Shown in pieces: positions 1-38,672 of a stretch of 38,672 bases of DNA. The position numbers and the translations under genes are program-made. Origin of the DNA: Xanthomonas axonopodis (GTDB taxonomy: Bacteria; Pseudomonadota; Gammaproteobacteria; Xanthomonadales; Xanthomonadaceae); the NCBI RefSeq assembly GCF_001304695.1, contig NZ_JFAQ01000152.1:1-38672 (forward strand). The letters run 5' to 3'. Numbering within the stretch: position 1 is the stretch's first letter; each line of letters starts with the position of its first letter. Below the pieces are notes generated by a model. The model searched no databases. It saw only the letters and a list, made by a program, of their open reading frames with translations, and was not told where the DNA came from.

Positions 1-563
1 GCGGTGGGATCGGCGTTCTTGCCTTCACGCTCGCGCCATTGTGCGCGCAGACGATCATGCGTTTGCACGACCTTGCCTTGCTCGCTCCAGCGGCGAAAGG
101 TTCGATACACGTTTTGCCAACGAGGAAAATGCCTGGGTAACATCCGCCACGATCCACCGCTGCGAACCACGTAACAGCAGGCGTCCACCAGCACTGTGCG
201 GCTGATGCGGGGCGGCAAGCCGCGACCGCCTTCGTTCTCGAAAATATCCCTGACCAACTCCCATTCAGCGTCGGTCAGGCAGCTGGGGGAAGTCTGTTCT
301 GGCGTCTGACGGCGATGAGCATCGGTATCGCCATAGCGTGGCACATCCGTCTCGGCTTTCTCGATCGTCACCACCTCGTGGCTGGGCATGCGTTCAATCC
401 TAAGCCTCTTCAACGTCGATGCCAGCGTTTGATCGTGAACCTTCATGTTGCAGCGACGAAAAAGCTCCAACCTGACTTCTTCTATCGTCGCAGTCGGATC
501 CGACTCTACGATTTCCACCAACATTGCTTCGTGTTCGGCTTGAATCTTCGGCGGGCGGCCCAT
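1..563 (-). CDS. IS5-family transposase, partial (C-terminus beyond window)
   Basis: An open frame of 187 codons runs from ATG at 563 (MGRPPKIQAEHE) off the left edge with no stop, so it is partial. Residues 1 to about 70 look like a helix-turn-helix arm (VDSDPTAT-like stretch, then STLKRLRIERMPSHE). From about residue 100 it matches the DUF4096 domain typical of IS5-family transposases: CLTDAEWELVRDIFE, then PPRISRTVLVDACCYV, RSGGSWRMLPRHFPRWQNVY and TFRRWSEQG. These motifs precede the DDE catalytic core, which would lie outside the window. The product would cut and join the element's ends. No frameshift or internal stop is visible in the part seen. Confidence 0.85.
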   Translation of the reverse strand, partial: MGRPPKIQAEHEAMLVEIVESDPTATIEEVRLELFRRCNMKVHDQTLASTLKRLRIERMPSHEVVTIEKAETDVPRYGDTDAHRRQTPEQTSPSCLTDAEWELVRDIFENEGGRGLPPRISRTVLVDACCYVVRSGGSWRMLPRHFPRWQNVYRTFRRWSEQGKVVQTHDRLRAQWREREGKNADPT

Positions 564-618
564 CTTGATGGCTAGTCGTCAGGAGATGATGCAATTGTAT
601 GATTATGTAAACACCCTC
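1..618 (-). mobile_element. Partial IS5-family insertion sequence (one end)
   Basis: The segment holds a transposase reading leftward off the window edge. Read on the minus strand, its outer end begins GAGGGTGTTTACATAATC (618 downward), which looks like an IS terminal repeat. It is followed outside by TTA (619-621), which fits the TNA target preferred by the IS1031 branch of IS5. The other end lies outside the window, so neither the inverted repeat pair nor the target duplication can be confirmed. The boundary at 618 is inferred. The element ends about 15 bases before the DUF488 start codon. Confidence 0.7.
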
Positions 619-633
619 TTAGCGATTGCTGCG

Positions 634-1239
634 ATGCATGACCCCTCTGCCTTGATCAACACCGACGCGCCTGCGCTGCAGGCCGCTGGCGATGCGGCCG
701 GGATGCTCTGGACGATCGGTTACTCCACCAGGACCTGGGAGGCGTTCGTGGCGCTGTTGCGCGCGCATCGGATCGAGGGATTGGTGGATGTGCGGCGCTT
801 TCCGGGCTCGCGTCGCTACCCGTGGTTTGCCAGCGACACGATAGCGCAGGCGTTGGACGCGGCATCGGTGCGCTATCTGTGGCTGCCCGCGCTGGGTGGG
901 CGTCGCAAAGCGCAGCCGGGATCGCCCAATGGCGCGTGTCGCAACGCGGCATTCCAGGGTTATGCCGACCACATGGCCAGCGCCGAATTCGGCGCCGGGT
1001 TGGAGCAGGCGACGGCCATGGCACGCGAGCGGCGTACGGCCCTGATGTGCGCCGAAGCGCTCTGGTGGCAGTGCCACCGCCGTCTGATTGCGGATCTGTT
1101 GCTGTACCGCCGGTGGCAGGTGCTGCACATCCTTGGCGACACCGCGGTGCAGCCGCATCAAATGAATGCCGATGCGCGCCCGGCTGGGCGCGATCTGATC
1201 TATCCGTTGCGGCAGGTTGGTCTGTTTTCTGCCGAGTAG
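634..1239 (+). CDS. DUF488 family protein
   Basis: The protein is about 201 residues. It shows the DUF488 signatures WTIGYSTRTWEAFVALL near the start, LVDVRRFPGSRRYPWF, the ALGGRRK segment, and the Cys-containing ALMCAEALWWQCHRRLIA near the end. The biochemical role of the family is not settled; the conserved Cys/His/Arg set suggests a catalytic or metal site. ATG 634 was chosen because it is the first ATG outside the inferred IS end. ATG 703, directly before LWTIGYST, is an alternative. Neither has a good ribosome binding site, and the IS lies just upstream, so native expression may be altered. The gene is convergent with the chemotaxis receptor that ends at 1312. Confidence 0.8.
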   Translation: MHDPSALINTDAPALQAAGDAAGMLWTIGYSTRTWEAFVALLRAHRIEGLVDVRRFPGSRRYPWFASDTIAQALDAASVRYLWLPALGGRRKAQPGSPNGACRNAAFQGYADHMASAEFGAGLEQATAMARERRTALMCAEALWWQCHRRLIADLLLYRRWQVLHILGDTAVQPHQMNADARPAGRDLIYPLRQVGLFSAE

Positions 1240-1311
1240 GCGCCTGCAGTAGGTCGAGCCCCCAGACGATGGCCACGACCGTCGCTTGCGCGTCGAACGC
1301 ATCGCGCGGGC

Positions 1312-3423
1312 TTACAGCACCGTTGCATTGACCTTGAAGACTTCCACCGCACGGGTGAGTTGCATGGAGTGCTGTTCCAACGCGTGCGCAGCGGTGCTGG
1401 CGGCTTCGACCAAGCGCACATTGTGTTGGGTGGTCTCGTCCATCTGCGCAATGGTGTGATTGACCTGTTCGATACCGCCGGCTTGTTCCTGCGATGCGGC
1501 GGAGATGTGGGCCATGATATCGGTAACGTGCTGGACGCTGGTGACGATTTCACCCATGGTGGTGCCGGCCTTGTGCACGAGTGTGGAGCCGTCGGCGACG
1601 CGTTGTACGGAGTCATCGATGAGCCGCTTGATTTCTTTTGCCGCATCCGAGGAGCGATGCGAGAGGGTGCGCACTTCCGATGCGACGACGGCGAAGCCGC
1701 GGCCTTGTTCGCCGGCGCGTGCGGCCTCCACCGCGGCGTTGAGGGCTAGGATATTGGTCTGGAAGGCGATGCCGTCGATGACCGAAATGATGTCGGCGAT
1801 GCGCCTGGAAGCGGCTTCGATGCCGGACATCTGTTCGATTACCTGGCCGACCGCATCGCGGCCGTCCGAGGCGATGGCGGCAGCGCCGCGCGCGAGCTGG
1901 TTGGCGCGGCTGGCGTGCTCGGCATTCTGCTTGACGGTGGAGGTCAACTCTTCCATCGAGGCGGCGGTTTCTTCGAGGCTGGCGGCCTGTTGTTCGCTGC
2001 GCTGCGCCAGCTCCTGATTGCCGCTGGCGATATCTTCTGCGGCGAAGCTGATGCTGTTGGAGGTTGTCTGGATGCGGGTGACGATGTCGGTGAGGCGGTG
2101 CACGGTGCTGCTGGCATCGTCACGCATGGAGGCGAACACGCCGTGGAAGTTGCCGGACATGCGCACGGTCAGGTCGCCATCGGCGATCGCGCGCAGCAGC
2201 TCTGAGAAGCTGGCCAGGTTGGTATCGGAGGTGGCCATCATGGTGTTGAGGTTTTCCACCATCAGGCGAAAATCGTGCTCGAACTTTTCCGCCTTGCCGC
2301 GTCGCGCAAAGTCGCCTGCACAGGCGGCCTGGGTCAGTTCCTGTATCTGCGCGTTGATGGCCTGCAGATTGCGCTTGACCTGCTGCATGGTGGCAGTGAT
2401 GGCGGATTTTTCGCCGGGATACTGCTCGATGTCCTGGGTGAGATCGCCAACGGCATAGCGGCCCATGACCTCGGTCATGCGCAACTGGGTCTGCACGTGG
2501 GCGTGCACGAGCGCATTGGTGTCTTGCACCATGTCGCCATATTCGCCGGGAAAACGCAGTGCGTCGGTGCGGTAGCTGATTTCGCCGGCGTCGTGGCGCG
2601 CAGCCATGCTGCGTTGCGCGAAGATTACTTCCTGCAGGCGCCGCTGCATCTGCTGCATGGCGCGCAGCAGTTGTCCGGATTCGTCGTTGCCGGTCGCTGC
2701 GTCCTGGCTGCGCAGGTCGCCATCGTTGATGCGCTGGGCCAGGCGCAACGATTGTCGCAGCGGCAGCACCACACTGCGCGTGAGCAGGAAGGTGATGGCG
2801 GCGCCCAGCAGCAGGGCGACGACGGTGGAAATCACCATCAGCATCGCAAAGCCGCGCGCGGTGGCAACGGCCTGCCTGGCCGCCTGGCGGTTCTTGGCTT
2901 CCTGCAGGTCGATGAAGGTGTTGATGCTGGCCAGCCAGGCGATGAAGGCCGGGCGCGCTTGCTGCAGCAGGTGCTGTTCTGCCTGGGCCTTGTCGGCCGC
3001 GTCGCGGAGCGCGCGCACTTGCGCGATCAGCGGCAGGGTGCGCTGCTCGATGGCCTTGATCTGCTGGAGAATGTCTTTCTCTTTTGCATCGGTCGAGCTG
3101 GCGATCATGTTGTCGAGCGGCTGCGCAGAGCGTGCGTAATCGGCCGCGAGCTTGTCGATCGATTGTTCGGCGGCGTGGCGGTTTGCGGGGTCGTCCATCA
3201 GCACGACGTCGCGCAGCGCGATCGCGCGGTCGTGGACGCTGCCACGGAAGTTGATCGCGTAGCGTTGCTTGACGCTGTTGACCTCGTTGATGGCAGTGAG
3301 TTGCTGGTCGATGCTGCGAACGCGTTGGATGCCGACCACGGTCAGGATCACCATCAAGACGATGATCGCGAGAAAGCCCAGGGCCAGGCGCTGTCCAATG
3401 CGCAGATTCGGGAAGAAATGCAT
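1312..3423 (-). CDS. Methyl-accepting chemotaxis protein
   Basis: This 703-residue inner-membrane receptor relays an external signal to CheA/CheW. TM1 is at about residues 13-32 and a periplasmic helical sensor at 33-190 (four-helix-bundle type). TM2 is at about 191-214 and HAMP begins with [18 protein letters not shown]. Two further HAMP-like repeats ([10 protein letters not shown] and [14 protein letters not shown]) suggest a poly-HAMP stalk. The signalling domain carries the conserved hairpin tip [20 protein letters not shown] followed by [14 protein letters not shown]. Methylation-helix-like EEA/EEL stretches flank it. No C-terminal NWETF-like CheR tether is present. The frame stays open upstream to 3687, but ATG 3423 ([13 protein letters not shown]) gives a normal membrane N-terminus and is preferred. 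A perfect inverted repeat lies 43-60 bases upstream. Confidence 0.93.
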
Positions 3424-3465
3424 AGGGGTTCGATCGGTGTTCCGACTGGCGGAAGAGCGGGGAAG

Positions 3466-3483
3466 TCCCTGCAACTGCAGGGA
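3466..3483. promoter_or_regulatory. Inverted repeat upstream of the chemotaxis receptor gene
   Basis: TCCCTGCA-AC-TGCAGGGA is a perfect 8+8 base inverted repeat with a 2-base spacer, 43-60 bases upstream of the receptor ATG. It could be an operator. A terminator is less likely because no T run follows on either strand and the loop would be too small. No regulator is identified. Confidence 0.35.
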
Positions 3484-3693
3484 GACGAATGCGCACGCGA
3501 CACCGCAGGAGCCGGCACAGCTGCCGCCGCTCCAGTGGTGTCTCGACGTGTTAGCGACCTCTAGCAATGGAACTGAAGCCGCAACGTCCGCCAGTTCAGG
3601 TGCCGGTAGGGATGCCCACTGCGCGCCGAAAGACCGCATTGCTAGTGCCAGCGGCGCTGCCGCGCGTGGTGCACCGGCGCGTGTCAACGGCGC

Positions 3694-3831
3694 TCAGGGC
3701 GACGTTCTGCCTCCATGGCGAAACCGGGTTGCGCGCTCCACCACGGTGACATCGAAACCGCGATGGGCGAGTGTCCAGGCGACAGTGTTGCCGGCGATGC
3801 TGGCGCCGGTGACGAGGATGCGGTGCGGCAT
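3694..3831 (-). pseudogene. FAD-dependent monooxygenase, N-terminal remnant
   Basis: ATG 3831 begins MPHRILVTGASIAGNTVAWT. This is the Rossmann beta-alpha-beta start of the PHBH-type FAD monooxygenases (GxSxAG form), continuing through HRGFDVTVVER. The frame stops after 45 codons at GGRTSP. A single missing base at that point would restore the GGQN continuation expected in the family, but the sequence further on does not match the rest of a roughly 380-residue enzyme. The gene is therefore both frameshifted and truncated. It lies just downstream of a broken marR-type gene on the same strand, a common regulator/enzyme pairing. It cannot encode a working enzyme. Confidence 0.7.
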
Positions 3832-3850
3832 TGCTGTCACCCGGGCAGGA

Positions 3851-3868
3851 GATATCAGGCGTGATATC
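3851..3868. promoter_or_regulatory. Inverted repeat before the monooxygenase remnant, possible MarR operator
   Basis: GATATCA-GGCG-TGATATC is a perfect 7+7 base inverted repeat. It overlaps the ancestral marR stop codon and lies 20-37 bases upstream of the monooxygenase ATG. Size and symmetry fit operators used by MarR-family dimers. Assignment to the adjacent regulator is inference, and both genes are now broken. Confidence 0.4.
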
Positions 3869-4367
3869 ACATGTCCTGGCCGTGACGCTCCATGTTCGCA
3901 ATCAACCGGTGCATCAGCGCAACGGTCTGCTGCACCTCGTCGGTGGAGAAGCGCTTCCAGCGCCACTGCGTTCATGCCCAGCAGTGCTCGGCCGCCAAGT
4001 TCGGCAATCTTGCGCCCGCGGGCGCTGAGCGCCACCAACGCGGCGCGGCGATCCTGCGGGGTCGGGTGCGCTTGATGAGTTTCAATCCCTCCAGCTTGTC
4101 CAGCAGCGTCACCATGGCCGGCTGCTTTACGGCCGAGGCGATGACGAGATCACGCTGCAGCATTGGGCCTTTCCAGGACAGCAGCATGATCGGGCCGATC
4201 AGCGCCAGCGACACACCGTGTGGCCGCAGTTCGGCATCGACCAGACGATTGAAGACCCGCGCCGCATGGTTGGCCAGATACCCCGGCGCGACTGCCGCCT
4301 GCGGGTGGATGAGTTCATCCTGATCGAGCATTTGTACGACCGTGCGTTGCCTGGAGCCATCGGGCAA
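3867..4367 (-). pseudogene. MarR-family transcriptional regulator, frameshifted twice
   Basis: The frame starts at TTG 4367, preceded by GGAG at good spacing, and encodes VAPGYLANHAARVFNRLVDA, LIGPIMLLSWKGPMLQRDLV and PAMVTLLDKLEGLKLIKRT. These correspond to the dimer helices, recognition helix and wing of MarR proteins. After KRT (about 4062) one base is missing. The expected PQDRRAALVALSARGRKIAE continues in another frame. At about 3955 one extra base (GAAGCG where GAGCGC is expected) moves it back to the original frame, which reads RFSTDEVQQTVALMHRL and ends at TGA 3867-3869. The original frame hits a stop at 3972, between the two indels, so the product is truncated at about 131 residues with a scrambled C-terminal dimerisation region. 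Confidence 0.75.
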
Positions 4368-4808
4368 TGTTACGTCTCCTGCAGTGCGGCATGGCGGTCA
4401 GTGTCGCGTGGCAGAGCGCACATGCCCGGCGGCTTGGCTGCCAAGGCGATGCGGCGTTGCTGTGCGGCTCCGAAGACGGCAGCAGGGCCCCATGCGTGCA
4501 GGCCAGCGGCTGTACCGGCCGCTGCCTAGGCTGCGCGCTGCCGCACAAACGCAGTGGTGGAAGTTGCCTGGTTCAGTCGCCGCGTACGGGTGTGGCTGGA
4601 CGCCACCTGCCATAGGCCAGATGATGGGCGACCGCGCGCCGCTCGGTCTTGTCGACAAGTCGTGCCTGCGGCGATCTGGTCTTTTCAACGGTTGGACATG
4701 CATGTACGGATGGGGGATGGATAAGCTCACGGCAGGCGGCGCCGCGGTCGTGCAGGGTGGGTGCTGCAGCGGCGACCTTGGTGTGGATGCAATGCAGGTA
4801 CGCCCTCT
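4368..4808. other. Intergenic region between marR remnant and kinase pseudogene
   Basis: This 441-base divergent spacer has no convincing gene. It contains CTTGGC-T-GCCAAG (4433-4445), a perfect 6+6 inverted repeat about 65 bases upstream of the marR start. It also has a 7-base-pair hairpin (4504-4524, arms CAGCGGC/GCCGCTG, no T run) and the 12-base palindrome listed separately. No clear -35/-10 pair could be picked with confidence. Confidence 0.5.
4648..4659. promoter_or_regulatory. Perfect 12-base palindrome CTTGTCGACAAG
   Basis: A perfect palindrome lies 150 bases upstream of the hybrid kinase pseudogene, in the divergent spacer shared with the marR remnant. It could be an operator for either gene. 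There is no further support. Confidence 0.25.
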
Positions 4809-7661
4809 ATGAATGCGGGATTTCCGCACCGCAACAGCGTCATGGCGCAGGCGGTGCGCAGCCACGACTGGGCGGCGAGCCCGCTGGGACCCATCGCACA
4901 GTGGCCATCGCCGTTGCGCAATGCGATCGATCTGATGCTGGGTTCGCCAGAAAGCATGTATGTGGTGTGGGGCGATGCGCTGATCTTTTTCTACAACGAT
5001 GCCTACACGCCGATCCTGGGGCCGCGCCAGGAGCAGGCGCTGGGCGCGCCGCTGCGCGTGTTGTGGGCCGATGCCTGGGAGGCTGTGCGCGCGCCGATCG
5101 AGGCGGCGTCGGCCAGGCATCGCGTTTCGAGGAAGTGCCTATCGGCATGGAACCGCTACGGCGTGCCGGAGCAGACCTGGTGGACGTTCTCGTTCTCGCC
5201 GATCTATCTGGACGATGGCCGGGTGGGCGGCGCGTTTTGCGTCACCAACGAAGTCACCGCGCGCCAGCTGGCGCAGGCGCGGTTGGCCGACGAACACGAG
5301 CGCCTGATCCGCCTGTTCGAGCAGGCGCCGATGTTCATGGCGTTCCTGAGCGGGCCGTAGCATCGGGTGGAATTTGCCAATCCGTGTTATTCGCGTCTGA
5401 TCGGCCACCGCGATGTGATCGGGCGGCCGTTGGCCGAGGCGCTGCCGGATGCGGTGGAGCAGGGCCATGTGCGTCGCCTGGACGAGGTGTACCAGTCCGG
5501 GCGCGCGTTTTCGGCCAATGCGCTGCCGTACAACGTGCAAGCGGTGCCGGGTGGTCCCACCGAGCGACGCTTGCTGGATCTGGTCTATCAGCCGATCGCA
5601 GGCGCCGATGGCACCATCTCCGGCATCTTCGTGCAGGGCCTGGACATCACCGACCGCATCAGCCTGGAACGCGCAGTGCGCGAGGCCGAAGTGCGCAACC
5701 GGCAGATCCTGGACAGCGTGATGGACTACGCCATCATCGCCACCGATATGCACGGGCGGGTGACGTCGTGGAACGAAGGTGCGCGGCGCATTCTGGGCTG
5801 GAGCGAGGCCGAGATGCTCGGGCAAACGCTGCAGCGCACCTTTACCCCGGAAGACGTCGAGCAGCGGCAGATGCTGATCGAGGCCGCTGCCGCGCTGGAA
5901 AGCGGCAGCGGCATGGACGAGCGCTGGCATGTGCGCAAATCCGGCGAGTGGTTCTGGGCCAATGGCTCGCTGATGGTATTGCGCGAAGAAACTGGCGAGG
6001 CGATCGGATTCGTCAAGGTGCTGCGCGATCGCACCGCCGAGCGGCTGGCCAGCGAGGCGCTGCAAAAGAGCGAGCGGCGCCTGGACGCACTCGTGCGCGC
6101 GTCGTCGCAATCGATTTTTTCCGCCAGCGCCCACTGGCGCGACTTGCGCCAACTGGTGGGCGACGGGGTGCTGAGCGATGCGGTGTCGGCCACGCCCGAC
6201 TGGCAGGCGATGGTGCACCCGGACGACCGCGCGCGCTTGGCGCAAGCGCTTGCGCAGGCGACTGCCACCAAGTCTGGCGTGGACGTGGAATACCGGGTGC
6301 TCGGCGCAGATGGGCATGTGGGTTGGACCTTGATGCGCGCGATTCCGCTGCTGGATGAGCGCGAGCAGATCGCCGAATGGTTCGGTACCGCTGCCGACAT
6401 CACCGACAAACGCGTGGCCGAAGAACAGCTGCGTCAACTCACCGAGACGCTGGAAGAGCGCGTGCGCGAACGCAGCGCGGCGTTGTTGCTGGCCGAAGAG
6501 AAGCTGCGTCAGAGCCAGAAGATGGAGGCGGTGGGGTAGCTGAACGGCGGGCTGGCGTACGACTTCAACAATCTGCTCACCGCCATCAGTGTTGGCCTGG
6601 AACTGCTGCAGACGCGCATCGAACAGGGTAAGTACGACCGGCTGGAGCGCTATGTGGAAATGGCGCAGTCCAGCGCGGCGCGCGCCACCGCACTGACCCA
6701 GCGGCTGCTGGCGTTTTCGCGCCGGCAGACGTTGGCGCCCACCGCACTGGATGTGGAAGCGCTGGTGCGCGGCATGCACGACATCATTGCGCGCACGCTG
6801 GGGCCGTCGATCGCGCTGCAGCTGCATCCAGCTGATCAAGCGTGGCAGGTGCTGGTGGACGCGCCGCAGCTGGAAAACGCGCTGCTCAATCTATGTATCA
6901 ACGCGCGCGATGCCATGCCCGATGGTGGGCAGCTCACCATCAGTCTGCACAACCGTGCGCTGGATGCCGCTGCCGCTCAACAGCTGGAGCTGCCGCCTGG
7001 CGATTACGTGTGCCTGAGCGTGCAGGACACCGGGACCGGCATGACTGCCGAGGTGATGGCCAAGGTGTTCGAACCGTTTTTCACCACCAAGCCCATCGGC
7101 CAAAGCACCGGGCTGGGCCTGTCGATGATCTATGGATTCACCCGCCAATCCGGCGGGCATGTGCGCATCGATTCGGAAGTGGGCGTGGGTACCACCATGG
7201 CCCTGTACCTGCCGCGTTTCACCGGCGTGCTGGCGCATGGCGAGGTGGCACCAGCCGATGCGCCGCTGCAGCGCAACGCCGCGCAGAGCCGCACTGTGTT
7301 GTTGGTGGAAGACGAAACCGCGATTCGTGTCTTGATCTCCGAAGTACTCACCGAAGCCGGCTACCGCGTAATCGAAACTGCCGAGGGCAGTGCGGCGGTG
7401 GAGCGCTTGCGCTCGCAAGAGCGCATCGATGTGCTGGTGACCGACGTCGGCCTGACCGGCGGCCTCAATGGGCGTCAGGTTGCCGATGCCGGGCGGCAAT
7501 CGCGCCCTGCATTGCCGGTGCTGTTCGTGACCGACTATGCGGCCAGTGCCGCGGTGGGCGCGGGGCAGCTCGACGATGGCATGGAGGTCTTGACCAAGCC
7601 ATTCCAGGCCATCGAGCTGGAGCGGCGGGTGGCGCAATTGCTGGAGCGTCGCGCCCACTAG
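4809..7661 (+). pseudogene. Hybrid PAS-sensor histidine kinase, inactivated
   Basis: One continuous frame of 951 codons is interrupted by two TAG codons: 5358-5360 (after AFLSGP) and 6537-6539 (MEAVG*L, where the intact paralogue has MEAVGQL). Decoded domains are PAS-type sensors at about residues 20-140, 165-290, 300-420 and 430-540, then the dimerisation helix. The ATPase domain (ENALLNLCINARDAMPDGG, DTGTGM, FEPFFTTK, STGLGLSM) and the receiver (Asp in LVTDVGL, codon 879; Lys in TKPF) follow. The phosphoacceptor is lost: GGLAYDFNN has Tyr (TAC 6558-6560) where the family has His. At about 5112 and 5150 opposite one-base indels garble 12 residues; the other frame reads QASRFEEVPIGM before NRYGVPEQTWWTF. 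The gene is a paralogue of the kinase at 9638-11710. Confidence 0.88.
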
Positions 7662-7775
7662 GCGTTGCGGGTGCTTGCTGCGAGTCGCTCGCTGCACCGA
7701 CGGTGATCGCGTAAGACATGCCTGTCGCGCGAAATTCGCCAGACAGATACTGCATGCGTCCGCGGTTGGGCCTGT

Positions 7776-7985
7776 TTAGAGCGCCGTCTGTACGATGCCC
7801 AGCAGATCGCGCAGGGAAAATGGCTTGGTCAAAGGACGCATGTCGGTATCCAGAAAGTTGGCACGCTTGGTTGGCACGCTTGGCGATTTCGCCCGCGTAG
7901 CCAGTCACGTTGGGCGCGCCTGCGTGACGGCAGCGTGGGACGCTGCAATACGCCGCGTTCACCGTTGCTGCCAATGTCATGCGCC
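7776..7985 (-). pseudogene. Receiver-domain remnant of another hybrid kinase or regulator
   Basis: On the minus strand, pieces in different frames rebuild the C-terminal half of a response-regulator receiver. A DIG segment and QRPTLP come first, then VTGYAGEIAKRAN. After a 13-base duplication that shifts the frame come FLDTDMRPLTKPFSLRDL and LGIVQTAL, ending at TAA (7776-7778). The TGY, LTKPF and final helix are typical receiver motifs and resemble those of the two kinases nearby. Earlier fragments up to about 8110 (RYLPVGATE, TSSLLLV) may be further kinase debris, but that is weak. It lies inverted between the pseudogene kinase and the KaiC-like gene. Confidence 0.6.
7857..7882. repeat. 13-base tandem duplication
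   Basis: GTTGGCACGCTTG occurs twice head to tail. It lies inside the receiver remnant and adds 13 bases, which breaks the frame between KRAN and FLDTDM. It looks like a replication-slippage duplication that helped to inactivate the gene. Confidence 0.85.
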
Positions 7986-8108
7986 ACGCTGGCGGATAAA
8001 CATGAAAACACGGCAGTTTTGGATGATTTGCGATACCAGCAGCAGCGATGACGTGCCTTGCGTCAACCAAAGCAAGCTGATCAGTTCAGTCGCGCCCACC
8101 GGTAAATA

Positions 8109-8118
8109 ACGTGCACGT
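8109..8118. promoter_or_regulatory. Palindrome upstream of the KaiC-like gene
   Basis: ACGTGCACGT is a perfect 10-base palindrome set in TAACGTGCACGTGTTA, 16-25 bases upstream of the KaiC-like ATG. The AT-rich TTAAATT after it could overlap a promoter -10 region. An operator role is inferred from position and symmetry only. Confidence 0.3.
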
Positions 8119-8133
8119 GTTAAATTCAGTTCT

Positions 8134-9651
8134 ATGAAGAACGTGACGCCGATGATCGCAAACCGCATCACCACTGGCAGCACCGGGCTCGACACTATCC
8201 TGCGAGGTGGGCTGCCCGCCAACCGTTTGTATCTGCTGGAAGGTCAGCCTGGTGCCGGCAAAACCACGCTCGCACTGCAGCTTCTGTTGGATGGTGCGGC
8301 CAAGGGCGAGAGCTGCCTGTATGTGACCTTGTCGCAAACCATCGACGAGCTCACGGAAGTGGCTGCCTCGCACAATTGGTCGTTGGAGTCCCTGCATATT
8401 TTTGAGCTGGCATCTGCAGAGGCGTTCCTTGGCGAAGAGCGGCAGCAATCCATCCTGCATCCGTGGGAGATGGAGCTGGATGGCACCATCAAGCTCATCC
8501 AGGCCGAAGTTGACCGGGTGAAGCCGACGCGGGTGGTGTTCGATTCGCTGTCCGAGTTGCGCTTGCTCGCGCAGGAGTCGCTGCGCTACCGGCGCCATGT
8601 GCTGGCGCTCAAGCAGTATTTCGCGCCGCGCAACATCACGGTATTTCTGGTGGACGATCTCACCGGGGAGCACGGCGAGCACGATGCGCATCTGCACAGC
8701 CTGTGCCACGGGGTGATTTCGCTGGAGCGCATGACGCTGGAGTTCGGTGCAGCGCGCCGCCGCATGCAGGTGCAGAAACTGCGTGGGGTGGATTTCATCG
8801 GCGGCTATCACGACCTGGCCATCGTCACCGGCGGCATGCGTATCTATCCACGCCTGATCGCTTCCGACCACCACCTGCCATTTGTCGGCGACCCGGTACC
8901 GAGCGGTGTGAAGCGCATCGATGCCTTGTTGCACGGCGGCCCGTTGCGCGGGACCAGCACGCTGCTGACCGGGCCAGCCGGCTCGGGCAAGACCAACCTG
9001 GCCCTGCAGTTCGTGGTTGCCGCGTGTGAGCGCGGCGAGCATTGCTGCGTGCTGGAGTTCGACGAGCGTACCGGCACCTTGCTGAAGCGTGCCGAGGGCC
9101 TGGGCATGGATCTGCGCAAACATATGAATGCAGGTCTGCTGGAGTTGCACCAGATGGATCCGGCCGACGTCACGCCGGGCGAATTTGCCTGGACGGTGCG
9201 TGGCAGCGTGGAGGAGCGCGCGTGCCGCATTCTGGTGATCGACAGCCTCAACGGGTACCTGGCCTCGATGCCGCAGGAAAAGCAGTTGATGTTGCAGATG
9301 CACGAGCTTTTGTCGTATCTCAACCAGAGCGGGGTGACCACGTTTCTGATCAACCCGCAGCAGGGGCTGGTCGGTAGCATGGCGACCGGCAGCAGCCTCA
9401 ATGTCTCCTACATGGCCGACACCGTCATCCTGCTGCGTTTTTTCGAGGCGAAAGGACGTATTCGCAAGGCGTTGTCGGTGATCAAGAATCGCAGTGGCGC
9501 ACACGAGGATGCAATTCGCGAATTGCGCATCGGCAGTAGCGGTCTGCAGTTGAGCGAGCCGCTGGAGAAATTCCACGGTGTGTTGACCGGTACGCCGCAG
9601 TTTGTCGGAGACGACGGCCCGTTGCTGGATCCTCCCGTTGACTATCTGTAA
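8134..9651 (+). CDS. KaiC-like RecA-fold ATPase with two domains
   Basis: The protein has 505 residues, close to cyanobacterial KaiC (about 520). The CI-like domain has Walker A GQPGAGKTT at residues 37-45 and a Walker-B-like RVVFDSLSELR. The CII-like domain has Walker A GPAGSGKTN at 280-288 and ILVIDSLNGYL. The segment NVSYMADTVILLRF (423 onward) aligns by eye with the autophosphorylation loop of KaiC. Ser425 falls at the S431 position and Tyr426 at the T432 position. The CI catalytic Glu pair is not obvious (YVTLSQTIDE). No kaiA or kaiB is present. The hybrid kinase that follows overlaps this gene, so the two are probably co-translated and the ATPase may relay or modulate kinase signalling. 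ATG 8134 lacks a clear ribosome site; ATG 8152 is possible. Confidence 0.9.
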   Translation: MKNVTPMIANRITTGSTGLDTILRGGLPANRLYLLEGQPGAGKTTLALQLLLDGAAKGESCLYVTLSQTIDELTEVAASHNWSLESLHIFELASAEAFLGEERQQSILHPWEMELDGTIKLIQAEVDRVKPTRVVFDSLSELRLLAQESLRYRRHVLALKQYFAPRNITVFLVDDLTGEHGEHDAHLHSLCHGVISLERMTLEFGAARRRMQVQKLRGVDFIGGYHDLAIVTGGMRIYPRLIASDHHLPFVGDPVPSGVKRIDALLHGGPLRGTSTLLTGPAGSGKTNLALQFVVAACERGEHCCVLEFDERTGTLLKRAEGLGMDLRKHMNAGLLELHQMDPADVTPGEFAWTVRGSVEERACRILVIDSLNGYLASMPQEKQLMLQMHELLSYLNQSGVTTFLINPQQGLVGSMATGSSLNVSYMADTVILLRFFEAKGRIRKALSVIKNRSGAHEDAIRELRIGSSGLQLSEPLEKFHGVLTGTPQFVGDDGPLLDPPVDYL

Positions 9652-11710
9652 CGCGGACGGCTCTATCGTTCATATCGTCGCGCCGTTCGGCCGCGATGCG
9701 CAGAGTATTGCCAGCATCGTCGGCGAGCGTGGGCTGGCGTCCCGGGTCTATGCCACGCTGGACGCGCTGGCAGGCGACCTGCAAGACGCCTCCGGCGTGG
9801 TGGTGCTCACCGAAGAAGCCATCCGTGGCGACCTGCATGGGCTGTCGCACATCCTGCAAGGCCAGCAGGCCTGGTCGGACATTCCGTTCGTGTTGTTGCG
9901 CGCGCCGCGTGGGCTGCACAACCGTCGGCAGGTGCGGCTGCCGGCCGACATGACCAACGTCATCGAGTTGGAGCGGCCGCTGAGCTCGGCCTCATTGCTG
10001 AGCGCCATCTCCACCGCGTTGCGCGCACGGCAGAAGCAGTTCGTCATCCGTGACCAGCTGGCGCAGTTGGCCGAAAGCCGCGCCGCGCTGGCGCAGAGCG
10101 AGGCCGAACTGCGGCGGGTGACGGATGCGTTGCCGGTGCTGATCGCTTTCATCGATAAGAACCTGGTGTATCGCTTTGCCAATCGTTCCTACGAAGACTG
10201 GATTGGCGTGCCGCCTGCCAACGTCATCGGGCGGCCGCTGTTGGATGTGGTGGGGCCTGCGGTCGTCCAGGAGCGCCGCGCCTGGATCGAGGCCGCATTG
10301 GCCGGGCAGGCTCTGACCATCGAGACGAGCTGGCCGCATGCCGATGGCCGGCGCCGCGATGCGGAAATCCGCTACATGCCGCGCTTCGATGCAGAGGGCA
10401 AGGTGGATGGGTTCCATGTGTTCGCCACCGATGTCACCACGCGTGCACTGGCGCTGGAGTCGATCCAGCAACAGGCCAACCTGCTGGAAGCCAAGGTGGC
10501 AGAACGGACCGCCGAGTTGCAGCAGCAGATGCTGGCGCGCGAATCCAGCGAAGCGGCGCTGCGCCAGGCGCAGAAAATGGAAGCGGTCGGCCAGCTCACC
10601 GGCGGCATCGCACACGATTTCAACAACATGCTCACCGGCATTTTGTCTGCGCTGGATCTGGCGCGGCTGCGTATCGACCAGGGGCGCACCGAGGGATTGG
10701 GTCGCTTTCTGGATGTGGCCTCCGCCTCGGCATTGCGCGCAGCTGCGCTCACCCAGCGCCTGCTGGCATTCTCGCGGCGTCAGTCGCTGCAAGCGCGGGA
10801 TCTGCAGTTGAACGATCTGGTGGTGTCGCTGCAGGAGTTGCTGGCGCGCACGCTGGGCGAATCGGTGCGTCTGGAGATCGATCTCTGTGCGGAGCTGCCG
10901 CAGACGTACGTGGACGAAAATCAGCTGGAAAGCGCACTGATCAACCTGGCCATCAATGCGCGCGATGCCATGCCCGACGGTGGGCAGCTGCGTATCGCGA
11001 CGCGGCAGCTGCAGGTGGAAGATCAGCCGCTGGAACTCGGCCGTGGCATCGCGTTAGCGCCGGGGAGTTACGTGGTGGTGTCGGTCGCAGACACCGGGAC
11101 CGGCATGCCCGCCGACGTGCTTGAACGCGTGTTCGAACCTTTCTACACCACCAAGCCGATCGGCCAGGGCACCGGCCTGGGCATGTCGATGATCTACGGC
11201 TTCATGCAGCAGTCCAACGGCCAGGTGTGGGTGGAATCGCGGCCGGGCGCAGGCACCACGGTCAGCCTGTATCTACCCACCGGGGTTGCGGCGCAAACCG
11301 CGTTGCCGCCGACGCAGAGCGATGCGGTGCGTGCAGGGCAGGGCCAGCAGGTGCTGGTGGTGGAAGACGACGAACAGGTGCGGCTGCTGGTCACCGAACT
11401 GCTCAGTGAGCTCGGCTATCAGGCCGACGTGGTAGCCGATGCGGACGCGGCGCTGCCGATTCTTGCCTCGCCACGACAGATCGACCTGCTGGTCACGGAC
11501 GTCGGCCTGCCGGGCCTCAACGGACGCCAGTTGGCCGAGATCGCGCGGCAGTCGCGGCGCGATCTGCCGGTGATCTTCATGACCGGCTACGCAGAAACGG
11601 CACGCGACCGCGGCAAATTTCTCGGCGAAGGCATGAGCATGATCGCCAAGCCATTCACGTTGGGCGAGTTCAGCGGAAAGCTGCACGACGTGCTGGGGCC
11701 GTCGGCCTGA
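9638..11710 (+). CDS. Hybrid sensor histidine kinase with PAS and receiver domains
   Basis: The protein has 690 residues from TTG 9638, which overlaps the KaiC-like stop by 14 bases; an in-frame TTG at 9602 would add 12 residues. No transmembrane segment is seen, so it is likely cytoplasmic. An N-terminal receiver-like or signal-input region (IVHIVAPFGRDAQ to about residue 125) is followed by a short coiled coil. A PAS domain comes next (LRRVTDALPVLIAFIDKNLV to VFATDVTT), then a second coil. The dimerisation helix has phosphoacceptor His326 (GGIAHDFNNML). The ATPase boxes are ALINLAINARDAMPDGG, DTGTGM, FEPFYTTK and GTGLGMSM. The receiver ends with Asp621 (LVTDVGLPGLNGRQ) and Lys in AKPF. All key residues are intact, unlike the paralogue at 4809-7661. 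Its partner after the receiver is not in the window. Confidence 0.9.
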   Translation: MTICNADGSIVHIVAPFGRDAQSIASIVGERGLASRVYATLDALAGDLQDASGVVVLTEEAIRGDLHGLSHILQGQQAWSDIPFVLLRAPRGLHNRRQVRLPADMTNVIELERPLSSASLLSAISTALRARQKQFVIRDQLAQLAESRAALAQSEAELRRVTDALPVLIAFIDKNLVYRFANRSYEDWIGVPPANVIGRPLLDVVGPAVVQERRAWIEAALAGQALTIETSWPHADGRRRDAEIRYMPRFDAEGKVDGFHVFATDVTTRALALESIQQQANLLEAKVAERTAELQQQMLARESSEAALRQAQKMEAVGQLTGGIAHDFNNMLTGILSALDLARLRIDQGRTEGLGRFLDVASASALRAAALTQRLLAFSRRQSLQARDLQLNDLVVSLQELLARTLGESVRLEIDLCAELPQTYVDENQLESALINLAINARDAMPDGGQLRIATRQLQVEDQPLELGRGIALAPGSYVVVSVADTGTGMPADVLERVFEPFYTTKPIGQGTGLGMSMIYGFMQQSNGQVWVESRPGAGTTVSLYLPTGVAAQTALPPTQSDAVRAGQGQQVLVVEDDEQVRLLVTELLSELGYQADVVADADAALPILASPRQIDLLVTDVGLPGLNGRQLAEIARQSRRDLPVIFMTGYAETARDRGKFLGEGMSMIAKPFTLGEFSGKLHDVLGPSA

Positions 11711-12055
11711 GCGCGGCTAGCGCGATGTAGGCAGTCAGTTGAACGTGGACGATGCAGGGCAGCCACGTGTACGACCGCACGCTCTCAATCCTGCGTACCG
11801 ACCTCGTCTGTTTCGCGCCTGCCTTTTGTTTGGATGCACTCAAGCTGACGCGAGAGGCCGCAAGGCGATGACGCGTGTCCCCCTCAACTGCAGGCACGAT
11901 GCGTAGCGCTTGAATGCACGATGCAATGGGGTGGATTGTTTACGCCAAGTGCCGCGTCCATCGCGTGCACCGGCTACCTGGATTCTGCACGCGCTGTTCA
12001 ATTGCACTGCGGTGCAGCCATCGTCAACCACACCGCATCGCGCAGGCGGCTTTGC
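11711..12055. other. Intergenic region between kinase and ccmI
   Basis: This 345-base spacer lies between convergent genes. No supported gene or rho-independent terminator with a T run was found. GCACGATGC occurs twice about 25 bases apart (near 11894 and 11919), and a short hairpin TGCAC-TGCG-GTGCA lies near 12005. Both are probably incidental. Confidence 0.5.
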
Positions 12056-12757
12056 TCAGCGCGTGCCACGCGCAGACTGCCGCGCGCGGGCCATCGATTC
12101 GGCCACCGCGATCTTGTCTGCCACTGCTTTCTGCATCGGCGATCCGGTTTCCAGCAAACCGTGCAGATGCCGCCAGTGCGCAGTGGCGGCGGCGAAGTCC
12201 TGCTGTTGAAAATCGCTGATGCCTAGCAACCAGAGTCCGCGCTGGTTGTCCGGCTCGCGTGCGATCACCTGTTGCAGGCGTGTGCGCGATGCGGCGTCGA
12301 TGGCGAAATCGCCGTGCGTGGCCATATTTGCCGCCACCCAGCCCACAATGGCGGCGCTGATATCGGGAGCGATATTGAGGGCTTGTGCATAGGCCTCGCG
12401 TGCCTCGGCGGGTCGGTCGTTCTGCTCGAACGTCCTGGCCTGCTGCATGAAGTGATCCAGCACCTGCGCCTGCGCGTCGGCGGGGGAGCTTGCCGCTTGC
12501 GCCTGCCCTGCGACCGCAGATGGTGCAAGCGCGGCGCCTTGCGCTGGCTGCGCTGCATACACATGCGTGACGATCGCCTCCGGCGCGCCCACCATTCGAT
12601 ACACCCCGGTCGTGGCCAGCGGCAAGCCCAGTATCAGCAGAATGGCCAAGCGGTACCGCGCGTTGCCACTGCCGCTGGAGCGGCGCAGCAGTGGTACCAG
12701 CAACAGCAGCAAGGCCAGGGCCACCAGTGCCGCGCTTGCGACATAAAAAACCGCCAT
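12056..12757 (-). CDS. ccmI: Cytochrome c biogenesis protein CcmI-like (TPR)
   Basis: This 233-residue protein is the last gene of the ccm operon. Its N-terminus has two hydrophobic segments (about 3-22 and 38-56, LLILGLPLATTGVY) typical of CcmI/CycH. The C-terminal half is made of TPR-like helices (RPAEAREAYAQALNIAPD, REPDNQRGLWLLGISDFQQQ). CcmI binds the C-terminal helix of apocytochromes and presents them to CcmF/CcmH for heme attachment at the periplasmic face. The usual full-length protein is longer, so this is a short form. ATG 12757 overlaps the TGA of ccmH (TGATG), which implies translational coupling; an in-frame GTG at 12763 is less likely. Confidence 0.82.
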   Translation of the reverse strand: MAVFYVASAALVALALLLLLVPLLRRSSGSGNARYRLAILLILGLPLATTGVYRMVGAPEAIVTHVYAAQPAQGAALAPSAVAGQAQAASSPADAQAQVLDHFMQQARTFEQNDRPAEAREAYAQALNIAPDISAAIVGWVAANMATHGDFAIDAASRTRLQQVIAREPDNQRGLWLLGISDFQQQDFAAATAHWRHLHGLLETGSPMQKAVADKIAVAESMARARQSARGTR

Positions 12758-13254
12758 CACCACTCTTCCTCCGCTTGCGGCGCCACCGGGGTGCCGGCGC
12801 GCGCACGTTTACGGACGGTGTGGATGACCACGCCTGCACCTGCAGCCAATATCAGCGCCGGCCCGAACCACAGCAGCCAGGTGCCACGTTTGACCGGTGG
12901 GTCGTACAGCACGAAATCCGAATAGCGATCGACCATGTATTGCTTGATCTGCGCATCGCTCTTGCCGGCCTGCAGTTGCGCGAACACCTGGTGACGCAGA
13001 TCGCGCGCCAGGCTGGCATTGGAATCGGCCAGGTTTTCGTTCTGGCACACCAGGCAGCGCAGTTGCGCGGTCAAGCGCTGGTAGCGCGCTTCGTCGCTGC
13101 GGTTCTTGAACGGCATCGGGTCGACGGCCTGCGCCGCCACCGAGGGCGCGAGCAGCACGCCAAGCAGCAACACCAGCAACAAACGCACATGACGACCTTG
13201 CGCGCGCCAATGCCAGCGCCAATGCAACACTCGTGTTTGAAGCGCCGACGCCAT
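12757..13254 (-). CDS. ccmH: Cytochrome c-type biogenesis protein CcmH
   Basis: This 165-residue membrane-anchored thiol-disulfide protein reduces the apocytochrome CXXCH cysteines or holds them for heme ligation. The family motif LRCLVCQN is at residues 65-72, followed by NLADSNASLARDLR, QYMVDRYSDFVLYDPP and a C-terminal TM (GTWLLWFGPALILAAGAGVV). ATG 13254 overlaps the ccmG stop (TGATG). It gives a 22-residue Trp/Arg-rich extension before the signal peptide. An internal GTG at 13188 starts a conventional signal sequence (RLLLVLLLGVLLAPSVAAQA), so the true start may be there. Coupling to ccmG supports the upstream one. Confidence 0.9.
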   Translation of the reverse strand: MASALQTRVLHWRWHWRAQGRHVRLLLVLLLGVLLAPSVAAQAVDPMPFKNRSDEARYQRLTAQLRCLVCQNENLADSNASLARDLRHQVFAQLQAGKSDAQIKQYMVDRYSDFVLYDPPVKRGTWLLWFGPALILAAGAGVVIHTVRKRARAGTPVAPQAEEEW

Positions 13255-13796
13255 CACGGCGTGCCCTTGGGCAGCGCGGCGATGGCCGGCAGCAGCTCGC
13301 CGTTGATGGCATCCGGGGTCAGCACGCCGATGTGCTTGTAGCGGATCACGCCCTGCGCATCGATCAGAAAGGTTTCCGGCGCACCGTAGACGCCGAAGTC
13401 GATGGCGGTCTGGCCAGCTTCATCGGCCATCACCACTGCATAAGGGTTGCCCAATCGTGCCAGCCAGGCGGTCGCATCGGCCGGTGCGTCCTTGTAGTTG
13501 TAGCCGATCAGCGGCACGCCGAGCCGGCTGGCCTGGGCCATCAGCACCGGATGTTCGTGCACACATTCGGCGCACCAGCTACCGAACACGTTGAGCACGT
13601 ACGGCTTGCCCAGCAGCTGGTCGCGGCTCACACGTTGTTCGGGCTGATCCAGCCGCGGCAACGAGAACGTCGGTGCCGGCTTGCCGATCAACGGCGATGG
13701 TACCTCGCGCGGATTGTGCTGCATGGTCCACGCAATGCCGAAGCCGAACAGCGCCGCCAGCAACAGGAAGCCCAGCAAGGGCAGCAGACGATTCAC
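13254..13796 (-). CDS. ccmG: Thiol:disulfide interchange protein CcmG/DsbE
   Basis: This 180-residue periplasmic thioredoxin-fold protein is tethered by an N-terminal TM (about 4-24). The active site WCAEC is at 74-78 in LNVFGSWCAEC. The TlpA/DsbE signatures APTFSLPRLDQPEQ, GNPYAVVMADEAGQTAIDFG and the cis-Pro region GAPETFLIDAQGVI are present. It passes reducing equivalents from DsbD to CcmH and apocytochrome. The start overlaps the ccmF stop in ATGA form and the stop overlaps the ccmH start, so expression is coupled within the operon. Confidence 0.93.
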   Translation of the reverse strand: MNRLLPLLGFLLLAALFGFGIAWTMQHNPREVPSPLIGKPAPTFSLPRLDQPEQRVSRDQLLGKPYVLNVFGSWCAECVHEHPVLMAQASRLGVPLIGYNYKDAPADATAWLARLGNPYAVVMADEAGQTAIDFGVYGAPETFLIDAQGVIRYKHIGVLTPDAINGELLPAIAALPKGTP

Positions 13797-15781
13797 GGGT
13801 GCGATTCCTGTGCGATGACGAGCGCTGGTTGCGCCGAAGAGGCGGCCAAGGTGTGTGCAGTCACCGGCGCACGAAAGCGGCGTGCACAGGCGCTGACGAA
13901 ACCGCCCAGCATCATCAGCAGGCCCCCGGCCCAGATCCAGCGAATGAAGGGTTTGTAGTACAGGCGCAGCGTCCAGTCGTCTTCGATGTGCTGGTCGTCC
14001 AGTGGCTCGCCCAGCGCCACATACAGGTCGCGGGTGATGCCGGGATCGATCGCCGATTCGGTCTGGATCCGCTCGCTGCTGTACAGGCGTTTTTGCGGAT
14101 GCAGTTGCGCAACCACCTGACCGTCGCGGCTGACCTGCACGCTACCTTGTTCGGCCTTCCAGTTCGGCCCATTTACCAGCTGCACGCCATCGAAGCGGAA
14201 TCTGTAGCCGGCGACCTGCGCCGACTCGCCGGGCGACAGCCGCACATCGCGTTCCACCGACAGGCTGTCGGACACCAGTACGCCGGCAACGAAGACCGCC
14301 ACGCCCGCATGTGCGATCAGCATGCCGGCCATTTCCGCCGGAAAACGCCGCCCGCGCGGGATGTCGCGCCAGCGTTTGACCACGTACAGCGCAGTGCCCG
14401 CAGCCACCCATGCGGCCACACCCATGCCGGCGATCGCCTTGGCCTGGCCATCGGCAAACACACTGCCGACCAGGGCACACGCAATTGCGGCGACGCCGGC
14501 GCGCGTGCCGAGTACTTTCAGCGGTGCGGCTTCGGCCTTGCCCCAGCGCAGGTACGGGCCGAACGGCAGCAACAGTACCACCGGCAACATCAACAACGGA
14601 AACAGCAAGCCGAAGTAGGGCGGCCCGACCGAGACTTTGCCCAGGGCAAACGCGTCGGCGATCAGTGGGAACAAGGTGCCCAGCAACACCATTGCCGCGG
14701 CCACGGCGAGCAGCAGGTTGCCGACGAGAATGCCCGTTTCGCGCGAGGCAGCGGCGAACGGTTTGCCGCTGGCGATCTTGGGCGCACGCAGTGCATACAA
14801 CAGCAACGAGCCGCCGACCACCGCAACCAGAAAGGTGAGAATGTACAGGCCGCGGCGCGGATCGGCCGCAAACGCGTGCACCGAGGTCAGTACACCCGAG
14901 CGCACCAGGAAGGTGCCCAGCAACGACAGCGAAAACGCCAGGATCGACAGCAGCATGGTCCATGCACGCAGGCTGCCGCGTTTTTCGGTGACCGCCTGGG
15001 AGTGGATCAACGCAGTGCCGACCAGCCATGGCATGAAACTGGCGTTTTCCACCGGGTCCCAGAACCACCATCCGCCCCAACCGAGTTCGGCATACGCCCA
15101 CCAGCTACCGGCGACGATGCCGGCGGTGAGGCAGGCCCAGGCCACGTTGGTCCACGGCCGTGCCCAGCGCACCCACGTCTGTTCCAGCTCGCCGCCGAGC
15201 AATGCCGCCACTGCGAATGCGAATGCCACCGAAAACCCGACATAGCCGGTGTACAGCACCGGCGGGTGGAAGGTCATGCCCGGATCCTGCAACACCGGAT
15301 TGAGCTCGTTGCCATCCAGCGGAATCGGCGACAGCCGCCTGAACGGATTGGAGGTCAGTAGGATGAAGGCCAGAAAGCCCACCGAGATCAGCCCCAGCAC
15401 CGCCAGCACGCGGGCGGCAAAATGCTGCGGCAGGTGCCGGCTGAAGGCGGCCAGCAGCACCGTCCAGGTGGCCAGGATGGCGATCCACAACAGCAGCGAG
15501 CCTTCGTGGGCGCCCCACACCGCGGCGAAGCGGTAATACCAGGGCAGGGCGATGTTGGCGTTGGCGGCGACATAGCCCACCGAAAGATCCAGCGACAACA
15601 ACGACCAGGCGAGCAGGCCGAACGCCATCCAGACGAACACCGCCTGGCCCACGGCCGCAGGCCGCGCGATGCCCATCAACGCGGAGTCGCCGCGCCACGC
15701 GCCAATCAACGGCAACACGCCCTGGGCAAGCGATAACAATAGCGCCAGGATCAATGCGATCTGGCCGAGTTCAGGCGTCAT
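13793..15781 (-). CDS. ccmF: Heme lyase CcmF
   Basis: This 662-residue polytopic inner-membrane protein is close to the usual length. It carries the tryptophan-rich heme-handling motif WGGWWFWDPVENASFMPWL and conserved flanking loops (WGAHEGSLLLW, FHPPVLYTGYVGFSVAF, GSWWAYAELG). A large periplasmic loop precedes the last TM. CcmF with CcmH and CcmI ligates heme from holo-CcmE to apocytochromes. There is a 63-base gap to the upstream ccmE, and the stop overlaps the ccmG ATG. No disruption is visible. Confidence 0.95.
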   Translation of the reverse strand: MTPELGQIALILALLLSLAQGVLPLIGAWRGDSALMGIARPAAVGQAVFVWMAFGLLAWSLLSLDLSVGYVAANANIALPWYYRFAAVWGAHEGSLLLWIAILATWTVLLAAFSRHLPQHFAARVLAVLGLISVGFLAFILLTSNPFRRLSPIPLDGNELNPVLQDPGMTFHPPVLYTGYVGFSVAFAFAVAALLGGELEQTWVRWARPWTNVAWACLTAGIVAGSWWAYAELGWGGWWFWDPVENASFMPWLVGTALIHSQAVTEKRGSLRAWTMLLSILAFSLSLLGTFLVRSGVLTSVHAFAADPRRGLYILTFLVAVVGGSLLLYALRAPKIASGKPFAAASRETGILVGNLLLAVAAAMVLLGTLFPLIADAFALGKVSVGPPYFGLLFPLLMLPVVLLLPFGPYLRWGKAEAAPLKVLGTRAGVAAIACALVGSVFADGQAKAIAGMGVAAWVAAGTALYVVKRWRDIPRGRRFPAEMAGMLIAHAGVAVFVAGVLVSDSLSVERDVRLSPGESAQVAGYRFRFDGVQLVNGPNWKAEQGSVQVSRDGQVVAQLHPQKRLYSSERIQTESAIDPGITRDLYVALGEPLDDQHIEDDWTLRLYYKPFIRWIWAGGLLMMLGGFVSACARRFRAPVTAHTLAASSAQPALVIAQESHP

Positions 15782-15844
15782 GTGCGGATCGCAAGGTGAG
15801 ACGGAAGGGAGTCATCGACGTACGTGGCAACAACCGCAAGCGCA

Positions 15845-16315
15845 TCAACGCGGCGCGGTCAGCGGCGCGGCGGTGGCGGCAATCGGCTTGCCAAGGTGGC
15901 CTTCGGCCATCGCATCCTTCAGCTCTTCCGGCATGTAGGTCTCGTCGTGCTTGGCCAGCACTTCGTTGGCGACAAAGCGCCCGCCTTGCATGCGCCCGTT
16001 GGCGATGACCGACTGGTTGTCGCGAAACAGATCGGGAAGAATGCCCGTGTACTCCACCTGGGTCGCCGCGTTTTTATCGATGACGGTGAAGCTGACTTTC
16101 AGCGAATCACTGGCACGCTGGATCGAGCCGGCCTTGACCATGCCGCCGAGCCGGAATTGCCGGTAACCGGCGGCTTCCCCCCCGCGAACCTGGCTTGGAG
16201 TGAACAGGTAGCTCATGTTTCGCTGCAGCGCGAACACGATGAGCGTGACGGCCAGCGCAGCGGCGGCCAGTACACCGATCACCAACCACAGACGGTGTTT
16301 GCGGGTGGCGTTCAT
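15845..16315 (-). CDS. ccmE: Heme chaperone CcmE
   Basis: This 156-residue periplasmic heme chaperone has one N-terminal TM (about 8-30) and an OB-fold domain. The HDETYMP motif places the covalent heme-binding His at residue 123. Supporting family segments are [37 protein letters not shown] and [10 protein letters not shown]. It accepts heme from CcmC and delivers it to CcmF. The ATG at 16315 overlaps the ccmD stop (ATGA). The longer open frame to 16477 is rejected because it would overlap most of ccmD. Confidence 0.95.
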
Positions 16316-16518
16316 GGCGCGTCGCGCTCCAGTGCCGGTGCCGGTTGATCGCGTGCACGCCGCGGTGCCTGCCGCTGCAACTGCCCGCGCAGCTCGCGCG
16401 GCAGCCGGCGACGGCGCAGCCAGGGTGCTGCAAGGTCGGCCAGCAGCACCAGCACGAACACGGCGTAGGCGGTCCACACGTATTGGCCGTAGCCGCCCAT
16501 CGCCAGAAAGGTGCTCAT
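16312..16518 (-). CDS. ccmD: Heme exporter subunit CcmD
   Basis: This 68-residue protein has one TM ([18 protein letters not shown]) preceded by the CcmD-typical [11 protein letters not shown] and followed by an Arg-rich cytoplasmic tail ([16 protein letters not shown]). CcmD stabilises the CcmC-CcmE heme complex. It overlaps ccmC upstream and ccmE downstream by ATGA. It is small but firmly placed by motif and synteny. Confidence 0.9.
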
Positions 16519-17273
16519 GCGGTGCGCTCCGTCAACACGATGCGGCGGACCCAGTCCTTGCCGCTTTCCAGTGCCAGCAATTCCACACGCACGCGGCCAA
16601 ACAAGCTGGCGACGTAATAGCACTTGGTTGCCAGCATCATGGTTAGCAGCGGCCACAGCATGTTTGCGCTCATCGTGGAGGGGCCGAGCAGGCGCACGGT
16701 GGAACCCTGGTGCAGCGTGTTCCACCACACCACCGAGTAGTGCACGATGGGCAGATTCACCAGACCCACCAGGGCGAGCAAACCGGCCGCGCGCATCGCC
16801 TGACGGCGGTCTTCCACGGCGTAATGCAGTCCCAGCACGCCCAGGTACAGAAACAGCAGCAGCAATTCGGAGGTGAGCCGCGTGTCCCAGGTCCACCAGG
16901 TGCCCCACATCGGCTTGCCCCACAGCGCGCCGGTGCACAGGGTGATGAAGGTGAAGGCTGCGCCGATTGGCGCGGAGGCCATGGTGACCACTTCGGCCAG
17001 CTTGATGCGCCACACCAGCGCAATGAACGCCGCAACGCCCATTGCCGCGTAGATGAAAAGACTCATCCACGCACTGGGCACGTGGATGAAGATGATGCGG
17101 TAGGCATCGTGCTGCTGGTAATCCGGCGGTGCCAGCACCAGGCCGCCGTATGCTGCGACCGCGCCGAGCAGCGCGGCCAGTCCCAGCGCCCACGGGCGCA
17201 CGCTGCCGGCGACACGATAAAACGTGGGCGGCGAACTGAGTTGATGCAGCCACAAGGGAATCCACTTGGCCAT
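16515..17273 (-). CDS. ccmC: Heme export/handling protein CcmC
   Basis: This 252-residue protein has about six TM segments. The heme-handling tryptophan-rich loop [15 protein letters not shown] and the conserved His-bearing loops ([11 protein letters not shown] and [14 protein letters not shown]) are present. CcmC loads heme onto CcmE. ATG 17273 is chosen because it matches the family start and lies 10 bases after the protease stop; the frame open to 17450 is an overrun into that gene. In most system I operons ccmA and ccmB precede ccmC. Here an S8 protease gene occupies that position. Confidence 0.93.
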
Positions 17274-17283
17274 GCCGGTGCCG

Positions 17284-18609
17284 TCAGTTGGAGTGTTTGG
17301 CGTGAGGCGCCAGCGCCTGCACTGCGGCGCCGGCGTTGACCTGCAACTGCCCGTCGGAAACCTTGCTGGTGCGCTGCATGAGTTCGCGCAACGCCTGGGC
17401 ATCCATCGACGGTTGCAGCGACAACAGCAGCGCGGCCATGCCGCTGACATGCGCGGTGGCCATCGACGAGCCGGAGGTGAAGTCGTAGCGGCCGTTCGGT
17501 TGCGTGGTCAGGATGTCCTTGCCGGGCGCGCTGAGCACGCCGGGCATGGCGGGTGTTGCGCTGCTGCTGCGCACCACCAGCACGCCCGGCACATCATTGG
17601 GAAAGCCATCCAGACGCCCGTTCGGTGGCATTGCCGTCACCACGATGCGGCCCTGTTGCACCAGCTGCTGCAGCATCTTGCTCAGCAGCGGGTCGGCGGG
17701 GCCGCCCAGGCTCAGGTTGATCACGCGCGCGGAGCTGTTGTCGATCGCCGCCAGCGCCTTGGCCAGGGTGAAGGTGTTGCAACGTGCGGTGGCGCCGACC
17801 GTGGGCGCGTACCAGCACGCCTTGTAGATACTCAGCATGGCCTTGGGTGCCATGCCGACGATGCCCTGGTGATTGTTGCTGCCGGCGGCAATGATGCCGG
17901 CCACTTCGGTACCGTGCGAATCGGTACTGGTCTTCACCGGTGTGTCGTCGACCAGATCGTGCACCTCGCGGATGCGGGCTTTCAGGTCGGGGTGGTTGGT
18001 GTCCACGCCGGTATCGACCACTGCGATCAGCACGCCGCGGCCCTCGGTCACGGTCTGTGCGCTGGCGGCATCGGTGTCGATAAAGCCGCGTTGCATGTCC
18101 ACGTATGGGTCGTTGTAGCTGGACAGCGAGGTCGTCTTTTCCGACGCATCGGCCGAGAACACCGAAAAGTCCTGCACTGGCTGCACCAGCTCCACACCTT
18201 CGTCGTCGGCCAAGGCACTGACCAGTTCATCGCGCGACACGCCCGGCGGCGGTTGCAGCACAGCGCAATACAGGCCCAGCGAGGTGATTGGCCAGGCCGA
18301 GACTTCGCGCAATTTGTAGCGCTGCTTGATGCTGTCCATGCGCGCGGCCGCCTTCTGGCCGGCACCGTAATAGCTGGACGCGTAGCCGATCAGGCTGGAG
18401 CCGGCGCGGGCCGGTGGCGCGGCGAGCGGGTTGGCCACCGCCAGCAGGATGTCGCGGCTGCTGTCGGGCGTTTGCGCACCGGCCAGTGGCGGTGCGGTAC
18501 CGGCAACCTCCGTCGCCGGCTCCTGGAAGACTGCGGCAGCGTGCGCGTTGGAGGGCGCGCCCAGGGCGGTGAACGCGGCGATCAGGCCAATGGCGAACAG
18601 GCGCTTCAT
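17284..18609 (-). CDS. Secreted subtilisin-like serine protease (S8)
   Basis: The protein has 441 residues. A signal peptide (KRLFAIGLIAAFTALG, cleavage after NAHA) is followed by a prodomain at about 85-150 (LREVSAWPITSLGLYCAV, then GVELVQPVQDF). The catalytic triad is Asp199 (AVVDTGVDTNHPD), His232 (DSHGTEVAGIIA) and Ser382 (FTSGSSMATAHVSG). The oxyanion-hole stretch is unusual: VVTAMPPNG instead of the common AAGN, leaving Asn330 as a displaced candidate. Its ATG overlaps the anti-sigma TGA (ATGA). It lies in one operon with sigma and anti-sigma genes and ends 10 bases before ccmC. It probably acts in the periplasm or outside the cell. A role in controlling the anti-sigma factor is inferred from context and prodomain similarity. 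Confidence 0.9.
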   Translation of the reverse strand: MKRLFAIGLIAAFTALGAPSNAHAAAVFQEPATEVAGTAPPLAGAQTPDSSRDILLAVANPLAAPPARAGSSLIGYASSYYGAGQKAAARMDSIKQRYKLREVSAWPITSLGLYCAVLQPPPGVSRDELVSALADDEGVELVQPVQDFSVFSADASEKTTSLSSYNDPYVDMQRGFIDTDAASAQTVTEGRGVLIAVVDTGVDTNHPDLKARIREVHDLVDDTPVKTSTDSHGTEVAGIIAAGSNNHQGIVGMAPKAMLSIYKACWYAPTVGATARCNTFTLAKALAAIDNSSARVINLSLGGPADPLLSKMLQQLVQQGRIVVTAMPPNGRLDGFPNDVPGVLVVRSSSATPAMPGVLSAPGKDILTTQPNGRYDFTSGSSMATAHVSGMAALLLSLQPSMDAQALRELMQRTSKVSDGQLQVNAGAAVQALAPHAKHSN

Positions 18610-19262
18610 GGGGCCGAGACGATCTCCGCCAGCCGGATGCCCGGGGTGGCGCGTAGTTGCTGCACGGTCTGCCGCGGTTGGGCCGGGGGCTGCGGTGCGG
18701 CAGGCACCACGGTGTAGGCACCCATTTCGTTGGGCCCGCCGACCACCTGCAACTGCTGCGCATGCAGCAGCCGGTCCCAGTCGGCCACGGTCATCCTTGC
18801 GTCCGGCACCACGCGGATGGCGCCCTGCGGCACCGGCAGGGCCGCGACGCTGCTGAGCGTGCGATAGTCGTGCGATGGCGCGGGCAAGGCCAGCTTGATG
18901 CCCATCACGCCCAGCCCGATGGCCTGGACCAGCGCCGCGGCGGCCAGGGCGCGTACCGTCCAACTGCCGGAGCGGCGCGCGGCGGGCACGTGCGAAGGCG
19001 CACTGCGCTGCTCCGGTGCATCCAGGCGGCCGAGCAGGCGTTGCAGACCGGCGTTCGGGTCCAGCTTCACTGTCGACGGCAGCGCCAAGGCCTGGCGCAG
19101 GCGGTTCTGCTGGGCGAATTCGGCGCTACACGAGGCGCACTTGGCCACGTGCGCGATCAGCCAGGTGTTTTCTTCCTCGGTGGCACTGTCCAGCAGCACC
19201 GCCGGCATCAATTCCCAGGCGTGCGAGCATTCCTTGCCAGGCGCGATGAAAAACGTCTTCAT
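18606..19262 (-). CDS. Zinc-finger transmembrane anti-sigma factor
   Basis: The protein has 218 residues. Cytoplasmic residues 1-100 hold the zinc-finger anti-sigma signature H38-x3-C42-x2-C45 (AHVAKCASC). A TM follows at about 103-126 (VRALAAAALVQAIGLGVMGI). The periplasmic tail at about 148-215 (AIRVVPDARMTVADWDRLL, LQVVGGPNEMGAYTVV, LRATPGIRLAEIV) resembles an I9-type subtilase prodomain. It also parallels the prodomain of the protease encoded next. It would hold the ECF sigma factor encoded just upstream at the membrane. ATGA overlaps join it to both neighbours. ATG 19262 was chosen for that overlap. Confidence 0.87.
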   Translation of the reverse strand: MKTFFIAPGKECSHAWELMPAVLLDSATEEENTWLIAHVAKCASCSAEFAQQNRLRQALALPSTVKLDPNAGLQRLLGRLDAPEQRSAPSHVPAARRSGSWTVRALAAAALVQAIGLGVMGIKLALPAPSHDYRTLSSVAALPVPQGAIRVVPDARMTVADWDRLLHAQQLQVVGGPNEMGAYTVVPAAPQPPAQPRQTVQQLRATPGIRLAEIVSAP

Positions 19263-19852
19263 TGCAGGGTCTCCGTGTAAGGGGCACCGCCGGCCAGGCC
19301 GGGCAGCACATTGCGTAGTTTGACCCGGGCATGGAACAGCCGGGCTTTGATGGTGCCAACCGGGCACTGCATGATGTCGGCCACTTCTTCGAGCGTGTGG
19401 CCGACGCCGTAGACCAGTTCGACGACCAGGCGCTGGTCCGGCGACAACCGTTCCATGCCCTTGTCCAGCCAGTCGCGCAGTTCGCGGTCGTCGTTGTCGT
19501 CGGCGCTGGGGGCGTGGTCTTCCACCAGCGCGGTGTCGTCGATGGCTTCGCCGTCATGCTGGCGCAGGCACTTGAGTCCGCAGCGGTAGGCGATGCCCAT
19601 GATCCAGGTGGACACCTGCGAGTCGCCGCGGAAGTCGCCGGCCTTTTGCCAGGTGATCCAGAAGCAATCGTTGATGGCCTCTTCGATGATGTCCGGGCGG
19701 CGGGTCAGCCGCGACAGGAAGCGACACAGCCGGCCGTGATAGCTGTGGTACATGCTGGCCAGCGCGTCGCGATCGCCCCCGGCCATGCGGCGCAACAGCA
19801 TGCGGTCGGTGGCATCGCCTAGAGTGTCGGTGTCATTCATTCGTGCAGGCAT
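19259..19852 (-). CDS. ECF-family RNA polymerase sigma factor
   Basis: The protein has 197 residues. Region 2 is at about 25-95 (DRDALASMYHSYHGRLCRFL, EEAINDCFWITWQKAGDFRG, STWIMGIAYR). An acidic linker follows. Region 4 is at about 135-185 (MERLSPDQRLVVELVYGVGH, TLEEVADIMQCPVGTIKARL). It would direct polymerase to a small regulon when released by the anti-sigma factor that follows. ATG 19852 is used; ATG 19840 (MNDTDTLG) is equally possible, since neither has a clear ribosome site. No matching auto-regulated promoter could be picked upstream. Confidence 0.92.
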   Translation of the reverse strand: MPARMNDTDTLGDATDRMLLRRMAGGDRDALASMYHSYHGRLCRFLSRLTRRPDIIEEAINDCFWITWQKAGDFRGDSQVSTWIMGIAYRCGLKCLRQHDGEAIDDTALVEDHAPSADDNDDRELRDWLDKGMERLSPDQRLVVELVYGVGHTLEEVADIMQCPVGTIKARLFHARVKLRNVLPGLAGGAPYTETLQ

Positions 19853-19903
19853 GGCGGGTCACCAACGTCAGTGCGCGCAGGCAGGCAAAAGGTTGCGTGT
19901 GGA

Positions 19904-20626
19904 TCAGAAGGTTCTGGCGACCGTGCCCAGCCACGGCATGTCGCCGGGGCCGCCCTGCATGCGCGGGGTATTGCCGCTGGTCAGGATGCGCTCGGCTTTC
20001 AGTGTCCATCCGGCGCGGTTCCACTTCAGGCCCACTTGACCGTACTGATAGCTGCCGGAGCGCGCTGCACCGTAGGCCATGGCCGGAAAGCGCGACGAGC
20101 CGGCACCGAGCGACAGGCTGAAATCGTTGCGCAGCGGGACGTTGGCAGTGACGTCGAAGGCCACGTTCCACGGCGACTGGTCGGCCCGCGGAAAATTGAA
20201 GGTGGACAGCGACAACGTCAGCAGATCGCGGTAGGACCAGGCCAGGCTGGCTTCCTGGCGGTCAAAGGTGGGCGTGGCGCGGTCGGTCGGATAGCCGTAG
20301 TAGAGCAGGCTGGCCTGCATCTGCCAGCGGTCGTCCAGCATCCAGGCACGCCCGACCTGAGCGGTGACCGCGACCGGATCGCTCCAGGTGCGGGCCTGCA
20401 GCGCCACCGAGGTGGACACCGACCAGCCGGGGGCGGGCAGCCAATAGCCGGCGGCCTGCACGGTGACCTTGTTGTGCGCGATCGAGATGCCACGGTCGAT
20501 CAGGCTGGAGGTTACGGCCACAGCACCGCCGAAGTCCTTGGCCAGGGCGCTGGCGCAGGAGCCGGCCGCCAGCGTGAGCAGCAACCACTGCAGCAGCGTG
20601 CGGCCCCGGCGTGGTTGGCGACGCAC
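19904..20626 (-). CDS. Predicted outer-membrane beta-barrel protein, function unknown
   Basis: About 240 residues from GTG 20626, chosen because it places a standard signal peptide (TLLQWLLLTLAAGSCASALA) near the start. The frame is open to a TTG at 20785, but that N-terminus is Pro/Arg-rich and unlike a leader. The mature part alternates polar and hydrophobic residues with repeated aromatic strand ends (AAGYWLPAPGW, MQASLLYYGYP, WSYRDLLTLSLS, YQYGQVGLKW). It ends in Phe (TVARTF), the usual barrel C-terminus. A beta-barrel of about 10-12 strands fits. It lies downstream of the cytochrome genes with a 487-base gap and just upstream of the sigma factor gene. Substrate unknown. Confidence 0.75.
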   Translation of the reverse strand: MRRQPRRGRTLLQWLLLTLAAGSCASALAKDFGGAVAVTSSLIDRGISIAHNKVTVQAAGYWLPAPGWSVSTSVALQARTWSDPVAVTAQVGRAWMLDDRWQMQASLLYYGYPTDRATPTFDRQEASLAWSYRDLLTLSLSTFNFPRADQSPWNVAFDVTANVPLRNDFSLSLGAGSSRFPAMAYGAARSGSYQYGQVGLKWNRAGWTLKAERILTSGNTPRMQGGPGDMPWLGTVARTF

Positions 20627-21113
20627 CTGCGGTTGGCATGGTTGCTGGGCGGGCGCGGTCGGCTGCGTCTGGCAAGGTGTGCGGCGTGCGGCAATGTCCA
20701 GCAGTGCGCCCACGAAGAAGCCAGCGCGGGCGCAGTGGCGTCGCGGTCGGAAGGGGAAGCGCTTGGAAGCTGGAACGGTGGGCAATGGCGTGGGCGGGTG
20801 TCAAACAGGGACGCGATGGTGCCCTAGGTCGGCGGATGAGACCATCGCGGCGGCGGCGACTGCGTCCGTATACGCGAAGGCACCGCGTCGGGCAATGCAG
20901 ATCCATCCTGGCCTGCCGGGTGGCGGCCGCCTGACAGGCTGCCGCCGCTGGACGCGTTGGCAACCGACTCAGCCACGCCACCAGCGAGCCAAGCGGCGCA
21001 GGTGTGCCCGCGCTGCAGACGACCGGGACCGCGGGCATGCACGCGCGTTGCGATTGGCGCGCCATCCGTCCGCCCCCTCCGGACGACGACGCGCCATGCT
21101 GCGTTGGCCGCGC
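20627..21113. other. Intergenic region between cytochrome c and outer-membrane protein genes
   Basis: This 487-base spacer has no supported gene. It holds the 9-base inverted repeat listed separately, a hairpin CGTCCG/CGGACG (21067-21085, no T run) just past the cytochrome c stop, and a GGCGGC/GCCGCC pair near 20927. The promoter of the outer-membrane gene should lie here, but none was identified. Confidence 0.5.
20812..20849. promoter_or_regulatory. 9-base inverted repeat with 20-base spacer
   Basis: CGCGATGGT (20812-20820) and ACCATCGCG (20841-20849) are perfect complements, about 190 bases upstream of the outer-membrane protein start. It could be a regulator site with half-sites two turns apart centre to centre, or an RNA hairpin. 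No T tract follows, so an intrinsic terminator is unlikely. Confidence 0.3.
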
Positions 21114-21506
21114 CTACTTCAGGGTGTTGAGGTAGGCGATCAGTGCGTCGAGCTCCTTCGGGTCGTCCAGGCCGTCGTACTTCATCTTGGTGCCCGGCAG
21201 CGCCTTGGACGAGGATTGCGAAAGATAGGTCTTGAGCTGGGCCGGGGTCCAGATCCACTTGCTCTTCTTGAGCGCATCGGAATAGCCGCCGAAGTCGGCG
21301 ACGGTCCCGGCAGGGCGTCCTGCCACGCCGAACAGCGACGGGCCTTTCTTGTTCTTGCCCGGTTTGACGCTGTGGCATTCACCGCATTCGGTGAGGAAGA
21401 CGCCGGTGCCGTCGGCAGCGGATGCCGAGGGCGCGGGCAGTGCGCCCGCCAGCATCAGGCCGGCCAGCGGGGCGCACAACACGGAGAGTTTGCGTGGTGA
21501 GTTCAT
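21114..21506 (-). CDS. Class I c-type cytochrome, periplasmic
   Basis: The protein has 130 residues. The signal peptide runs to about residue 31 (LAGLMLAGALPAPSASAA). The heme site C41-GE-C44-H45 (LTECGECHSVKPG) and the distal Met108 ligand in LPGTKMKYDGLDD define a mitochondrial-type class I cytochrome, with the final helix KELDALIAYLNTL. It shuttles electrons in the periplasm. It starts 26 bases after the stop of the fused heme/barrel gene and is probably its electron partner. It requires the Ccm system encoded on the same strand. Confidence 0.94.
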   Translation of the reverse strand: MNSPRKLSVLCAPLAGLMLAGALPAPSASAADGTGVFLTECGECHSVKPGKNKKGPSLFGVAGRPAGTVADFGGYSDALKKSKWIWTPAQLKTYLSQSSSKALPGTKMKYDGLDDPKELDALIAYLNTLK

Positions 21507-21532
21507 GTGGATCCGTACAGGTGCGGGAGGGG

Positions 21533-22876
21533 TCAGAAGGCCAGGTTGACCGACAGAGTGAAGCTGTCGAGATCGCGCGGATTGGTGATCGGCGGGCCAC
21601 GGAAGACGTTGGAGGTGCTGCCGTTGAACTTGTCGAAACGGAACCAGCCGGCGGACAGGCGCAGGTTGGCCATCGAGGTGTAGGTGCCGTCCTTGCCGAA
21701 CGGGGTCCAGTACAGCAGGACCAAATTGCTGGTGGTGTCCGGGATACCCACCGGCGAATAGCGCGCCGCATCGAACGAGCCGCTATTGATCATGTGCGCG
21801 GCCAGCACGCCGTAGGTCTGCTTGAAGGCGTAGTTCATGCTGAGGGTCTGATCGCGGACGCTGCCCCGGTCCAGCGCCGGCATGGTGGGATCGGTCGACA
21901 TCAGCGGGCTGCCGTATTTGCGACGCTCGTAGATATTGACGTAGGCCAGCGACAGCACGTGCTCGCGGGTGCCGAGGAATTGGTAGGTCAGGTCGTAGCC
22001 GAAATCGGTGAGGTCGTCGCTGGGTCCGGTGCGCAGCGGCTGGCGGCGCGTAGTGAGCGCGGTCAGGCCTACCGAGAAGAACTGGCGCTTCATGTCCTTC
22101 ATATAGGCAAGACGCGCGTAGCTGGTGCCGCTGAGCTTGCCCGGGTCGCCATTGACCGGCCAGCCGAGGCGGTCCTGCGCAGACGGCGACAGCGCGCTAT
22201 AGCTACCCACTTCACCGTACCAGTTGCGGTCGTACAGGCCGTAGACGCTGGCACCGATGACGCGGTTGGACAACGCCGAGGAGCTGAGCATGGTGGAGGC
22301 GCCACCATTGGAGGCGGGGGTGAGCGTGGAGGCATTCGGCAACACGTGCACCGGGTCGGAAATGCCCGGATTGTTGTTGACGCTGACGCCGATCATGGTG
22401 TCCTTGCCCGCCATCTGGAACGGCTTGCTGACAAAGCGCAGATCGATGTCGTCCAGGCGCGTGTCGAAGGTCGCATTGCCGCTGTTGTTGGAGCGGATCT
22501 TCGAATAGCCACCGATGTTGTCGCTGAGGCGGCCGCCCAGATACAGATCGGCTTCGCGCAGACGCGAGGTGCTGTCGCCACGGCTGGGGTTGTTGCGCGA
22601 CCAGGTGAGCTGGCCGGACACCGGGATCTTGGTGCCTTCGCCATCGGTATCGGTAAAACCACCGAGCTTGAAGCGCATGCCGTAGGGCGTGAGCAAGGGG
22701 CCATAGGAACCGACATGGCAATCGGCGCAGGACGAGCCGGTCTGGCGCGCGAACGAGGGAATCGCCTGCGCCTGCGTACTGGCCAGTAGCAACAAGGGGC
22801 CGGACACGCACAACAAGGACGTCAGGCAGGCGGTACGCGTCGCGGTGCAACGCGGGGCGGGCTGGAAAGCGGGCAT
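21533..22876 (-). CDS. Fused heme c / outer-membrane porin, Cyc2-like
   Basis: The protein has 447 residues. A signal peptide ends at AQA (38). It is followed at once by IPSFARQTGSSCADCH, giving one heme site at C50-AD-C53-H54, then LLTPYGMRFKLGGFT. The rest is a predicted barrel of about 16 strands (VSGQLTWSRN, ADLYLGGRL, RLAYMKDMKRQFFSVGL, YDLTYQFLGTREHVLSLAYV) ending in FTLSVNLAF. The arrangement, length and the PSFARQTGxxCxxCH...LTPxGxxFKLxG pattern match what I recall of the Cyc2 outer-membrane cytochrome-porins of iron oxidisers. The substrate here is not known, and iron oxidation is not implied by sequence alone. The long frame open to 23845 is an overrun. It lies between b561 and cytochrome c genes. 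Confidence 0.85.
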   Translation of the reverse strand: MPAFQPAPRCTATRTACLTSLLCVSGPLLLLASTQAQAIPSFARQTGSSCADCHVGSYGPLLTPYGMRFKLGGFTDTDGEGTKIPVSGQLTWSRNNPSRGDSTSRLREADLYLGGRLSDNIGGYSKIRSNNSGNATFDTRLDDIDLRFVSKPFQMAGKDTMIGVSVNNNPGISDPVHVLPNASTLTPASNGGASTMLSSSALSNRVIGASVYGLYDRNWYGEVGSYSALSPSAQDRLGWPVNGDPGKLSGTSYARLAYMKDMKRQFFSVGLTALTTRRQPLRTGPSDDLTDFGYDLTYQFLGTREHVLSLAYVNIYERRKYGSPLMSTDPTMPALDRGSVRDQTLSMNYAFKQTYGVLAAHMINSGSFDAARYSPVGIPDTTSNLVLLYWTPFGKDGTYTSMANLRLSAGWFRFDKFNGSTSNVFRGPPITNPRDLDSFTLSVNLAF

Positions 22877-22959
22877 GGAAAGTCCTTGTTCGACGGTGCG
22901 GGATGCAGTGGTGCGGGAATGGGCGAAGAAACGGATCACAGGCGGCTGGGAATGACGGT

Positions 22960-23580
22960 TCACGCGTGCTTGCCCGGCAAGACGCGACGCAACAGGCCGT
23001 CGCGCAGGACCAGGTGATGCCAGAGCGCGGCGCCGATGTGCAGCAGCACCAGCGCCAGCAGCGCCCAGGCCGCATTCAAATGCCAGGTGCCCAGGGTGTC
23101 GCCGAGGTCGCCGTCCGGTGCGATCAGCGCGGGCAGGGGAATGCCGAAGAAATACACCTGCTTGCTGTAGGCGCTGCTCAGCGACCAGCCCAGCAATGGC
23201 AGCGCGAGCATCAGCCCGTACATCGCCACATGCGTGGCGCCAGCGGCCAGGCGCATCGGCAGCGACGCAGGCGGGCCGGGCGGCAATGTGCGCAAACGCA
23301 GGCGCAACCCGATGCGTAATGCAAACAGCACCAACACCAGCAAGCCAAAGTGGCGGTGGCCTTCCAGCAGCCACTGACGCAGTGCGCGGCCATCCAGCTC
23401 GGCGCGCAGCAGGATCAGCGTGGCGGCCATGGTCAGGCATAGCACGGTGAGCCAGTGCAGCACGCGCATCGCTTTGGGCAAGGGCAGCACGCGCGCGGCT
23501 GCGGGTGCCTGTTCTGCCAGGGGCACGGTGTCTGTGCCGTTGACGGGAGCGCTGGCGGGCGCAGGGGGGGATGAACGCAT
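22960..23580 (-). CDS. Cytochrome b561 family membrane protein
   Basis: The protein has 206 residues. After a Pro/Ala-rich N-tail of about 35 residues come four TM segments with the b-heme His ligands of the bacterial b561 family: RVLHWLTVLCL, EGHRHFGLLVLVLF, THVAMYGLMLALPLLGWSLS and WHLNAAWALLALVLLHIGAAL. It exchanges electrons with the quinone pool. It is first in a minus-strand set with the fused heme/barrel protein (83-base gap) and cytochrome c. That suggests an electron path between inner and outer membranes. ATG 23580 gives the normal family start. Confidence 0.9.
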   Translation of the reverse strand: MRSSPPAPASAPVNGTDTVPLAEQAPAAARVLPLPKAMRVLHWLTVLCLTMAATLILLRAELDGRALRQWLLEGHRHFGLLVLVLFALRIGLRLRLRTLPPGPPASLPMRLAAGATHVAMYGLMLALPLLGWSLSSAYSKQVYFFGIPLPALIAPDGDLGDTLGTWHLNAAWALLALVLLHIGAALWHHLVLRDGLLRRVLPGKHA

Positions 23581-23884
23581 CTGATCTGTCTTCCGGTGGT
23601 GGTCGTTGGTTCCGGCTGCGCGCTGCGCTGCCAGGCCTGGCTCCCCACGCCGGCCGAACGGCGGCCAGGCGAACGTGCACCGATGGGTGCGGCGATGTCG
23701 GAAAAAGGTTGCGTCGCCGTGGCATCTGGTTTGCACGTGCTGCACACCAAAGTGCTGCGACACGGTCAGCTGCGCTTGCGCGCACAGCGCGTCGCAGGGC
23801 CGCGGCCGCGCGCAACCTTTCGCGCAACCCGACGCACTCAGGCATGTCGCACTACGTGCAGTCAGCGGTTACGCCTCTCCGATC
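23581..23884. other. Divergent intergenic region between b561 operon and glycan cluster
   Basis: This 304-base spacer should hold promoters for both the leftward cytochrome genes and the rightward glycan cluster. AAAGGTTGCG (23704-23713) and CGCAACCTTT (23811-23820) form a perfect 10-base inverted pair about 100 bases apart. No convincing -35/-10 boxes or genes were seen. Confidence 0.5.
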
Positions 23885-24322
23885 ATGGCCATCGAACGCA
23901 TCCAGTTGCATACCCACGGTGACGATCGCGGGCTGCTCATTTCATTGGAGCAGCAGCGCAATGTTCCGTTCGAGATCCGTCGCGTGTATTACTTGTTCGC
24001 CACGCGTCATGACGTGCACCGCGGCCAGCATGCGCACCGCCAGCTCAATCAATTCGCAGTGGCCCTGCACGGCTCGGTGACGATTCTGCTCGACGAAGGC
24101 AACGGTAATGGCCCCAGCGAAGTGGTGCTGGACGACCCATCGCAAGGCCTGTTGCTCGGCCGCATGGTGTGGCGCGACCTGTACCGTTTCAGTGCCGACT
24201 GCGTGCTGATGGTGCTGGCCGACCAGTTTTACGACCCCGGCGATTACATTCTGGATTACGACCAGTTCGTGAGCGAGGTGCGCAATGGCAACGCGCTGCA
24301 AGCCCGCAGGCTGGAAGCATGA
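23885..24322 (+). CDS. Nucleotide-sugar 3,4-ketoisomerase (FdtA/QdtA/WxcM type)
   Basis: This 145-residue cupin-fold enzyme of the FdtA family converts a dTDP-4-keto-6-deoxyhexose to the 3-keto isomer. Family features are the start RIQLHTHGDDRGLLISLEQQ, the VYYLFATRHDVHRGQHAHR segment with the conserved HxH, FAVALHGSVTILLDEG and GRMVWRDLYRFS, close to the usual 135-145 residues. With the aminotransferase and hexapeptide acyltransferase downstream it forms a 3-acylamino-3,6-dideoxyhexose pathway (Fuc3NAc or Qui3NAc). Sequence alone does not separate the two products. It is the first gene of the cluster; its TGA overlaps the next ATG. Confidence 0.85.
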   Translation: MAIERIQLHTHGDDRGLLISLEQQRNVPFEIRRVYYLFATRHDVHRGQHAHRQLNQFAVALHGSVTILLDEGNGNGPSEVVLDDPSQGLLLGRMVWRDLYRFSADCVLMVLADQFYDPGDYILDYDQFVSEVRNGNALQARRLEA

Positions 24323-24990
24323 GCGCACCTCGGCACCTGGTGATTGTCGGCGCGGGCGAGTTCGCGCAGATCGCCTGCGAGTACTTCCAGCACGACAGCC
24401 ACTACACGGTGGCGGCCTTCAGCGTGGAGCGTGATTTTCTGCTGCAGCCCACCTTGGCCGGGTTGCCCGTGGTGGCATACGAAGAGCTGGAGCAACGCTA
24501 CCCGCCGCAAGACTACGCGGTGTTCGTGGCGATTCCTGCAACGCAACTCAATCGCCTGCGCACGCGCTTTTTCCAGGATGTGGTGCGGCGCGGCTATTGC
24601 TGTGCGACGTACGTGAGCTCACGCGCATTCGTCTGGCACAACGCGCAGATCGGCGCCAACTGCTTCATCTTCGAGGGCAACGTCGTGCAGCCATTCACCC
24701 GCATCGGCGACAACTGCGTGTTGTGGAGCGGCAACCATATCGGTCACCGCACGGTGGTGCAGGACCATGTCTTTATTGCCTCGCATGCGGTGATTTCCGG
24801 CTATTGCGAAGTCGGGCAGGGCAGTTTCATCGGTGTCAATGCCACGCTCAGCGACAAGGTGCGCATTGCAGCAGACAACATCATCGGTGCGGGCGCGCTG
24901 GTGACGCGACACACCGAAGCCGAGCGTGTGTACGTGGGCTCGCCGGCCTGCGCGGTGGCGGGCAGGTCCAGCTTCGATGTGGAGCTCTGA
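24319..24990 (+). CDS. Hexapeptide-repeat sugar O/N-acyltransferase (NeuD/PglD type)
   Basis: The protein has 223 residues. The N-terminal Rossmann-like domain (RHLVIVGAGEFAQIACEYFQ) recalls PglD/NeuD enzymes. From about residue 110 there is a left-handed beta-helix of hexapeptide repeats (AQIGANCFIFEGNVVQ, TRIGDNCVLWSGNHIGHRT, CEVGQGSFIGVNATLSD, NIIGAGALVTR). The His pair in GNHIGHRT is the likely catalytic site. It probably acylates the 3-amino sugar made by the aminotransferase further on. It could also act on another sugar; the acyl donor is unknown. It starts in an ATGA overlap with the ketoisomerase. Confidence 0.83.
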   Translation: MSAPRHLVIVGAGEFAQIACEYFQHDSHYTVAAFSVERDFLLQPTLAGLPVVAYEELEQRYPPQDYAVFVAIPATQLNRLRTRFFQDVVRRGYCCATYVSSRAFVWHNAQIGANCFIFEGNVVQPFTRIGDNCVLWSGNHIGHRTVVQDHVFIASHAVISGYCEVGQGSFIGVNATLSDKVRIAADNIIGAGALVTRHTEAERVYVGSPACAVAGRSSFDVEL

Positions 24991-24993
24991 GCG

Positions 24994-25947
24994 GTGTTTG
25001 CCTGGAACAAACGCGGACTGGTGTTCGACGTCGCACGCCACGGGGTGGGTGGCTGGATGCACCATGCAGCTCTAACGCCAACACCGCATCGCCTGTCTAC
25101 TCAGGTGTTGCGGGTGTACGCCGGTTTTCGCGATGCGCAGGGCGTGAGCCGGATCGGCTATGTGGATGTGCGCGCTGGCGCGCCAACGCAGATCGTCGGT
25201 GTCAGCAAGCAGCCGGTGCTCGACATTGGCCGTGACGGTTGTTTCGACGACAACGGCATGATCCTGGGCGATGTGGTGGCCGGGCCGGATGGGCTGTACC
25301 TGTTCTATGTCGGCTTCCAGCGCGTGGCCAAGGCCAAGTTCCTCGCCTTCACCGGTCTGGCGGTGTCCCGCGACGGTGGCGAGAGCTTCCAGCGTCGGCA
25401 GGAAACGCCGCTGCTGGATCGCGCCCCGGGGCGCAGCACGATCGCTGCCGTGCACTCGGCGCGCTACGAACAGGGCCGCTGGCGGCTCTGGTACGCGGTG
25501 GGCGATGACTGGGAAACGATCGGCGGCCAGCCGTATCCGCGTTACCACATCCGCTACGCACAGACCGACGACCTGCGTTGCATCCCCACCGATGATGCCG
25601 TGTGCCTGCGTCCACACGGTGACGAATACCGTATTGGGCGTCCGCGCGTGTACCGGCTCGGCGAGCGCTACCTGATGTATTTCACCCGTGGCGACCTCCG
25701 GGGCGGCTACTTTCCCGGCATCGCCTTCAGTGGCGATGGGGTGCACTGGCAACGCGACGACCGCCAGTTGGGGCTTGCACTGTCCGATGACGGCTGGGAT
25801 GCGCAAACGCTGTGCTACCCCGCCTTGATTCAGCACGGCGAGCGCGTGTTGATGTTCTACAACGGCAACGCGATGGGGCAGGCGGGCTTCGGCCTGGCAG
25901 AGGCGGCGTTGCCGGTTGCGTTACGGGGCTGCCATGTTCTCGGTTAG
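24994..25947 (+). CDS. Five-bladed beta-propeller, glycosidase-like protein
   Basis: The protein has 317 residues from GTG 24994, three bases after the previous stop. The blade pattern of the GH43/GH32/GH68-like superfamily recurs about five times: LYLFYVGFQ, GRWRLWYAVGDDW, ERYLMYFTRGDL, RVLMFYNGNAMGQ and an N-terminal blade VLRVYAGF. Acidic residues near blade starts (CFDDNGM) may form an active site, but the full catalytic triad cannot be assigned. No signal peptide is seen, so it is probably cytoplasmic. Proteins of this type occur in O-antigen clusters with unclear role. The last 14 bases overlap the next gene. Confidence 0.7.
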   Translation: MFAWNKRGLVFDVARHGVGGWMHHAALTPTPHRLSTQVLRVYAGFRDAQGVSRIGYVDVRAGAPTQIVGVSKQPVLDIGRDGCFDDNGMILGDVVAGPDGLYLFYVGFQRVAKAKFLAFTGLAVSRDGGESFQRRQETPLLDRAPGRSTIAAVHSARYEQGRWRLWYAVGDDWETIGGQPYPRYHIRYAQTDDLRCIPTDDAVCLRPHGDEYRIGRPRVYRLGERYLMYFTRGDLRGGYFPGIAFSGDGVHWQRDDRQLGLALSDDGWDAQTLCYPALIQHGERVLMFYNGNAMGQAGFGLAEAALPVALRGCHVLG

Positions 25948-26866
25948 GTCTTACGTGCAGGGCGATGCGCCTGCGTGGGATGCGCTGGTGGCGTCATCGC
26001 GCAATGGCAACTTGTTGCATCGGCGTGGCTATATGGACTATCACGCCGAGCGCTTTGTGGATGCGTCCGTGCTGGTTCAACGCGGGGACGCGGTGGTGGC
26101 GGTGCTCCCGGCCAATGTGCAGGGCAGCTGCGTCAGCAGCCATGCCGGGCTTACCTATGCCGGGCTGCTGTCGTCGATGGTGCTGCGTGCCGGCGCCACC
26201 TTGCAGGTGTTCGAGCAGATTGCCGCGCACTACCGTGCGCTAGGCGTGCGCGAGATCATCTACAAGCCGGCGCCGCATATCTTTCATGCATATCCGGCCG
26301 AAGAAGAGCTGTACGCGCTGCATCTGCTTGGCGCACAGCTTTGCCGGCGCGATTTGTCGTCGGCGATTGCGCTGCGCGAACCGCCTGCATTCAGCGCCGA
26401 GCGGCGGCGTTCCATTGCCAAGGCGCGCAAGGCTGGCGTGCAGATCCAGCGCGGGACCCAGCTCGATGAGTTTCATGCGCTGCTGACCCAGGTCCTGCAG
26501 CGACATGGCGTGGCACCGACGCATCGGCTGGATGAGCTTCAACTGCTGCAACGCCGGTTTGCGCAGCAGATCGTGTTGCATGAAGCGCGCGCTGATGGGC
26601 AACTGGTCGCAGCCGCGTTGGTCTTCGACTTCGGCCGCTGCGTGCATACCCAATACCTGGCGGTCTCCGAGCAGGGCCGCCGGTTGGATGCGTTGAGCCT
26701 GCTGCTGGCCGACCTCATCACCGATGTGTACGCGCAGCGCGAATATTTCAGTTTCGGTATCTCCACCGAACAGGGCGGGCAGGTGCTCAACGAAGGCCTG
26801 GTGGAACAAAAGGAACGCTTCGGCGCGCGTGCCGTGGTGCAGGATGTCTATCGATGGCTGATGTAA
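25934..26866 (+). CDS. GNAT/FemAB-like acyl- or aminoacyltransferase
   Basis: The protein has 310 residues from ATG 25934; a TTG at 25916 in frame is less likely. Features of the FemAB/BioF2-like double-GNAT group are [20 protein letters not shown], the central [57 protein letters not shown], and [26 protein letters not shown] near the end. It probably adds an acyl or amino-acyl group to a glycan precursor; substrate unknown. Its stop is shared with the aminotransferase start (TAATG). Confidence 0.72.
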
Positions 26867-27978
26867 TGGATGTGCCTTTCCTGGATTTGGGTGCAGTCAA
26901 TGCACGCTACGCCGATGAGCTCAAGACCGCAGCGGCACGTGTGATCGATGCCGGCTGGTACGTGCTCGGTCAAGAGTTGGCCGCGTTCGAACACGAATTC
27001 GCCAGCTACTGCGGCACCACGCATGCGGTGGGCGTGGGGAATGGGCTGGATGCGTTGGCGTTGATCCTGCGCGGCTACCGTGAGTTGGGAGTCTTGCGCG
27101 AAGGCGACGAAATCATCGTGCCGGCCAACACCTTCATCGCGACGTTTCTGGCGATCAGCCAGAACCATCTGGTGCTGGTGCCGGTCGAGCCGGACCCGGT
27201 CACGTTCAATATCGACCCGGTAAGGGTGGAGAAGGCGATCGGGCCCCGCACGCGCGCCATCATGGCAGTGCACCTGTATGGGCAGTTGGCCGACATGCAG
27301 GCCCTGCAGACCCTAGCCCATCGCTACGGCCTGCTGCTGATCGAGGATGCCGCGCAGGCGCATGGGGCAAGCGCACAGGGGCGGCGCGCCGGTGCCTTCG
27401 GCGATGCGGCGGCGTTTAGTTTCTTCCCAACCAAGAACCTGGGCGCACTGGGCGATGGCGGCGCAGTCACGACGTCGGATGTGCGTCTGGCCGAGCGCAT
27501 TCACGCGCTGCGTAACTATGGCTCGGAAGTGAAGTATCACCATCTCTGCCAGGGAGTGAACTCGCGTCTGGATGAAATGCAGGCTGCGTTCTTGCGCGTC
27601 AAGCTGGGCTATCTGGAGGACGAAATCGCGCTGCGGCGTGCAGTGGCGCAGCGGTACCTGCACGGCATCTGCAACCCGCTGATCGTGCTGCCCACGCTGG
27701 CGGCCGAGCAGCAGCACGTCTGGCATCTGTTCGTGGTACGCAGCCCGCAGCGCGATGCCTTGCAGGCACATCTGTTGCGGCAGGGCATCCACACGCAGAT
27801 CCATTACCCGGTGCCGCCGCACCGGCAGCCGGCATATGCCAGCCTGGGCGAGGCCTGCCTGCCGCTGAGCGAACAGCTGCATCGGGAAGTGCTGAGCCTG
27901 CCGATGGGGCCGGCGTTGGACGATGCAGCAGTTGCGCAGGTGATCGCGGCCTGTCAATCGTTCGGCAGCAGCACATGA
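26866..27978 (+). CDS. DegT/DnrJ/EryC1 sugar aminotransferase (FdtB type)
   Basis: The protein is 370 residues from ATG 26866, which overlaps the previous TAA; ATG 26854 (four codons earlier) is possible. The PLP-dependent fold is clear: [45 protein letters not shown] (Asp and His near the PLP ring), the Schiff-base Lys in [22 protein letters not shown] and the substrate motif [17 protein letters not shown]. It should transaminate the 3-keto sugar made by the first gene of the cluster. The next gene begins in an ATGA overlap. Confidence 0.92.
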
Positions 27979-29228
27979 ATATCGTGCGCAGCAGCGCCTA
28001 CACCGGCGTTGCGACGCTGGCCAAGCTGCTGGCGGCGTTGGTGGTGGTCAAGCTGGTTGCCGTCTATGCCGGGCCTCAGGGCGTGGGCCGGCTTGGCCAG
28101 TTTCTCAACCTGATGTCGGTGCTGGCGGTAGTGGCCGGTGGCGGCATCAGTGCCGGCATCGTCAAGTATGTGGCGCAGTACCGCGACGACGCCCCCGCAC
28201 TGGCGCGCCTGCTCAGTGCGGCGCTGTGGTACGCATTTTGCGCGGCCTGCGTGAGCGCACTGCTGGCGATGAAATTCAGTGGAGCGATTGCCGAGCGCCT
28301 GCTGGGCGATGCGAGCTACCGCCCGCTGATCTGCATTTTGGCAGTCGCGCAGCTGGGAATTGCGCTGCTCAATTACATGCTGGCGCTGATCAACGGCTTC
28401 ATGGATGTGCGGCGGCTGGCGTTTGTGCAGGTGTCCGGCGCCGTGCTGAGCGTTGCCTTGGTGGCGTGGCTCTCCAGCCGGGCGCAGTTATCCGGGGCGC
28501 TGCTGGCGCTGGTCCTGGGGCAGGTCCTGTGGCTGCTGGCGGCGGTCCCGGCGCTGCGGCGTAGCCCGTATTTCCAGCCTGCAATGTGGCAGATGCGCTT
28601 TGACGCGCAAATGACCCGTCTGTTGGCGACATTTTCGCTGATGACGCTCACCTCGACACTGGTGCCGCAGCTGGTGACCATCGTGGTGCGCCATCATCTG
28701 GCGCTGCGGTTCGGCTGGGAGCAAGTGGGCTACTGGCAGGCGGTAAGCCGGGTCTCCGATGCCTATCTGCTGTTCTTCACCACCGCCATCAACGTGTACT
28801 ACCTGCCCAAGCTGGCATCGCTGCAAGGCACTGCGGGTCTGGGCAGCGAGCTGCGCAGTGCGTATCGGCACGTCATGCCGGCGGTGATCGTGATGGCGCT
28901 GGGCGTCTATGTCGGCCGCGATTGGGTGACCTGGCTCCTGTTCGATACGCAATTTGCCGCTGCGGAGCCTTTGTATGGCCCACAGCTGCTGGGCGATGTG
29001 ATCAAGATCGCGGCGTTCGTGCTGTCGTACGTGATGCTGGCCAAGGCGATGACGCGGCTGTTCGTGATCTCCGAATGCGTGTTCGCAGCCAGCTATCTGG
29101 CGCTGGTGTATCTGTTCACTGCATGGTTCGGGCTGATCGGTGCGATGTACGCCTTTGCTGCCAACTATGTGTTGTATCTGTTGTTCAACATCGTGGTGGT
29201 GCGACGCTATCTGGAACGGGCGGCATGA
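27975..29228 (+). CDS. wzx: Wzx-type polysaccharide flippase
   Basis: This 417-residue inner-membrane protein has about 12 predicted TM segments, starting [20 protein letters not shown]. The motif [19 protein letters not shown] is typical of WzxE/O-antigen translocases, as are a central [20 protein letters not shown] and the last TM pair [19 protein letters not shown]. It flips undecaprenyl-linked repeat units to the periplasm. It is coupled to the aminotransferase upstream and the GT2 downstream by ATGA overlaps. Confidence 0.9.
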
Positions 29229-30169
29229 ACGATCAGGTGCCCGCACCGGCACGTGCACGCTGGCCGTTGGTGTCGGTGCTGATTCCGGCGTTCAACCATG
29301 AGCGTTTTGTGCAGCGTTGTCTGGATAGCGTCCTGGACGACCCGTATCCATGCAAAGAGATCGTGATCATCGACGATGGCTCCAGCGATGCCACTGGCGA
29401 AAAGATCAGCCAGTGGATCAGCGAGCATGGGCATCGGCTACCGGTGCACTTCGTGCAGCGCGGCAATCGTGGGGTTGCCGCCACGCTCAACGAACTGGCA
29501 TTGAGTGCGCGGGGAGAGTATCTGCGGCTTGGCGCAAGCGACGATTATTTGTTGCCCGGCGGGCTGGACGCGCAGGTGCGCTATCTGCGCGGACACCCGC
29601 AAAAACTCGCGGTGATCGGTGATGCCTGCGTGGTCGATGCGCGTGGGCAACTGCTGCATGGCAGCGCCATGCGCGATCTGCATCAGGTTGACAAGGACTT
29701 GTATCGTTCTGACTCCGGCATCCGGCATGCGGTGATACGGCAGTGGGCAGTCAGTGGCGCGGTGGCGCTGCTAAGGCGCAGCGCCTTCGATGCGCGCAGC
29801 GGCTGGGACGAATCGCTACGAATCGAAGACTGGGATTTCTTCTTGCGTCTGGTGGCAGGCAATGCGCTGGGGTTCATCGATCTGCCGGTATGCGCCTACC
29901 GCTTGCATGGCAGCAATCTCAGCAAGACCACGAATGTGCCGGCACGCATTGCCAACCTGCGCGAGTCGCGGCAGGTGGCGCTACGCTGCGCGCCGTTGTT
30001 CGATGAACCCGATCGCACGCTGTTGCGTGCGCAGTCGCATTACATCGCGGCAAAGGTGGAATTTCTGCGACGCCGGCCGCACCGGGTGGCTGTGCATCTC
30101 GTGATCTACGCAGGGTTGTCGCTGTGGGCCAGATGGCGCCCGAAACGTGCCGCGCGCGCGCCCGGCTGA
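29225..30169 (+). CDS. Family 2 glycosyltransferase
   Basis: The 314-residue enzyme has a GT-A fold: VSVLIPAFNHERFVQRCLDS, EIVIIDDGSSDATGEKI (nucleotide-binding Asp pair), NRGVAATLNELALSARGEYL, the DxD-like GASDDY, and the acceptor-side IEDWDFFLRLVAG (ED motif). The sugar and linkage are unknown. It is probably cytoplasmic, adding one residue of the repeat unit. The start overlaps the flippase stop. A frame open from 28922 is an overrun inside wzx. Confidence 0.9.
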   Translation: MNDQVPAPARARWPLVSVLIPAFNHERFVQRCLDSVLDDPYPCKEIVIIDDGSSDATGEKISQWISEHGHRLPVHFVQRGNRGVAATLNELALSARGEYLRLGASDDYLLPGGLDAQVRYLRGHPQKLAVIGDACVVDARGQLLHGSAMRDLHQVDKDLYRSDSGIRHAVIRQWAVSGAVALLRRSAFDARSGWDESLRIEDWDFFLRLVAGNALGFIDLPVCAYRLHGSNLSKTTNVPARIANLRESRQVALRCAPLFDEPDRTLLRAQSHYIAAKVEFLRRRPHRVAVHLVIYAGLSLWARWRPKRAARAPG

Positions 30170-30175
30170 GCTTGC

Positions 30176-31309
30176 ATGAGCACCCTGTTGCGCCGTCCTT
30201 CGACCTATCTGGCCGTGCCGATGCTGCTCAGCTGCGCGCTGACGTGGCTGACCTATGCGCTACCCGACGGCTACCTGGAAGGTATCGTGCTGCTTGCGCT
30301 TGCGGCAGCGGCCACCTTCGCGCTCGATGCTGTGTTGCGCACACAGCTGCCGTCGGTCGAGCGCTTTCGCCACTACCGTTACGCCGGTACCCGCGATGCA
30401 TTTCTGGCGATGGCCCTGGCCGCGGCGGTGACGGTGTTCTGCATTGCCGATGTGGTGCTGTTTCCGATTCCGTTGTTCAGCGATCCGGCGTCGTACGCCA
30501 CCTTGAGCCCTGCGCGTGCGCATGTGCGGCACGTCTCCAACATGTGCTGGATCCTGCCGCCGATCGCCCTGCTGTGCGTGCGCCACCGTGGGCTAAGTGC
30601 GGCGATGGTGACGTTGGGGTTCGTGTTCCCGATCGTGGTGATCGATCGCAACCGCATTTTCGCTGGCCTGTTCTCCTTTGTGCTGGTGATGCTGTTGCGG
30701 CGCGACCCGGCGCGACGGCTGCCGTGGAAGAGCATTGGCCTGCTGGTGCTGGCCGGCAGTGGCGTGTTTTCGATCCTTGGCGCATTGCGGTCCGGTTCCC
30801 TGGCCACGGTGGCATTGCCGTTCAGTGCGTTCTACCGTGCCATGCCGCAGGGCGTGCAATGGCTGCTGCTCTACATCAGCGCGGGGCCGTATAACTTCGG
30901 TGCGATCCTGGCCAAGGGCTACGTCAACGCCAGCTTCCTGGTCAATCAACTGGTGCCGTTCAGTGGTTCGATCGCCACTGCCGGGACCAGCATTCCGCTG
31001 GATGCGCCCAACATCAATGTGGGTACCGAGTTCTTCCCGTTCTTGATGGCGTGGGGCGTGACCGGTGCCTTGCTTGCGCTATTGGCCTTGTATGCCGGGT
31101 TGGTCTGGAGCGTGCGCCGGCTCAATGGGTCGCTGTCGATCTTTCACGTGCTGATCTTCCTGCGCATCGCCTATGCCTGCCTGATGTCGCCCTTTGCGCC
31201 ACAAGCGTTCACCTGGACCAACTTCGGCTTCATCGCGCTGTGCCTGGTGCTGCATGCCTGCACGGTGCTGTTGCCCAGCCGTCTGTCCCCACATCCGTCT
31301 GCCGCGTAA
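30176..31309 (+). CDS. Wzy-like polysaccharide polymerase
   Basis: This 377-residue protein has about 10 predicted TM segments. It has the long periplasmic loops typical of O-antigen polymerases, including PIPLFSDPASYATLSPARAH and a large loop VNQLVPFSGSIATAGTSIPL. Wzy sequences are poorly conserved, so the call rests on topology, length and position between wzx, a GT and a chain-length regulator. It would join repeat units in the periplasm. It could alternatively be a Wzy-like ligase, but only one such protein is present here. Confidence 0.72.
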   Translation: MSTLLRRPSTYLAVPMLLSCALTWLTYALPDGYLEGIVLLALAAAATFALDAVLRTQLPSVERFRHYRYAGTRDAFLAMALAAAVTVFCIADVVLFPIPLFSDPASYATLSPARAHVRHVSNMCWILPPIALLCVRHRGLSAAMVTLGFVFPIVVIDRNRIFAGLFSFVLVMLLRRDPARRLPWKSIGLLVLAGSGVFSILGALRSGSLATVALPFSAFYRAMPQGVQWLLLYISAGPYNFGAILAKGYVNASFLVNQLVPFSGSIATAGTSIPLDAPNINVGTEFFPFLMAWGVTGALLALLALYAGLVWSVRRLNGSLSIFHVLIFLRIAYACLMSPFAPQAFTWTNFGFIALCLVLHACTVLLPSRLSPHPSAA

Positions 31310-31352
31310 GCGTGCAGCACACCATTCATTGCCCCGTTGCAGAGCTGCGCCC

Positions 31353-32204
31353 ATGAATCAACACGACGAAATCTATCTGATCGACCTGTGGCGCATCCTG
31401 CGCCGGGAATGGCGCTGGGCAGCGGCAGCGCTGGTGGTGGTGCTGGGCCTGACCTTCGCTTTTACTCGCCTGGCCAAACCGCAATGGGAAGCCACCGCGT
31501 GGATCCAGGTTGGTGAAATCGGCCCGACCCCTGCTGGCCGCGACCCCAAGGTCGAACCGTTTCAGCGCGTGATCGATCGCATGAAAACGCGGCTGTTCCA
31601 GGATGCGGTGTTGCGTCAGGCGCAGGTGCCGCTCAACAGCCGCGCCGCGCAGCTGTATCGCGGCAGCCTGAAGCCGGACCCCGACCCGTACGCCAATCTG
31701 ATCGGTGTGACCATCCGTGCCGAGTCGGCGCAGCAGGCGCGCACGCTGGCCATGGCCACCGTGACCCAACTGCAGAGGGCGCACGGCGACACCAATGCAG
31801 CTGCGCTGGATCTTGCGCGCGCCCGCCTGCAAGGCTTGAGCGAGGATCTGCGCGCGGCCACCAGCAATCGCGAGCAGCTGCAGCGGCAGTTGCAGGCCGG
31901 GCAGGGAGCGGCTTCCGCCACGCCAACGCAGGTACTGGCGGGTGTGTTGCTTACCGACAGCAACACCACGATTCGCGCCTTGAAGAGCGAGCGCGACGAC
32001 CTTGTTGCCCGGCTCACCACGCGCTACACCTACCAGACCTCGCTGGCGTGGCCGCTGTACGTGCCCGACCGGCAGGCATTTCCGAACGCGATCACCGCTT
32101 GGGCAGCGGGTCTGCTTGCCGGGGCGGGACTGGGCGTGCTGGTCGCGGTGCTGCGCAATGCGGTGCGTCGTCGTGCGCGGGCTCCCGCACATGCTGCGGT
32201 GTGA
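31353..32204 (+). CDS. Wzz-family chain-length determinant
   Basis: The protein has 283 residues. An N-terminal Wzz motif (IYLIDLWRILRREWRW) leads into TM1 (AAAALVVVLGLTFAF). The periplasmic part has coiled-coil helices (LDLARARLQGLSEDLRAATS, REQLQRQLQ) with PWEATAWIQVG-like start, and TM2 lies near the end (ITAWAAGLLAGAGLGVLVAV) with a basic tail. No BY-kinase domain is fused. It sets the polymer length with the Wzy-like protein. ATG 31353 was chosen over the frame open to 31194, which overlaps the polymerase gene. Confidence 0.85.
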   Translation: MNQHDEIYLIDLWRILRREWRWAAAALVVVLGLTFAFTRLAKPQWEATAWIQVGEIGPTPAGRDPKVEPFQRVIDRMKTRLFQDAVLRQAQVPLNSRAAQLYRGSLKPDPDPYANLIGVTIRAESAQQARTLAMATVTQLQRAHGDTNAAALDLARARLQGLSEDLRAATSNREQLQRQLQAGQGAASATPTQVLAGVLLTDSNTTIRALKSERDDLVARLTTRYTYQTSLAWPLYVPDRQAFPNAITAWAAGLLAGAGLGVLVAVLRNAVRRRARAPAHAAV

Positions 32205-32475
32205 CCAGTGGAGCATCGGCGCACTACGAGGGAATGAGTTTGCGCATGCAGCAGGCCCCAGGCGATACGAGAGCGTAAGCCAGGCCGTACGGTGCATGCT
32301 GCACGGTGAGCCAATGCATGCGTGTCGGGTGCGATCGCCTGAGCCAGCTCACCCACGCCACGCTGCAACCAAACCGGCACCATCGCGCACTCACGGGTCT
32401 ATCAAGCGACGCCGCGTTGGGCGTTGTGACCGGAGAGCGTGGTGAACACAGCAGGACAGGTCTGGGAGTCTGCGC

Positions 32476-33318
32476 ATGTCGTCAATCAGTGAGCATGCGG
32501 CGCGGGGCGGCACGGTCGCGCCGGAGCAACTGCTGGAAACGCAACGTGCGTTCGACAGCGTCGCTCCCGATTATGACGGTCCCCGCGGCAACAACGCGCT
32601 GATCCAGCGCATGCGCACCACACTGTGGGATACGGTGGCGAACGAGTTGCCGGTAGGCTCGCGGCTGATCGATCTGGGCTGCGGGACCGGCCTGGACGCT
32701 GGCGAATTCGCACGCCGCGGATATTCCGTGCTGGCCACCGACTGGTCGCCGGCAATGGTCGAGCGCACCCGCCACCGCGCTGCCACGCACGGTCTGCAAG
32801 AACGCCTCACCACCGCGCATGTCGGCATCCAGCAACTCGATCAGCTGGAAGGCAGCTTCGATGGCATGTACTCCAACTTCGGCCCGCTCAATTGCGCGCC
32901 GGACCTGCCGGCCGTCGCCGCGCAATGCGCGCGCCTGCTGCGCCCCGACGGCTGCCTGGTGTTTTCGGTGATCGGGCGAATCTGTCCGTGGGAAATCGGC
33001 CATTACGCCTTGCGCGGGCGCTTCAGACGCGCGGCGGTGCGTGCCGCCAAAGGGGCAATTGCGGTGGGCATGAACGGCCACACCATCTGGACCTGGTACC
33101 ACCTGCCGCGCGAGTTCTACCGCGCATTCGAAACACATTTCGTGTTGGACAGCTACCGCGCCCTGAGCCTGTTCCTGCCGCCGCCGTATCTGGTGGAGTT
33201 TTGCGAACGCAATCCACGCCTGTCCGAGCGCCTGGGGCGCTGCGACGACCGGTGGGGCGGGCTGCCGCTGCTGCGCGACATGGGCGATCACTTTCTGATC
33301 GTGATGCGCAAGCGCTGA
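32476..33318 (+). CDS. Class I SAM-dependent methyltransferase
   Basis: The protein has 280 residues. Motif I is RLIDLGCGTGLDAGEFA, motif II VLATDWSPAMVERTRHRA, then FDGMYSNFGPLNCAPDL and LLRPDGCLVFSVIGRICPWE, the usual Rossmann methyltransferase order. The C-terminal half is large (HTIWTWYHLPREFYRAFE) and may bind the acceptor. A good ribosome site (GGGAG, 7 bases before ATG) follows a 271-base spacer, so it may have its own promoter. It may methylate the glycan or a sugar nucleotide; substrate unknown. Confidence 0.87.
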   Translation: MSSISEHAARGGTVAPEQLLETQRAFDSVAPDYDGPRGNNALIQRMRTTLWDTVANELPVGSRLIDLGCGTGLDAGEFARRGYSVLATDWSPAMVERTRHRAATHGLQERLTTAHVGIQQLDQLEGSFDGMYSNFGPLNCAPDLPAVAAQCARLLRPDGCLVFSVIGRICPWEIGHYALRGRFRRAAVRAAKGAIAVGMNGHTIWTWYHLPREFYRAFETHFVLDSYRALSLFLPPPYLVEFCERNPRLSERLGRCDDRWGGLPLLRDMGDHFLIVMRKR

Positions 33319-33330
33319 GTGGAGTTGTCG

Positions 33331-34569
33331 ATGGCCATGGCCGATGTCTGCCTGCAAGGCGCACGCGCGATCACCCAGGCGGGTCCCTCGCGTGCTGCAG
33401 TGGCGATCCGCGCGGGGCGCTTCGGCGGCACGCTTGGCACCGGCACCGTGCGCATGGATCTGCAAGGGCATGTGCTGGTGCCGGGCCTGATCAATGCGCA
33501 CGAGCATCTGCAGGTCAACTGCGTGCCGCCGCTGCCGCAGGACGCGCCGTTTCCCAATAGCTACGCGTGGATCGGGGCATTTCAGGCGCATTTTCAGCAT
33601 CCGGACGTGGCCGCCGCACTGCGCGTGCCCAAGGCGGTGCGGCTGCGCCATGGCGGTCTGAAGAACCTGTTGGCCGGCGTCACCTGCGTGGCCCAGCACG
33701 ACCCATGGCACGCCGCGCTGGACGAAGGCAATTTCCCGGTGAGCCTGCTGCGCGACTTCGGCTGGAGCTATGCATTGGGGTGGACAGGCTACGGCCCGCC
33801 CGTACAAGGCAGCTTTGCCGCAACCCCGGCAGCGCATCCCTGGATGATCCATCTGGCCGAAGGCACCGATGCGGTGGCGCGTGCCGAGCTCGACGAACTC
33901 GACCGGCTCGGCTGCCTGGCCGCCAACACGGTGTTGATCCACGGCGTCGGCATGGGCGAGCAAGATATCGAGCGGGTGATCGCGCGTGGCGCAGCCGTGG
34001 TGTGGTGTCCGTCCAGCAATCAGGCGCTGCTCGGCCGCACGCTCGATCCGTGGCGCTTGTGCATGGCTGGCCGGCTGGCGCTGGGCAACGATTCGCGCAT
34101 CAGCGGCGCGCGCGACCTGCTGGAAGAACTACAGATCGCCAGTGCGAGCGGACTGGCACCGGACCAATTGCTTGGCATGGTCACCGGCGACTCCGCGCGC
34201 ATCCTGCGCATGCCGACGCGTGGGCGGATTGCGCCTGGAGCCATTGCAGATTTGTTGATCGTGCGCGACCGCGGCGGCGGCGAGCCTGGCAGCAGCATCA
34301 TCGGTTGCACGCGCAGCGACCTGCGTGCGGTGATTCGCGATGGCAAGCCGCGCATCGCCGATCCGGATTTTGCGCCGTGGTTCGATGCGGCCGGCATCCA
34401 GACCGTGCCGGTGTTGTTGGACGGGCGGCCCAAATTGCTAGATGCCACGCTGGCCGATCCGGCGATGCTGGCGCTCGAACCCGGCCTTCGGCGTTTGGCG
34501 CCGGAGCAGCCGGGCCGGGCCATCGCGCAGGTGACCCATGCGCTGGCTGCCAATGGAGCGCTTTCGTGA
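33331..34569 (+). CDS. Amidohydrolase-superfamily enzyme (deaminase/hydrolase)
   Basis: The protein has 412 residues from ATG 33331, which has GGAG at good spacing; a GTG at 33319 is in frame. Metal ligands of the ATZ/TRZ-type amidohydrolases are visible: HxH at residues 57-59 (PGLINAHEHLQ), the HLAEG and LIHGVGM histidines, and Asp in GNDSRISG. The usual beta-sandwich segments are IAPGAIADLLIVRD and the N-terminal LQGARAIT. It is predicted to be a cytoplasmic metal-dependent deaminase or amidase. Its place in a polysaccharide cluster, coupled to a methyltransferase, suggests it processes a modified sugar or side group; the substrate is not known. Confidence 0.85.
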   Translation: MAMADVCLQGARAITQAGPSRAAVAIRAGRFGGTLGTGTVRMDLQGHVLVPGLINAHEHLQVNCVPPLPQDAPFPNSYAWIGAFQAHFQHPDVAAALRVPKAVRLRHGGLKNLLAGVTCVAQHDPWHAALDEGNFPVSLLRDFGWSYALGWTGYGPPVQGSFAATPAAHPWMIHLAEGTDAVARAELDELDRLGCLAANTVLIHGVGMGEQDIERVIARGAAVVWCPSSNQALLGRTLDPWRLCMAGRLALGNDSRISGARDLLEELQIASASGLAPDQLLGMVTGDSARILRMPTRGRIAPGAIADLLIVRDRGGGEPGSSIIGCTRSDLRAVIRDGKPRIADPDFAPWFDAAGIQTVPVLLDGRPKLLDATLADPAMLALEPGLRRLAPEQPGRAIAQVTHALAANGALS

Positions 34570-35264
34570 GCGCCGTACCGGTGCTCGAACCCGCTGCTGC
34601 CTACGCCCTGTGGGCGCAGGCATATCCCCCGCATGCGCACAACCCGGTGATGCTGGCCGAAGAGCGCGCCATGCTCGCATTGATGCCGTCCAACCTGCAG
34701 GGCCAGCACGTGCTGGACGCCGGCTGCGGCAGCGGCCGCTACATGCTGCACGCACTGCGTCGTGGCGCTTGGCAAGTCACCGGTGTCGACCTGTCGCCGG
34801 AGATGCTGCACCGTGCCGGTGCCGAGCTCGCACAGGACTGGCCGGCCGCACGCATCGTTCTGAAGCAAGGCAGCCTGGATCATCTGCCGTTGGCCGATAC
34901 GGTGGCCGACCTGTGCGTATGCGGTCTGGTGGTGGGGCACCTGCAACGGCTGTACCCAGCGCTGGAAGAACTGCATCGGGTCACCCGCGTCGGCGGCATC
35001 GTGTTGTGCAGCGACGTGCATCCGATCGGCCACGCGCTAGGCTGGCAGCGTGACTTCAAGGCCGGTGGGCAGCACTACGCGGTCCGCCACACCCAGCATC
35101 TCTATAGTCACTGGCATTGGGCATGCACCACACTCGGGTTTGCGATCGAAGCCGTGGCCGAGCCGATGCTGGACCCCGCGGATATCCCGGCCGGGGCGCG
35201 CTTCGACCAGATGGCGTTGCAGGTGCCGGTTGTGCTGGTGCTACGGCTGCGACGAATCACGTGA
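34566..35264 (+). CDS. Class I SAM-dependent methyltransferase (second)
   Basis: The protein has 232 residues from GTG 34566 in a GTGA overlap with the amidohydrolase stop. Motif I is HVLDAGCGSGRYMLHALRRG, motif II QVTGVDLSPEMLHRA, then GSLDHLPLADTVADLCVCGL and VTRVGGIVLCSDVHP. This places it in the ubiE/Methyltransf_11 group. It is unrelated in detail to the methyltransferase at 32476-33318. Acceptor unknown, probably an O- or N-methylation of the repeat unit. Confidence 0.87.
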   Translation: MSAVPVLEPAAAYALWAQAYPPHAHNPVMLAEERAMLALMPSNLQGQHVLDAGCGSGRYMLHALRRGAWQVTGVDLSPEMLHRAGAELAQDWPAARIVLKQGSLDHLPLADTVADLCVCGLVVGHLQRLYPALEELHRVTRVGGIVLCSDVHPIGHALGWQRDFKAGGQHYAVRHTQHLYSHWHWACTTLGFAIEAVAEPMLDPADIPAGARFDQMALQVPVVLVLRLRRIT

Positions 35265-35392
35265 GCCAGGCCTTCCACGCGGCAGTCACTGTCTATGCGT
35301 TGGACGCGGCCACTCATTGGCACGCTGCGGTCGCAGCGTTACACGGCAGCGACGTTGCGTCGATCGCCGTTCAAGCGCTGCCGGCCCTATGA
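35261..35392 (+). CDS. Small coupled ORF, 43 codons, function unknown
   Basis: GTG 35261 overlaps the upstream methyltransferase stop (GTGA), and its TGA overlaps the next ATG (ATGA). The ORF therefore bridges two genes with no gap on either side. The product begins SQAFHAAVTVYALDAATHWH and ends SIAVQALPAL. It is Ala-rich with four His, and has no TM or signal peptide. It may be a real small protein, a translational-coupling spacer, or the relic of a larger protein. The frame is also open upstream inside the methyltransferase gene, which lowers confidence. Confidence 0.45.
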   Translation: MSQAFHAAVTVYALDAATHWHAAVAALHGSDVASIAVQALPAL

Positions 35393-36519
35393 GCCTGCAC
35401 GTCGCACAGCTGAACCTGGTTCCCACTCCCGATGGCCTGAGCGCGGAGCAGGTATTCGCCCAGTGGCCATCGTTGGCAGACATCGCCGAAGCTGTCGCCA
35501 GTGCTGGCGTGCAGGTGTCGGTGATCCAGGCCTCTGCTTTGAACACCCGGCTGCGCCGCCAGGGCGTGGACTACCGCTTCGCCGATCTGCATCGGCGTGG
35601 CAGCGCAGTCCGCGCCCGTACGCTTGCCGCATTGCTGCACGAGATCGATGCCGATGTGCTGCATGTGCATGGCCTGGAATTCGCCGGCGACGCGCGGCGT
35701 CTGGCGCGTCTGCTGCCGCAGCTGCCGATCCTGCTGCAGGATCATGCCAACCGGCCACCACGCTGGTGGGCCAGGAGCCTGTGGCGCGCAAGCTACTCCG
35801 CCGCAGCCGGCATTGCCTTCACCTCGCTTGAACTGGCGCAGCCGTTCGTGCGGGCGCGCCTGTTTGGCCGCAGCACGCAACTGTTTGCCATCCCCGAATC
35901 CAGCAGCCGCTTTAGCCCTGGCGACCGATTGCAGGCACGCGAGCAGACCCGCTTGCACGGCGACCCATGCGTGGTGTGGATCGGCCATTTCAGTCCAGCC
36001 AAAGACCCGCTCTGTGTGCTCGATGCGGTGGCCATGGCCGCGCGTCTGTTGCCCGGCCTGCGATTATGGTGCGTGTTCGACCAGGCACCACTGATGGCGC
36101 AGGTGCAGCAGCGCCTGCGCGCCGACCCGCAGCTGGCCAGATGCGTCCACTTGCTTGGCAAGGTCGAACACGCACGCGTGCAGGAGCTGCTGCGCGCGGC
36201 GGACATCTTCGTTTCTGCCAGCCATGCAGAAAGTTGCGGTTATGCCGCACTGGAGGCCTACGCCTGCGGCTGCCTGCCGCTGCTGACGGCCATTCCATCG
36301 TTTCGTGCGCTCAGCGATGACGGCGCAGTGGGCGAGTTGTCGCCGGTCGGCGATGCATCGGCATTGTCGGAACTGTTGCTGCGTGTCAGTCGGCAACGCC
36401 CTTCGCGTGCACAGGTGCGCGCCCATTTCGACGCGCGCCTGTCGTTTGACGCAGTAGGCCGGCGCTGGGCGCAGGCATATACGCAATTACGCACGCCCAT
36501 ACCGGAGCGCAGCGCATGA
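35389..36519 (+). CDS. Family 4 glycosyltransferase
   Basis: The 376-residue enzyme has a GT-B fold. N-terminal acceptor domain segments are SLADIAEAVASAGVQVSVIQ and LHEIDADVLHVHGLEFAG. The C-terminal donor domain has VVWIGHFSPAKDPLCVLDAV, HLLGKVEHARVQELLRAADI, and the E-x7-E nucleotide-sugar motif in SHAESCGYAALEAYACG. It is retaining, and donor and acceptor are unknown. The stop overlaps the ATG of the next glycosyltransferase. Confidence 0.9.
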   Translation: MSLHVAQLNLVPTPDGLSAEQVFAQWPSLADIAEAVASAGVQVSVIQASALNTRLRRQGVDYRFADLHRRGSAVRARTLAALLHEIDADVLHVHGLEFAGDARRLARLLPQLPILLQDHANRPPRWWARSLWRASYSAAAGIAFTSLELAQPFVRARLFGRSTQLFAIPESSSRFSPGDRLQAREQTRLHGDPCVVWIGHFSPAKDPLCVLDAVAMAARLLPGLRLWCVFDQAPLMAQVQQRLRADPQLARCVHLLGKVEHARVQELLRAADIFVSASHAESCGYAALEAYACGCLPLLTAIPSFRALSDDGAVGELSPVGDASALSELLLRVSRQRPSRAQVRAHFDARLSFDAVGRRWAQAYTQLRTPIPERSA

Positions 36520-37637
36520 AGCTGGCATTGGTGGTGCCAGGGGGTGTGGATCGTAGCGGGGAAGTCCGTGTGATTCCGGTGTTCCTGACCTTGATCGAGT
36601 GGCTGGCACGCAGCCATGACGTGCACGTGTTCGTGCTGCATCAAGAGCCGCAACCGGGCACCTGGCACCTGCGCGGTGCCACGGTGCATAACATCGGCGC
36701 GCGTCGCACGCGGCTGCGCGCGATCGCCGCCATCTGCGATGAACACAGGCGCGCACCGTTCGCTGTGATTCAGGCGATTTTTTCCGGCTATTGCAGTCTG
36801 ATCGCGGTGACCGCTGCCAAGCTGTTGCGGCGTCCCAGCATGGTGCATATCGCCGGCGGCGAGCTGGTCGCCTTGCATCGCATCAGTTACGGCGGCCGCC
36901 GCAAATGGCGTGGGCGTCTGCGCGAGGCGGTGATCCTGCGGCTTGCCGATCAGATAACGGCTGCCAGCGCGCCCATCATCGATTCGCTGCAGGCACTGGG
37001 CATCGCTGCGCAACGCGTGCCACTGGGCGTGGATCTGCGCGCCTGGCCACCCGCGGCGCCGCGCGCGCGCACCGAACCGGTTGCGCGTCTGCTGCATGTG
37101 GCAAGCCTCAATCCGGTCAAGGATCAGACCACCTTGTTGCAGGCAATGGCCGCACTCAAGCGCGCCGGCGTTGCCTTCACCCTGGACATGGTGGGCGTCG
37201 ACACGTTGGGCGGTGCCATGCAGCGCCTGGTGCAGCAGCTCGGCTTGCAGCAACAGGTGCGTTTTCTCGGCTTCAAGACCCAGCGCGCGTTGCGTCCGAT
37301 CATGCTGTCGGCCGATTTGCTGGTGCTGTCTTCGCTGCACGAAGCCGGGCCGCTGGTGCTGCTGGAAGCTGCCGTGGCCGGGGTTCCTGCGGTGGGAACT
37401 GCGGTGGGGCATCTGGTCGAGTGGGCCCCTGTCTGCGCATTGGCGGTGCCGCCGGGCGACTGGGCCGGGATGGCAGAGGCCATCCGCCAGGTCCTTGGCG
37501 ACGACGAACTGCGCTTGCGCCTTGCCTGGGCGGCGCAGTGCCGCGCCGTCCGCGAAGATGCTGCGTTGACCACGCGCCTGTTCGAGCAGTTGTATCGTCA
37601 GCTGTGCGAGCAGCGGCCGCTGCCTTCAGTAAGCTGA
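36516..37637 (+). CDS. Family 4 glycosyltransferase (second)
   Basis: The 373-residue GT-B enzyme begins KLALVVPGGVDRSGEVRVIP and has the domain-linking VPLGVDLRAWPP, LLHVASLNPVKDQTTLLQAM, VRFLGFKTQRALRPIMLSAD and the E-x7-E motif in SSLHEAGPLVLLEAAVAG. It is the last plus-strand gene of the cluster. The 95-base gap to the convergent gene that follows shows no strong terminator. The sugar specificity is not predictable here. Confidence 0.9.
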   Translation: MKLALVVPGGVDRSGEVRVIPVFLTLIEWLARSHDVHVFVLHQEPQPGTWHLRGATVHNIGARRTRLRAIAAICDEHRRAPFAVIQAIFSGYCSLIAVTAAKLLRRPSMVHIAGGELVALHRISYGGRRKWRGRLREAVILRLADQITAASAPIIDSLQALGIAAQRVPLGVDLRAWPPAAPRARTEPVARLLHVASLNPVKDQTTLLQAMAALKRAGVAFTLDMVGVDTLGGAMQRLVQQLGLQQQVRFLGFKTQRALRPIMLSADLLVLSSLHEAGPLVLLEAAVAGVPAVGTAVGHLVEWAPVCALAVPPGDWAGMAEAIRQVLGDDELRLRLAWAAQCRAVREDAALTTRLFEQLYRQLCEQRPLPSVS

Positions 37638-37732
37638 TGTGCACGGCAAACGTAGCAAGCTGCTTTCGGTGATCTTGTGCGCTAATGCCTTGAGTGAGCG
37701 GCATGCTGGACACAAAACCTCTCAGTGCAGCC

Positions 37733-38672
37733 TCACGCCGGCTGCAGATAGCCATCCAGCGCCGCACGCACCACGTACATCATGTCCGTGCGCGGCACCG
37801 GCCTGGTCAGGCGCGTCACCAGGCGGCGCGCCTGGGTGTGGCGCACCCACGGCTGATCCTGCAGCCATAACTGCGTCTGCAGCATGTCCGCGCGTTCCTT
37901 GCGGCTTTCTGCCGAAGGCACCACACGACTGTGCAGATACTGCCGCGCTTCGTCCAACGAGCGCGGCCATTCGATTCCAGGCAGCGCCGATAGCCACAGG
38001 TTCGAGCACGATGCGGCGGTGAGCGTTTGCCGGGCTGCTCGCATGCGCAGCAGCGCAGGACAGTCAGCATGCAGGCGCGCCATCACGGCAGGCGGCACCA
38101 CGGCCCGGTAATAGCGCTGCAGCAACAGCAGCGGCGGCAACGCCCACCACGGCGGTATTGAGGTGTCTTCCCACAATTGCTCCCAATCGCGCGGACCCAT
38201 GCGCGTTGCCAACAAGGCAAGATCGTGCAGATGCATCAGGCGAATGGTGCGGTGGCAGATGCCGCCGGCCGCATGCAGCAGCAAGTGGCACATCAAGGCA
38301 CCAATGGACGGGTAGGGGTTCAAACCCGGTTGCGGGCGCTCCGGCCGGATCCGGGCAGTGATCTCCACGCTGCTCACAGGCAGACGTTCCTGGATCCGCG
38401 TATGCAACTCGATATTGATCGGCGCATCGCGGTGTTCGCCCAGCCCGGCCACCGCCTCACCCTGCTGCGGCTTGAATGCCTGATGCTTCCACTGCTCGAA
38501 GGAGGCGACATAGCCGAGTTCGCACAACAGCGCCGCCGCTGCAGGCGCGTCTTCCGGTTCCACCAGTAAATCGATATCGGCCATTGGGCGGTCGCCAGGC
38601 AGATACACCCCCAGTCGATGCAAGGCGGTGCCCTTCAGACCCACCAGCGCGACGCCCACGCTGCGCGCAGCG
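37733..38672 (-). CDS. Nucleotidyltransferase-fold protein (NTP_transf_5 type), partial
   Basis: The frame is open from the right edge to TGA at 37733, at least 313 codons, so the N-terminus lies outside the window. An apparent GTG start at 38659 is not needed, because the frame continues upstream of it. The nucleotidyltransferase signature is VGLKGTALHRLG followed by LPGDRPMADIDLLVEPED (DxD metal site). NIELHTRIQERL and a helical C-terminal half (ALMCHLLLHAAGGICHRTIR, LMHLHDLALLATR) follow. Members of this group occur beside exopolysaccharide clusters, often with HprK-like and PqqD-like genes. None of those is visible here. Function unassigned. Confidence 0.75.
   Translation of the reverse strand, partial: AARSVGVALVGLKGTALHRLGVYLPGDRPMADIDLLVEPEDAPAAAALLCELGYVASFEQWKHQAFKPQQGEAVAGLGEHRDAPINIELHTRIQERLPVSSVEITARIRPERPQPGLNPYPSIGALMCHLLLHAAGGICHRTIRLMHLHDLALLATRMGPRDWEQLWEDTSIPPWWALPPLLLLQRYYRAVVPPAVMARLHADCPALLRMRAARQTLTAASCSNLWLSALPGIEWPRSLDEARQYLHSRVVPSAESRKERADMLQTQLWLQDQPWVRHTQARRLVTRLTRPVPRTDMMYVVRAALDGYLQPA

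Follow-up and report, generated by a model that had tools for sequence, protein, structure and literature searches.

The anti-sigma factor encoded between an ECF sigma factor and an S8 protease (subtilase) in Xanthomonas axonopodis ends in a periplasmic tail that is very likely to be a homologue of the subtilase prodomain. The reading preferred here, to which a probability of roughly 55% is assigned, is that this tail docks the mature protease beside a copied cleavage motif, and that the cutting of the linker frees the sigma factor. The window referred to below is the whole stretch of DNA analyzed, which is 38,672 nucleotides long (contig NZ_JFAQ01000152.1, assembly GCF_001304695.1), and all coordinates are positions within it.

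The operon and its distribution

The coupling of the three genes by two 4-base ATGA overlaps on the minus strand, as described in the original prediction, is confirmed by their coordinates and Pfam matches:

19259..19852, minus strand: ECF sigma factor gene (197 aa; Pfam Sigma70_r2 and Sigma70_r4)
18606..19262, minus strand: anti-sigma factor gene (218 aa; ATGA overlap at either end)
19128..19229, minus strand: zf-HC2 domain of the anti-sigma factor, residues 12-45 (Pfam)
18888..18965, minus strand: predicted membrane helix of the anti-sigma factor, residues 100-125 (helix in the model; hydrophobicity judged by eye)
17284..18609, minus strand: S8 (subtilase) protease gene (441 aa; Pfam Peptidase_S8, 132 bits)

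The zf-HC2 domain scores 25.7 bits, above the curated Pfam cut-off of 22.2, and the protein has an ECF sigma gene immediately upstream and one predicted membrane helix, which identifies it as a zf-HC2 membrane anti-sigma factor. The genome contains 12 sigma-r4 places and 14 S8 places, which are paired only at this locus.

Relatives of the anti-sigma factor were found in 48 of the 297 genomes of the family, its own genome included. The scan of the contigs confirmed 94 places, and the 80 loci kept come from Xanthomonas, Lysobacter, Dyella, Rhodanobacter, Luteibacter, and their kin. The sigma factor and the tail are present in all 80, and the S8 protease in 78, the remaining two loci being located at contig ends, while the 4-base overlap between the anti-sigma and protease genes recurs in 71 of the 78. 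The conservation of the sigma/anti-sigma/protease operon is thus supported.

Searches with the tail profile recovered 22 of the 369 genomes of the class sample and 37 of the 398 genomes of the phylum sample, own genome included in each case, from which 57 loci were retrieved. An S8 gene is found nearby in 45 of these loci, a C14 caspase in five (L089, L225, L230, and L233 by Pfam; L237 by its motif only), and neither in four (L074, L077, L083, and L088). Of the other three, L080 and L091 end at contig edges, and L239 is a spurious frame of 1012 aa that is included in the 57 loci and in the 153, and excluded from the 51 clusters considered below. The S8 gene lies mostly just downstream; it is upstream of the sigma factor in L209 and L213, and in L223 the tail gene lies on the other strand. 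No sigma gene was found with the sigma model in the caspase loci L230 and L233. The caspase loci led to the rejection of a tail specific to S8 proteases.

Fold and kinship of the tail

The two domains under comparison are located as follows:

18609..18821, minus strand: periplasmic tail of the anti-sigma factor, residues 148-218, a subtilase-prodomain-like domain (profiles and predicted structure)
18169..18453, minus strand: protease prodomain, residues 53-147 (model elements E54-59 to E139-144)

The original prediction held, from similarity seen by eye, that the tail and the protease prodomain share a common layout, and all four of the strings quoted for them were found at about the residues given. 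In the AlphaFold2 model, the tail has the order beta-alpha-beta-beta-alpha-beta, and the model of the prodomain has the same order of elements, in agreement with that layout. The tail model superposes on solved prodomains, which points to a subtilase prodomain fold, and subtilase prodomains are its best structural matches. Ferredoxin-like folds are also frequent among these matches.

The profile alignment proposed with the prediction gave, in turn, a similarity between tail and prodomain that exceeds chance against shuffled controls. With hhalign, the comparison of 13 tails with 13 prodomains, the window included, returned a probability of 52% (P 1.5e-4), and that of 118 tails (87 after the filter of the program) with 101 prodomains of relatives, the window sequences being excluded from both sets, a probability of 83% (P 8.6e-6). 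The latter scored 32.0, whereas none of 200 column shuffles scored above 20.2 and the reversed profile reached 9.4. L048, which matches the anti-sigma factor weakly, was excluded from the tail set, and nine protease sequences with no hit to the prodomain model were omitted from the prodomain set.

With E 5 as the limit, the fervidolysin N-terminal prodomain family (PF22148) matches 8 of the 13 tails, the best value being 9.5e-6, and 3 of the 13 prodomains, the best value being 0.022. In a more varied set of 25 tails, seven of them shared with the 13, it matches 10 when the limit is E 1 (best 1.8e-5). The tail of the window, searched alone in Pfam, has no PF22148 match. The label of I9-type inhibitor domain (PF05922), which had been proposed for both tail and prodomain, found no support in sequence: no I9 match was obtained with Pfam in the window proteins or their relatives, at limits of E 5 for the window proteins, the 13 tails, and the 13 prodomains, and E 1 for the 25 tails. 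Judging from these sequence matches, the tail family is nearer to PF22148 than to I9. A sequence search of solved structures with the tail and prodomain profiles found no subtilase prodomain, and the best hits (E 0.28 for the tail; E 0.003 for the prodomain, to a chloroplast PsbY chain) look like chance. The homology and the fold of the tail are supported by the profile and structural comparisons, and the common ancestry of the tail and the protease prodomain is probable.

The protease and its oxyanion hole

Two further regions of the protease are relevant here:

17356..18042, minus strand: catalytic domain, residues 190-418, with D199, H232, and S382, and P329 at the position of the oxyanion-hole Asn
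18154..18168, minus strand: predicted autoprocessing site F148-S-V-F151-S152, cut between F151 and S152 (comparison of type-a clusters)

The Peptidase_S8 match, together with D199, H232, and S382, identifies the protein as an S8 subtilase, and the best Foldseek match of its model is the unprocessed pro-subtilisin E, over 414 columns. The triad is conserved, with Asp in 111 of 111 sequences, His in 111 of 111, and Ser in 109 of 111 (two gaps). By eye, the N-terminus carries a signal-like segment, and no lipobox-like pattern. A simple pattern of this kind is found near the N-terminus of 51 of the 78 partner proteases, so many of them may be membrane-anchored.

At the end of the prodomain, the P4 residue is aromatic in all 26 type-a clusters (F in 14, Y in 12), and P1 is L in 11 and Y in 10. 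A Q or E is present eight residues upstream of P1 in 26 of 26, a spacing that we take to be that of Glu69 to Tyr77 in the prosegment of subtilisin BPN'.

The Asn of the oxyanion hole is missing from the window protease, where the AAGN of thermitase aligns to AMPP and P329 occupies the Asn position. On inspection, AGN is missing from this loop in 26 of 26 type-a clusters, with an Asn nearby in L220. A pattern match to AGN in L212 (one of the 26) was discounted, as it lies near the C-terminus and the loop itself reads AADPQ. The type-b proteases, which accompany the same tail family, retain AGN, in 14 of 15 by pattern and in the fifteenth (L095, ASAGNGG) by inspection. Given the missing Asn, the type-a enzyme may be slow and in need of docking, or it may be a binding partner only; the protease of the window may thus be slow or inactive in trans. 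In human PC1/3 carrying N309K, for example, the removal of the prodomain is described as slowed but possible, and the secreted enzyme as inactive (PMC4182778).

Given this, the S8 protein of the window's clade might act much like a receptor, with scant activity in trans; by binding the tail it would make the linker accessible, leaving the site-1 cut to another periplasmic protease. The type-a proteases without the Asn and the PC1/3 precedent are in keeping with such a role, as is the account of RsiV, in which the enzyme binds the anti-sigma factor and its muramidase activity is dispensable (PMC4183432). The retention of Asp, His, and Ser, and of an autoprocessing-like motif in 26 of 26 type-a clusters, suggests selection for catalysis, however, and the type-b proteases keep AGN beside the same tail family, which makes this role of the protease unlikely.

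A cleavage-like motif in the linker

Between the membrane helix and the tail, the anti-sigma factor contains a short conserved motif, which was overlooked in the original prediction:

18852..18866, minus strand: linker motif Y133-R-T-L-S137, predicted cleavage between L136 and S137 (conservation in 56 aligned sequences)

The commonest residue at these five positions reaches 100, 92, 100, 94, and 100% of the 56 sequences, while no other column between 126 and 146 exceeds 73%. The motif looks like the site at which the protease is predicted to cut off its own prodomain, F-S-V-F/S (the slash marking the cut), and has the same pattern, [FY]xx[LYF]/[ASGT]. In its first form, [YFW]xx[LFYM][SAGT], it was found in 107 of 118 linkers of relatives, against 7.3 in shuffled sequences.

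Once the phylum loci were included, the motif was widened post hoc to [FYWM]xx[LAFYM][SGAT], a form which is present in 39 of the 41 clusters with an S8 protease (9.0 expected) and 2 of the 10 without (2.3 expected), counting the match of L089, MPEAT, which looks spurious. The association with S8 is supported over the 51 clusters (Fisher 2.9e-6), and also when the contig-end loci L080 and L091 are removed, as was done in the second test only (3.2e-6). In the held-out phylum clusters, the first form of the motif is present in 4 of 4 type-a clusters, 0 of 8 type-b S8 clusters, and 0 of 4 non-S8 clusters, many of the type-b linkers carrying [FY]xTAS or [FY]xIAG instead; the motif is therefore firm for the protease type of the window, and looser elsewhere. 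Of the 26 pairs of linker and prodomain within loci, 11 agree at P1', where permutations give 5.3 (p 0.0018, ignoring kinship), P1' being one of five positions tested; the same permutation of the 26 pairs found no agreement at P4, P3, P2, or P1.

The linkers associated with caspases contain Arg (TRGAAG, TRGGRAG, and MRGAG, for example), as noticed by eye. The bacterial homologues of caspases prefer Arg.

The original prediction left open whether the protease binds or cuts the anti-sigma factor, or is inhibited by it. The resemblance of the linker motif to the autoprocessing site, and its near confinement to the loci with S8, lend indirect support to a cutting of the anti-sigma factor by the protease. 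Both the missing oxyanion-hole Asn and the five caspase-linked relatives complicate the picture, and neither figured in the original prediction. A quite different arrangement, with no interaction between the two, would make the tail a sensor domain of a general ferredoxin-like type and the protease gene only an output of the operon. This would fit the ferredoxin-like structural matches and the nine of 57 loci in which the tail family is found beside caspases or no peptidase. It appears distinctly improbable, given that the top structural matches are subtilase prodomains, the tail profile resembles the prodomains of the partners themselves, S8 is nearby in 45 of the 57 loci, and the linker motif follows the presence of S8.

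The end of the tail

In the structural match, residue 218 of the tail, its last, is aligned to residue 74 of the BPN' prosegment (1spb_P) and residue 73 of POIA1. In the BPN' prosegment, P1, which fills the S1 pocket, is presumably residue 77, so the tail would end some three residues short of P1. E213 is invariant in the 56 aligned sequences, and would fall on Glu69 of the BPN' prosegment, which we take to be an interface residue, if the end of the tail is ungapped. In 27 of the 41 S8 clusters, fewer than eight residues follow the Glu69-equivalent column before the tail ends, and in the other 14 the tail extends further, although this column is less certain for the distant tails. A general rule that tails end before P1 was rejected, as it holds for only 27 of the 41.

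As the tail of the window stops short of P1, docking is favored over the plugging of the active site. The inhibition of the protease by the tail thus loses support in the window's clade, while 14 of the 41 S8 clusters have longer C-termini. In its full form, this alternative holds that the tail, tethered to the membrane, inhibits the protease or helps it to fold, while the level or occupancy of the protease feeds back on the sigma factor and the anti-sigma factor remains uncut. Apart from the end of the tail, it leaves both the linker motif and its rarity in the absence of S8 unexplained, and is considered to have a low probability.

Proposed mechanism

In the preferred reading, that is, docking followed by cleavage of the linker, the S8 protease would be exported as a zymogen and would release itself at [FY]xx[LYF]/[ASGT], the end of its own prodomain. 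With the prodomain gone, the mature protease would bind the anti-sigma tail at the place of the prodomain, where Y-R-T-L-S, located before the first strand of the tail, would reproduce the autoprocessing site in trans. Cleavage between L136 and S137 would be the site-1 step, after which the usual intramembrane and cytoplasmic proteases (RseP/ClpXP-type) would finish the anti-sigma factor, and the freed sigma factor would activate its own operon, the cytochrome b561 operon, and the polysaccharide cluster. We infer the docking, the cleavage, the order of these events, the signal, and the use of RseP/ClpXP-type proteases.

A more tentative idea, to which somewhat less than even odds are given, is that the self-release module of the zymogen (prodomain plus cleavage site) was copied onto the anti-sigma factor, forming a switch that reports the freed, active protease. 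This switch would be tunable, with a change from S8 to caspase, and Arg-containing linkers, in a minority of the lineages.

Promoter element and predicted regulon

Three promoter-like sites are found in the window:

19868..19896, minus strand: predicted promoter GCAACCTT-N14-GCACTGA before the operon (kept upstream of the sigma factor in relatives)
23684..23712, minus strand: second promoter-like site, before the cytochrome b561 gene (pattern match)
23812..23840, plus strand: third promoter-like site, before FdtA (23885) and the polysaccharide cluster (pattern match)

A promoter-like element, GCAACCTT-N14-G[CT]ACT[TG]A, lies upstream of the sigma factor. Among the upstream regions, which were obtained for 77 of the 80 loci, the word GCAACCTT is present in 20 of 21 in L153-L175 and 40 of 53 in L098-L151. 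At up to two mismatches, the window has three matches, against 0.16 expected, including the operon site; as this site was used in defining the pattern, its own match is no test. Across the genome, the same threshold gives 11 sites against 23 in the reversed control, which is no excess, so the best sites alone count. When the ending was changed to GYACTSA to fit the FdtA site, at no more than one mismatch, sites were found in 34 of 35 congeneric genomes, with a total of 111 against 26 in the control; the genome with no site, G285, is the sole listed genome of the genus without the anti-sigma factor, which 17 have.

The Pfam families near the second and third sites are cytochrome b561, cytochrome c, FdtA, a hexapeptide transferase, a DegT aminotransferase, and those of polysaccharide export and glycosyltransferase genes. 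The promoter-like sites are supported, and the regulon predicted from them in the window's genus comprises the operon itself, the cytochrome b561/cytochrome c operon, and the polysaccharide cluster.

Significance and comparison with known systems

If the preferred reading is true, it would describe a widespread bacterial signaling design, in which a protease recognizes its substrate by means taken over from its own maturation, and would provide a bacterial counterpart of the site-1 cleavage driven by subtilases in animals, as in S1P and SREBP. It would also predict cleavage sites for many uncharacterized ECF systems, and point to a role for a clade of proteases whose oxyanion hole is altered.

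In the titles and abstract openings of the open-licence literature, no paper was found on an anti-sigma factor with a prodomain-like tail. An ECF group with S8 neighbors may already be in print. Subtilase domains are described in the genetic context of the ECF gene in ECF54 (PMC8999054), which is the point of likeness to this trio.

The prodomains of the fervidolysin-type and I9 subtilases, and free inhibitors such as POIA1, have the same fold as the tail, with PF22148 matching its relatives. Unlike these, the tail sits behind the membrane helix of an anti-sigma factor, and the cleavage-like motif precedes it rather than following it.

The RseA-DegS-RseP system of Escherichia coli sigma-E also combines an ECF sigma factor, a one-helix anti-sigma factor, and a periplasmic serine protease, which is expected at site-1 here. 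DegS is described as belonging to the HtrA proteases and carrying a PDZ domain (PMC8103513), whereas in the present operon a prodomain-type module is common to an S8 enzyme and the anti-sigma factor. RIP is a prediction for the Xanthomonas trio.

In the Craspase system (Csx29-Csx30-CASP-sigma), too, a dedicated protease goes together with a sigma factor and a protein that resembles an anti-sigma factor. Its protease, however, is an RNA-activated CHAT (caspase-like) enzyme, and the account in PMC10028731, as far as it bears on this point, mentions no prodomain mimic.

In the RsiV-lysozyme system (sigma-V) of Bacillus subtilis, as here, the ectodomain of the anti-sigma factor appears as the receptor of an enzyme (PMC4183432). 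There, the enzyme is described as coming from outside, with signal peptidase making the cut (PMC4183432), whereas in the operon described here, the candidate enzyme is encoded alongside the anti-sigma factor and would also make the cut.

Peptidase Genes and the Anti-Sigma Tail Family

The S8 (subtilase) protease of the window has a proline at the position of the oxyanion-hole asparagine, with an intact triad, and this asparagine is absent from the whole clade of the enzyme.

17623-17625, minus strand, P329 codon of the S8 protease

The family of the subtilase-prodomain-like periplasmic tail of the anti-sigma factor also accompanies a second type of S8 protease (L046, L081, L082, L084-L087, L093-L095, L206, and others), in which the AGN is retained and, in many cases, a long stretch lies ahead of the prodomain.

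The tail family is also found near C14 caspase genes, assigned by Pfam at L089, L225, L230, and L233, and by motif only at L237. The S8-type linker motif (Y-R-T-L-S-like) is absent between the membrane helix and the tail at L225, L230, L233, and L237, while the single match in the L089 linker is probably spurious. Arginine is present in the linkers of the caspase-linked loci, as in TRGAAG, TRGGRAG, and MRGAG.

No peptidase gene was seen near the tail-bearing anti-sigma factors of L074, L083, L088, and L077. Three of these loci come from one family and lie near genes named by eye as carAB-like, two of them also near a Gfo/Idh-like gene (likewise by eye).

Promoter-Like Elements and Neighboring Genes

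The promoter-like element GCAACCTT-N14-GYACTSA was found repeatedly by pattern matching, the sigma-operon site having helped to define the pattern.

19868-19896, minus strand, sigma operon
23684-23712, minus strand, cytochrome b561 operon
23812-23840, plus strand, polysaccharide cluster

The interval from the cytochrome b561 gene to the sigma gene holds two genes recognized by eye, and neither has a Pfam match.

19907-20722, minus strand, porin-like gene
21536-22855, minus strand, outer-membrane-like gene with a CxxCH motif

Among the 35 congeneric genomes scanned, 34 have promoter-like sites, and the one without them is a genome that lacked the anti-sigma factor.
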